From: Desulfofustis sp. PB-SRB1 | Lineage (GTDB): Bacteria > Desulfobacterota > Desulfobulbia > Desulfobulbales > Desulfocapsaceae | Direction of reading: 5' to 3' | DNA length: 47,014 nucleotides | Assembly (NCBI GenBank): GCA_016722945.1 | Contig: JAEQMT010000057.1 | Span: 115,001 to 162,014, forward strand | Shown here: piece after piece, positions 1 to 47,014 of the stretch | Numbering within the stretch: the first letter of the stretch is position 1 | How the letters are laid out: each line of letters starts with the position of its first letter | Program-made: the position numbers and the translations under genes | The notes under the pieces: generated by a model | Databases searched by the model: none | Seen by the model: the letters and a program-made list of their open reading frames with translations, nothing else | Told to the model about the DNA's origin: nothing

Positions 1-39
1 TGCGGTGCTCATAAAATGGTCTTTGTGGTTGATGTTTTG

Positions 40-2661
40 TCAGGATGCCGGTTCGGCTACCTCAGATTGGTTGTTGACAATAAACACTATGCCGTTTTCG
101 TCGGTGTCAATGAGCACGGTATCGTTTTCCTTGAAGCGGCCTTCAAGTAATTCCAGGGCAAGCGGGTCCTCAACATATTTCTGGATTGCCCGTTTGAGCG
201 GTCGGGCACCAAAAATCGGGTTATAGCCGGCGCCGGCCAGATACCCACGAGCGTTTTTGCTGAAGCGCGCGTTGATATGCTGCCTTTTGAGACGATCGGT
301 AAGGCGGCGCAACTGGATCTCAACGATTGCCCCCATGTCCTCACGGGTGAGGGCGCGGAAGATAATGGTTTCATCGATGCGGTTTAAAAATTCCGGCTTG
401 AAATGTTGCCAGAGAACCTCTTCCAGGCTCTGCTTCATTGCTTCGTAGTCACTGCCCTGCTCGGTCATCCGCATGATCAGGTCACTGCCGAGATTGGAGG
501 TCATGATCAAGATGGTGTTCTTGAAATCCACCGTACGCCCCTTGCCGTCCGTCATCCGGCCATCGTCGAGCACCTGCAGCAGCACGTTGAACACGTCGGG
601 ATGCGCCTTTTCTATTTCATCGAGCAAAATCACGCTGTAGGGGCGTCTCCTTACCGCTTCGGTCAGGTAGCCGCCCTCATCATAGCCGACGTAGCCGGGA
701 GGGGCGCCGATCAGCCGGGCAACCGAATGTTTTTCCATAAATTCGGACATGTCGATACGGATCATCGCCTGTTCGCTGTCGAAGAGAAAATCTGCCAATG
801 AGCGGGCAAGTTCGGTCTTACCCACGCCGGTTGGCCCCATGAAGATAAACGACCCCAGCGGCCGATCAGGATCCTGCAGGCCGGCCCGAGCCCGGCGCAC
901 CGCGTTGGAGACGGCGGCAATGGCCTGTTTCTGCCCCACCACCCGTTTTTTCAAAATCGATTCAGCCTGCAGCAGCTTCTCCTTTTCTCCTTCCAGCAGC
1001 TTATCGACCGGAATGCCCGTCCATTTGGCTACCACCGAGGCGACATCTTCGGCCCCTACTTCTTCTTTGAGCATATGGTGGGTTGCCTGGATTTCCTGCA
1101 AGCGTTCGTTTTCCGTGGCCAGTTCTTTTTCCAGGGCGACGATCGTGCCGTAACGAATCTCCGCGACTTTACTCAGATCACCGGTGCGCTCAGCCCGCTG
1201 CGATTCGACCTGGGCAGCTTCAATCTGCTCCTTTATGGTACGGATTCGGCCGATTGTTTCGCGCTCCAGCGTCCATTGCGCCTTCATGCCGTTGAGCTGG
1301 TCGTTGAGGTCGGCCAGTTTTTTCTGTACCTCATCGAGACGGTTGATAGAGGCCTGATCCTTCTCCTTTTTCAGGGCTTCCTGCTCAATTTCGAGCTTGA
1401 TGCGCTGGCGCTCCAATTCGTCAATCTCGGTGGGCATGGAGTCGATTTCAATACGCAGGCGTGAGGCTGCCTCATCGATCAGGTCGATGGCTTTGTCCGG
1501 CAGAAATCGATCGGTGATATAGCGGTTAGACAAAATTACCGCCGCCACCGTGGCAGCGTCCTGGATGCGGACACCGTGGTGGATTTCATATTTTTCCTTG
1601 ATTCCGCGTAAAATGGCGATGGTGTCCTCTTCGCTGGGTTCCTGCACCAGTACGGGCTGGAAGCGGCGTTCGAGGGCGCTGTCTTTTTCGATATACTTGC
1701 GATATTCGTCCAGGGTGGTGGCGCCGATGCAGTGGAGTTCGCCGCGGGCAAGGGCGGGTTTGAGCATATTGGAGGCGTCCATAGAGCCTTCGGCGGCGCC
1801 GACGCCGACAAGGGTATGAATCTCGTCGATAAAGAGGACGATTTCACCGCTGCGTTGCTCGATCTCCTTGAGCACCGCCTTGAGGCGGTCTTCAAATTCG
1901 CCGCGATACTTGGCGCCGGCCACCAATGAGCCGAGGTCGAGGGTGACCACCTGCTTGTCCTTGAGTGTGGCGGGGATGTCACCGTTGACGATACGCTGCG
2001 CCAGCCCCTCGACAATGGCGGTTTTCCCCACTCCGGGTTCACCAATCAGAACGGGATTGTTTTTTGTTCGACGTGACAGAACCTGGACGATGCGGCGTAC
2101 CTCTTCGTCACGGCCGATGACCGGATCGAGTTTGCCCCGTTTGGCGATATCGGTGAGATTTTTGCCGTATTTTTCCAGGGCCTGATACTTATCTTCAGGA
2201 TATGGATCGGTTACCCGTTGATTGCCGCGGATGGTGAGCAGGGCCTTGAGAAAATTTTTCTCGGTTATGCCGAGGCCCCGCAGCTTTTCCGAGAGTGGGA
2301 ATGAGGCTCGAAGCAGGGCCAGGAAGATATGTTCCTGGCTCACATATTCATCGCCCATCTCGGTCGCCGCACTGTAAGACTTGTCCAGCAGGGTGCGCAG
2401 GTCATTGGAACCATAGATTTGGGTGGCACCGGTGCCGGAAACCTGAGGGATGGACTTAATCTGACTGTTGACTTCGGCCAGCACCCGTGACGGGGTTACG
2501 CCCATCTTCTGCAGGGCGGGAACGACGACGCCGTCAGGCTGCTCGAGGATAGCCTTGGCAAGGTGGGCGGGAGTCAGTTCCTGGTGTTTTTCTTCGGCCG
2601 CAATCTGTTGGGCGGCCTGCAACGCTTCTTGCGATTTCAGGGTCAGTTTGTCTAATTGCAT
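40..2661 (-). CDS. clpB: ATP-dependent disaggregase ClpB
   Basis: Hsp100 AAA+ protein that works with DnaK/DnaJ/GrpE in the cytoplasm to pull apart protein aggregates. The 873 residues include an N-terminal Clp repeat domain (about 1-150), a first nucleotide-binding domain with Walker [10 protein letters not shown], a long middle coiled-coil region (about 410-530) that distinguishes ClpB from ClpA/ClpC, and a second domain with GPTGVGKTE and the GAPPGYVGY pore loop. Length is slightly above the usual 855-865. The start ATG follows an AAGGAG box at a rather long spacing. A sigma70-like promoter lies about 60 bp upstream; I did not find a convincing sigma32 or CIRCE element. On the same strand, 27 bp beyond the stop, an ATG at position 12 may begin another gene running off the window. 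The identification is secure. Confidence 0.97.
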
Positions 2662-2721
2662 TAAATTTCAAAGCTCCTTTTTTCTAATATTGCCGGCAAG
2701 TTAAGTAGAAATTTTAGTTAA

Positions 2722-2749
2722 ATTGTAAGATGTGCGGCAAGGCTGTCAA
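2722..2749 (-). promoter_or_regulatory. sigma70-like promoter for clpB
   Basis: On the minus strand TTGACA (2749-2744) and TACAAT (2727-2722) are separated by 16 bp, upstream of the clpB start. Good match to the housekeeping consensus; prediction only. Confidence 0.5.
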
Positions 2750-2894
2750 GCCGCGCACAGTACTGGTATTAAAACGAAACGGTGCTGCAGCGTATTGAAA
2801 GAGGTGGATCAGGGTGGGGCGCTTTCTGTGGTGTGTTATAAGAAGAATTTGAGGTCGGTGACAATCTTGGTAAAATGTCAGAAGTGAGCGGTGA

Positions 2895-2917
2895 AGCCGG
2901 TATCCACGATACCGGCT
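2895..2917 (-). terminator. hairpin downstream of the HesB-like gene
   Basis: A perfect 10 bp inverted repeat (AGCCGGTATC / GATACCGGCT) with a 3 nt loop begins 12 bp after the stop codon of the HesB-like selenoprotein gene. It is not followed by a strong T-run, so it may be a weak intrinsic terminator or an mRNA 3' stabiliser. Confidence 0.45.
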
Positions 2918-2929
2918 CCAGATATCATG

Positions 2930-3268
2930 TTAGCCGCAACTGCCGGTTGAACAGGATCCAGCCGATGCACAACCCCCGCCTCCAATCGGATTTTGCGAGG
3001 TGATGCCGAAGCCCGAGCGAGCACCTGCCTCGACGTATTCGACGTTGATGGTGCCGCAGGTTTCCAGCAGGCTGTCTTCAACGAGAAATTGCAGGCTGTC
3101 CTTATCATATACCTTATCGTTTTCCTTTGGCTCATCCAGAGCCAAGCCGAGCGACGGACCTGATCAGCCGCCCTGCATCAGGGCAACGCGCAAAGCACTT
3201 TCGATATTATTCTGACTGAGGTATTCTTTTAGTTTCGATACAGCCAGATCAGTAACAACTAGTGACAT
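2930..3268 (-). CDS. HesB/IscA-like selenoprotein (in-frame UGA = Sec)
   Basis: Small A-type iron-sulfur scaffold/carrier relative. Reading through one in-frame TGA (3166-3164, codon 35) gives 112 residues starting MSLVVTDLAV and ending in a Gly/Cys-rich tail with Cys100, Cys106 and Cys111. The UGA falls in the motif QGG-U-SGPSLG, exactly where HesB/IscA proteins carry the first cluster-ligand cysteine of GGCSG. The ATG is preceded by GGAGGG. A 7 bp perfect hairpin with a 5 nt loop starts 18 nt after the UGA, fitting a bacterial SECIS. HesB-like selenoproteins are an established family in Deltaproteobacteria and some Firmicutes (from memory). Automated callers would report only residues 42-112 or a pseudogene. 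Function is inferred to be Fe-S or redox related; the selenocysteine machinery genes are not in this window. The alternative, a nonsense mutation, is disfavoured by the exact Cys position and the hairpin. Confidence 0.85.
3127..3145 (-). promoter_or_regulatory. SECIS-like hairpin of the HesB-like selenoprotein
   Basis: On the minus strand, TTGGCTC and GAGCCAA form a perfect 7 bp stem closed by a TGGAT loop, starting 18 nt downstream of the UGA codon. Bacterial SECIS elements lie in the coding sequence just after UGA and usually carry G in the first two loop positions; here the second loop base is G. Its position inside a coding region, directly after an in-frame UGA that replaces a family cysteine, supports a role in SelB recruitment. 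Confidence 0.7.
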
Positions 3269-3500
3269 TATTCCCTCCGTACAAATAGTTATCGTGGTCT
3301 CAGGATCACTTTACATGAAAATCCCTTACTACTATGGTAAACCCTTACGCTGATAAGTCAAATGGGTTTGGTTGTGTTTTTTTTACAAACTCTGATTAAC
3401 CCTCAACCGCATCATCTGGTACAAGGTTTTGTTGATAATTACTACCATCATATGGGAAAAATACGACGCTAGACGCGTATAATTTTTGAGAGGAATAACC

Positions 3501-4586
3501 GTGAAGAAAATAGTCATATCCACCGGCGGCGGTGACGCTCCAGGACTCAATGCGGTCATTTACGCGGTGGTGCATTCCTGTACCCGGCGGGGATGGGAAG
3601 TGTACGGCAGCAGAAGCGGGTACGGCGGGTTTCTTGATATGGACGAGATGGTCCGGTTGACGCCCCGAGACGTGGAGGAGATATATGCCACCGGTGGAAC
3701 AATTCTTGGTTCCACCAACAAGGGCAACCCCTTTGCCAAGCCGGTAAAAAATTTCGCCGGTGAGGTTCAGGTGGTGGATATGTCTGAGACGATCATGAAA
3801 AACTACCGGAGAATGGGTTTTGATTGCCATATCGCCATCGGCGGGGATGGCTCGCTGGAGATAGCCAATCGCTTCTCGCAACTGGGTATGAATGTTATCG
3901 GGGTACCGAAAACCATCGACAACGATCTGTTGATGACCGACCGGACGTTTGGGTTTGACACCGCCGTTTCCACTGCCACCAATGCCCTTGATAAACTGCA
4001 CTCCACCGCCAAGTCGCATGATCGGGTGATGGTGGTGGAAGTAATGGGCCGCGGTTCCGGCTGGATTGCATTGTACTCCGGAATATCAGGTGGGGCGGAT
4101 GTGATTTTGATTCCTGAGATTGCCTTTGATATCGATCGAGTATGTGAAAAAATCGCCGACAACGACCTGCGTGACAAAGATTACTCCATCGTGGTCGTTG
4201 CCGAGGGCGCAAAGGCCGCCGGTGGGCAGGTGATCAGTAAAGGGGCGGGCGAGCTGGGTCGGGAAGAGGTGGTGCTTGGCGGAATCGGCGAGTGGGTGGC
4301 GTCGGAAATCCGCGGTCGCACGGAAAAGGATACCCGGTCTCTGGTCTTGGGCCATTTGCAGCGAGGCGGCTCGCCCACCAATTTTGACCGGCTGCTGGCC
4401 CTGCGCTTTGGCGCGGCGGCGGTGCGCATGGTTGAGAAGGGGACATATGGCCATATGGTGGCGCTGGTTTCTTCGCAGATGAAGGCGGTGCCGATATCAG
4501 AGGCCATTTTCGAGCGCAAGAAGGTTGATTTAAACAGCGATAAAATGATGACCGCACGCGATATCGGCATCTGTTTCGGCGATTAA
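3501..4586 (+). CDS. pfkA: 6-phosphofructokinase (group III type; phosphoryl donor uncertain)
   Basis: Phosphorylates fructose 6-phosphate in glycolysis. The GTG start at 3501 is chosen because it follows GAGAGGAAT at good spacing, giving 361 residues. Visible motifs are GGGDAPGLNA (residues 9-18, nucleotide/phosphate loop), GGDGS (114-118), PKTIDND (136-142, catalytic Asp) and MGRGSGW (182-188). Gly in GGDG is typical of ATP users, while Lys in PKTIDND is found in the pyrophosphate-dependent and mixed group III enzymes, so ATP versus PPi cannot be settled by eye. A gene for an endonuclease III-like protein follows 14 bp downstream. No adjacent glycolytic genes are present. Confidence 0.93.
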   Translation: MKKIVISTGGGDAPGLNAVIYAVVHSCTRRGWEVYGSRSGYGGFLDMDEMVRLTPRDVEEIYATGGTILGSTNKGNPFAKPVKNFAGEVQVVDMSETIMKNYRRMGFDCHIAIGGDGSLEIANRFSQLGMNVIGVPKTIDNDLLMTDRTFGFDTAVSTATNALDKLHSTAKSHDRVMVVEVMGRGSGWIALYSGISGGADVILIPEIAFDIDRVCEKIADNDLRDKDYSIVVVAEGAKAAGGQVISKGAGELGREEVVLGGIGEWVASEIRGRTEKDTRSLVLGHLQRGGSPTNFDRLLALRFGAAAVRMVEKGTYGHMVALVSSQMKAVPISEAIFERKKVDLNSDKMMTARDIGICFGD

Positions 4587-4600
4587 AGGCGGGTTTCGTT

Positions 4601-5263
4601 GTGCCTCCAGCCACTTTACTCACTGAAATGTACCAGGCTATGCTGGGCCATTTCGGTCCGCGGAACTGGTGGCCGGCCAAAACGCCCTTCGAGGTGGCGG
4701 TCGGCGCGGTTCTCACCCAGAATACCAATTGGCAAAACGTTACCCGTGCCATCGACAACCTGCGTAGCCGCAATCTGCTCAGCTATGAAGCGCTGCTCTT
4801 GATGCCGATCGATGAGCTGGCTGAATGTATCAGGCCAGCAGGATATTACAACCTGAAAGCACAGCGGTTGAAAAACCTGCTGGGTATGCTGGCCGAGCGC
4901 TACAATGGGGATTTGCGGGCACTTTTTGACGAACCCTTACGCACCGCCCGAGAGCATCTTCTTGCGGTCAAGGGAATCGGTGCTGAAACGGCTGATTCGA
5001 TTCTGCTCTACGGGGGAAATCTGCCGATTTTCGTGGTCGATGCCTACACCCATCGTATTTTACATAGACACGCCATGATTGGTGAGACCAGCGATTATCA
5101 GAGTATTCAGGAACTCTTCATGGACAATCTGCCAGTGGATCCAGGGTTGTTCAATGAGTATCACGCCCTGCTGGTGCAGACGGGAAAATATTTTTGCCTG
5201 AAAAAAAAGGCGCGCTGCCAGGGGTGTCCCCTTAATTGTTTTCTCGAAAACCCGGTTGCCTAG
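4601..5263 (+). CDS. Endonuclease III-like HhH-GPD DNA glycosylase with Fe-S cluster
   Basis: 220-residue DNA base-excision repair protein of the endonuclease III-related group (MagIII-like/COG2231). It has the helix-hairpin-helix LLAVKGIGAETADSILLYGG followed by the conserved catalytic Asp in FVVDAYTHR. The lysine used by bifunctional endonuclease III (GVGRKTA) is replaced here by Glu in GIGAETA, so it is probably a monofunctional glycosylase. The C-terminus has four cysteines spaced CX6CX2CX3C, a likely [4Fe-4S] cluster with tighter last spacing than the canonical X5. The start is GTG, 14 bp after the pfk stop, so the two genes are probably co-transcribed. Its 3' end overlaps the convergent regulator remnant by 4 bp. 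The substrate lesion is unknown. Confidence 0.88.
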   Translation: MPPATLLTEMYQAMLGHFGPRNWWPAKTPFEVAVGAVLTQNTNWQNVTRAIDNLRSRNLLSYEALLLMPIDELAECIRPAGYYNLKAQRLKNLLGMLAERYNGDLRALFDEPLRTAREHLLAVKGIGAETADSILLYGGNLPIFVVDAYTHRILHRHAMIGETSDYQSIQELFMDNLPVDPGLFNEYHALLVQTGKYFCLKKKARCQGCPLNCFLENPVA

Positions 5264-5601
5264 TCGGAAAAACTCTTCTCGTCGTTGTCCCTGACCAGAT
5301 CACTGATCATCTCCTCAGCCTCATCTTTTTCATATCCCAGATGGATCAGCTCACGCCGATATGAGCCGAGCAGCTCCCGTGCCTTGAGCGGGGCCTTGTT
5401 CAGTAGATAAAGTCGGTAGCGCAGGGCGACGCAGTCCTCATCCATGGTGAGCAGGTGCTCGGTGTGGGTGCATATGGCGAGTGCCTCATCAAACTGGCCG
5501 TGGGACAGCAGGAGGTTGCCCCAACTCAAGCAGATATCGCGCATCAAGGCGATAATCTCCTCCCCAAAGGCAACGGCCTTGATCGTACCGAAAATGTTCA
5601 A
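5260..5601 (-). pseudogene. Frameshifted C-terminal BTAD segment of the MalT/SARP-like regulator
   Basis: This 113-codon stretch, in a different frame from the upstream 1023-codon gene, reads as the second half of a bacterial transcriptional activator domain: helical repeats such as ICLSWGNLLLSHGQFDEALAI and a final helix pair ending in YRRELIHLGY. The upstream frame loses similarity soon after the WQAENMFTEAFSCWHQMKW segment and continues into a short unrelated tail. The simplest reading is one gene (5260-8560) broken by a one- or two-base frameshift between about 5530 and 5610. It could be a real mutation or a base-calling error; an independent start at TTG 5601 has no good ribosome site. 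Confidence 0.65.
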
Positions 5602-8560
5602 TCCATTTCATCTGGTGCCAGCAGGAAAATGCCTCGGTGAACATATTTTCGGCCTGCCACCACTGGTGCCGACCGGCATGGTGCAATCCTTTTTTGCCGA
5701 GAGCGAGAAACAAGACGCCGTCTATGGCGACGTTTTTCAGCCTGACGTAGCCTTTTTCTACCTTAAGGTAATGTTTTACCGGTGCTGAAAGCGAGGTCGC
5801 CAAGGTTTTGCGAAATCTGCTGATCAGTGTGTCGGCCGCTTTTCGTGCCTTATCCGGATCACTGTCGGGCCAGAAGGTGAGCTGGATCTGGTCCTGACTG
5901 ACGCTTTGCCCAGGAGAAGAGATCAGCAGGCCGAGCAATTCACGCTGAGTTCCGCTGAAGTCGGTGATGTCCAGAGATGTATCGCCCGCTTGCCCGACGT
6001 AAAAGGTACCGAGGATGTTGATGGTTAACAGGGGAAGCGGTTCATCCGCTCCGATTGGCGTGCGCAGGAGCCTGGATTGCAGACATGACAGGGCAAACTC
6101 GGGCTCTATTTTTCGGTGATAGGCGGCCGATAGGAGCGTGCCCATAATGGTGGGCTCCCATCCGTAAAAGTAGGTGTAGCCATGGGTCTGCATAAGTTTC
6201 AGTAGGTCTGCAGACAACCGCGCCATATCCTCGTCATTGTGATGCTCATGGGCAATCCAGGCGCGGTAGGCCAGGGCACACATGACAATGGAAGGGCAGG
6301 AGATTGCGTCGGCTTCGTGCTGGGCCTGGCGCAGCAGGACCTCAGCCTGTTCAAATTTTCTTAAGATGGCAAGCGTGGCGCCGTGCAGGGCGTGGTTCTG
6401 CGCCAGATAGTAGGGCGATCCGGCCGTTTCGCGCAAGTTCGCGGACTGCTCGATATCGGCGATGGCGGGCTCTTTGTGGCCTAAAATAGCACGGGCAAAG
6501 GCGCGCCACTGCAGAAATTGGCTGGTCATGTGCGGGCTTGCCGCGGTTGCCGATACTTGCATACCCTCTTCAATCTGTAATATTGCCTCGCTCGCCCTGC
6601 CGGTGGAGACCATGGTGATGGTCGAGAAGATATAAATAAACGGGGCGGCCACGGTCTGCCGGACAATGTTTTGCCCGAGCCTCGCCTTGCTTGCTTCAAT
6701 ACGCTTGTCAACGACGGCAAAGGCGCCATACATTAGCAGGGCCGTGAGCTGCAGCAATTTGAGAATCAGCCGGTTGCTGGCACTCACCAGCGGGTCGTAG
6801 CCCAACGGGTAAGAGGCCTCGATCTGGTTGACGACATCGTGCCGGTTGCCGCTCAGCAGGCCGATGTAGCCGAGAATCCAGCGGGTGGAGGCCTGGAAAT
6901 TCTTGCTTTTCTTGCTGATGGCGAGGTTGAGACTGAGTTCCCCATACTGTCTGGCCGTACTCATGTCACCGGTAAAGAAACAATAGCCGGCGGCCAGGTT
7001 ACGAGCCGCGATTATGGTAATTTCCGGGGGAAGCTGGTCAATGGATTGTTCCAGTAATAAACGGGTGGTCTCAAGTAGTTCGGCGCCGGCCCGATAATAT
7101 CCGGTGACCGCAAAATGAAAGTAGATCATCTGAGTAAGCGCCATTAATTCGCCAAACATTTCGCCCCGCTCATGAAACTGGCGTCGCGCTGTTTGCAGAA
7201 ACGGCATGATGTGACCAGGAGCAGTGTCGATTGCCAGCAGGCCATAGAAAAACGAGAGCCAGCCGTGTTCTTGCAGAATACCCTCCGGGATGGTCTGCAA
7301 AACAGCCAGAATGGTCATCGTTCGGTTGCGTGCAAGCAGCGTGAGACCGTGCTGCTTCAACAGCAGCTCCATGCCGTGGTAGTCCTCTGCGTTGCGCAAC
7401 GATTTAAGCGCCTTATCGATAAGATCGTTGGCGAGATAATGCGCTGCCGCCTGGCGATGAATGGTGTCGATAACCGATTTTTCCAGCATCCTTCGCGCCT
7501 GAATCTGGAGAAAATCCTGAAAGAGGTGATGAAAGCGAAAGGTTTGGTTCACCTCATCGAGCCGATAAATAAAGAAATTGGTGTCGGCCATCTCCATGAG
7601 TTGGCGCCTTGTATCTTCGGCAACACCAAGACGGGAGAACATCGAAACGTCAATTTCATCTAAAAATGCAAGTTTCAGAAAGGTTTCATGCAGGTGGGCG
7701 GGTACCTGGGAAAATATCTCTACCTCGAAGTAGCTGAGAATGTTGGTGTCGGTGCCCGCCTCGGGAAAATGCGGCATGCCGGTGACTCTGCGTTTTTTTT
7801 TCTCAGCGGTAAGGGGATGAGCGGCCAGCACGATCCCCATTATCCAGCCGTCGGTGACGGCACGGATACCGGTGGCTTGGGTGCGGCTGATGGGGATATT
7901 GAGGATATCGTGATAGAGTTGTTCAATATCCCGTACGCCCAGGGCCAGGTCTTTTGTATCGAGATAGATCAGATGGGGGTTATCACGCAGCGCTCGGGCG
8001 GTGACGGTAAGCGGGTGCCTGGTTGCCAGGATAAAACCCAGGGATTGTGGAGATGCATCGATCAGATGGGTCAGGACTTCGACTGAGAGGCGTGCGTCGT
8101 TAATCAGATGGACATCGTCGAGTACCAGGTACCAGTGGCCGTCCAGATGAGTTTCCAGATCGTTGAGCAGGATAGTAACGAGTCCCTGCAGATCCATTGG
8201 GCCGACCTGACTATTGTTGATGATATCGGTAAGTTGGGATGAGGTGAAGTCATCCAGGTGAGGGCTGAAGGCCTGCAGCAGGGCGGACAGGAAATAGACC
8301 GGGTCTCGGTCATCATCGCTTATCTGGTACCAGATATAGGGGTGATGATGATGCTTGAGAAATTGATGTACCAGAGTCGTTTTTCCCTGGCCCGCCTGAG
8401 CTTCGACGACAATCAGTTTTTCGTCGGCCTGATCACTTTGCAACCGTGCACTGATGAGAGGGTGTCTGGCAATGGCCTGAGATGCCTTGATGCGGGGCGG
8501 ATAAAACTTGTTGGCGGCGATTGGGGTCGGCAGTACGGAAGAGTGTTGCTGCATCTGCAT
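5489..8560 (-). CDS. MalT/AfsR-like STAND ATPase transcriptional regulator (frameshifted 3' end)
   Basis: Large signal-transducing regulator. N-terminal MalT-type NTPase: entry motif LPTPIAANKFYPPRI (10-24), Walker A AQAGQGKTT (54-62) and Walker B WYLVLDDVHLI. A long TPR-like helical region follows (about 400-800), then a winged-helix Trans_reg_C domain of the SARP/OmpR type (about 865-965, beginning LLTINILGTFYVG), then the start of a bacterial transcriptional activator domain. Classical MalT ends in a LuxR helix-turn-helix; here DNA binding would be through the winged helix instead. The frame breaks inside the last domain, whose remainder lies at 5260-5601, so the native protein would be about 1100 residues. 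Inducer and targets are unknown; neighbours give no pathway clue. trmJ begins 27 bp upstream on the same strand. Confidence 0.85.
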   Translation of the reverse strand: MQMQQHSSVLPTPIAANKFYPPRIKASQAIARHPLISARLQSDQADEKLIVVEAQAGQGKTTLVHQFLKHHHHPYIWYQISDDDRDPVYFLSALLQAFSPHLDDFTSSQLTDIINNSQVGPMDLQGLVTILLNDLETHLDGHWYLVLDDVHLINDARLSVEVLTHLIDASPQSLGFILATRHPLTVTARALRDNPHLIYLDTKDLALGVRDIEQLYHDILNIPISRTQATGIRAVTDGWIMGIVLAAHPLTAEKKKRRVTGMPHFPEAGTDTNILSYFEVEIFSQVPAHLHETFLKLAFLDEIDVSMFSRLGVAEDTRRQLMEMADTNFFIYRLDEVNQTFRFHHLFQDFLQIQARRMLEKSVIDTIHRQAAAHYLANDLIDKALKSLRNAEDYHGMELLLKQHGLTLLARNRTMTILAVLQTIPEGILQEHGWLSFFYGLLAIDTAPGHIMPFLQTARRQFHERGEMFGELMALTQMIYFHFAVTGYYRAGAELLETTRLLLEQSIDQLPPEITIIAARNLAAGYCFFTGDMSTARQYGELSLNLAISKKSKNFQASTRWILGYIGLLSGNRHDVVNQIEASYPLGYDPLVSASNRLILKLLQLTALLMYGAFAVVDKRIEASKARLGQNIVRQTVAAPFIYIFSTITMVSTGRASEAILQIEEGMQVSATAASPHMTSQFLQWRAFARAILGHKEPAIADIEQSANLRETAGSPYYLAQNHALHGATLAILRKFEQAEVLLRQAQHEADAISCPSIVMCALAYRAWIAHEHHNDEDMARLSADLLKLMQTHGYTYFYGWEPTIMGTLLSAAYHRKIEPEFALSCLQSRLLRTPIGADEPLPLLTINILGTFYVGQAGDTSLDITDFSGTQRELLGLLISSPGQSVSQDQIQLTFWPDSDPDKARKAADTLISRFRKTLATSLSAPVKHYLKVEKGYVRLKNVAIDGVLFLALGKKGLHHAGRHQWWQAENMFTEAFSCWHQMKWIEHFRYDQGRCLWGGDYRLDARYLLELGQPPAVPRPV

Positions 8561-8587
8561 GGCTATCCTCCCGAACGAGGGTGATGT

Positions 8588-9325
8588 TCACTTATTGTTC
8601 TGGTGCCACAGAAATTTTCGGCAGATCCCCCTGATAATGGTGGCATCTTTTTCAGTCAGTTGAAGTTTACCAAACAGTCGACGGATTGAATGCATCCAGT
8701 AATGGTGATATATATCATCTAAAAAATCAATGGTAATCAATGCCTCCTCAAGGTGCTCGTACATCGTCTCGAGCTGATGCGAGGAGGCGTAGCGCGGCTC
8801 GGGCACCGTTTCGCGGTTGTGCGATCGCAGGGTGCAGGACAATTCATAACAGTGAATTGCCACCGCCTGGGCAAGATTGAGAGAACCAAAGTCGGCGGTG
8901 GGGATGCAGGAGACAAAGTGGCTGTACTTGAGTTCATCGTTGGTCAGGCCCCGGTCTTCCGGACCGAAGACAAGTGCGGTAGGATTGTTTTTCAGGCGGG
9001 GGACGACAGTTGTGAAGATGTCGCGAGGCGGGTGGCCGCTGGTTCTTTTGCGACCCTGCCGACCGGTGGTGGCGATAATCAGAGAAAATGGCGCAAGCGC
9101 CTCGGCAAGAGTGCGACAATAGTGGATGCCGTCGACCAGGTGAACAGCCTTGTGTGTTGCCATTTTTGCCATGGCCTCATGATTGGGGCGACTATCACCG
9201 ACCACAATCATCTGGTTTATCCCCATATTGGTGCAGATACGGGCGGCGGCACCGATATTTTCGGCGGACTTCGGTTTATGCAGAACAACGGCGACGTTAC
9301 TGGTCAATCTTGTATTGTAATCCAC
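8588..9325 (-). CDS. trmJ: tRNA/rRNA methyltransferase, SpoU family (TrmJ-like)
   Basis: SPOUT-class S-adenosylmethionine-dependent 2'-O-methyltransferase, most similar in layout to TrmJ, which modifies nucleotide 32 of tRNAs. Length is 245 residues. The three SpoU motifs are visible: NIGAAAR (23-29), FGPEDRGL (120-127) and SLNLAQA (148-154), the last two forming the trefoil-knot cofactor site. The C-terminal helical extension after residue 165 is typical of TrmJ-like members. It lies upstream of the MalT-like regulator on the same strand with a 27 bp gap, so they may share a transcript, although their functions are unrelated. Exact RNA target is inferred. Confidence 0.9.
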   Translation of the reverse strand: MDYNTRLTSNVAVVLHKPKSAENIGAAARICTNMGINQMIVVGDSRPNHEAMAKMATHKAVHLVDGIHYCRTLAEALAPFSLIIATTGRQGRKRTSGHPPRDIFTTVVPRLKNNPTALVFGPEDRGLTNDELKYSHFVSCIPTADFGSLNLAQAVAIHCYELSCTLRSHNRETVPEPRYASSHQLETMYEHLEEALITIDFLDDIYHHYWMHSIRRLFGKLQLTEKDATIIRGICRKFLWHQNNK

Positions 9326-9344
9326 TGATGTTACAGGCTGCCTG

Positions 9345-9470
9345 GCAACATGGCCTTTCGCCCCACCTCATCGTTGTTCAAAAAAATCTATCCTCGACAT
9401 CGCACCTGTCTGCCCGGGGTAAGATATGTCTCACGCCTCGCTCCCGAGGGTAAAATCTTGGTCATATCGA
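9345..9470 (+). repeat. Diverged copy of the 138 bp MITE-like repeat
   Basis: This intergenic stretch shares order and wording with the element at 16183-16320: a GCAAxATGGCCTTT block, then CGTTGTT followed by A-runs, then TATCCTCG, then GGTAA and GGTAAAAT blocks. It is much more diverged and its outer inverted repeats are hardly recognisable. It separates trmJ from the terminator of the membrane protein gene. Boundaries are approximate. Confidence 0.5.
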
Positions 9471-9489
9471 TTTCCTTATGAAACAGAAA

Positions 9490-9520
9490 AGGGGTTACCG
9501 GCTTGATGCCGGCAACCCCT
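9490..9520 (-). terminator. Intrinsic terminator after the coiled-coil membrane protein gene
   Basis: GC-rich 12 bp stem (GGGGTTGCCGGC-type, one mismatch) with a 5 nt loop, followed on the minus strand by TTTTCTGTTT. It lies 28 bp past the stop of the gene at 9548-10063. Confidence 0.8.
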
Positions 9521-9547
9521 CGTAACAAAAATCAACGGGCGGTAAGG

Positions 9548-10063
9548 TTAATGTTTGGCGCTGGAGTCCTCAATTGAGACGCGACTGATTTTCTCGTACT
9601 CCTCCGCCTGCTTGTCCGGGGTGGTGGGCATGAGCCGCTTGAGCAGCGGAACGACGCCTTTCTCAGATTTTTCAAAGAGACTTTCGGCTTCTTTGAGGGT
9701 GATTTGCCAGGCCGGTGCGAACCCGGGCGCCTTCTCAAACATGATATCCAGTGCAGTCTGATAGACAAAGTACTGGCGAATTTCCTTTCTTCCCGGTTTT
9801 TGATTCAAAGACTGCACGGTGATGCGGAGGTTGTCACGTTCCTGCTTGAGTTTTTCCAGCTCATTTTTGCGTCTCTCGTTTTCCGCTGAATCGATCTCCA
9901 GCTTTGTATGGAGATGGGCTCGCAGCCGATTAACTTCGCGGGAGAGCTCGTTGCGGCGCAAAAATCCGCGAACATAGACGACGATGCAAAACAGAATACC
10001 GAGGGCAAGACCCTGGACAAAAGGGTTTTTAATCAAAGACATCAACCAACTGGTTTCTTCCAT
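9548..10063 (-). CDS. Membrane-anchored coiled-coil protein of unknown function
   Basis: 171 residues with no recognised family. One hydrophobic segment (about 16-32, VQGLALGILFCIVVYV) is followed by an Arg-rich stretch, suggesting an N-terminal membrane anchor with the rest in the cytoplasm. Residues 36-85 are highly charged with heptad-like spacing and probably form a coiled coil. The C-terminal part (about 95-160) is globular and contains Pro/Ala and Lys/Glu helices. ATG start is preceded by GAGAGGAT. It is a single-gene transcript: the hairpin terminator follows and rnr is separated by 130 bp. Function is not inferable from context. Confidence 0.8.
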   Translation of the reverse strand: MEETSWLMSLIKNPFVQGLALGILFCIVVYVRGFLRRNELSREVNRLRAHLHTKLEIDSAENERRKNELEKLKQERDNLRITVQSLNQKPGRKEIRQYFVYQTALDIMFEKAPGFAPAWQITLKEAESLFEKSEKGVVPLLKRLMPTTPDKQAEEYEKISRVSIEDSSAKH

Positions 10064-10195
10064 AACGATCCTCTCTGGCTTGGATTGTGTCGTGTAGAAT
10101 CCGTTTTATACCGGTAAAATGCAGGGGTCGTCAAGTTTAATAACACCGTCTCGGTTTTGACCGCCGCGACCTGGAAATGATTTGCTTTGTCGTGG

Positions 10196-12394
10196 TTACT
10201 CGCTGGTCGGGCAGATAAGCTGAAAGACGATCCTCATACGCCTCTTGTCAACCTCATGGACGCACACCGTGAGCTGATCGCCAACTCGCAGAATGCGTCT
10301 GGTGACATCGCCCACAAGTCGATGTTTTTTGGCATCCAGAATATAATAGTCGTCATCAAGTGAGCTCAGATAGACGACGCCGCTGATCATGAGATCAATG
10401 AGTTCGACGTAGAAAAGACTCTCCGTCACTCCCGAAACAACAGCCTGGAAAAACTGGCCGATATGGTCAGCAAGGTACTGACATTTGAGCCGTCCCGCCA
10501 TATCCCGCTCTGCTGCGACAGCGGTCCTTTCTCTATCAGACAGGTGTTGTCCCGCCTGACTCAATTGAGAAAATGGTCCCAGTGTGCCGGCGGCGGTATC
10601 AACCGGAGTGTTCGGCGGTAATTCAAGCAGATGGCTGAGCAGACGATGGACTATAAGATCGGGATAGCGCCTGATGGGAGAGGTGAAGTGGCAATAAACA
10701 GGGGCTGCCAGACCGAAATGGCCGGGATTTTCCGGGCTGTAGCGGGCCTGCTGCATGGTGCGCAGGATGAGGCTGTTGACGAGATAGCCCTGACCCGCAT
10801 CCTGCGCCCGGGCGACCATCTCATTGTACCAGGCCGAACCCGCGATGGGGTGGCTGGAATAGAGACCCAAAGAAGCGGCATAGTGCTCAAATTCCCGCGC
10901 CTTTATCGGGCTGGGCTCTTCATGGATGCGGTACAGCGTGGGGACAGCACGCTCGGTGAGGTAACGGGCCACCGCCTCATTGGCGGCAAGCATGAATTCC
11001 TCGATAAGTTGGTGGGCAAACGATCGGTGTCGGGAGTTGATTTCCCCTGCTTTACCGTCGTCGGTTATGGATATGGTAACCTCGGGTGTATCCAGGGTGA
11101 TTGCCCCGCGGCGATGCCGTTGTTTTTGTATAAGGCGTGCCAATTCGGCACAATTGTCCAGCAGGGTGCGCAGGTCATCGTCCAGGTGGGGTGGGGAGAG
11201 CTTGCTATCGAGAATTGCCTGCACCTCATCGTAGGTGAAACGGCGTTTGCTGGTGATGATCGAGCGATAGATTTTCGCTGAGTGGGGAACGCCATGGTTG
11301 TCGAAGGCAATTTCAACGGTGATAGTCAAACGGTCCTCGCCGGGCCTGAGGCTGCATGCATCGTTTGAGAGAGTTGCCGGCAGCATCGGAATTACCGCGT
11401 GTGGAAAATAGACTGAAGTGCCCCGCTCATAGGCTTCGCCATCAAGATGGGTGCCGGGTTTCACAAAGGCGCTTACATCTGCTATGGAAACGAACAGGCG
11501 AAAGCCGTTTTTTTCTTTGTGAATCGCGATGGCATCGTCAAAATCCCTGGCTTCCTCGCCGTCAATGGTAACGTGCGTAATCTCTTGGAGGTCGCGCCTG
11601 CCGTCACGAACCGCGGCGGCAACGGCGGTGTCGGCCTCTTCCAGAGCCGCTGCCGAAAACTCATGGGGCAGGTCGAATTTTGTCGTTACCAGGCAAAGTT
11701 TGGTGTCAACATGTTCGGGGTTGCCAAGCACCTTGGCAATCTCGCCGACCGGCATGGTTGGTGATCCGCCTCCCTCTTCAAGTTTCACCAGCACCGCATC
11801 ATCGACGGCGAGTGCAAACTCGGGAATTGTGGTGATGAGGATGTCAAACGGGTGGCGCGGATCCTCCGGGGAGACGATGATTTTATCTTGTTTTATTGTC
11901 CGGATATAGCCGGCAACGGTCAGTGTCTGCCGGCTGAGAACAGACAGTACCGAGGCCTCTGATCTTCCATCCGACTTGGTATTGAAAATATCGATTAAGA
12001 TGGTGTCGCCATGCCGCGCCGATCCCAGGTGATGTTTTGCGATGTACGGATCCTTTATGGGTCGGGCAAAATGGTCCTCAACCTCTACATCAGTTGCAAA
12101 ACCATACCCTGATTCGGTTACCACCAGGTTAGCCTGGCCAAGGCTGAGATGGGGAGAAAGGCTGAAACCTTGTTTTTTCTTTATGATCTTATTAGCTGCA
12201 AGCAGACCATTGAGTGCTTCGGTGAGTGTTTTTTTATCGATGGTTGTCGTTGACAATCGGCCCAACTCATCATGGTGAAGTGATTTGCCACTGGTGTACA
12301 GCAGAGAGAGCACCCCTTTTTCCATCTGACTGTAGCGATGCTGGTCATATTGTTTATTTAATCGTCGCCCTCTGTTTTTGCTGCGATGCGTCAT
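10196..12394 (-). CDS. rnr: Ribonuclease R (RNase II/R family 3'-5' exoribonuclease)
   Basis: Processive 3'-5' exonuclease that degrades structured RNA. Order of domains: N-terminal winged-helix region (SQMEKGVLSLLYTSGKSLHHDEL), cold-shock-like OB domains, the RNB catalytic domain with the metal-binding DFDDAIAI segment and the family motif HAVIPMLPATLSNDACSL, and a C-terminal S1 domain (SLFYVELIDLMISGVVYLSSL). I place the start at ATG 12394 (MTHRSKNRGRR, basic N-terminus); the frame is open to ATG 12460, adding 22 residues, with neither start having a strong ribosome site. Length about 732, somewhat short of E. coli RNase R (813). Divergent from the SpoT-like gene. Confidence 0.92.
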   Translation of the reverse strand: MTHRSKNRGRRLNKQYDQHRYSQMEKGVLSLLYTSGKSLHHDELGRLSTTTIDKKTLTEALNGLLAANKIIKKKQGFSLSPHLSLGQANLVVTESGYGFATDVEVEDHFARPIKDPYIAKHHLGSARHGDTILIDIFNTKSDGRSEASVLSVLSRQTLTVAGYIRTIKQDKIIVSPEDPRHPFDILITTIPEFALAVDDAVLVKLEEGGGSPTMPVGEIAKVLGNPEHVDTKLCLVTTKFDLPHEFSAAALEEADTAVAAAVRDGRRDLQEITHVTIDGEEARDFDDAIAIHKEKNGFRLFVSIADVSAFVKPGTHLDGEAYERGTSVYFPHAVIPMLPATLSNDACSLRPGEDRLTITVEIAFDNHGVPHSAKIYRSIITSKRRFTYDEVQAILDSKLSPPHLDDDLRTLLDNCAELARLIQKQRHRRGAITLDTPEVTISITDDGKAGEINSRHRSFAHQLIEEFMLAANEAVARYLTERAVPTLYRIHEEPSPIKAREFEHYAASLGLYSSHPIAGSAWYNEMVARAQDAGQGYLVNSLILRTMQQARYSPENPGHFGLAAPVYCHFTSPIRRYPDLIVHRLLSHLLELPPNTPVDTAAGTLGPFSQLSQAGQHLSDRERTAVAAERDMAGRLKCQYLADHIGQFFQAVVSGVTESLFYVELIDLMISGVVYLSSLDDDYYILDAKKHRLVGDVTRRILRVGDQLTVCVHEVDKRRMRIVFQLICPTSE

Positions 12395-12530
12395 TATTCT
12401 TTTTTTTCTCATGGATATGTGATTTAAGGTTGATTGTTTATTGTGTGTATTATGCAACAAGGCAGGTTGATTCTTATGATATAGTGAAACCCACCGAACT
12501 GCCCATCATTATTTCCCGCGCCCAACGTCA

Positions 12531-14633
12531 ATGACCAAGATTCCATTTGATCTCGAGCTCTACCGCAACCAGATGCGCAGGCTCATCGGTGATCAACCCA
12601 ATGCCCATACTTTCTGGGATGCCCTGGATTTTGCCGTCGAGGCGCACCACGATCAGTGGCGCAGATCAGGTGATGCCTATATTCTGCACCCCTGTTCGGT
12701 TGCCAAAATATTGGCGGAGGAGCTCGATATTACCGATCCGGAAATTCTTGCCGCGGCCCTGCTTCACGATACCGTGGAAGATGTACCGGAAGTCACCCTG
12801 GAGACGGTGAAAGCCCATTTCGGCGACTATGTTCAGGCCATTGTCGACGGATGTACCAAGGTGACGCATCGCTCCTGGGACCGGCAGACGCAGAATAAAC
12901 GGGTGCACCGCAAAATCTTTTCCGGCGCCTCGTTGCGCCCCGAGGTTATGCTCGTAAAACTGGCTGATCGGTTGCACAACCTGCGCACCCTGCAGGCGAT
13001 GCCCAAGGAAAAACGGCAGCGAATCGCCGATGAGACCCTGGATATTTACGCGCCGCTGGCCACCGCCTTTGGGCTGTTCAACATGAAGCGCGAAATGTAC
13101 AACCTGGCCATCTGTTATAAGTTTCCCAGAAAAGCCGGTAAGCTGAAAAACCATATCAAGGAGCTTTCAGTCTCGGATTCATCCCGCATCATTGTCGAGC
13201 AACTGCGGGTCGCCGCCATGGATGCGCGATTGGAGTGCGACATTTCGCGCCGGACAAAAGATCTGTGGGCCTACTATAACAATACAGACCGTCAGCTCCT
13301 GCAGCGTATTGATACCCCGATCGAGATCATCATCACCGCCCACTCAATTGCCGACTGCTATACCATTTTGGGAATGGTGAACCAGAATTTCCGTCCCATT
13401 CCGCGAACTATCCGTGATTTTATCGCCAATCCCAAGCCAACCGGTTATCAGGGATTGCATGCCCGGGCCATTGTCGATGGACAGCGCTATCTGTTTAAAG
13501 TCAGAACCACGGAAATGGCGCGCAAGGCCCAGCGCGGCATATTTCGTAACTGGAGTTCGAAGCATGGTAAACAGGGGCGTTTTATCCAGGGGCTTCAGGA
13601 AATGCTCGAGATTATCGGTTCCGACGAGACCGTTTCCTATCGCGATTTAATCGCCGCCGGCGGCATGGGAGAGATTTACACCTACACCCCTCAGGGCGAT
13701 CTCATCTGTTTGCCCACCGGTGCCTGCGTGCTCGATTTTGCCTTTCATGTGCACACAGAGATTGGCCACACTTGTACCGGCGCGATGATTCGGGAACAAA
13801 AGGTGGGTATCGATTACGTTCTCAAGGATGGACAAATGGTGCGGATTATTCGTGCCCCGCGCCGGGTCGCCTTTGAACCGGGTGTAGAAAAACGGTGCAA
13901 AACCCCGAAAGCGCGTTCCGAGCTTTCCAAGAGCTTTCGCCTGCGCAGAGACAGTGTAGCAGCGGAAATAGGCGAGGCGACGCTGCACCAGGAAATGCAG
14001 CGCTATGGATTGCCGCGCGAACTATTGGCCGAAAAAGGCATGGACGAAGTTGCCGATAGCTTTGCGGTGCCCGACAAAGCCCGGTTTTTCGCCAATATCG
14101 GCAAAGGGCTGATTCGGTTGCCGGAGGCAATAGAGCGCATCAGAAATCTGCTGTTTAACGGCAATGTTTTTCTGGTTCCTCCCACCGGCGCCTTCAATAA
14201 GATCAGGCTTGATACCCTTGATCCGGTCTTTATTAAATTATCCGGTTGCTGCAATCCCAACCCGGCTGAAAAAGGCAATTGCGCTCTCTTGACCGAGCAC
14301 GCATTGTCCGTGCATCGCAAAGATTGCGGTCGGTTGCACGAGATACCATTTCAGCGAGAAGATGCGGTTGATATCGCCTGGGAGCGCTCTACCCCCATTG
14401 AAAAACGCCAGTCAGTTCTGTTTCAGCAGATCAGCCGTCAGGAATTGCTGCACGCAATCTCATTGGCGCCGCCACCGCTTATCGTCCATGAACTCGCTGA
14501 GCTTACCGGGAAAAGAGATGACCGGCAGGACTGGGAAATGATCTTTTCGGTTGGCTCCATTAAAGATCTGCGGGAGGTGACAAAACACTTCGACAAATTA
14601 TCGCTGAACTATGAGTTTCTGCTGGATTTCTAG
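12531..14633 (+). CDS. RelA/SpoT-family (p)ppGpp hydrolase-like protein with degenerate synthetase domain
   Basis: 700 residues with the long RSH layout. The hydrolase half looks intact: His53 in ILHPCSVAK, the HD pair in LLHDTVED (79-84) and ADRLHNLRT (145-153). The synthetase half keeps the fold signature FRPIPRTIRDFIANPKPTGYQGLH. However, the basic nucleotide loop (usually RxKxxxSxxxK) is only loosely kept in ECDISRRTKDLWAYYNN, and the acidic segment before the DCY motif reads TPIEIIITAHS, without the expected Asp/Glu pair. A TGS domain (TYTPQGDLICLPTGA...), a Cys-containing C-terminal domain (SGCCNPNPAEKGN) and an ACT-like end follow. I infer a hydrolase-dominant SpoT-like enzyme. No rpoZ or gmk neighbour is present; rnr is divergent. 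Confidence 0.88.
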   Translation: MTKIPFDLELYRNQMRRLIGDQPNAHTFWDALDFAVEAHHDQWRRSGDAYILHPCSVAKILAEELDITDPEILAAALLHDTVEDVPEVTLETVKAHFGDYVQAIVDGCTKVTHRSWDRQTQNKRVHRKIFSGASLRPEVMLVKLADRLHNLRTLQAMPKEKRQRIADETLDIYAPLATAFGLFNMKREMYNLAICYKFPRKAGKLKNHIKELSVSDSSRIIVEQLRVAAMDARLECDISRRTKDLWAYYNNTDRQLLQRIDTPIEIIITAHSIADCYTILGMVNQNFRPIPRTIRDFIANPKPTGYQGLHARAIVDGQRYLFKVRTTEMARKAQRGIFRNWSSKHGKQGRFIQGLQEMLEIIGSDETVSYRDLIAAGGMGEIYTYTPQGDLICLPTGACVLDFAFHVHTEIGHTCTGAMIREQKVGIDYVLKDGQMVRIIRAPRRVAFEPGVEKRCKTPKARSELSKSFRLRRDSVAAEIGEATLHQEMQRYGLPRELLAEKGMDEVADSFAVPDKARFFANIGKGLIRLPEAIERIRNLLFNGNVFLVPPTGAFNKIRLDTLDPVFIKLSGCCNPNPAEKGNCALLTEHALSVHRKDCGRLHEIPFQREDAVDIAWERSTPIEKRQSVLFQQISRQELLHAISLAPPPLIVHELAELTGKRDDRQDWEMIFSVGSIKDLREVTKHFDKLSLNYEFLLDF

Positions 14634-14726
14634 TTTCCCGTATAGTGGTATTGTGGAAGGCGCTGCGCGCGGGGCTTTGCTGATCAGAGCAACACGGCGA
14701 GCAGATCAACCTGGCTTGCGGATAGA

Positions 14727-15290
14727 TCATGCGACCGTTTTTTCCCGGCTTGTTTTGGTGCGATAGTTGCTCAGTACCTGGCACAACATGTCAGGAAGGT
14801 CGTTTTTCTGACGGGAACTGCGGGCGAGTTGTTTGAGTACTTTTTGCAGAGTCAGCCCCTCGGCCAGATAGACGTTGCGAAGAATCAACGATATCAAGCG
14901 GGTGATGGTTGTCAGATTTGATATTCTCGATTGTAAATGGTGATCCCGATCAAAGGCGGTGGAAGCAAAAATTTCCACCGGGTCACCGTTAATTTCACTT
15001 ACTGAAACATACCAGGAGTTGCGCTCCCGGTCGTGGGTACGGTAGCGAACCGCATCCAGAACTTCGGGAATAGCCTCATGGTGAGCGTGACTGTCGGCAG
15101 TAGATGTTTTTTCCACTGAGTTGTCGGCGACGCCGGTAAGGGCGGTAAGGCGCGACAACAGGTCGGGATGCTCTTCAAGGAGATGGACAAGGTCGAGACA
15201 GCGCCGACAAAATTCATTTCCGGCATGATCGGTCAGCGGTTCCTGGGCAGAGCAGCCGTCACAGATTTCGATTAATTCTTTTTGTTTCAT
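14727..15290 (-). CDS. TSCPD-like domain protein with N-terminal zinc ribbon
   Basis: 187 residues, not a characterised protein. The N-terminus has CX2C-X14-CX2C (Cys10, 13, 28, 31), a probable zinc ribbon. Residues about 90-145 (YVSVSEINGDPVEIFA ... ITRLISLILRNVY) resemble the TSCPD domain found at the end of vitamin B12-dependent ribonucleotide reductase NrdJ and as stand-alone proteins: a beta hairpin ending in EIFA, then a helix with RLISLILR. The defining TSCPD cysteine motif is not seen in the usual place. The start overlaps the end of aat by 32 bp, so the two are co-transcribed. A role with nucleotide reduction is only a suggestion. Confidence 0.6.
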   Translation of the reverse strand: MKQKELIEICDGCSAQEPLTDHAGNEFCRRCLDLVHLLEEHPDLLSRLTALTGVADNSVEKTSTADSHAHHEAIPEVLDAVRYRTHDRERNSWYVSVSEINGDPVEIFASTAFDRDHHLQSRISNLTTITRLISLILRNVYLAEGLTLQKVLKQLARSSRQKNDLPDMLCQVLSNYRTKTSREKTVA

Positions 15291-15966
15291 AGGGCCTGAT
15301 GGCTTGAGGTAGAAGGGTCGATATATGCTGGTGCAAAAGCAATTGAAAATCAGATCCCGCTATTTCCCGCGCTCCCATGGCGGTGAGGTGGGCGGTGCTC
15401 ATCTGACAATCAATAAGCTTAAAATTATGTGTTTTAAGATAATCAACCAGCCAGATTAAAGCAAACTTTGAGCTGTTTGTCTGGTGGGAAAACATCGACT
15501 CACCGAAGAAAACATGGCCCAGGCAGACGCCGTACAGACCACCCACTAATTGGTCGTTTTCCCAGCATTCAACGGAATGGGCATATCCCCTGTGGTGCAG
15601 ATCGATATAGGCAGTCATCATCTCAGGCGTTATCCAGGTGTCTTCCCGGCCTGGTGAGCGGGTATCAGCACAGCATCTGACTACCTCGGCAAAGGCGCCG
15701 TCGATAGTCATTGTGCACGACCGATTGCGCCAGTAACGCTGAAGACGCCTCGATATCCTAAACTCGTCGGGAAAAAGCACCAACCGTGGGGAAGTGAACC
15801 ACCAGAGGATAGGGTCGCCCACTGAGTACCAGGGAAAAATTCCCAGCCGATACGCCGCTACCAGTCGCTGCGGACTCAGGTCTCCGCCAACCGCCAGCAG
15901 ACCGTTTGGCTCGGCCAGATCCGGGTGCGGAAAGATAATCTGATCGTTCAGTTCAAATACCGCCAT
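15259..15966 (-). CDS. aat: Leucyl/phenylalanyl-tRNA-protein transferase
   Basis: Transfers Leu or Phe from aminoacyl-tRNA to proteins bearing N-terminal Arg or Lys, marking them for ClpAP (N-degron pathway). 235 residues, the normal length. Family motifs: DLAEPNGLLAVGGDLSPQRL, YRLGIFPWY, WWFTSPRLVL, and GHVFFGESMFS followed by NSSKFALIWL. First gene of a two-gene unit with the TSCPD-like protein (32 bp overlap). Immediately upstream (15967-16182) no gene was found. Confidence 0.95.
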   Translation of the reverse strand: MAVFELNDQIIFPHPDLAEPNGLLAVGGDLSPQRLVAAYRLGIFPWYSVGDPILWWFTSPRLVLFPDEFRISRRLQRYWRNRSCTMTIDGAFAEVVRCCADTRSPGREDTWITPEMMTAYIDLHHRGYAHSVECWENDQLVGGLYGVCLGHVFFGESMFSHQTNSSKFALIWLVDYLKTHNFKLIDCQMSTAHLTAMGAREIAGSDFQLLLHQHISTLLPQAIRPYETKRINRNL

Positions 15967-16182
15967 ATCATCAATTGAAAAAGGGCCCGACCTATCGTTT
16001 TTTCAAGCCTCCCCGAGATTAAACCGAGGTGGTGCCTGGGTAAACCGAAAAGAGCACAAGGATGAAGATGGGGCATGATCCACAAGAAAACGAATTCTCA
16101 TCGTAATGTTTAAGTGATTACTTTCATCCAGGCGTATTTTTTGGTAGATGACAGTACGACAGATACCTGATGGATATTTCAG
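15967..16182. other. Gene-free spacer upstream of aat
   Basis: About 215 bp that holds no convincing gene. A minus-strand open frame (16003-16212) runs partly into the neighbouring repeat element, has no clear ribosome site and resembles nothing known. The aat promoter probably lies here but no clear -35/-10 pair stands out. Confidence 0.5.
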
Positions 16183-16320
16183 GGAACCTTGCAAAATGGC
16201 CTTTTCGCCCAATCTCCGTGTTGCTTAAAAAATTTTATCCTCGGGATATCAGCCCGGCCTGTGGTAAAATTTTCCTCGCGCCTTGATCTTGAACGAAAAT
16301 TCTCATTTTTCAAGGCTCCT
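16183..16320 (+). mobile_element. MITE-like palindromic element (138 bp) with TTTCAG target duplication
   Basis: The ends are inverted repeats: GGAACCTTGCAAAATG on the left, complementary with two mismatches to CATTTTTCAAGGCTCC on the right. The element is flanked on both sides by the same 6 bp, TTTCAG (16177-16182 and 16321-16326), as expected of a target-site duplication. The interior is also imperfectly palindromic, so the transcript could fold into one long hairpin. No protein is encoded. It sits 14 bp upstream of the DamX-like gene, so it may affect that gene's expression. A more decayed relative lies at 9345-9470. Confidence 0.8.
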
Positions 16321-16340
16321 TTCAGCATTACAATGCAGCA

Positions 16341-18476
16341 ATGAAAAGTAAACGACAACCATTTCGGCCACAGGTCGATCCGTTTTTCTTTTTCCCCGAT
16401 GGCGGTCGTCGGGAGATGATCACCGCTATCCGCCGTGATCTTGAAAACGGTGTTTGCCTGATCATTGTCACCGGTGATGAAGGGGCGGGCAAGACCATGA
16501 GCTGCCGCATGGCGGTGAACAAACTGCCCGCTCACCTCATTTCGTATTACGATTCAGGTCCGGTAGCCTCTTTTGCAATGATGGTGCAGCGTGCCGCTCG
16601 CCTGGTATTGCCCGATGTCTCCGAAGAACAACCGCCAGAAGCGGTCGGCGAATTGCTGGCGGTGTTGGCGGCTGAGCTCGATAGGCGACAGGTGCACATG
16701 GTGATCGTGCTCGACAACGCCGAGCAGATTCATCTTGCCACCCTGGAGCGGATCAGAAAAATGCTCGACCAGTACAATGGTGAGCGGCTGCGTTTTCAAT
16801 TGCTGCTTGGCGGCACCACAAGACTGGAAAAAAGTCTTGAGCAGCTCACCATCGTACCGTTTCAGCCTGTTGCCGAAAAACGCTACCATCTGGAAAAATT
16901 AAACTACCATCAGGTTTCGGACTACCTCTCCCACGTGCTGGCAAGGGCAGGCGCAGAGGGGGGGACCGGTTTCTCAACGGCCGAGATCAACACCATTTAT
17001 CGGGGTGGAGACGGTAATTTTGCCGCCACTAACCGAATCGCCCTGGAGTTGCTGGAGGGGAAACAACCAACCATTTCCTCCATTGACGCATCTAAAGATG
17101 GGGTTCGTGGGGTGCCTCGCGTGACCGGCGTCCGGCCCTGGTTAAGAAACTGGATTGGTCGCTATATCTGGCAATGGCCTCGCTCTTTTGCCCGGGTTCC
17201 GCGTTTGCTTGTGTATGGGATGGCACTGGCGCTGCTTGCTGGCAGCATTGCCCTTTTCCTTTCCATACGCCCTTCCGATGAGCTACCCGATGAAAAGAAC
17301 AACACGCCGCTGGCTGCCCTTAATGATCCGCCAATAACTGCTGGCAACGGGCAACGCTCCTCCCCCTCCACCACCCTGGACAACCCGCCGCGTTCCGATG
17401 AACCACAAGTGGTGGACCACTATGGTGCGGGTGGGAAAGAACCGCTTTATTCAGCAGAAAACACCTCTAATGAGCCCAGTGAGAAGGCGATCGAATCCGA
17501 CCAGGGAGCCGACCAGAATCCACCACAACCAACGCCGCTGGACTTAATTACTGAGGTCGACCTACCAACCGAAACCCCTCCAACACCTTTAGCGGCGCAA
17601 CCCGCTCCCACACCGCCTCATGATCAGCCGGCACCAGGTGCATCTTCTCAAGAAGACGGTGGCGGTACAGGTGAAGCGCAACAAGACGAGAATCCATCCA
17701 CGTCAATGGCGGGCCTGATGGAGTCGCCGGATACCCTGAGATCAGATGACAGGCCCACTGATATCGCGTCATCGTCGGAAGATGGTTCGCTCCCCTTAGA
17801 TTTAGACGAAAAACCCAGCGATGCGATGGCGGTGTCGGAGCCACCACTTGTAGCAGAGCAACAGCGAGATCAGGAACATGCTTCTTCGCCACTTGCTGAG
17901 CTACCGGCCGAATCCCCACCCATTGAGCAGATGAGCCAACTTGCGGAGCAAGGTAATGAGGACGGCGAAAAGCAGCAGGTTGATGGTATTGCTGGTGGAC
18001 CGGCGGAACAGCTGCTGGCGCAGACCAAGACAGTGGTGCAGCCGAAAGAGGTAATCATTATCGCCGATGAAACTCCCAAACGGATGATAACCGAAACCTC
18101 TTCGGCTGCCGGAACGGATGGCAGTGAGCCGGAGAGCGGCCAGGATATTGATAATATCTATCAGAGACGGGTTGCCGCGGCCGGTGAGTTGTCCAATGGA
18201 AACGGCCAACCCTATACCATTTTCTTGACCGAGTTTGATTCCGTGGATGCGGTGAAACAATACCTTGCCACGGACGAATATGGCCAGATTGCCGAGCAAT
18301 TGTATATTATCGAGCACAACGGTAACACCCCGCTGGTGTCGGTGTATTATGGGCGGTTTGGCGACGAACAGGCGGCCCTGGCCGCACAGGGGGAATTGCC
18401 CGAATCTATAACCTCCGAGAACCCGAAAGTGATGACAACCGCGGAAGCGGCAGTGCAGGAAGGATTGCTGCCGTAG
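16341..18476 (+). CDS. DamX-like protein: AAA+ ATPase, membrane segment, SPOR domain
   Basis: 711 residues. The cytoplasmic N-terminal ATPase resembles ExeA/GspA: Walker A GDEGAGKT (45-52), Walker B HMVIVLDNAE (about 118-127). One transmembrane helix (about 289-310, LLVYGMALALLAGSIALFLSI) follows. A 300-residue Pro/Glu/Gln/Ser-rich stretch, probably disordered, spans the periplasm, and a C-terminal SPOR-like domain (about 622-700, starting GQPYTIFLTEFDSVDAV) would bind septal, denuded peptidoglycan. The same order is found in E. coli DamX, so a role in division or envelope remodelling is likely. The start at 16341 lacks an obvious ribosome site, perhaps because the adjacent MITE displaced the original leader. 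Confidence 0.82.
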   Translation: MKSKRQPFRPQVDPFFFFPDGGRREMITAIRRDLENGVCLIIVTGDEGAGKTMSCRMAVNKLPAHLISYYDSGPVASFAMMVQRAARLVLPDVSEEQPPEAVGELLAVLAAELDRRQVHMVIVLDNAEQIHLATLERIRKMLDQYNGERLRFQLLLGGTTRLEKSLEQLTIVPFQPVAEKRYHLEKLNYHQVSDYLSHVLARAGAEGGTGFSTAEINTIYRGGDGNFAATNRIALELLEGKQPTISSIDASKDGVRGVPRVTGVRPWLRNWIGRYIWQWPRSFARVPRLLVYGMALALLAGSIALFLSIRPSDELPDEKNNTPLAALNDPPITAGNGQRSSPSTTLDNPPRSDEPQVVDHYGAGGKEPLYSAENTSNEPSEKAIESDQGADQNPPQPTPLDLITEVDLPTETPPTPLAAQPAPTPPHDQPAPGASSQEDGGGTGEAQQDENPSTSMAGLMESPDTLRSDDRPTDIASSSEDGSLPLDLDEKPSDAMAVSEPPLVAEQQRDQEHASSPLAELPAESPPIEQMSQLAEQGNEDGEKQQVDGIAGGPAEQLLAQTKTVVQPKEVIIIADETPKRMITETSSAAGTDGSEPESGQDIDNIYQRRVAAAGELSNGNGQPYTIFLTEFDSVDAVKQYLATDEYGQIAEQLYIIEHNGNTPLVSVYYGRFGDEQAALAAQGELPESITSENPKVMTTAEAAVQEGLLP

Positions 18477-18544
18477 GCAGAAAACGGGTTGCCCAACCCG
18501 TGGCAGGCGCGTGATAGGCGCGGTTGTCGGCAGAGGAAATATCA

Positions 18545-19330
18545 ATGCAGAGCCTTTCAGTCGATCATCGCACCTATCGAACCGGCGACACAAAAGGGGC
18601 GGGCCTGTTTACCTCAAGCCGCTTTTATGCCAATTTCTGCCTGATTTTTATGCGGGCCGCCTGGGCGGCGAAGCGGGGGCGCTACAACCTGCCGGTGTGG
18701 TGGGCAAGCAGTGTAAGCGTGGTGCGGGCCCTGGAACGGGTGGGAGTTCGCTTCGAGGTCGAGGGGCTGCACCATGTGCATGGGGTTACCGGGCCGGTAC
18801 TGGTTGTCGGCAACCACTTAAGCGTGCTGGAAACATTTGTCTTACCGGCATTTCTTCTGCCGTACAAAATAGTGAGCTATGTGGTTAAGCAGAGTCTTAT
18901 GGAATATCCCCTCTTCAGAGATATCATGCGAACTTCCAGACCCATTGCCGTTTCCAGGACAAACCCTCGGCGTGACCTGAAGCAGGTGATGGAGCAGGGC
19001 CACGCCCGGCTCTTAGATGACATCTCCATTATTATTTTTCCACAGACCACCAGGGCGCCTTTTGACCCTGGGCAATTCAGTACCATCGCGGTTAAGCTGG
19101 CGAGAAAGGAACAGGTGCCTGTCGTTCCCATGGCCCTGCTTACCGATGCCTGGGAACATGGTCGCCTGTTGAAGGATTTTGGCCCCATTTACCCATCGCG
19201 CACGGTGCGATTCGCCTTTGGTGAGCCGTTGACGGTTTCCACCAAAGGCGAAGATGAACAGGCCCGGATCATCGATTTTATCCAGGATCATCTGCACCGG
19301 TGGCAGCAGGAAAGAGAGCGCCTAGAGTAG
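18545..19330 (+). CDS. PlsC-like lysophospholipid acyltransferase
   Basis: Probable 1-acylglycerol-3-phosphate acyltransferase-family enzyme, 261 residues from the ATG at 18545, which follows AGAGGAAAT. Acyltransferase block I reads GNHLSVLETF, i.e. HX4E rather than the usual HX4D, and block III reads FPQTTR rather than FPEGTR. Both deviations sit at catalytic or substrate-binding positions but keep the fold and a likely catalytic His-acid pair. No strong signal for several transmembrane helices. It follows the DamX-like gene by 68 bp, a gap containing a small perfect hairpin (18484-18501). The 3' end overlaps the convergent csaA by 9 bp. Substrate uncertain; it may act on lipids other than phosphatidate. 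Confidence 0.8.
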   Translation: MQSLSVDHRTYRTGDTKGAGLFTSSRFYANFCLIFMRAAWAAKRGRYNLPVWWASSVSVVRALERVGVRFEVEGLHHVHGVTGPVLVVGNHLSVLETFVLPAFLLPYKIVSYVVKQSLMEYPLFRDIMRTSRPIAVSRTNPRRDLKQVMEQGHARLLDDISIIIFPQTTRAPFDPGQFSTIAVKLARKEQVPVVPMALLTDAWEHGRLLKDFGPIYPSRTVRFAFGEPLTVSTKGEDEQARIIDFIQDHLHRWQQERERLE

Positions 19331-19660
19331 CTTGGCGCCGTTTGCTACCCGGCGCTCCGGTACGGCCAGTACCACCTGGGTGTTTTCATCGTAAAACCCG
19401 GTAATCAGACAGTGCGATTTGATCGGGCCGATCTGCTTGGCGGGAAAATTAACCACACCGACGATCTGTCTGCCGATCAGATCGGCCTTGGTATAATGGT
19501 CGGTTATCTGGGCGCTGCTTTTTTTGGTGCCGATCTCGTCGCCGAAATCAACGGTAACGATATAGGCGGGTTTGCGTGCCTTGGGAAAATCCTCTACGGC
19601 AATAATGGTGCCGACCCGCAGTTCAACGGCGGCGAAATCCTCCCAGCTGATCTCTTTCAT
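19322..19660 (-). CDS. csaA: tRNA-binding OB-fold protein CsaA-like
   Basis: 112-residue protein consisting of a single tRNA-binding domain (EMAP/Trbp111 type), as in CsaA, proposed as an export chaperone or tRNA-binding factor. Recognisable wording: FAAVELRVGTIIAVEDFPKARKPAY, KKSSAQITDHY, GRQIVGVVNFPAKQIGPIKS, and a C-terminal LAVPERRVANGAKLL. Normal length for the family. Convergent with the acyltransferase gene, overlapping its end by 9 bp. The radical SAM gene lies 34 bp downstream on the same strand. Confidence 0.92.
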   Translation of the reverse strand: MKEISWEDFAAVELRVGTIIAVEDFPKARKPAYIVTVDFGDEIGTKKSSAQITDHYTKADLIGRQIVGVVNFPAKQIGPIKSHCLITGFYDENTQVVLAVPERRVANGAKLL

Positions 19661-19694
19661 GGTTATTTTTGTGTTGGTTTTTGCGCTGAACTCT

Positions 19695-20639
19695 TTACCG
19701 GCCGAGAAGACGGCGCAGCAGAACGCTCAGGTCGCGTTTATCAAGGCGGGTAAGGCCGAACTCTTCTGCCATGGCTTCTGCCTGGGCGAGCGCGGCGGGC
19801 TTAATTTCACCCATTAATTCGTGATGGGCGGCGGCACCGCCGCAGGGACGGTACTGATCCATGATGTTCACATAGGTGCCACCGCCCAGCTCAGTAGCGA
19901 TGAACCGCAGAATTTCTCTTGTTTCAGCCAGCCCGCCCGGCATCAGCAGATGACGGATAAGCAGTCCCCGCTTGGCAACTCCATCTTCGTCCAGCCGCAG
20001 ATCGCCCACCTGGCGGCGCATGGCCGGCAGGGCCGCTCTGGCAATTTCCGGATAATCGGGGGCATCAGCGTATTTTGCGCCACTGTCGGGATCCCAGAAC
20101 TTAAAGTCAGCCAGATAGATGTCCACCACCCCGTCGAGCAGGGCAAGGGTATGGAGCGATTCGTAGCCGCTGCAATTATAGACAACCGGGATGCAGAGGC
20201 CATGGGCCAAGGCATGGTTGATAGCTGCCAGAATTGCGGGAACCAGGTGGGTCGGCGTCACCAGGTTGATATTGTGACATCCTTTCTTTTGTAGTTCCAG
20301 CATCACCGCGCCAAACCGTTCATCATCAACTTCGGGACTTTCTTCCGGGTGGTGGCTTATTTCGTAGTTCTGGCAAAAACAGCAGCGCAGGTTGCATGAG
20401 GAAAGAAAAATGGTGCCGGAACCATGATTGCCCACCAGCGGCTGCTCTTCACCAAAATGAGGACCGTAGCTGGCGATGCGGGCATACTCACCGGTACCGC
20501 ATCGACCCAGCTCTCCGTGGAGCCTGTTTACCCGGCAATTGCGCGGGCACAGGGTGCACTCTTCTAGATACCTGCGTGCTTCGTCAATTTTCCGTTGCAG
20601 GAGTCCCGATTGGTAAAGGCGGCGGCCGGCGATATCCAT
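19695..20639 (-). CDS. Radical SAM protein, PflX / PFL-activase-like
   Basis: 314 residues. The radical SAM cluster motif is SSCNLRCCFCQN (CX3CX2C). Before it lies a second Cys-rich segment, ECTLCPRNCRVNRLHGELGRCG, typical of the PflX/YgiQ-like COG1313 group rather than PflA itself. The C-terminal part has MDQYRPCGGAA, another family hallmark. These proteins are thought to activate glycyl radical enzymes or act in metal/protein maturation; no glycyl radical enzyme gene is in this window. Located 45 bp downstream of the TolC-like gene on the same strand, so it might be read through from the efflux operon. Confidence 0.88.
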   Translation of the reverse strand: MDIAGRRLYQSGLLQRKIDEARRYLEECTLCPRNCRVNRLHGELGRCGTGEYARIASYGPHFGEEQPLVGNHGSGTIFLSSCNLRCCFCQNYEISHHPEESPEVDDERFGAVMLELQKKGCHNINLVTPTHLVPAILAAINHALAHGLCIPVVYNCSGYESLHTLALLDGVVDIYLADFKFWDPDSGAKYADAPDYPEIARAALPAMRRQVGDLRLDEDGVAKRGLLIRHLLMPGGLAETREILRFIATELGGGTYVNIMDQYRPCGGAAAHHELMGEIKPAALAQAEAMAEEFGLTRLDKRDLSVLLRRLLGR

Positions 20640-20684
20640 GGAAGTTATTGCAGCCGGGTAGTGTTCTCACTGCAGTGTTGTCTT

Positions 20685-22160
20685 TTATTTCGCATCGGAA
20701 GCCGGTGCGGCGGCGGTGTCGTCCAGGGTAATGATACCTTGAATCCGATCCAGCTCCGCCAGAGTCTGGGCGTAGGCGACTTTGGCGCGATTTTCGGTGG
20801 ACAAGGCGGTGGAAAAATCCTGCTGGGCGATGAGCACATCCAGGGTAGTGGCCCGGCCGGCCTCAAATTTTACCTGTTCCGCCTCCAGACGCTTACGATT
20901 GGCAAGTGCCGTTTTGGTGGTGGCCTCGATGGCTTTTAAGGCGAGTTCCACGTCACGTACGGTAACCTTTACCGAGCGCCTGATTTCCTGTTTGAGCAGG
21001 GCAAGACTGGTGCGATTGGAGTTGAGCTGGGCTACGCTCTGCCGGTAGCGGCCGCGGGCAAATGAGTTGTCCAGCGGCCGGGAAATACGCAGGCCGAGCT
21101 GCCACTGGGTGTCGGCGTCATTGACCGCTTTATCAAAGGTGTTGCCATAGTTGTCGGCGGTACCGCCGAAACCGGCTGAGCCGAATAGATCCAGGGCCGG
21201 CAAGGTGTCGTTTTCAGCTTTTTTTACCTCAAACTCGGTTGCCTGAATCTGCAACTCACTCGCCTTGATATCGGGTCGATTGGCCAGGGCGTTATCCAGC
21301 ACCACTTCGATTGCCGGCTCAATGGGTTGGGTGGACGGCAGATCCGTGGGGGCAAATGGTATCAGCCAGTTATCGCTGTTGAGCAGTAGTTTCAGGTTGT
21401 CTTCAGCCACCCCGATGGCCCGCTCGCCGCCGATGAGGTCCTGCTCCCGCTGAGCGACCTCGGCCTGGGGTTGATACAAATCAATAAGTGCCAGGGTACC
21501 GGCATCGATTCTGGTTTCGGTTTCATCAAGGAGTTGTTCGGCCAACTGCAGGGACAGCTGCAACACCTCAAGGTTTTGATGGGCGAAGACCAGTTCCCAG
21601 TAGGCGTTTTTCACCTGGGCGGCCAGATCAGCCGCCTCACTGTCGACCAGGAAGCCGCGCGCCGCGAGATTGCTCCTGGCAGCCTCCAGATCAGCGGTTT
21701 GCACCGCTTCACCCCGGCCTCTTAACAGCGGCTGAACGACTGATACCGAGGCCTTGTTCTGGTATACCGGATCAAAGAGGAAAACAGGCGAGTCGGTATT
21801 CAGCCCATCGTTGTTCCACCTCAGTTCAACCTCGGTGCCGCTGGTGAGCCGTTTGCTTGCCCCGGCATTCCAGGTGCCGCTCCTCTCATCGGTGGCGGTG
21901 ATTAAGGTGGGCGGGTTGTTGCGCTCCCCACCGACGCCGATGTCGGCAAACAGCTGAGTGTCAAAATCCCCCTCGGCCGCTTCGGCGGTTCCTTCGGCAA
22001 AGGCCACGTCTTCTTTTCTCAACCGCAACCCAAGATTTTGCACAAGGGCTGTCTCCACCGCCTCTCTGACGCTCAACTCAAGCGGTGGCTCAGCGGCGGA
22101 CAGCATACTGCCGGGCAGGATGGTGTGCACCACGATGCAGATCATGACCATGTGTTTCAT
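20685..22160 (-). CDS. TolC-family outer membrane efflux protein
   Basis: Outer membrane channel of a tripartite efflux pump. Start ATG 22160 is chosen because it overlaps the RND stop as ATGA and has AAAGGAAGAA upstream; this gives 491 residues beginning with a signal peptide (MKHMVMICIVVHTILPGSMLSAAEP). Two OEP repeats follow, each with long alternating-heptad helices (for example LAAQVKNAYWELVFAHQNLEVLQLSLQLAE and EIRRSVKVTVRDVELALKAIE). Last gene of the tetR-MFP-RND-OMF operon. Confidence 0.92.
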   Translation of the reverse strand: MKHMVMICIVVHTILPGSMLSAAEPPLELSVREAVETALVQNLGLRLRKEDVAFAEGTAEAAEGDFDTQLFADIGVGGERNNPPTLITATDERSGTWNAGASKRLTSGTEVELRWNNDGLNTDSPVFLFDPVYQNKASVSVVQPLLRGRGEAVQTADLEAARSNLAARGFLVDSEAADLAAQVKNAYWELVFAHQNLEVLQLSLQLAEQLLDETETRIDAGTLALIDLYQPQAEVAQREQDLIGGERAIGVAEDNLKLLLNSDNWLIPFAPTDLPSTQPIEPAIEVVLDNALANRPDIKASELQIQATEFEVKKAENDTLPALDLFGSAGFGGTADNYGNTFDKAVNDADTQWQLGLRISRPLDNSFARGRYRQSVAQLNSNRTSLALLKQEIRRSVKVTVRDVELALKAIEATTKTALANRKRLEAEQVKFEAGRATTLDVLIAQQDFSTALSTENRAKVAYAQTLAELDRIQGIITLDDTAAAPASDAK

Positions 22161-25100
22161 TGCTTCTTCCTTTCGATGGGTGGAACTCCCGCCAGGTAGG
22201 GGTAGGGTTTCCAGTAAATTTCGCTGATTTTTTGTGTCGCCCGGCGGCGCAATACGGATGCTCTCTCCAGCATGTAGTAAAGCGATGGGACCACTACAAG
22301 GGTGAGAAAGGTCGCCACCATCAGGCCAAAGACCACCACCACCGCCATGGATCGCCACCACTGGCTTGATTCGGATACCCAGGAGATGGAAAAGGTGTGA
22401 AAATCAAAAGAGACTCCGGTCACCATGGGGATGAGACTCAGGATAGTGGTTACCGCGGTGAGAAGGACCGGACGCAGCCTGGTGGCGCCGGCGTAAATAA
22501 TCGCATCGCGCAACTCATAGCCGCGTTCGCGGAGTTTGTTGGTGTAGTCGATCAGGACAATGGCGTTGTTGACCACCACTCCGGCCAGGGAGATGACCCC
22601 GACCCCGGTCATGATTATGCCAAACGGCTGGGAAAACAGGGCCAGTCCAAGAAAGGCCCCGCCCAGGGAGAGAATGACCGAAGTCATAATGATAAAGGGT
22701 TGGCCGATGGAGTTGAACATCGATACCAGGATGAGAAAGATAAGCAGCAGCGCCACCAGAAAGGCACGAAACAGAAATTGCTGTGATTCCGCCTGATCCT
22801 CGTTTTCTCCGGTGAATACCGCCTTGTAGCCGGGCGGCAGGGTAAATGAGGCAAGCATCTTTTCCGCCTCCGCCCTGACTACCGGGCCGGGCACCTTGGT
22901 CTCATCCACATTGGCTTTGACGGTCACCGTCCGGTTGTAATCAATCCGGTTGATATCGCCGATTGCGCCGGCAAATGATACCTTGGCCACGGTTGAAAGC
23001 GGCACCGTCTCCCCGGTGGGAGCGGGCAGCATCAGTTCGTTGAGCACATCCACCACCTTACGGTTCGATTCAGCGAGCTGTACGGTAATGTCATAATCCT
23101 CATCACCCTCACGAAAGGAGGAGACCTCCAGACCGTTATAGGCACTTTTCAGAGCAAAACCGATCATGGTGGTATTGAGCCCGAACAGGGCAGCCTTCTG
23201 CCGGTCAACCTCTACCTGCACCGAGGGGATGGCCTCGACAAAATCGTCGCGGATATCGTCGACATGGGGGATTTTTTCCAGAACATCTCTTATCTGTTTG
23301 GCGATCTCTCCCAGGACGGCAAAGTTGTCACCGGATATCTCGATATTGATGGGCGGACCGGTGGGCGGGCCTTCCTGTTCCTTCTCTATGGTAATAATAC
23401 CGCCGGGAATGGTGTGTACCCGTCTTCTGATTTCTTCAACGTCCTCGGTAGAGGGGCGATAGCGGTCCTGCAGGTCGCGAAACCGTACCCCGATATGATT
23501 GGGGGTATTGGCCTCGAAGGCGGAACTGCCGCCGGAGACCACCGTTGCTTTCATGTAGATGTTTTCGATGTTGGCCATATCGCTGGGACTTTCCACCAGG
23601 GCGCCGTCCGACAATTCATACGTCCGTGGGGACAGGGCGCTGAGCGGGGTTGCCCCGACGGTAACCGGAGTGCCGTCCATTCCCGTCTCAAGCGGGCTCA
23701 AGGCGTACTCGATACGGCTGGTAATCTGATCGATATAATCGATATCGGCGCCCTCGGGGACATCGACATTGACATAAATGCCTTTGGGCTGCAGATCGGG
23801 GAAGAACTCCACCGGTTTTTGCAGCCCGACAACCATCAGCCAGCCCTGGAACATGATAATGAGAACGCAGAATGCAATGGCGGCGATGGTCAGCGGCATG
23901 GACAGCGCCTGATTAAGGATACGGCTGTATCGGGTGAGGATAAATCCTCGAATCCGCACCGGCTTGTTGATATTCTCCGAGGCCTCCGCGACGCTTAGAT
24001 TGTGGGGCCGCGTGCTCTGCTCTTTTACCCGCATGAAGATCGAGATCATAGCCGGGTTGATGATCAGCGCGACAAACAGACTCGATGACAGGGTGACGAT
24101 CAGGGTAAGTGGTAGATAGCTCATGAACTCGCCCATAATACCTGGCCAGAACAACATGGGGGAAAAAGCCGCCAGGGTGGTCAGGGTAGAGCCGATCACC
24201 GGATAGGCAACCTCCGCCGTGGCCTTCATTGCAGCCTCCTGCCGGGGGATGCCTTGTTCCATAAAACGATAAGAATTCTCTACAATAACGATGGCGTTAT
24301 CCACCAGCATACCCAGGGCCAACGTGAGGCTGAACAGTACCACCAGATTGAGGGTGATGCCCATGGCGTAGAGAACGGCAAAAGAGAGCAGCATGGAAAA
24401 AGGAATCGCCAGGCTCACCAGCAGGGCGTTGCGGATGCCCATGACCAGGAATATAACGATCAGCACCAGGGTCAGCCCGGTGAGGATATTATTTTCCAGA
24501 TCCGCCACCATGTTTTTGATATCGTGTGACTTGTCGAGAACTTTGGCGATTTCGGTGCCGGATGGCCAGGTGGGTTGGCTTTCAGCGATAATCTCATCCA
24601 CCGCCTCGCTGATCTTAATAATGTTTTCCCCGGTTCGTTTTTTTACCGAGATATTGACCGCATCACGGCCGTTCAGGCGGGAGCGCGAGGTCTCCTCTTT
24701 GAATCCGTCCACGACCTGGGCCACATCTTTGAGATAGACCGGGGCGCCGTCATGGATGGTGACCACCAGGGTGTAAATCTCTTCCGGATTCTTGAACTCA
24801 CCGGGGACCTTGAGCTGAAACCGGCCGTTGCCCAGCCGGATGGTCCCGCCCGAGGTGTTCTGGTTTTCGCTGTAGACCACCTCCTGGAAGTCACCGATGC
24901 TCAATCCGTAATAGGCGAGCTTTTCCGGATCCACCTCAACCCTGATTTCACGCTCCAGGCCGCCGGTGACGTTCACCTCGAGCACGCCGGAAACAGCCTC
25001 GATATCTTCTTCCAGATCATCGGCAATCTTTTTCAGACAGGGCAGACCGCAGGTTCCGGACAGAGAGAATATGACAATGGGCATCTCCGAGAGGTTTACC

Positions 25101-25492
25101 TCAAAGACGATGGGGTCATCTTCAAGGTCAGAGGGCAACTCGCCCTTGGCCTCATCAACCTTGTCTTTGACATCCTGCAGCGCCTTGTCGATATCGGTGC
25201 CGGTGACAAATTCGATATTGATGGAGGAAAGCCCCTCGGAGCTGATCGAGTGGATCTGCTTGACGCCATCCAGCCCTTTAAGTTTTTTTTCGATCTCGAT
25301 GGTAATCGAGGTCTCGATATCGGTGGGCGAGACTCCACGGTAGCTGGTGGAGACAAACACGTATGGAATGGTTACGTCAGGTTCATTTTCTCGCGGCAGG
25401 TTGAGATAGGCATAGACCCCGATGATGATGATAAGAAAGGCGAGAACGACAACGGTGGTACTTTTTCTGACGGCGGTATCAGAGATAATCAT
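22157..25492 (-). CDS. RND-family multidrug efflux inner membrane pump
   Basis: 1111-residue AcrB/HAE1-type proton-driven pump with twelve transmembrane helices and two large periplasmic loops. It is longer than AcrB (1049), mainly in the central and C-terminal loops. The proton-relay pair of TM4, Asp-Asp in AcrB, reads GMLVDNAIVIVEN here (Asp398-Asn399), and the TM10 counterpart reads GVVVNNAIVLIDY with no Lys. These are common in one branch of RND pumps, so coupling may differ in detail. Overlaps the adaptor and the TolC-like gene by 4 bp (ATGA) on each side, implying translational coupling. Substrates unknown. Confidence 0.95.
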   Translation of the reverse strand: MIISDTAVRKSTTVVVLAFLIIIIGVYAYLNLPRENEPDVTIPYVFVSTSYRGVSPTDIETSITIEIEKKLKGLDGVKQIHSISSEGLSSINIEFVTGTDIDKALQDVKDKVDEAKGELPSDLEDDPIVFEVNLSEMPIVIFSLSGTCGLPCLKKIADDLEEDIEAVSGVLEVNVTGGLEREIRVEVDPEKLAYYGLSIGDFQEVVYSENQNTSGGTIRLGNGRFQLKVPGEFKNPEEIYTLVVTIHDGAPVYLKDVAQVVDGFKEETSRSRLNGRDAVNISVKKRTGENIIKISEAVDEIIAESQPTWPSGTEIAKVLDKSHDIKNMVADLENNILTGLTLVLIVIFLVMGIRNALLVSLAIPFSMLLSFAVLYAMGITLNLVVLFSLTLALGMLVDNAIVIVENSYRFMEQGIPRQEAAMKATAEVAYPVIGSTLTTLAAFSPMLFWPGIMGEFMSYLPLTLIVTLSSSLFVALIINPAMISIFMRVKEQSTRPHNLSVAEASENINKPVRIRGFILTRYSRILNQALSMPLTIAAIAFCVLIIMFQGWLMVVGLQKPVEFFPDLQPKGIYVNVDVPEGADIDYIDQITSRIEYALSPLETGMDGTPVTVGATPLSALSPRTYELSDGALVESPSDMANIENIYMKATVVSGGSSAFEANTPNHIGVRFRDLQDRYRPSTEDVEEIRRRVHTIPGGIITIEKEQEGPPTGPPINIEISGDNFAVLGEIAKQIRDVLEKIPHVDDIRDDFVEAIPSVQVEVDRQKAALFGLNTTMIGFALKSAYNGLEVSSFREGDEDYDITVQLAESNRKVVDVLNELMLPAPTGETVPLSTVAKVSFAGAIGDINRIDYNRTVTVKANVDETKVPGPVVRAEAEKMLASFTLPPGYKAVFTGENEDQAESQQFLFRAFLVALLLIFLILVSMFNSIGQPFIIMTSVILSLGGAFLGLALFSQPFGIIMTGVGVISLAGVVVNNAIVLIDYTNKLRERGYELRDAIIYAGATRLRPVLLTAVTTILSLIPMVTGVSFDFHTFSISWVSESSQWWRSMAVVVVFGLMVATFLTLVVVPSLYYMLERASVLRRRATQKISEIYWKPYPYLAGVPPIERKKQ

Positions 25493-26640
25493 AACAGATA
25501 CTCCTGGGGGTCGGTGATCACCTTCACCACATTGACCGTGCGGCCGTCCTCCGCGTCACGATGGCCCTCGATCATCACCTGCTCGCCCGGTTCCAGGCCG
25601 CTGGTTATCTCGATCATCCATCCTTCCATAATGCCGGTTTGCACCGTTCGCCTGGTGGCCACCCCGTTTTTCTCCACAAAGATGTATTGTTCCCCGTTGC
25701 GGGAAATTATTGAGTAAAACGGAATTGCCAGGGCCTGCTGGCGTCGTTGCTTGACGATGTCGGCACGGAAAAACATGCCGGGCAGGATCAGGTGATCGGG
25801 GTTATCCACTTCGAGTTCAAGGCGATAGAGGCGGGCCTGGTTTTCCGGCGAGGCCGAGACGAAATGGCGCCGGCCCACCACCTCAAGGTTGTCAAGCGCC
25901 TGAATGGTGAGATTCAACTCATCGAGGCGGCGCACCGCGCTGATGTCTGATTCCGGGATGCCCACCACCGCTTTGACCTTATCGATATGGAGCAGCAGTG
26001 CCAGGGGATCGCCCACGCTGACAAAGGCGCCGATCTTGGCGTCAAGGTGACGGATCACCGCATCCATGGGGGCGACGATGCGGCAGCGCTCCAGCATCAG
26101 GTTAGCATTGTCCAGATCGGCTCTGGCGGTCTGCATGGCGGTTTCCCTGGCCTCCAGTTCGGCCGGCGGGATAACGCCCTGGGCAAATACCGCCTTATCC
26201 CGTTCAAAGTCCGCCTTGGCCAGCCGGAATGCGGCCTCGGCCCGCTGCAGGGCGATCTGATAGTCATCAGCTTCAATTCTGGCCAGAATATCTCCCTGCC
26301 TGACCGAATCACCTTCTTTCACCAGCACCGCCTCGATGGTGCCGCGCACTTCGGCGGTGAGCATCAGGCTGGTCCAGGCTTCGATGGAACCGGGCAGATT
26401 GAGCCGTTCACTGATCTCTCCCGGTTCGACCTGCATGACCACCGCATTGACGGGTGGACGCTCCTGGCTGATGGCGGCCTCCTGTTCGGCCCTGATGACG
26501 GCCTGTTTTTCAGCGACCATGAAAAACAGCCAGACGATAGCGGCCATCATGGCAAGCAGAAAAAACCTGGGCATATTTCGCCAGATAAAATAGAAGAACT
26601 TGCCGCGTGCATTATCTGGTTTCTGGTAGGTGGAATTCAT
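25489..26640 (-). CDS. RND efflux periplasmic adaptor (membrane fusion protein)
   Basis: 383-residue AcrA/HlyD-like adaptor joining the RND pump to the outer membrane channel. N-terminal membrane anchor (about 24-44, RFFLLAMMAAIVWLFFMVAE), then the barrel-sandwich/lipoyl half (GSIEAWTSLMLTAEVRGTIEAVLVKEGDSVRQGDILARI), an alpha-helical hairpin with a VIPPAELE turn, the second lipoyl half and a C-terminal beta barrel ending in a membrane-proximal domain. Start and stop overlap neighbours by 4 bp each. Confidence 0.94.
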   Translation of the reverse strand: MNSTYQKPDNARGKFFYFIWRNMPRFFLLAMMAAIVWLFFMVAEKQAVIRAEQEAAISQERPPVNAVVMQVEPGEISERLNLPGSIEAWTSLMLTAEVRGTIEAVLVKEGDSVRQGDILARIEADDYQIALQRAEAAFRLAKADFERDKAVFAQGVIPPAELEARETAMQTARADLDNANLMLERCRIVAPMDAVIRHLDAKIGAFVSVGDPLALLLHIDKVKAVVGIPESDISAVRRLDELNLTIQALDNLEVVGRRHFVSASPENQARLYRLELEVDNPDHLILPGMFFRADIVKQRRQQALAIPFYSIISRNGEQYIFVEKNGVATRRTVQTGIMEGWMIEITSGLEPGEQVMIEGHRDAEDGRTVNVVKVITDPQEYLL

Positions 26641-27260
26641 ACTTTCTCCGGTGCCGGCGAGCGCTTTTGCAGGCCGGTGATGGTTTGATCGATAAGGGTG
26701 CTGAGCGATTGTTCGATCTCCTCGGTGGGGATCATGCCGTTAAACCAGCAGGAAAGAACGAGTAGATAAAGGGCATAAAAATGACCCGAGATGTGAAGCA
26801 GTTCCATGTCATCGCGCAGTTCGCCTCGTTTCTGCGCCTGCTCATAAATGGGATAAAGCAGCTCAAAATATTGATTCTGGATATTGAAATCTTCCATGCC
26901 GTGATGTTCCTGAGGAAATATCTTTTCCTGGAGGAGGAGGCGGCCAAATTCCTTGTTTCGTGATACATACCTGAACTCGGCCAGATAGATGACCAGCAGC
27001 TGCTCCTTGAGGGAGGCATCGGCGCTGGTTTTGGCGGTAAGCTCACTCCTTATGTACTCAAGCTCGTCCTCGCAGAATGCCCGGAGGATATCTTTTTTGG
27101 TCTGGAAATAGCTGTAGATGGTGCCTTTGCCGATCCCGGCCTGTCTGGCAAGCTCTTCGATGCTGGTTTGCTCATAGCCGTTGCGGGTGAAGAGCTGGAC
27201 GGCCGCATCGAGGATGCATTTACGTTTTTGGATTTTATTTTGTTCCCGTATAGAATACAT
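26637..27260 (-). CDS. TetR/AcrR-family repressor of the efflux operon
   Basis: 207 residues. N-terminal helix-turn-helix with the classical TetR wording LFTRNGYEQTSIEELARQAGIGKGTIYSYFQTKKDIL (about 23-59); the C-terminal helices form the ligand pocket. It is the first gene of the operon and its stop overlaps the adaptor start by 4 bp, so it is very probably an autorepressor induced by a pump substrate. Two palindromic operator candidates and a promoter lie 120-180 bp upstream. The ATG at 27260 lacks a strong ribosome site. Confidence 0.93.
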   Translation of the reverse strand: MYSIREQNKIQKRKCILDAAVQLFTRNGYEQTSIEELARQAGIGKGTIYSYFQTKKDILRAFCEDELEYIRSELTAKTSADASLKEQLLVIYLAEFRYVSRNKEFGRLLLQEKIFPQEHHGMEDFNIQNQYFELLYPIYEQAQKRGELRDDMELLHISGHFYALYLLVLSCWFNGMIPTEEIEQSLSTLIDQTITGLQKRSPAPEKV

Positions 27261-27382
27261 ATCAGTGTCTGTTGATTAGGAGGTTGCGGTGTTGGTAACG
27301 GATAAGGGCTATGCCCGCGATGGGTAGTTTATGGGTAGTGGGGAAATAGTGTTTTTCGTGAGTAGGTTCAGCGTCGGCGCCG

Positions 27383-27411
27383 ACTATGCACAAAAAATCG
27401 ACCGCGGTCAA
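27383..27411 (-). promoter_or_regulatory. Predicted promoter of the tetR-RND operon
   Basis: On the minus strand TTGACC (27411-27406) and CATAGT (27388-27383) are separated by 17 bp. The -35 box forms the left half of the palindrome at 27398-27411, so a bound repressor would block it. Confidence 0.5.
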
Positions 27412-27433
27412 TAAAAAAATCGACTGTGGTCAA
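27398..27433. promoter_or_regulatory. Two tandem palindromic operator candidates (TetR sites)
   Basis: Two 14 bp sites, TCGACCGCGGTCAA (27398-27411) and TCGACTGTGGTCAA (27420-27433), match at 11-12 positions and are spaced 22 bp centre to centre, about two helical turns. The first is almost perfectly palindromic. They lie between the tetR promoter and ccdA, so they could also affect ccdA. Assignment to the TetR protein is inferred from position. Confidence 0.6.
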
Positions 27434-27477
27434 TTTTTTTTACCGGTTTATCTTTTCTGGAAAATAAAGGGGTCACA

Positions 27478-28236
27478 ATGGAGATTCAGCAGTGGGCCAC
27501 CCAGATTCTGAATCAGGCGGCATCCTTGCTGCCGTTTGGCTATGCCTTCGGTGCAGGAATGGTGGCGGCGGTAAATCCGTGCGGGTTTGCCATGCTGCCG
27601 GTGTATCTGTCGCTCTACCTTGGTGCTGAGGATACACAGTTTCAGGGGCAGCCATGGATCGTCAGGCTGCTCAAGGCGGTAACCATTGCCGCCGTGGTCA
27701 CCGCCGGCTATGGCGTCATCTTCATGGTGATCGGGGTGATTGTTTCGGCCGGCGGGTCAATGCTGATGGCGGTAATGCCGTGGATAGCGGTGGTGATCGG
27801 GATAAGCCTGATCCTTTTGGGGGGCTGGCTGCTTCTCGGTAAGCATCTGAGCATCGGCATATTTATGAGAATCGGCAGTCGTATCGGCGATCCGCGCAAT
27901 ATCGGGTTGCGTGGCTATTTTTATTTCGGTATGGGCTTTGGCGCTACGTCGCTGAGTTGTACCCTGCCGATTTTTTTGATGGTGGTGGGTGGCTCGCTCA
28001 CTTCGGGCGACTTTGTCCACTCGCTGCTGCAATTTTTTTCCTTTGTCCTTGGCACCGGCTCTATCCTGCTGGCCATGACCCTTGCCATGGCATTTTTTAA
28101 GGGGGGGCTGGTTGTTGGCGTGCTCAGAAAATCTCTGCCCTACGTACAGCGAATCGCGGCGGTACTGCTGATCGTAGCAGGTGGGTATATCTGTTTTTAC
28201 TGGATTAGCAGCGGCCTGTTGTTGCTGCCTTTTTGA
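27478..28236 (+). CDS. ccdA: CcdA/DsbD-family thiol-disulfide transmembrane transporter
   Basis: 252-residue inner membrane protein that passes reducing equivalents from cytoplasmic thioredoxin to the periplasm, commonly for cytochrome c maturation. Six or more hydrophobic helices. Both redox cysteines are visible: Cys35 in AVNPCGFAMLP (TM1) and Cys161 in ATSLSCTLPIFL (TM4). Start ATG is preceded by AAAGGGGT. Divergent from tetR. No thioredoxin-like partner gene is adjacent. Confidence 0.92.
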   Translation: MEIQQWATQILNQAASLLPFGYAFGAGMVAAVNPCGFAMLPVYLSLYLGAEDTQFQGQPWIVRLLKAVTIAAVVTAGYGVIFMVIGVIVSAGGSMLMAVMPWIAVVIGISLILLGGWLLLGKHLSIGIFMRIGSRIGDPRNIGLRGYFYFGMGFGATSLSCTLPIFLMVVGGSLTSGDFVHSLLQFFSFVLGTGSILLAMTLAMAFFKGGLVVGVLRKSLPYVQRIAAVLLIVAGGYICFYWISSGLLLLPF

Positions 28237-28393
28237 GATATAAGCGGGGCTGGAGAGTTTTCGCAATACTGCTAAAATGAAAAATCTAGTGTCGAAATGT
28301 GATGATATTGAAAAAAATATTTCAATAATATGTGCATATCAGCACAGGATGCTTAATATCTAAGTAAAGAAAAAATTACTGAAACGGAACATT
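28237..28393. other. AT-rich leader region before a small open frame
   Basis: No gene longer than a few codons is seen. The stretch is clearly more AT-rich than its surroundings and contains A/T tracts around 28300-28330 and 28366-28377 that could host a promoter for the following small frame; no clear consensus pair stands out. Confidence 0.4.
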
Positions 28394-28552
28394 ATGAAGA
28401 CTACAACCACCATAGAGGACAGCAAAAAAGAGTTAAACAGTTTTTCTATCGGCGGTTACGCAATTGAAAATAGTGATTACAATAAGGATGGGTCTGAGCA
28501 TGATGTGGACGCGGGTATCTCTTCTCTTCTTTCACTCCCTCTCTCCACCTAA
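28394..28552 (+). CDS. Candidate 52-residue small protein, unknown
   Basis: Open frame starting MKTTTTIEDSKKELNSF and ending SLLSLPLST before TAA. Residues 1-15 are polar and charged, the middle has SIGGYAIENSDYN, and the end is small and Ser/Leu rich. A weak GGA lies 8 bp upstream of the ATG. It lies in a 420 bp space otherwise without genes and is followed 62 bp later by a strong bidirectional terminator, consistent with a separate short transcript. No family is recognised. The shape (polar leader, short tail) could suit a precursor peptide, but no modifying enzyme is nearby; it may also be spurious. Confidence 0.35.
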   Translation: MKTTTTIEDSKKELNSFSIGGYAIENSDYNKDGSEHDVDAGISSLLSLPLST

Positions 28553-28614
28553 CCCGTTAAGCGTCATGCTTCGACCCCACTTTTGAGATCGACACAATAA
28601 CTTTTCTAATAGAT

Positions 28615-28648
28615 AAAAAGAGCATTGGCAAGAGCCAATGCTCTTTTT
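28615..28648. terminator. Bidirectional intrinsic terminator between the small frame and folP
   Basis: Perfect 15 bp inverted repeat (AAAAAGAGCATTGGC and its complement) with a 4 nt loop. It gives T-runs on both strands, so it can end the plus-strand transcript and the minus-strand folP transcript, whose stop lies 13 bp away. Confidence 0.9.
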
Positions 28649-28660
28649 TATTGCTTTTTT

Positions 28661-29469
28661 CTATGTGGCATCGCCAATGGCGGAGGCGATTTTGAGGGCC
28701 CGGTTCGTGGCCGCGACGTCGTGAACACGAAAGATATATACCCCCTGATTAAAGCAGAGCGCGGAAATGACGGCGGTTATGGTATCTCGCTCGTGCGCTT
28801 CGAGGCCGGTCAACTCTCCCATGAAACGTTTTCGAGAATGGCCCAGCAAAAGCGGCCGTCCCAGTTCAGCAAAGCGGGAGAGGTTCTTTATGATGGATAG
28901 GTTGTGGGCCAGCGTCTTGCCAAAGCCGATCCCAGGATCAATGATTACCCGGTTCAGATCGATGCCGGCCGCACCGATTACTTCCAGCCGATCTCTGAAA
29001 AAATCTATAATTTCATCGATGACGCTGTTGTAGTGGGGGGCGTCCTGCATGGTGGCCGGGCTGCCCTGCATATGCATGATCACCACCTCGCAACTGCTCT
29101 GTTTGAGAGTAGCAATCATTTCCGGGTCTGCTCGCAGAGCACTGATGTCGTTGATCATGGCGGCGCCGGCGGCAAGGGCGCGTCTGGCAACGGATGCCTT
29201 GGTGGTATCGATGGATATGGCCACCTCACTGCGGGCGCGAAGAGCGGAAATAACCGGAATGACCCGGTTGATCTCTTCCTGTTCTTCCACCGGTTGGGCA
29301 TAGGGTCTGGTGGATTCGCCGCCGACATCGATGATATCAGCCCCGTCTTCCACCAGTTTCAAGGCATGGTCAACGGCGACACCGTGATCAAAGGTGGCGC
29401 CGCCGTCTGAAAAAGAATCAGGCGTCACATTGATGATGCCCATGAGCCTGAACCGGCCACTGCCGGACA

Positions 29470-29470
<1 letters not shown>
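28661..29470 (-). CDS. folP: Dihydropteroate synthase
   Basis: Condenses p-aminobenzoate with hydroxymethyl-dihydropterin diphosphate in folate synthesis; the sulfonamide target. 269 residues of TIM-barrel type. Motifs: MGIINVTPDSFSDGG (10-24, diphosphate loop), ADIIDVGGESTRP (38-50), MINDISALRAD, and GKTLAHNLSIIKNL with GHSRKRFMGEL. The ATG overlaps the ftsH stop by one base (TAATG), so translation is coupled. ftsH-folP adjacency is widespread in bacteria. The bidirectional terminator follows. Confidence 0.97.
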
Positions 29471-31440
<1,970 letters not shown>

Positions 31441-31554
31441 TTATTCCTCCGGTGGTAGATAGGATCCAAGCAAATATAAGTATCGAGCAAGTGACGATAA
31501 GGGTGCAAGGATGGTGAAGTAGTTTCTATCAGTAAATTTTTATGTCAACCTTAG

Positions 31555-34770
<3,216 letters not shown>

Positions 34771-34809
34771 GGACGAGCCGTAGTGTGGTTATGGTCTGGC
34801 GGTGGTTGA

Positions 34810-35955
34810 TCATGACGCGGATGCGCCGCTATGCCGATGTTCCCGCATCATGGTGATAAAACGGTCGAATAAATATTCGGCGTCGTGCGGGCCGGGTGCA
34901 TGTTCCGGGTGATATTGCACGGAGAACGCCGGGTAGTGGATATGGCGCATCCCTTCGCAGCTGTTGTCATTGAGGTTGATATGGGTCAGTTCTACCTTGT
35001 CCTGAGCCAGGCTGTTCATGTCAACGCAAAAGCCATGGTTCTGCGCGGTAATCTCCACTTTACCGGTGGCCAGCTCCTTGACCGGCTGATTGGCGCCGCG
35101 ATGGCCGAATTTCAGCTTATAGGTGGAGCCGCCGTAGGCCAGACCGAGGATCTGATGGCCCAGGCAGATGCCGAAGATGGGGAGGACGCCCACCAGCGCT
35201 TTGACATTGTCCACCACCCCGTCGATGCCTTCCGGATCACCGGGGCCGTTGGAGAGAAAGATGCCGTCCGGGCGCAGGGCGCGGACGGCGGCGGCGCTGG
35301 TGGTGGCAGGTACCACCAGTACCCGGCACCCTTTGGTGGTGAGCAGCCGGAGCTGGTTATACTTTATGCCGAAATCAAAGGCCACCACCTTATAGTCGGA
35401 GCTATCGCCCGGTATAAAAGTGAAGTCATTTCCCGGTACGGGGCCGTCGTTACCCCATCCATATGGTTCATTACAGCTTACTTCCTTGACCAGGTCACGG
35501 CCCACAAGCCCGGGCCAGGCGCGAGCCCGCTCTACCAGAGAATCGGGATCGGCATCATTGGTGGAAACCACCCCTTTCATGGCGCCGGCCTCTCGGATGT
35601 GGCGTACCAGCGCCCGGGTATCGAACCCCTCAACTCCGAGGATTGAATATTGCTTCAAAAAATCCGCCAGAGATGCGGTGGCCCGATAGTTCGAGTGGTG
35701 GGGCTGATACTCTTTTATGAGAAAGGCGGTGGGGTGGATCCGGGCCGACTCCATGTCCTCGGCGTTAACTCCGTAATTACCGATCAACGGGTAGGTCATG
35801 GTAACGATCTGGCCGTTGTAGGAAGGATCCGTCAGGACTTCCTGATACCCGCTCATGGAGGTGTTGAAGACGATCTCGCCGACGGCCTCGCCCGCGCCGG
35901 TGAACGAGCGGCCGTGAAATATGGTGCCGTCTTCCAGGGCAATCAATGCACGCAT
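34810..35955 (-). CDS. carA: Carbamoyl-phosphate synthase small subunit
   Basis: Glutaminase subunit supplying ammonia to CarB. 381 residues: N-terminal CPSase_sm_chain domain (ALIALEDGTIFHGRSFTG..., VFNTSMSGYQEVLTDPSY) and a class I amidotransferase domain with nucleophile Cys in FGICLGHQILGLA and catalytic His/Glu in SVQYHPEHAPGPHD. Start ATG has no strong ribosome site in its 17 bp leader; the frame is conserved from the first residue. First gene of the car unit. Confidence 0.97.
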   Translation of the reverse strand: MRALIALEDGTIFHGRSFTGAGEAVGEIVFNTSMSGYQEVLTDPSYNGQIVTMTYPLIGNYGVNAEDMESARIHPTAFLIKEYQPHHSNYRATASLADFLKQYSILGVEGFDTRALVRHIREAGAMKGVVSTNDADPDSLVERARAWPGLVGRDLVKEVSCNEPYGWGNDGPVPGNDFTFIPGDSSDYKVVAFDFGIKYNQLRLLTTKGCRVLVVPATTSAAAVRALRPDGIFLSNGPGDPEGIDGVVDNVKALVGVLPIFGICLGHQILGLAYGGSTYKLKFGHRGANQPVKELATGKVEITAQNHGFCVDMNSLAQDKVELTHINLNDNSCEGMRHIHYPAFSVQYHPEHAPGPHDAEYLFDRFITMMREHRHSGASAS

Positions 35956-36071
35956 AAGTGTTGCTGGTCAGAGAATTAGTGGAATATGGATCATCCGGGC
36001 AGGATGGGATCACTGTAATTGAGACCGGCCGCGGGTGAAACCGGGAGCTTCGCCGCCGCTCAAGAAAGAGT

Positions 36072-36101
36072 AATCTAACTATGAAACGGCCAACCCGTCA
36101 A
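36072..36101 (-). promoter_or_regulatory. Candidate carAB promoter
   Basis: Minus strand TTGACG (36101-36096) and TAGATT (36077-36072), 18 bp spacing, about 115 bp upstream of the carA start. Weak-to-moderate match; no pyrimidine attenuator was recognised between it and carA. Confidence 0.35.
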
Positions 36102-36180
36102 CCTTGATGGCGTATGGAACACGGTTTTTACCACGCCATCACCGTTGAGAAACCGCAACAGCCATGCTACCGTGGCTGCC

Positions 36181-37641
36181 ATGCATCGATGTTCACCCAA
36201 AAATCAAAACCATGGTCTCGGTCGGATCTGGCTTGCACTTCATGGTGTACGGGAGTCCGGCCTGCATATCGATACCTTTTCCGCCCGGCGCGGCGAGGCC
36301 TGGTGCGTGTTCGGGGAAAATCGTTCCGGCACCGGCGTGCTGGTGGATATGCTGGTTCGTGACCAGGCTGGTGAACCCCGGTTTTTTCCTGATGGCGGTC
36401 GGTTGGCGCATCTGAGCTTTGCCCACCAGCAGGCATTGTACGAGCGCGAATTGCGCCGCGACGATACCGATTTTCTCGACCGGATCGATCCCGGCACCAC
36501 GGTGCGTCAATTTATCGGGGCGGCGAAAGATGGTATGGCCCTGAGTAAGTGGTTCGGTCTGGGTTCTCTGCTTGACAGCGGCTATCGCCAGCTCAGCTCC
36601 GGTGAAAGCCGTAAATTATTGCTGCTGACGGCGATCGGCGGCGGCGCCGATTGTCTGGTATTGGAAAACCCCTTTGATGGTCTGGATGTGGCGGCACGCG
36701 GTGATCTGGCATCCATTTTTAGTGATCTGGCGGCAAGCGGTATCGGTATGCTGGTGATGCTTTCCAGCCGTTCCGACATTGGCGACTGGTGCAGTCATCT
36801 GGCCCTGATTGAAGGTGGCGCCATAACGGCGTGTTCAGAACGGGATGCGGTGCTAAAAACACTCCATCTTAGATCTGCGGGGAAAGCCTGGGAACTTTCA
36901 CCTGAACGACCCAAAGCATCGCCCGGCGAGTCGGAGGAGGAACTCGTTCGACTGGTGCAAGGCCATGCCCGTTACGGCGAACGTCTTATCTTCGACAAGC
37001 TTTCCCTCACCATCCGTACGGGGTCTCATACCCTGGTCACCGGCGCCAATGGCGCGGGCAAGTCCACCCTATTGGCGCTGATTACCGGTGATCACCCCGA
37101 TTGTTACACCAATGAGCTCTATCTTTTTGGTAAACGGCGCGGCAGCGGGGAATCGATTTGGCAGATCAAACAAGAAATGGGAATCGTCAGCCCGGCCCTG
37201 CACCGTGATTACCTGGTGCCCGGCTCCGCCCTGCAGGCGGTGACCTCGGGGTTTTTCGACTCCATCGGTCTCTACAGGAAGGCAAGCGGGTCCCAACTGG
37301 CGTCCGCCCGCCGCTGGCTGGAAGCCATTGGACTGGCCGACCGGGCAACCGTATCGTTTCGCACCCTGAGCTTTGCCGAACAGCGGCTGACCCTTATCGC
37401 CCGGGCGCTGATCAAAACCCCGAAACTGCTCATCCTCGATGAACCGACCCAGGGCCTCGACGATGCCAACCGAACCAGACTGCTGGATTTTCTCGAACAC
37501 ACCGCCGCCCGCCAGGGCTCCACCATCATCTTTGTAAGCCACCGCCAGGACGAATACCGCCCCTTTTTCGCACAGCGGATCGAAATGACACCGCAACCTC
37601 AGACAACCAGCACCCCGGGTGAATCGTGCCCCTCAACATAG
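36181..37641 (+). CDS. modF: ModF-like protein with two fused ABC ATPase domains
   Basis: 486 residues from ATG 36181 (the frame is open from TTG 36145). Two ABC nucleotide-binding domains without membrane parts, the layout of ModF/PhrA. The C-terminal domain is complete: Walker A GANGAGKS, signature-like LSFAEQRL, Walker B LLILDEPTQGLDD and switch His in FVSHR. The N-terminal domain is degenerate at Walker A (GENRSGTGV, lacking the GKS/T lysine) yet keeps signature LSSGESRK and a Walker B-like LVLENPFDGLD, so only one site may hydrolyse ATP. No molybdate transporter is nearby. Divergent from carA. Function poorly known even in E. coli; the ABC assignment is firm, the modF name less so. Confidence 0.8.
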   Translation: MHRCSPKNQNHGLGRIWLALHGVRESGLHIDTFSARRGEAWCVFGENRSGTGVLVDMLVRDQAGEPRFFPDGGRLAHLSFAHQQALYERELRRDDTDFLDRIDPGTTVRQFIGAAKDGMALSKWFGLGSLLDSGYRQLSSGESRKLLLLTAIGGGADCLVLENPFDGLDVAARGDLASIFSDLAASGIGMLVMLSSRSDIGDWCSHLALIEGGAITACSERDAVLKTLHLRSAGKAWELSPERPKASPGESEEELVRLVQGHARYGERLIFDKLSLTIRTGSHTLVTGANGAGKSTLLALITGDHPDCYTNELYLFGKRRGSGESIWQIKQEMGIVSPALHRDYLVPGSALQAVTSGFFDSIGLYRKASGSQLASARRWLEAIGLADRATVSFRTLSFAEQRLTLIARALIKTPKLLILDEPTQGLDDANRTRLLDFLEHTAARQGSTIIFVSHRQDEYRPFFAQRIEMTPQPQTTSTPGESCPST

Positions 37642-37735
37642 ATCGATTTGGTTTGCCTGGAAGACTTTCCCAAAAACTGAGAGCATTCGGGAGGATTCGA
37701 TCTCCAGGTCGACCTGTAGTAAGGCGCCAAGATAG

Positions 37736-38155
37736 CGCGAGATCTATCTTGATACGCACGCCGCTTTTGTGTACCGGTCTTTTGTGGCTGGCACCAACGA
37801 CTCCACCATTCTCGATTCCCCCCATCTCGGCCACCTCTGGGAAACGTTTGTCTTATCGGAACTGCGAAAATCTCTGTTTTTGCGACACCCGGAAGCGACC
37901 CTGTGGTTCTACCGGGATCAACAGAAAGAAGCCGACTTTGTGATTTCCTATGGCTCGAAATTGTATCTGCTCGATGCCAAGTGGAAGGAAATTCCGCCTC
38001 AATCAGCCTTTAAGAACCTGTGAGATATCCAGAGCTATTTCAGTGAGGCATCATCAAAGGTGTGTATGATAACGCCAAGCCAGGACAGCTTTCCCGTTGC
38101 ACCTGAAAAACATGTCGTAAGCGGGTTTGCTATGGCGGACTATCAATGGCAATAA
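37736..38155 (+). pseudogene. Remnant of an AAA_14/DUF4143 ATPase (C-terminal part)
   Basis: Only the C-terminal DUF4143 region remains: REIYLDTHAAFVYRSF, then GHLWETFVLSELRKS, FYRDQQKEADFVISY and YLLDAKWKEI, a nuclease-like E-D-K arrangement. The frame opens right after a TAG at 37733, and the ATPase half is absent. An in-frame TGA (38021-38023) interrupts the final helix. Reading past it gives DIQSYFSEASSKVCMITPS, which continues the family's usual end until TAA 38153. So at least a 5' truncation and a nonsense mutation are present. It lies immediately after the ModF-like gene. Confidence 0.7.
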
Positions 38156-38294
38156 GCGCCGCCCACCTGTGACGTTACGATGACAACTGAATGACGGCCT
38201 CACTCATTTTGATATTATCTCCGTTTGCTCCAACTTGGTGTGCGTGGTGTCTCCATGGGTGCGGGTTCCATATTGTCATAGATAAAAATTTGAC

Positions 38295-38349
38295 CCCAGG
38301 ATGAGCGCCAACTCTCGAATCAACGCTCTACTCTACCCAGGATGAGCGC
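38295..38349. repeat. 14 bp direct repeat pair
   Basis: CCCAGGATGAGCGC occurs at 38295-38308 and again at 38336-38349, just downstream of the OmpA remnant. May be scars of former insertions. The 38156-38353 interval holds nothing else recognisable. Confidence 0.6.
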
Positions 38350-38353
38350 ACAA

Positions 38354-38602
38354 TTACATGTTGGTCAGTATCACACTGACACGCCGGTTCAATGCACGTC
38401 CCTCATCGGTCTGATTACTGGCGATCGGATCAGCTTTGCCGTACCACTGCAGGGTCACCCGACTCTTGTCGAGCTTGGCGTGAGTTAGCAGGTAATCACG
38501 TACGGCTTCCGAGCGTTTCTTGGACAGCGCCATGTGTCGCGCTGCGCTGCTAGAGGCCAAGATCCCCGCCCGGAGGACGGGGATCTTGGTTGAAGTGAAC
38601 AT
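38354..38602 (-). pseudogene. OmpA-family C-terminal domain remnant
   Basis: The last 60 codons (ALSKKRSEAVRDYLLTHAKLDKSRVTLQWYGKADPIASNQTDEGRALNRRVSV) are the second half of an OmpA-like peptidoglycan-binding domain: the helix after the NxxLSxxRA motif, the GKADPI strand and the NRRV arginine. The first half of the domain and all upstream sequence are missing. They are replaced by a 20-residue stretch translated across a 12 bp palindrome (38557-38589). It is therefore very probably a dead 3' fragment. It lies 17 bp downstream of the DUF11 lipoprotein gene on the same strand. Confidence 0.7.
38557..38589. repeat. 12 bp perfect palindrome at the OmpA breakpoint
   Basis: CCAAGATCCCCG and its exact complement surround a 9 nt GC-rich loop. 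It lies precisely where the OmpA-like similarity stops and 31 bp after the DUF11 gene stop. It could act as a hairpin terminator for that gene (no T-run) or be a REP-like element. Confidence 0.75.
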
Positions 38603-38619
38603 TTAGCGGGTGCGGATCA

Positions 38620-40254
38620 CTAATAAATAGTGGTCGCCTCGTTCCCGGAGACCGGGGTCTTGAGCTGATCACTGGTCAAAGAGACGCCAAATCGGACGTC
38701 CCCGACAGTTCTCGCGCGGACCTGGACATTGTATTGGATCTGCTCGCCAACTCCAAGGAAGGCTACGGGTGCCATACTCAGCTTTCGTCCGTTCAGCACA
38801 CCATCGGTTGGACCAGCGGTGCTGAGATATTCCATTTCAGCCGGAATGTCGGCGACGATCTTGATATTGGTATCTGGTGCCGACCCCTGGTTGACAACGG
38901 TGATCGTGTAGGTGACCACGTCACCAATTTCGGCGGGATCGCCGGCGTCGACCAAAGTCGTCAGGATCGCCGGGATGCCGAGGATTTCAGTGACCGCGAT
39001 GTCGGTCACTTTTTCGGCACACTCCGCGCTTGCCGAGACTGTGGAGCGAATGGTTTCGACGGCCGTTGCCTTCATCGCCACGCTCACGGTTTTTGACTCA
39101 TTGATGCCAAGTGAACCAATCTGCCAGGTGGCGGTCGCGCCATCGGCAACCCCATTATCCGATGCCTGCATGAACTGGGCACCGCCGCCGGGAAGATCAA
39201 CGGTCAATACGGTATTTTCGGCAACCGTATCGCCGATGTTTTTAACGGAATAGAAATGTTCGACGTTTCGGCCGAGATACTGGATATCTCTGGAGTCGGT
39301 GGAAACGGTCAGAACCGGCTGATAGATAAGTGTTTCGATGTTTTCAGATTCGGAAATCAACCCACCGTCGGCAGTCGCCACCGCAACGCTTGTGTGCCTG
39401 CCGGTCTCGACGCCTCTCGCCTCAACCGTAAACTTTCTCCTCTCTCCCGGAGCGAGGTTGCCGGCATCGATCTCAACCACCGTCTGGTTACCCTCAACGG
39501 TGCGCAGGCCACTGGGAATCTCGTCTCTGATACGGATGTTATTGGCCATTCCGGAACCCGGATTGACCACTTCATAGGTGAACCAGAAATCCTCACAAAT
39601 ATTGCCGTCGGTCTTGGCTGTTTTGATGAGCAAGAGGTCTGGATCAACGACCTTGGTCACCGCGCACATGGAGTTCTCGTAGGTCACCGAAACGCAGTCC
39701 GAGGCTGTCCCCACGGCCCCTGAGGTGGCCCGCACCCGAACGATTTCGGTCTGTTGAGGAGCGAGATCGCCGACCATCCATCTGAGCGAGCCGTCTTCAC
39801 CTTTCATTACCGGGGGCGTCGAACTGACGATTTCCAAGTTTCGCGCACCCTCGTTGACAATCATCACATTCTGATGGGTCAATCCGGTCAGGTTGGTCAC
39901 ATGATACTCGTAGGTGTATACCCCATCCTTCAACACCTCTACCGGCATAACCTGGTGGACCATGATGGCACTGGTATTTTTGTTACCCGTTGGAAATGAG
40001 ACCTCGGTCACATTCATTTTATCCATCACCTCCGGCGTATAGCCGGCCCAGCTTACCGATCTCTCTACCTTACCATCCGGCTCCTCAACCACCGTTTCGG
40101 TGACCATACCGACAGTGGGTTCTTCGATCGTCTCCTGCGCGGTTGCATCCGGCTGTTGTGCTAGGCTGGACTGATTCGTTGCACATCCGGCTAACATGCC
40201 GAACATACCAACAATAACAGTCACTGCCAGCAGTGTTCTGGCGTTGTTTTTCAT
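38620..40254 (-). CDS. DUF11-repeat lipoprotein (OmcB-like surface protein)
   Basis: 544 residues from ATG 40254, preceded by AAGGAGGAG. Lipoprotein signal: hydrophobic stretch and lipobox LAGC with Cys24. The mature protein is mostly beta sandwich: at least three DUF11-like repeats (for example YEVVNPGSGMANNIRIRDEIPSGL, YSVKNIGDTVAENTVLTVDLPGG and YTITVVNQGSAPDTNIKIVADIPAEM), as in chlamydial OmcB and many surface proteins. Four cysteines in the middle may pair. Probably an outer-membrane-anchored structural protein. It is the first intact gene of an accessory island and may once have been co-transcribed with the OmpA-like gene downstream. Confidence 0.82.
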   Translation of the reverse strand: MKNNARTLLAVTVIVGMFGMLAGCATNQSSLAQQPDATAQETIEEPTVGMVTETVVEEPDGKVERSVSWAGYTPEVMDKMNVTEVSFPTGNKNTSAIMVHQVMPVEVLKDGVYTYEYHVTNLTGLTHQNVMIVNEGARNLEIVSSTPPVMKGEDGSLRWMVGDLAPQQTEIVRVRATSGAVGTASDCVSVTYENSMCAVTKVVDPDLLLIKTAKTDGNICEDFWFTYEVVNPGSGMANNIRIRDEIPSGLRTVEGNQTVVEIDAGNLAPGERRKFTVEARGVETGRHTSVAVATADGGLISESENIETLIYQPVLTVSTDSRDIQYLGRNVEHFYSVKNIGDTVAENTVLTVDLPGGGAQFMQASDNGVADGATATWQIGSLGINESKTVSVAMKATAVETIRSTVSASAECAEKVTDIAVTEILGIPAILTTLVDAGDPAEIGDVVTYTITVVNQGSAPDTNIKIVADIPAEMEYLSTAGPTDGVLNGRKLSMAPVAFLGVGEQIQYNVQVRARTVGDVRFGVSLTSDQLKTPVSGNEATTIY

Positions 40255-40426
40255 GGTGCTCCTCCTTGGTTGATGAATTCGTATAAAGTGAGCCACACAG
40301 GGGAGTATGGCTCAGTAAAAGCAGAGCTATACTTCCCCCGCTTCCGGCTGCCGTTGCTGAAAATATTGTAATGCGCTCGCCAGTACCGCTGGAAATTGCC
40401 TTGGTTTGATTCCCTCATATCCGGTT

Positions 40427-40837
40427 CTACAGGGTGTCATCGGCATCTTTCTGGGCAGCGACGGCCTCCAGAATGGCTACTTCCGCTTCTTCAATAGAGT
40501 AGAGCGCCATCGCGATACACGCTTCAGCATAGTTGTGGGCGCGCTCAGCACGTTTCTCGAGTTTTTTGCGGTCGCGGTTTGCCTTCCACTCGGCAACAGC
40601 TGCCTGGGTCTCCTCCTTTTTACTGGCAATAAGCGCTTCCACCTGAGCTTTGGCAGCCGCGGCTTCTTGCTTCTTTGTTTCCATGGTTTGTTGCGCAACC
40701 TTCAATTTTGCCTGGATGGCGGCCTCAGTCTCTTTGTAAAGATCATCGAGATGGTCTTTGGTTGCCTTTAAATGGTCGATGCCGCCATCGAGTTTTGCGT
40801 GAAGTTGTTTCCCCAGTTCGGCAAGTTTATCGTTCAT
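40427..40837 (-). CDS. Ala/Lys/Glu-rich coiled-coil protein, unknown
   Basis: 136 residues from ATG 40837, preceded by GAGGAGAG. Nearly all helical: LDGGIDHLKATKDHLDDLYKETEAAIQAKLKVAQQ and following heptads rich in Ala, Lys and Glu, then a second helix pair around AERAHNYAEACIAMALYSIEEAEVAILEAV. No signal peptide or membrane segment. Resembles apolipoprotein- or LEA-like helical proteins only in composition. Located 172 bp upstream of the DUF11 lipoprotein gene on the same strand. Confidence 0.75.
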   Translation of the reverse strand: MNDKLAELGKQLHAKLDGGIDHLKATKDHLDDLYKETEAAIQAKLKVAQQTMETKKQEAAAAKAQVEALIASKKEETQAAVAEWKANRDRKKLEKRAERAHNYAEACIAMALYSIEEAEVAILEAVAAQKDADDTL

Positions 40838-41438
40838 GATTCTCTCCTCATTTTTTGATGGATAACTGGCGTACCTGAAATTATTTTCCGGCCACCGCTT
40901 TACCTCATATGTTGATTTCTCTTTCCAAGTACTCAATTGCTCTGCTCAGTTCATCTGCACCCCAGCCACCATCTCACGGCGCCGCCGCCACCCGTATCCC
41001 TCGGGTTATCTGTTTCGGCGCATCCCACCGACCAGGGCGGAGCCGATTGCCCCGGCCACGGCGCCCTTGCCGACATCACCGGCGATCGCGCCAACAATCG
41101 CCCCTTTTGGCGGCGGCCGATCCGTTGACCGGGGTGAAAACGCCCAGACGCGTGGTGTTGACCGACTGTGTCACTGCCGGCAAGCCGAAAAGAAGAGCAG
41201 TCCCCAAGCCCAGTGCCACTATGGTGAGCAATGCGGCCTCGCCCACAATCAACGGAAAGACGCGCACCGGCCGGAGGACGGCCACCTTTCCGCGTAATGT
41301 CACGGTGAGAACTAAAAACTACAGTTGTTCTCCCGTAAATTACCCAAAAGGCGTATTTAGGGAGTATTTTGAAGGCCGCTCGTCACCTGCGCCTTTCGGA
41401 ATGAGAGGCGAATCCCGGCAGAGCCTCGGCGGTCGACG
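40838..41438. other. 600 bp scarred intergenic region
   Basis: No intact gene. It contains a possible glycine-zipper remnant (41006-41128, separate entry) and a minus-strand 75-codon frame (41076-41303) with a hydrophobic middle but no recognisable family. It also contains a small GGCCG/CGGCC hairpin around 41269-41283 whose loop and flank share CCGGAGGACGG with the palindrome at 38557-38589. The region separates the coiled-coil gene from the TRAP operon and looks like decayed sequence. Confidence 0.45.
41006..41128 (-). pseudogene. Possible glycine-zipper protein remnant
   Basis: One minus-strand frame reads PPPKGAIVGAIAGDVGKG followed by AVAGAIGSALVGGMRRNR and a TAA stop. This GxxxG-rich pattern is typical of the C-terminal half of small glycine-zipper membrane proteins. 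The frame does not connect to a plausible start or signal sequence upstream, so it is probably a fragment. Confidence 0.4.
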
Positions 41439-42746
41439 TCACATCATATGTTCCGGCAGCCAGGTGGTGATGGCTGGAAATGCCAATAGCAGCGCAATCG
41501 TGATCAGATCAAAAACAATAAAGGGAATGATGCCTCGGTAGAGCTCACCTGTGGGGATGGGTTCATCGCTGGCGGCCAACACGGTGAACAGATTGAGGCC
41601 GAAAGGGGGGGATACCGCGGCGATTTCGAGCAGCTTGAAGATGATCACGGCAAAAAGAATCGGGTTGATGCCCAACGACTCGGCAATGGGATGGAGAAAC
41701 GGCATGGTGACGACGAGCATGGAGATGGTGTCCATGAACATGCCGAGAAACAGAAACAACACAACGACCGAAAGAAGAAATGCATGCTTGGTCAGGCCGA
41801 TCTGTAACACCAGTTCGGCAATCGCCGGAATGAAGCCGGCGACCGTCAGGAAACGGCTGAAGAGCATCCCCCCCACGACGATCAAAAACAGAACAGCCGA
41901 AATCTCGATGGTCCGGTTCAGGCAATCCCAAAGGGTCGACAGACCGATCCGTCGCTGCAGCAAGACGATCAGAATGGCACTGGTGGCACCGATCCCACCC
42001 GCTGCCGATGGGGGGGTCCACCCCATGAAGATGCCGCCCACAACCAGTATAAAAAGGGCGAGAATCGGCCACAGCCGCCGCAACCCGGAAAATCGCTCCT
42101 TCCAGCCGTAGCGTGCCGATGGCGCCGGCGCCCAGTTTTTGAACAGCCGTACAGAAACCGCGATGCCCACGACATAAACCACCGTGGTTAAAATTCCCGG
42201 GAAAAGGCCGGCAAGCAGCAGTCGACCAATGGATTGCCCGGTAACGACGGCATAGATAACAACGGTGATTGACGGCGGGATCAGTGACGCCAGGGTACCC
42301 GCCGCGCCAATGGCCGCCGCCCCGACACCGGCCTGGTATCCATGTCGCACCATCTCCGGCAGTGCGATTCGGGTGAACACCGCCGCGTTGACCGCCGAGG
42401 AACCGGAAACCGCGCCGAACGCCGCCGATGCCACGGTGGTGACCATCAACAGGCTGCCTCGCAAAGATGAGAACCAGCGATGGATGAAGTTGTATAAGTC
42501 TGTCACAATCCCCGCTGAAGAGATCACCATTCCCATGAGAATAAACATCGGGACCGCCACCAGCGTGTAGGAGGTTGCCAAAGCATAGGGAAGGGTCGTG
42601 AGTGTGATCAGCGCCATCGAGGGTTCGGCCACCAGCCAGAGACCAGTCAATGCAACCACCCCCATGGCAATGCCCACCGGGACGCCGATGGCTGAAATGG
42701 CCAGCAGGACGATCATGGCCGTTATTCCGATCAAGATGGGGGTCAT
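41439..42746 (-). CDS. dctM: TRAP transporter large permease DctM
   Basis: 435 residues, about twelve hydrophobic helices; the ion-coupled permease of a tripartite ATP-independent periplasmic transporter for organic acids. Family wording: VPVGIAMGVVAL near the start, VAVPMFILMGMVISSAGI, AFGAVSGSSAVNAAVFTRIALPEM, and the TLASLIPPSITVVIYAVVTGQSIGRLLLAG loop. The start overlaps the dctQ stop by 4 bp. Because the binding-protein gene is truncated, this system is probably non-functional unless another DctP can pair with it. Confidence 0.95.
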   Translation of the reverse strand: MTPILIGITAMIVLLAISAIGVPVGIAMGVVALTGLWLVAEPSMALITLTTLPYALATSYTLVAVPMFILMGMVISSAGIVTDLYNFIHRWFSSLRGSLLMVTTVASAAFGAVSGSSAVNAAVFTRIALPEMVRHGYQAGVGAAAIGAAGTLASLIPPSITVVIYAVVTGQSIGRLLLAGLFPGILTTVVYVVGIAVSVRLFKNWAPAPSARYGWKERFSGLRRLWPILALFILVVGGIFMGWTPPSAAGGIGATSAILIVLLQRRIGLSTLWDCLNRTIEISAVLFLIVVGGMLFSRFLTVAGFIPAIAELVLQIGLTKHAFLLSVVVLFLFLGMFMDTISMLVVTMPFLHPIAESLGINPILFAVIIFKLLEIAAVSPPFGLNLFTVLAASDEPIPTGELYRGIIPFIVFDLITIALLLAFPAITTWLPEHMM

Positions 42747-43291
42747 ACCGACCGCTGCCCTTTCCGGGACTCCGACTTCAAATTGTCAACCCCAAAGACG
42801 GAACGCGCCAAGAGGGCAAAAGAAGCAACCGTAGCGACGAGCAGCCCCAAAAAAACAACGAATTTGACGGGATAAAGTGGGAGGGGGAAAAGACTGGCGG
42901 CGATCTCCCCCATGGCCCAGCTTTTGGCTGCCGTATGCCCCATCTGCCAGGTCCACAGTGCAAAGAAAACGGTCGTGAACAATAAAGAGATCACGCGGCA
43001 TAAGCAAAGCGCCGAAGATCCCAGGCGGTTGAGCAGAATGTCCACCCGGATATGGCTCCCTTTAGCTGTGGCAGCCGACAAGCCGAGAAACAGGACCACG
43101 GCCAGGCCGGCTTCCGACAGTTCGAGGATGCCGGGTATGGGGGCGTTCAGGATTCTGGTGGCCAACACGTCCATGCTCCCCAGAAGGGCAAGGGCCAGAA
43201 GGATCAGGGACCCAGTGGTCGCGGCCATCCGGATCGCCAGCGCGAGCGCTTTGTCGAATCCATTTACCCGGGTTGAATTCGGATCTTTCAT
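42743..43291 (-). CDS. dctQ: TRAP transporter small permease DctQ
   Basis: 182 residues with four predicted transmembrane helices. The DctQ signature is visible: MDVLATRILNAPIPGILELSEAGLAVVLFLGLSAATAKGSHIRVDILLNRL. Overlaps the dctP remnant upstream and dctM downstream by 4 bp each, so the three were a coupled operon. Confidence 0.93.
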   Translation of the reverse strand: MKDPNSTRVNGFDKALALAIRMAATTGSLILLALALLGSMDVLATRILNAPIPGILELSEAGLAVVLFLGLSAATAKGSHIRVDILLNRLGSSALCLCRVISLLFTTVFFALWTWQMGHTAAKSWAMGEIAASLFPLPLYPVKFVVFLGLLVATVASFALLARSVFGVDNLKSESRKGQRSV

Positions 43292-43727
43292 TCATGCCCC
43301 TGCGCCAAACGTGTCCTTAAAAAATCCCCATACTTTCGGGCGGGTGCTTCATACGGTTTGGCAAACGCCGCCACGCTTTGCTCAACCAGCTCGATGGGAT
43401 CTGGCACCGCTTTTTCCAATTGTTCCTGCTCTTGAAAATGAACCAGTACCGCTCCGGCGGACAGCATCATATCCAGCGCTTGTCGATCGAATTCTCCGAC
43501 GATTTTATCCGAAAGCCTCTCCGCCTCGAGGCCGATCTGCCTGCACAGTTCTTGAAAATCCGGAGGCCAGCTGTTCCAGAGGTCCAGATTGATAAAGGTC
43601 CCATAACCGACGATGGCACCGAAGTTCACATCGCTGATATATGGGGCCACTTCGAACAATTTATATATGTAAAATCCGGTCCACGGCAGATACACGGTGT
43701 TGATTCTCACATTAAATGCACAGCATT
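43288..43727 (-). pseudogene. TRAP substrate-binding protein DctP, 5'-truncated by the transposon
   Basis: Only about 145 C-terminal codons of a normally 330-residue periplasmic binding protein remain: YKLFEVAPYISDVNFGAIVGYGTFINLDLWNSWPPDFQ is the usual DctP segment before the last helices. The signal peptide and ligand-binding N-terminal lobe are gone. The frame is open up to the left terminal repeat of the transposon at 43728, so the breakpoint coincides with the element's end. A GTG at 43710 could start translation but the product would lack a signal peptide and is surely inactive. Confidence 0.85.
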
Positions 43728-43749
43728 TGTCTGAATATCTTACCAGTGA
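43728..43749 (+). repeat. Left terminal inverted repeat of the transposon
   Basis: Reads TGTCTGAATATCTTACCAGT plus GA. Matches the complement of 46858-46879 at 17 of 22 positions. A tandem variant follows at 43750-43767 (TATCAGAATATTTTGCAG). The base immediately outside is the first remaining base of dctP. Confidence 0.75.
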
Positions 43750-43772
43750 TATCAGAATATTTTGCAGGCGTC

Positions 43773-43809
43773 CCCCCCGGGCGTGCGTCGCGTAGCGCCG
43801 CCCGGGGGG
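43773..43809. repeat. GC-rich palindrome inside the left transposon end
   Basis: CCCCCCGGGCG (43773-43783) pairs perfectly with CGCCCGGGGGG (43799-43809) around a 15 nt loop. Lies 33 bp beyond the stop of the 53-residue gene and may end or stabilise the operon transcript. Confidence 0.75.
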
Positions 43810-43841
43810 AGCATCTCGGCACGACTAGAGTACAGATTTAC

Positions 43842-44003
43842 TCAGAACAATGCATCATATTCTGAGTCCTTCTTCTCTGCGTAGTGTCCGTGTCCAGATT
43901 GATCAGTGGTTACGAGTCGGCAATACTGTTTGACGATACGGTTTAGTTCTTCAGCCAGTTCAAGCAATTCGGCAAGAAACTGGATGGTCTGTTCAGGTTT
44001 CAT
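43842..44003 (-). CDS. Small transposon-encoded protein (53 aa), unknown
   Basis: Starts MKPEQTIQFLAELLELAEELN, with AAGGAG 9 bp upstream of the ATG, which is why the shorter start is chosen over the open frame to 44063. Residues 5-30 form an amphipathic Leu/Glu helix; the C-terminus is polar and His/Glu/Asp rich. It follows the ATPase gene by 28 bp and lies inside the transposon ends, so it is part of the element. Possible roles are an accessory or regulatory factor for the ATPase or transposase; not recognised as a known family. Confidence 0.65.
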   Translation of the reverse strand: MKPEQTIQFLAELLELAEELNRIVKQYCRLVTTDQSGHGHYAEKKDSEYDALF

Positions 44004-44031
44004 GATGTGCTCCTTGTGTTTGATGGTTGAA

Positions 44032-44835
44032 TTACAGCAGCTCCGAGTCGGCACACCGAACATGCTCCGCTGTTACCTCTTGTGTTTTTTCGGCGGCAGC
44101 GGCGATCATGGCGCCGCGGGCAAGATGGTTGGCTTTGCGAAAGAGCCCGCCGGAGCCCTGATGAATGGCGGTTACCGCCTGTTCGGTAAAGGGTGAGTTT
44201 TTTATTCCGACAATGGTGAGATGATGGTCCAGATACTCACCCATCGCCTGGCGGGTGACCGCCGGCAGATGACTTCTGGCAACAATGCGAGAAGCCAGCG
44301 GTATGGCGGTACGGTAGAGCAGGTTTTCCGCCAGGTTATTCTGGCCGGCCAGCACCATGGGCAGCCACGGTTTGGAGTCGGCTTCGAACTGGGTGATGGT
44401 ATGGAGCTCGGCAAAGACATCGAGGCGCAGCAGTGAGGCCTCATCGATAATCAGCAGGGGTTGCTGCTTTTTACCGGCGACCAGGCTGTCGATCTGTGCT
44501 CTGATCAGCCGGGTCAATACGGCCCGTGAGGACGATGCGGTAGCGATGTCAAGCTCGGCCAGGAGCTGGCGGTAGAGTTCGAGAATAGAGCCGGCTGAAG
44601 CGGTGACCCACAGGGTCTTGTACCGAGAGTGATGAAGCGTTCCACAGCTGTAGCGCACGGCGGTTGATTTGCCGGCGCCGACTTCGCCGGTGACAAGCAT
44701 GATGGCGCCCAGACGCAAGACATAGTCGAGGCGTTGCTGGACGCCGAGCAATTCCGGGGTGGTGAGCACCTGCTCAAGGGCGAGATCAGCCCTGAAGGGC
44801 TCCGCACTGAGGCCGAAGAAAGTTCGATAGCTCAT
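44032..44835 (-). CDS. ExeA/TniB-like AAA+ ATPase of the transposon
   Basis: 267 residues. N-terminal FFGLSAEPFRADLALEQVL is typical of ExeA/GspA-like ATPases. Walker A GEVGAGKST (50-58), Walker B PLLIIDEASLL and sensor region MVLAGQNNLAENL with Arg-rich VARSHLPAVTRQAM follow. In Tn5053 (TniB), Mu (MuB) and Tn7 (TnsC) such ATPases choose targets and activate the DDE transposase. Its start overlaps the transposase stop by 4 bp, so expression is coupled. Note that the DamX-like protein at 16341 carries a related ATPase domain fused to SPOR. Confidence 0.88.
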   Translation of the reverse strand: MSYRTFFGLSAEPFRADLALEQVLTTPELLGVQQRLDYVLRLGAIMLVTGEVGAGKSTAVRYSCGTLHHSRYKTLWVTASAGSILELYRQLLAELDIATASSSRAVLTRLIRAQIDSLVAGKKQQPLLIIDEASLLRLDVFAELHTITQFEADSKPWLPMVLAGQNNLAENLLYRTAIPLASRIVARSHLPAVTRQAMGEYLDHHLTIVGIKNSPFTEQAVTAIHQGSGGLFRKANHLARGAMIAAAAEKTQEVTAEHVRCADSELL

Positions 44836-46151
44836 GATCCACCTCCGTCGGCGCCAGGATCAAAGGGCAGCCGTCCCGGCCGGCATGTCGAGGTTTCGGC
44901 GAGCATCTCTTCACCGCCGTTTTTGGTTCGTTTCACCAGGGTGTTGACCACCAGATCAACCGGCCTGAGCAGACCACACGACTGCCCCTTACAGAAGATT
45001 TCGACCCGTTCCGGCCGATCATCGTTGAACAAGAGCGTGACCCGTTCACCGATCAATTGAACCGGGGCTTCGAAGAGTCGTCCGTCGATGGTGACGACCC
45101 GGTCTTTGCTGACCCGGCGCCGCACTTCTTTACGGAAGTGATCAGTAAGATCAGCGGGTGCTTCGCGAATCATTTCAAGATGAGCGGCAAAGCGGTTGAA
45201 CGGGGTCATCGCGGTGACCGAATGAACCCGATGCAGATAGTCCGTTTCCAGCCAGTGCTGGAACCGCTCATTGAGCTGAGCAAGGGTGTCGGGTTGGTCA
45301 TCGAGGCGCGAGATAAACCGGGATCTGACGGTGCGAAAGAAGCGCTCGATCTTGCCGCGCCCCTGTGGGGTATAGGGGCGGCTGTGGATCAGGGCGATGC
45401 CGAGCGAGGCACAGATTCGTTCGAGATGGCGTGAGCGAAAGGCGGCGCCGTTGTCCACGTAGAGTTTACGCGGCAGTCCTCTGGTAAGCAGGGCCTGGCG
45501 AAAGACCTGGAGCCAGGATTCGAGTTTTTCCGAAGAGAAGAACTCGCCGTGGGTAATGAACCGGGAATGATCGTCAAGAATGGCGATCAGATACGCTTTG
45601 CGCCTTTTGCCGGTGCCTTTTACCAGCGGGCCGTGCATGATATCTGATTGCCAGATATCGTTGGGGAATTCGGCCTCGTAACGCCGTCGATCCACCGGGG
45701 CTCGCTTGTGCAGAGCGGCGCTGTCAAGCTTTTCCTGGGTGAGGATGCGATAGGCGGTGGAGAGACTCAGGGTCGTGCCGGGTGTGATTACTTGTTTTTC
45801 AGCAAGTGCTTGCACCAGCCGCCAGACCGGCCAACCTGGTTGTTCTTTGCGCAACCGGATCAGGGCGCCGCGAGTCTCATCATCGACCGTGCGAGAGCAT
45901 CCCCGGTCGCACCGCCTGGCCGGCATCAAGGCACTGAGCTCGCGGCCGCCCCGCTCATAGAGTCGCAGCCAGCGCCTGACGGTGGCTGCCGACACCCGGG
46001 TGCGATGAGAGCCGGGGATATGCCAGTGCTGCTCACTTTTTTGATAGATGAGTTCGGTCAACTCACCGGGTTCGAGTCGTGATGCAACCAACTCGCTGAT
46101 GACTCCGAAGCGAAACAGGGCAACTTCGGTACGTAAGGCTTCGTCTTCCAT
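44832..46151 (-). CDS. DDE transposase (rve integrase core, TniA/Mu-like C-terminus)
   Basis: 439 residues. An N-terminal helix-turn-helix region (SHRTRVSAATVRRWLRLYERGG) is followed by a second DNA-binding segment, then the integrase core with catalytic Asp170 (WQSDIMHG), Asp233 (YVDNGAAF) and Glu269 (GRGKIERFFRTVRS). The C-terminal beta-barrel (VTIDGRLFEAPVQLIGERVTLLF) resembles Mu/TniA transposases. The start ATG follows AGGAGGACGCCC. All three catalytic residues are present and the frame is intact, so the enzyme may be active. Confidence 0.93.
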   Translation of the reverse strand: MEDEALRTEVALFRFGVISELVASRLEPGELTELIYQKSEQHWHIPGSHRTRVSAATVRRWLRLYERGGRELSALMPARRCDRGCSRTVDDETRGALIRLRKEQPGWPVWRLVQALAEKQVITPGTTLSLSTAYRILTQEKLDSAALHKRAPVDRRRYEAEFPNDIWQSDIMHGPLVKGTGKRRKAYLIAILDDHSRFITHGEFFSSEKLESWLQVFRQALLTRGLPRKLYVDNGAAFRSRHLERICASLGIALIHSRPYTPQGRGKIERFFRTVRSRFISRLDDQPDTLAQLNERFQHWLETDYLHRVHSVTAMTPFNRFAAHLEMIREAPADLTDHFRKEVRRRVSKDRVVTIDGRLFEAPVQLIGERVTLLFNDDRPERVEIFCKGQSCGLLRPVDLVVNTLVKRTKNGGEEMLAETSTCRPGRLPFDPGADGGGS

Positions 46152-46215
46152 GGGCGTCCTCCTGGGTATGGGGTATCAGAGTCGGGTTATCCGAGTCTGT
46201 CTGCCGATACCATGC

Positions 46216-46722
46216 TCAGAGGCCGCCGGGCAGAGCTACAATACGGTAGGGTGGGTCATGGATGTGTCGATTGTCATGGTGTATTGCTTGGGTGACCGGG
46301 ATGATGTTTCGTGCAATGAGTCGAGTGAATCCTTCCCGGTGGGTAAGCTGAGTGGACATCCCGAAGACCAGCCGAATCATCCGACCTAGCCGACGCCACC
46401 ACTGGCGTTGGCGCGAACGCGGCAGATCGGGCCGCCAGCGTTTTGTGCTCTGTCGGTGGGTAATTGCCTGGTGAATCTCAGCACTGGAACTGCGATACCG
46501 GGGCCAATACCCCTGTGGTTTCAACCGATGAACGGCGCGGCACTGCGAACAGAACAGACGTCGAAGATAGACACAATGAGAAAGGCAGCTAAACCAGGCG
46601 ACAACAAATCCATGCCACCACAACCGTCCACCGCACCGGGGACAGCACGATGGTTTATTCCAGGGGTAGGCGGTGCCGAGACGAGCAATTTCCTTGACGG
46701 ATGCGGCAACAAACAGTACCAC
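46216..46722 (-). CDS. Cys-rich zinc-finger protein, first gene of the transposon (DUF6431-like)
   Basis: 168 residues from a GTG at 46722 preceded by AAAGGAG; the frame is open further upstream to 46800 but that region is a palindrome. Cysteine pairs at SCCPRCGGRLWWHGF and LFCSQCRAVHRLKPQGYWPR suggest a zinc ribbon; Trp/Arg-rich helices follow. The pattern recalls DUF6431 proteins, which I remember next to DDE/ExeA-like gene pairs; this recollection should be checked. Possibly a target-recognition factor analogous to TniQ/TnsD, which also carry zinc fingers, but no homology is claimed. The gap to the transposase is 64 bp. Confidence 0.65.
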   Translation of the reverse strand: MVLFVAASVKEIARLGTAYPWNKPSCCPRCGGRLWWHGFVVAWFSCLSHCVYLRRLFCSQCRAVHRLKPQGYWPRYRSSSAEIHQAITHRQSTKRWRPDLPRSRQRQWWRRLGRMIRLVFGMSTQLTHREGFTRLIARNIIPVTQAIHHDNRHIHDPPYRIVALPGGL

Positions 46723-46761
46723 AAGGCAACTCCTTTCAGGAAGTAGGTTTCCTGCCTGGAG

Positions 46762-46795
46762 GGCTGCCGGGGCCGTGTCCACGGCCCCGGCAGCC
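46762..46795. repeat. 16 bp perfect palindrome in the transposon operon leader
   Basis: GGCTGCCGGGGCCGTG and its exact complement are separated by only two bases. On the minus-strand transcript this very stable hairpin would lie about 40 nt before the GTG of the first transposon gene. It could block translation or read-through from outside promoters, as leader hairpins do in some insertion sequences. Confidence 0.85.
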
Positions 46796-46857
46796 ACCAC
46801 TCACGAGGGGTGTACAATAACGTTACGAGAAATCAAAATAATCTGCAGTGTCACCAC

Positions 46858-46879
46858 CCACTGCTAACAGATTCTGACA
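46858..46879 (-). repeat. Right terminal inverted repeat of the transposon
   Basis: On the minus strand reads TGTCAGAATCTGTTAGCAGT plus GG, matching the left end at 17 of 22 positions. It lies 18 bp from the stop codon of the ferredoxin gene outside. Confidence 0.75.
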
Positions 46880-46897
46880 AAAAAGGCTGGTTTTATT

Positions 46898-47014
46898 TTA
46901 GATAATCTGGGGTTCAACATCGCCTTCGTAAAGGTGAATGCAATTAACGGGGCAATTTTCGGCAGCATCCTGAATGCACCCAATGTCATCGACTTCCAGC
47001 ACGTCGTTTCCACC
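46898..47014 (-). CDS. Ferredoxin, C-terminal part (runs off the window)
   Basis: The last 38 codons are visible, reading GGNDVLEVDDIGCIQDAAE then NCPVNCIHLYEGDVEPQII and stop. CPVNC with the preceding Cys in GCIQDAAENC is the C-terminal ligand cluster of a small [4Fe-4S] ferredoxin, an electron carrier of anaerobic metabolism. The N-terminal CxxCxxC part lies beyond 47014. The transposon's right end lies 18 bp downstream, so the gene was not interrupted. Confidence 0.8.
   Translation of the reverse strand, partial: GGNDVLEVDDIGCIQDAAENCPVNCIHLYEGDVEPQII

Follow-up and report, generated by a model that had tools for sequence, protein, structure and literature searches.

Is the TGA that interrupts a reading frame on the minus strand of a Desulfofustis sp. 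PB-SRB1 contig the end of a gene, or is it read as selenocysteine (Sec), and if it is read, what kind of protein is made? The frame occupies positions 2930–3268 of the window, the whole stretch of 47,014 nucleotides that was analysed. Desulfofustis belongs to Desulfocapsaceae. The frame starts at an ATG (3268–3266) preceded at a distance of 4 nt by a Shine-Dalgarno-like GGAGGG (3278–3273), ends with TAA (2932–2930), and is open save for one TGA at codon 35 (3164–3166). Translated with TGA as U, it gives 112 residues, with Sec35 inside GGUSGPSL (USGP being residues 35–38) and Cys100, Cys106 and Cys111 in a Gly/Ser/Cys C-terminal tail (residues 96–112; positions 2933–2983, minus strand). An earlier note, made from the sequence of this DNA, had described the start codon with its ribosome site, the single TGA and a product with these residues, and all of this was confirmed; Cys71, missing from its Cys list, is also present in the read-through protein. 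The note had also expected ordinary gene callers to miss the N-terminal third. Under translation table 11 and a minimum of 60 aa, the frame indeed yields only a TTG-started ORF of 71 aa (2930–3145), hence an ordinary gene caller would lose that third. The evidence below bears out a selenoprotein gene that is cut short when genes are called with table 11.

Comparison with relatives indicates that the frame is more than a chance one, because identity of 81–87% to the closest relatives runs across the TGA and these relatives have a stop at the same residue (L049 from Desulfofustis glycolicus is a TGA copy with 87% identity). We searched 58 genomes, comprising the source and members of the same family and order. 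Matches were found in 58/58 genomes and a TGA copy at site 35 in 55/58; in their best copy, the three others have TGT (G022 and G054) or AAT (G002, whose match also has an internal TGA, but away from site 35). Among 103 distinct copies from windows, relatives and paralogs, with identical stretches counted once and two partial matches of one place that start after residue 34 (L003 and L163) skipped, the site-35 codon was TGA in 64, TGC in 18, TGT in 16 and another sense codon in five, and these five copies are only 31–40% identical. Close relatives with a sense codon other than Cys at this site and without the hairpin would have spoken against the earlier note; what we found is TGA in nearly all sampled genomes, with the hairpin kept alongside it. 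In the phylum, the NF038090 model matched in 171/296 genomes and exceeded its cut-off in 131, and among the phylum matches listed more than half hold TGA (counted by eye; the site was checked in 30 fetched loci).

The sequence following the TGA contains a hairpin, TTGGCTC-TGGAT-GAGCCAA (UUGGCUC-UGGAU-GAGCCAA in RNA; 3145–3127, minus strand), which, just as the earlier note had it, begins 18 nt 3′ of the TGA and has seven perfect pairs; its loop is of 5 nt. Bacterial SECIS elements are described in PMC1088965 as hairpins directly 3′ of UGA with a G in a small apical loop, and the present hairpin directly follows the UGA and has G as the second base of its loop, UGGAU. We compared 86 distinct TGA stretches (the window, relatives and added loci from other orders) with 39 Cys stretches, and excluded the five copies with ACC, AAG, AAT, GCC or TCC at site 35. 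Each core pair, from 24–38 to 28–34, was formed in 86/86 TGA copies, and all five together were present in 86/86 TGA copies vs 2/39 Cys copies; since these and the following counts come from kin sequences and not from independent events, they are strong contrasts rather than probabilities. Six pairs together were found in 82/86 vs 1/39 copies, and the outermost seventh pair (22–40), which 22/86 TGA copies miss, in 64/86 vs 5/39. G at the first two loop bases was counted in 86/86 TGA copies vs 23/39 Cys copies. Thus the hairpin is under joint selection with the TGA, like a bacterial SECIS.

Codon usage within the stem points the same way. In TGA copies, codon 43 is GCT in 84/86 (GTT in 2), against 78/441 Ala codons elsewhere in the same genes; codon 44 is CTG in 86/86, against 229/618 Leu codons outside the hairpin; and codon 46 is GAG in 84/86 (GAA in 2), against 176/461 Glu codons outside the hairpin. 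In these alignments, only the copies with TGA keep the synonymous sites of the hairpin frozen. Moreover, three double compensatory changes were seen, G-C to T-A at pair 24–38 in L091 and C-G to T-A at pair 26–36 in L190 and L192, where the GTT and GAA codons occur together and both sides of the pair are changed; G-U stands at pair 25–37 in 12 TGA copies. In a shuffle test over six pairs, 512/516 cells were paired, with a shuffle mean of 508.1 and 0/1000 shuffles as high, and this result is given little weight, since its columns are nearly invariant and its rows come from related sequences. More weight lies on the contrast between Sec and Cys copies and on the three double changes. Folding of the single sequence did not find the stretch unusually stable (z = -0.46; 60/200 shuffles fold as well), so the case for the hairpin rests on conservation rather than stability, and an Rfam scan of the window gave no match at the gathering threshold.

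Decoding of UGA also needs the corresponding machinery, and the earlier note had proposed searching the genome for selA, selB, selC and selD; absence of selB/selC would have told against it. In the source assembly (4.69 Mb, 97.6% complete) all four were found over cut-off: tRNA-Sec with 71.4 bits (gathering 47), SelB with 371.6 (242.25), SelA with 611.5 (267.9) and SelD (L072) with 361.8 (125). The tRNA-Sec gene lies on another contig than the window, and a tRNA scan of the window found none. The SelD frame itself has one in-frame TGA, in the context CG-TGA-AAK (CG-U-AAK), and is a second selenoprotein gene of this genome. In 14 control genomes, the searches for tRNA-Sec, SelB and SelD matched in 14/14 and were over cut-off in 5, 2 and 2, and the SelA search matched in 4 and was over cut-off in 1. 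A tRNA match alone is therefore weak, being over gathering in 5/14 controls vs 2/14 for SelB; taken together, tRNA-Sec, SelB, SelA and SelD are not weak evidence for decoding.

The reading of the TGA as a real stop, a sequencing error or the mark of a decayed pseudogene can draw on the unremarkable single-sequence folding. It has to account for a TGA at the same codon in 55/58 genomes and in over half of the phylum matches listed (by eye; 30 loci checked), and for synonymous hairpin sites that are frozen only alongside the TGA. We consider it ruled out in practice by the conserved TGA and the conserved hairpin together, and give it almost no credence. Codon 35 is almost certainly decoded as Sec.

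What is decoded is assigned by the NF038090 model (IscA_HesB_Se), which the read-through protein matched with 135.7 bits against a cut-off of 85 (E 5.8e-40) and which was over cut-off in 0/14 control genomes; searching this protein against selenoprotein families had been a suggestion of the earlier note. The A-type domain model PF01521 (Fe-S_biosyn) scored 31.9 bits against 26.3, TIGR00049 narrowly missed its cut-off (56 vs 58.8 bits), and TIGR01911 (HesB_rel_seleno) stayed under its curated cut-off (49.4 vs 66.35 bits). Equivalog membership in IscA, SufA or ErpA was ruled out (TIGR02011 41.2/150.6, TIGR01997 37.7/136.2 and NF010147 38.7/117 bits). A profile built from 25 sequences found five solved sequences, IscA and SufA among them, and its printed alignments put the site-35 column on the Cys of GCSG in E. 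coli IscA (1r94). This agrees with the earlier note, in which the TGA falls on the first ligand Cys of the HesB motif GGCSG, a motif of A-type carriers. An AlphaFold model (mean pLDDT 78.5, pTM 0.63, with residues 97–112 under 50) matched best in the PDB to IscA 1r94 (E 5.1e-7), HI1723, SufA and other A-type proteins, and the fold matches to 1r94 and 2d2a identify an A-type fold. UxGP is present in 86/86 Sec copies. With the family score, the decoding machinery and the conserved TGA and hairpin all in its favour, we put the probability at about 0.9 that the gene encodes a selenoprotein of the IscA_HesB_Se family, predicted to be decoded at UGA by SelB and to have 112 residues in an A-type-carrier fold. 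According to this model, the hairpin that begins 18 nt past the UGA would guide SelB and its Sec-tRNA-Sec to insert Sec at residue 35, and read-through would yield the complete protein.

In A-type Fe-S carriers the ligands are three Cys, of which the two C-terminal ones lie in a CGCG motif. The present protein has Sec35 and the tail GGGGCASAGSCSTGSCG, without CGCG, in which Cys100, Cys106 and Cys111 take the place of that pair with the spacing C-x5-C-x4-C. In an alignment of 25 rows (18 Sec and 7 Cys rows, Sec written as C), site 35, C71, C100, C106 and C111 are invariant. In the larger set, at least three Cys lie within the last 18 residues in 84/86 Sec copies, CGC in the tail is found in only 7/86, and a Cys near position 71 is present in 64/86 and absent near the site in 22/86. 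The source genome also contains a separate ordinary carrier (L086) with GGCAG and CGCG. In addition, it has two diverged HesB-like paralogs, one with Ala at site 35 (L002) and one whose match begins only at residue 36–37 (L003), and a Cys corresponding to Cys71 is retained in both. A PF01521 search of 38 genomes gave matches in 31, over cut-off in 28, and stop-free matches above 50 bits in 14 (by eye), of which 13/14 have the CGC motif (motif script; L079 was not recovered). The canonical CGCG carrier thus has a patchy distribution, in contrast to the near-universal Sec protein.

Three uses of such a protein have to be weighed. We lean, with about even confidence, towards a selenolate-ligated A-type carrier of metal or Fe-S, and favour it over a pure redox role. 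Sec35 and the Cys of the flexible C-terminal tail would form an IscA-like metal or Fe-S site in which the selenolate is one ligand, in an anaerobe that has an ordinary CGCG-type carrier as well; the joint site stays a proposal because pLDDT is below 50 over tail residues 97–112. The separate carrier L086, the rarity of CGC tails among Sec copies and a neighbourhood free of isc or suf genes (none among the five neighbouring genes scanned) count against it. The same selenoprotein could instead act in thiol/selenol redox chemistry or chalcogen transfer, in which Sec35 and a tail Cys would form a selenenylsulfide or carry persulfide. The spaced tail Cys of the protein and the frequent Cys near site 71 would suit this chemistry, and PMC13188914 presumes redox functions for most prokaryotic selenoproteins that are uncharacterised. 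However, both the fold and the replaced residue are those of an A-type carrier and not of a thioredoxin fold, Sec lies in UxGP in every Sec copy and not in UxxC, and about a quarter of the Sec copies (22/86) do without a Cys near site 71. We therefore hold the redox reading for a serious contender that is somewhat less probable than the selenolate carrier.

Binding by Sec35 of a soft metal or metalloid of another kind, such as Hg, As or Cu, in detoxification or homeostasis, would fit a small protein with a thiol-rich tail, and PMC13188914 ties several recent selenoproteins, in which Sec may be a ligand, to resistance against Hg/As. The gene is nevertheless near-universal, unlike a resistance cassette, and its two commonest neighbours, on which this objection is based, are a phosphofructokinase gene and clpB. 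We judge this use improbable.

The neighbourhood itself seems to be a matter of descent. The gene pfkA (3486–4586, plus strand; TIGR02483, 452 bits) lies outside the selenoprotein gene as its divergent neighbour, and clpB (40–2661, minus strand; TIGR03346, 1347.3 bits) lies downstream on the same strand. Divergent pfkA upstream was found in 60/65 and same-strand clpB downstream in 44/66 of the order-level Sec loci with enough flank, and each in 0/17 loci outside the order. Shared descent is enough to explain a gene order that is kept within the order and nowhere in the loci outside it, and a functional link to pfkA or clpB was dropped as an explanation for this reason. Farther away is a large regulator (5489–8560, minus strand) whose N-terminal part is MalT-like, with 172.5 bits where the cut-off is 537; its relatives are near the gene in 12/64 Sec loci, many loci being too short to reach. 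L112 and two other Sec loci share a recurrent neighbour about 1.6–1.7 kb upstream that by eye is Fur/PerR-type-like. Directly 3′ of the selenoprotein gene is an inverted repeat, GCCGGTATC-GTG-GATACCGGC (2895–2917, minus strand), without a T run. A promoter/terminator scan of 2600–3600 found no terminator-like sites and did not call this repeat; its seven promoter-like sites, against a shuffle mean of 1.4, were not taken as evidence.

A tree of 124 rows and 110 columns, with 50/121 inner branches open, needs nine Sec/Cys changes; its starred branches force five of these, and it is too weak to order most changes. Two Cys copies, L092 and L103, still have the complete GGCTC/GAGCC hairpin and are the 2/39 mentioned above; because they keep the stem, they probably represent a recent Sec-to-Cys change with a fossil SECIS. 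In addition, ten distinct tandem pairs of a Sec and a Cys copy on one strand were found (in 12 rows, since two of the pairs occur twice; L035, L103, L065, L067, L130, L166, L168, L184, L187 and L190). The two sites 35 of a pair are 407–680 nt apart, and the Cys copy is downstream in 7/10 and upstream in 3/10. Among the phylum matches listed, at least 13 close pairs of a TGA copy and a stop-free copy were counted by eye, five of which are among these ten. Such tandem copies might back each other up in a selenium-dependent way, or their products might form mixed dimers. A more speculative and rather unlikely extension is an Fe-S carrier whose selenolate is a cluster ligand and whose tandem Sec/Cys products act as mixed dimers or as a selenium-dependent pair, so that selenium supply would tune cluster transfer. 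Nearly all of the sampled relatives have the Sec form, and its SECIS-type hairpin is frozen even at synonymous sites. Together with the separate CGCG carrier and the tandem Sec/Cys pairs, the wide spread of the Sec form makes the family a good place to probe what selenium contributes to an Fe-S carrier fold.

The family as such has been on record for about two decades: lists of selenoproteins included HesB-like ones by 2005–2006, and the present gene is a further member. PMC1242214 counts HesB among known selenoproteins, and PMC1794560 reports 11 HesB-like selenoproteins with Syntrophobacter, Desulfovibrio and Geobacter among the hosts, which agrees with the earlier statement that they occur in Deltaproteobacteria. 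The family also has a row with the motif UxGP in PMC13188914 and a TIGR01911 row in PMC9312934. No biochemical function for any HesB-like selenoprotein is given in the titles and abstract openings of the literature surveyed, and the main text of PMC7144353, on A-type proteins, is without the word part 'seleno'.

Compared with the NF038090/TIGR01911 family, our protein is alike in UxGP, in Sec at the Cys of GGCSG, in the downstream bacterial SECIS-type hairpin and in host group, and it differs in that its score falls short of the curated cut-off of TIGR01911, which is the model cited for this family in the reviews. With IscA, SufA and ErpA it shares the fold, the first-ligand position and a C-terminal Cys tail, but here Sec replaces Cys at residue 35, CGCG is absent and the scores are far under the equivalog cut-offs. 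The Cys copies L092 and L103 resemble the HesB-like protein of Desulfitobacterium hafniense, a Cys form for which PMC1794560 reported a left-over SECIS after a Sec-to-Cys change. The HesB-like protein MMJJ_08070 of Methanococcus maripaludis was, according to PMC11097638 and earlier work cited there, identified by mutagenesis and 75Se labelling; its disruption mutant still fixes nitrogen, and its function is called not clear. It bears the same family name and is likened to our protein by description, whereas its SECIS would be expected in the 3′ untranslated region, as is general in archaea (PMC1088965), and the hairpin in the present gene directly follows the UGA.
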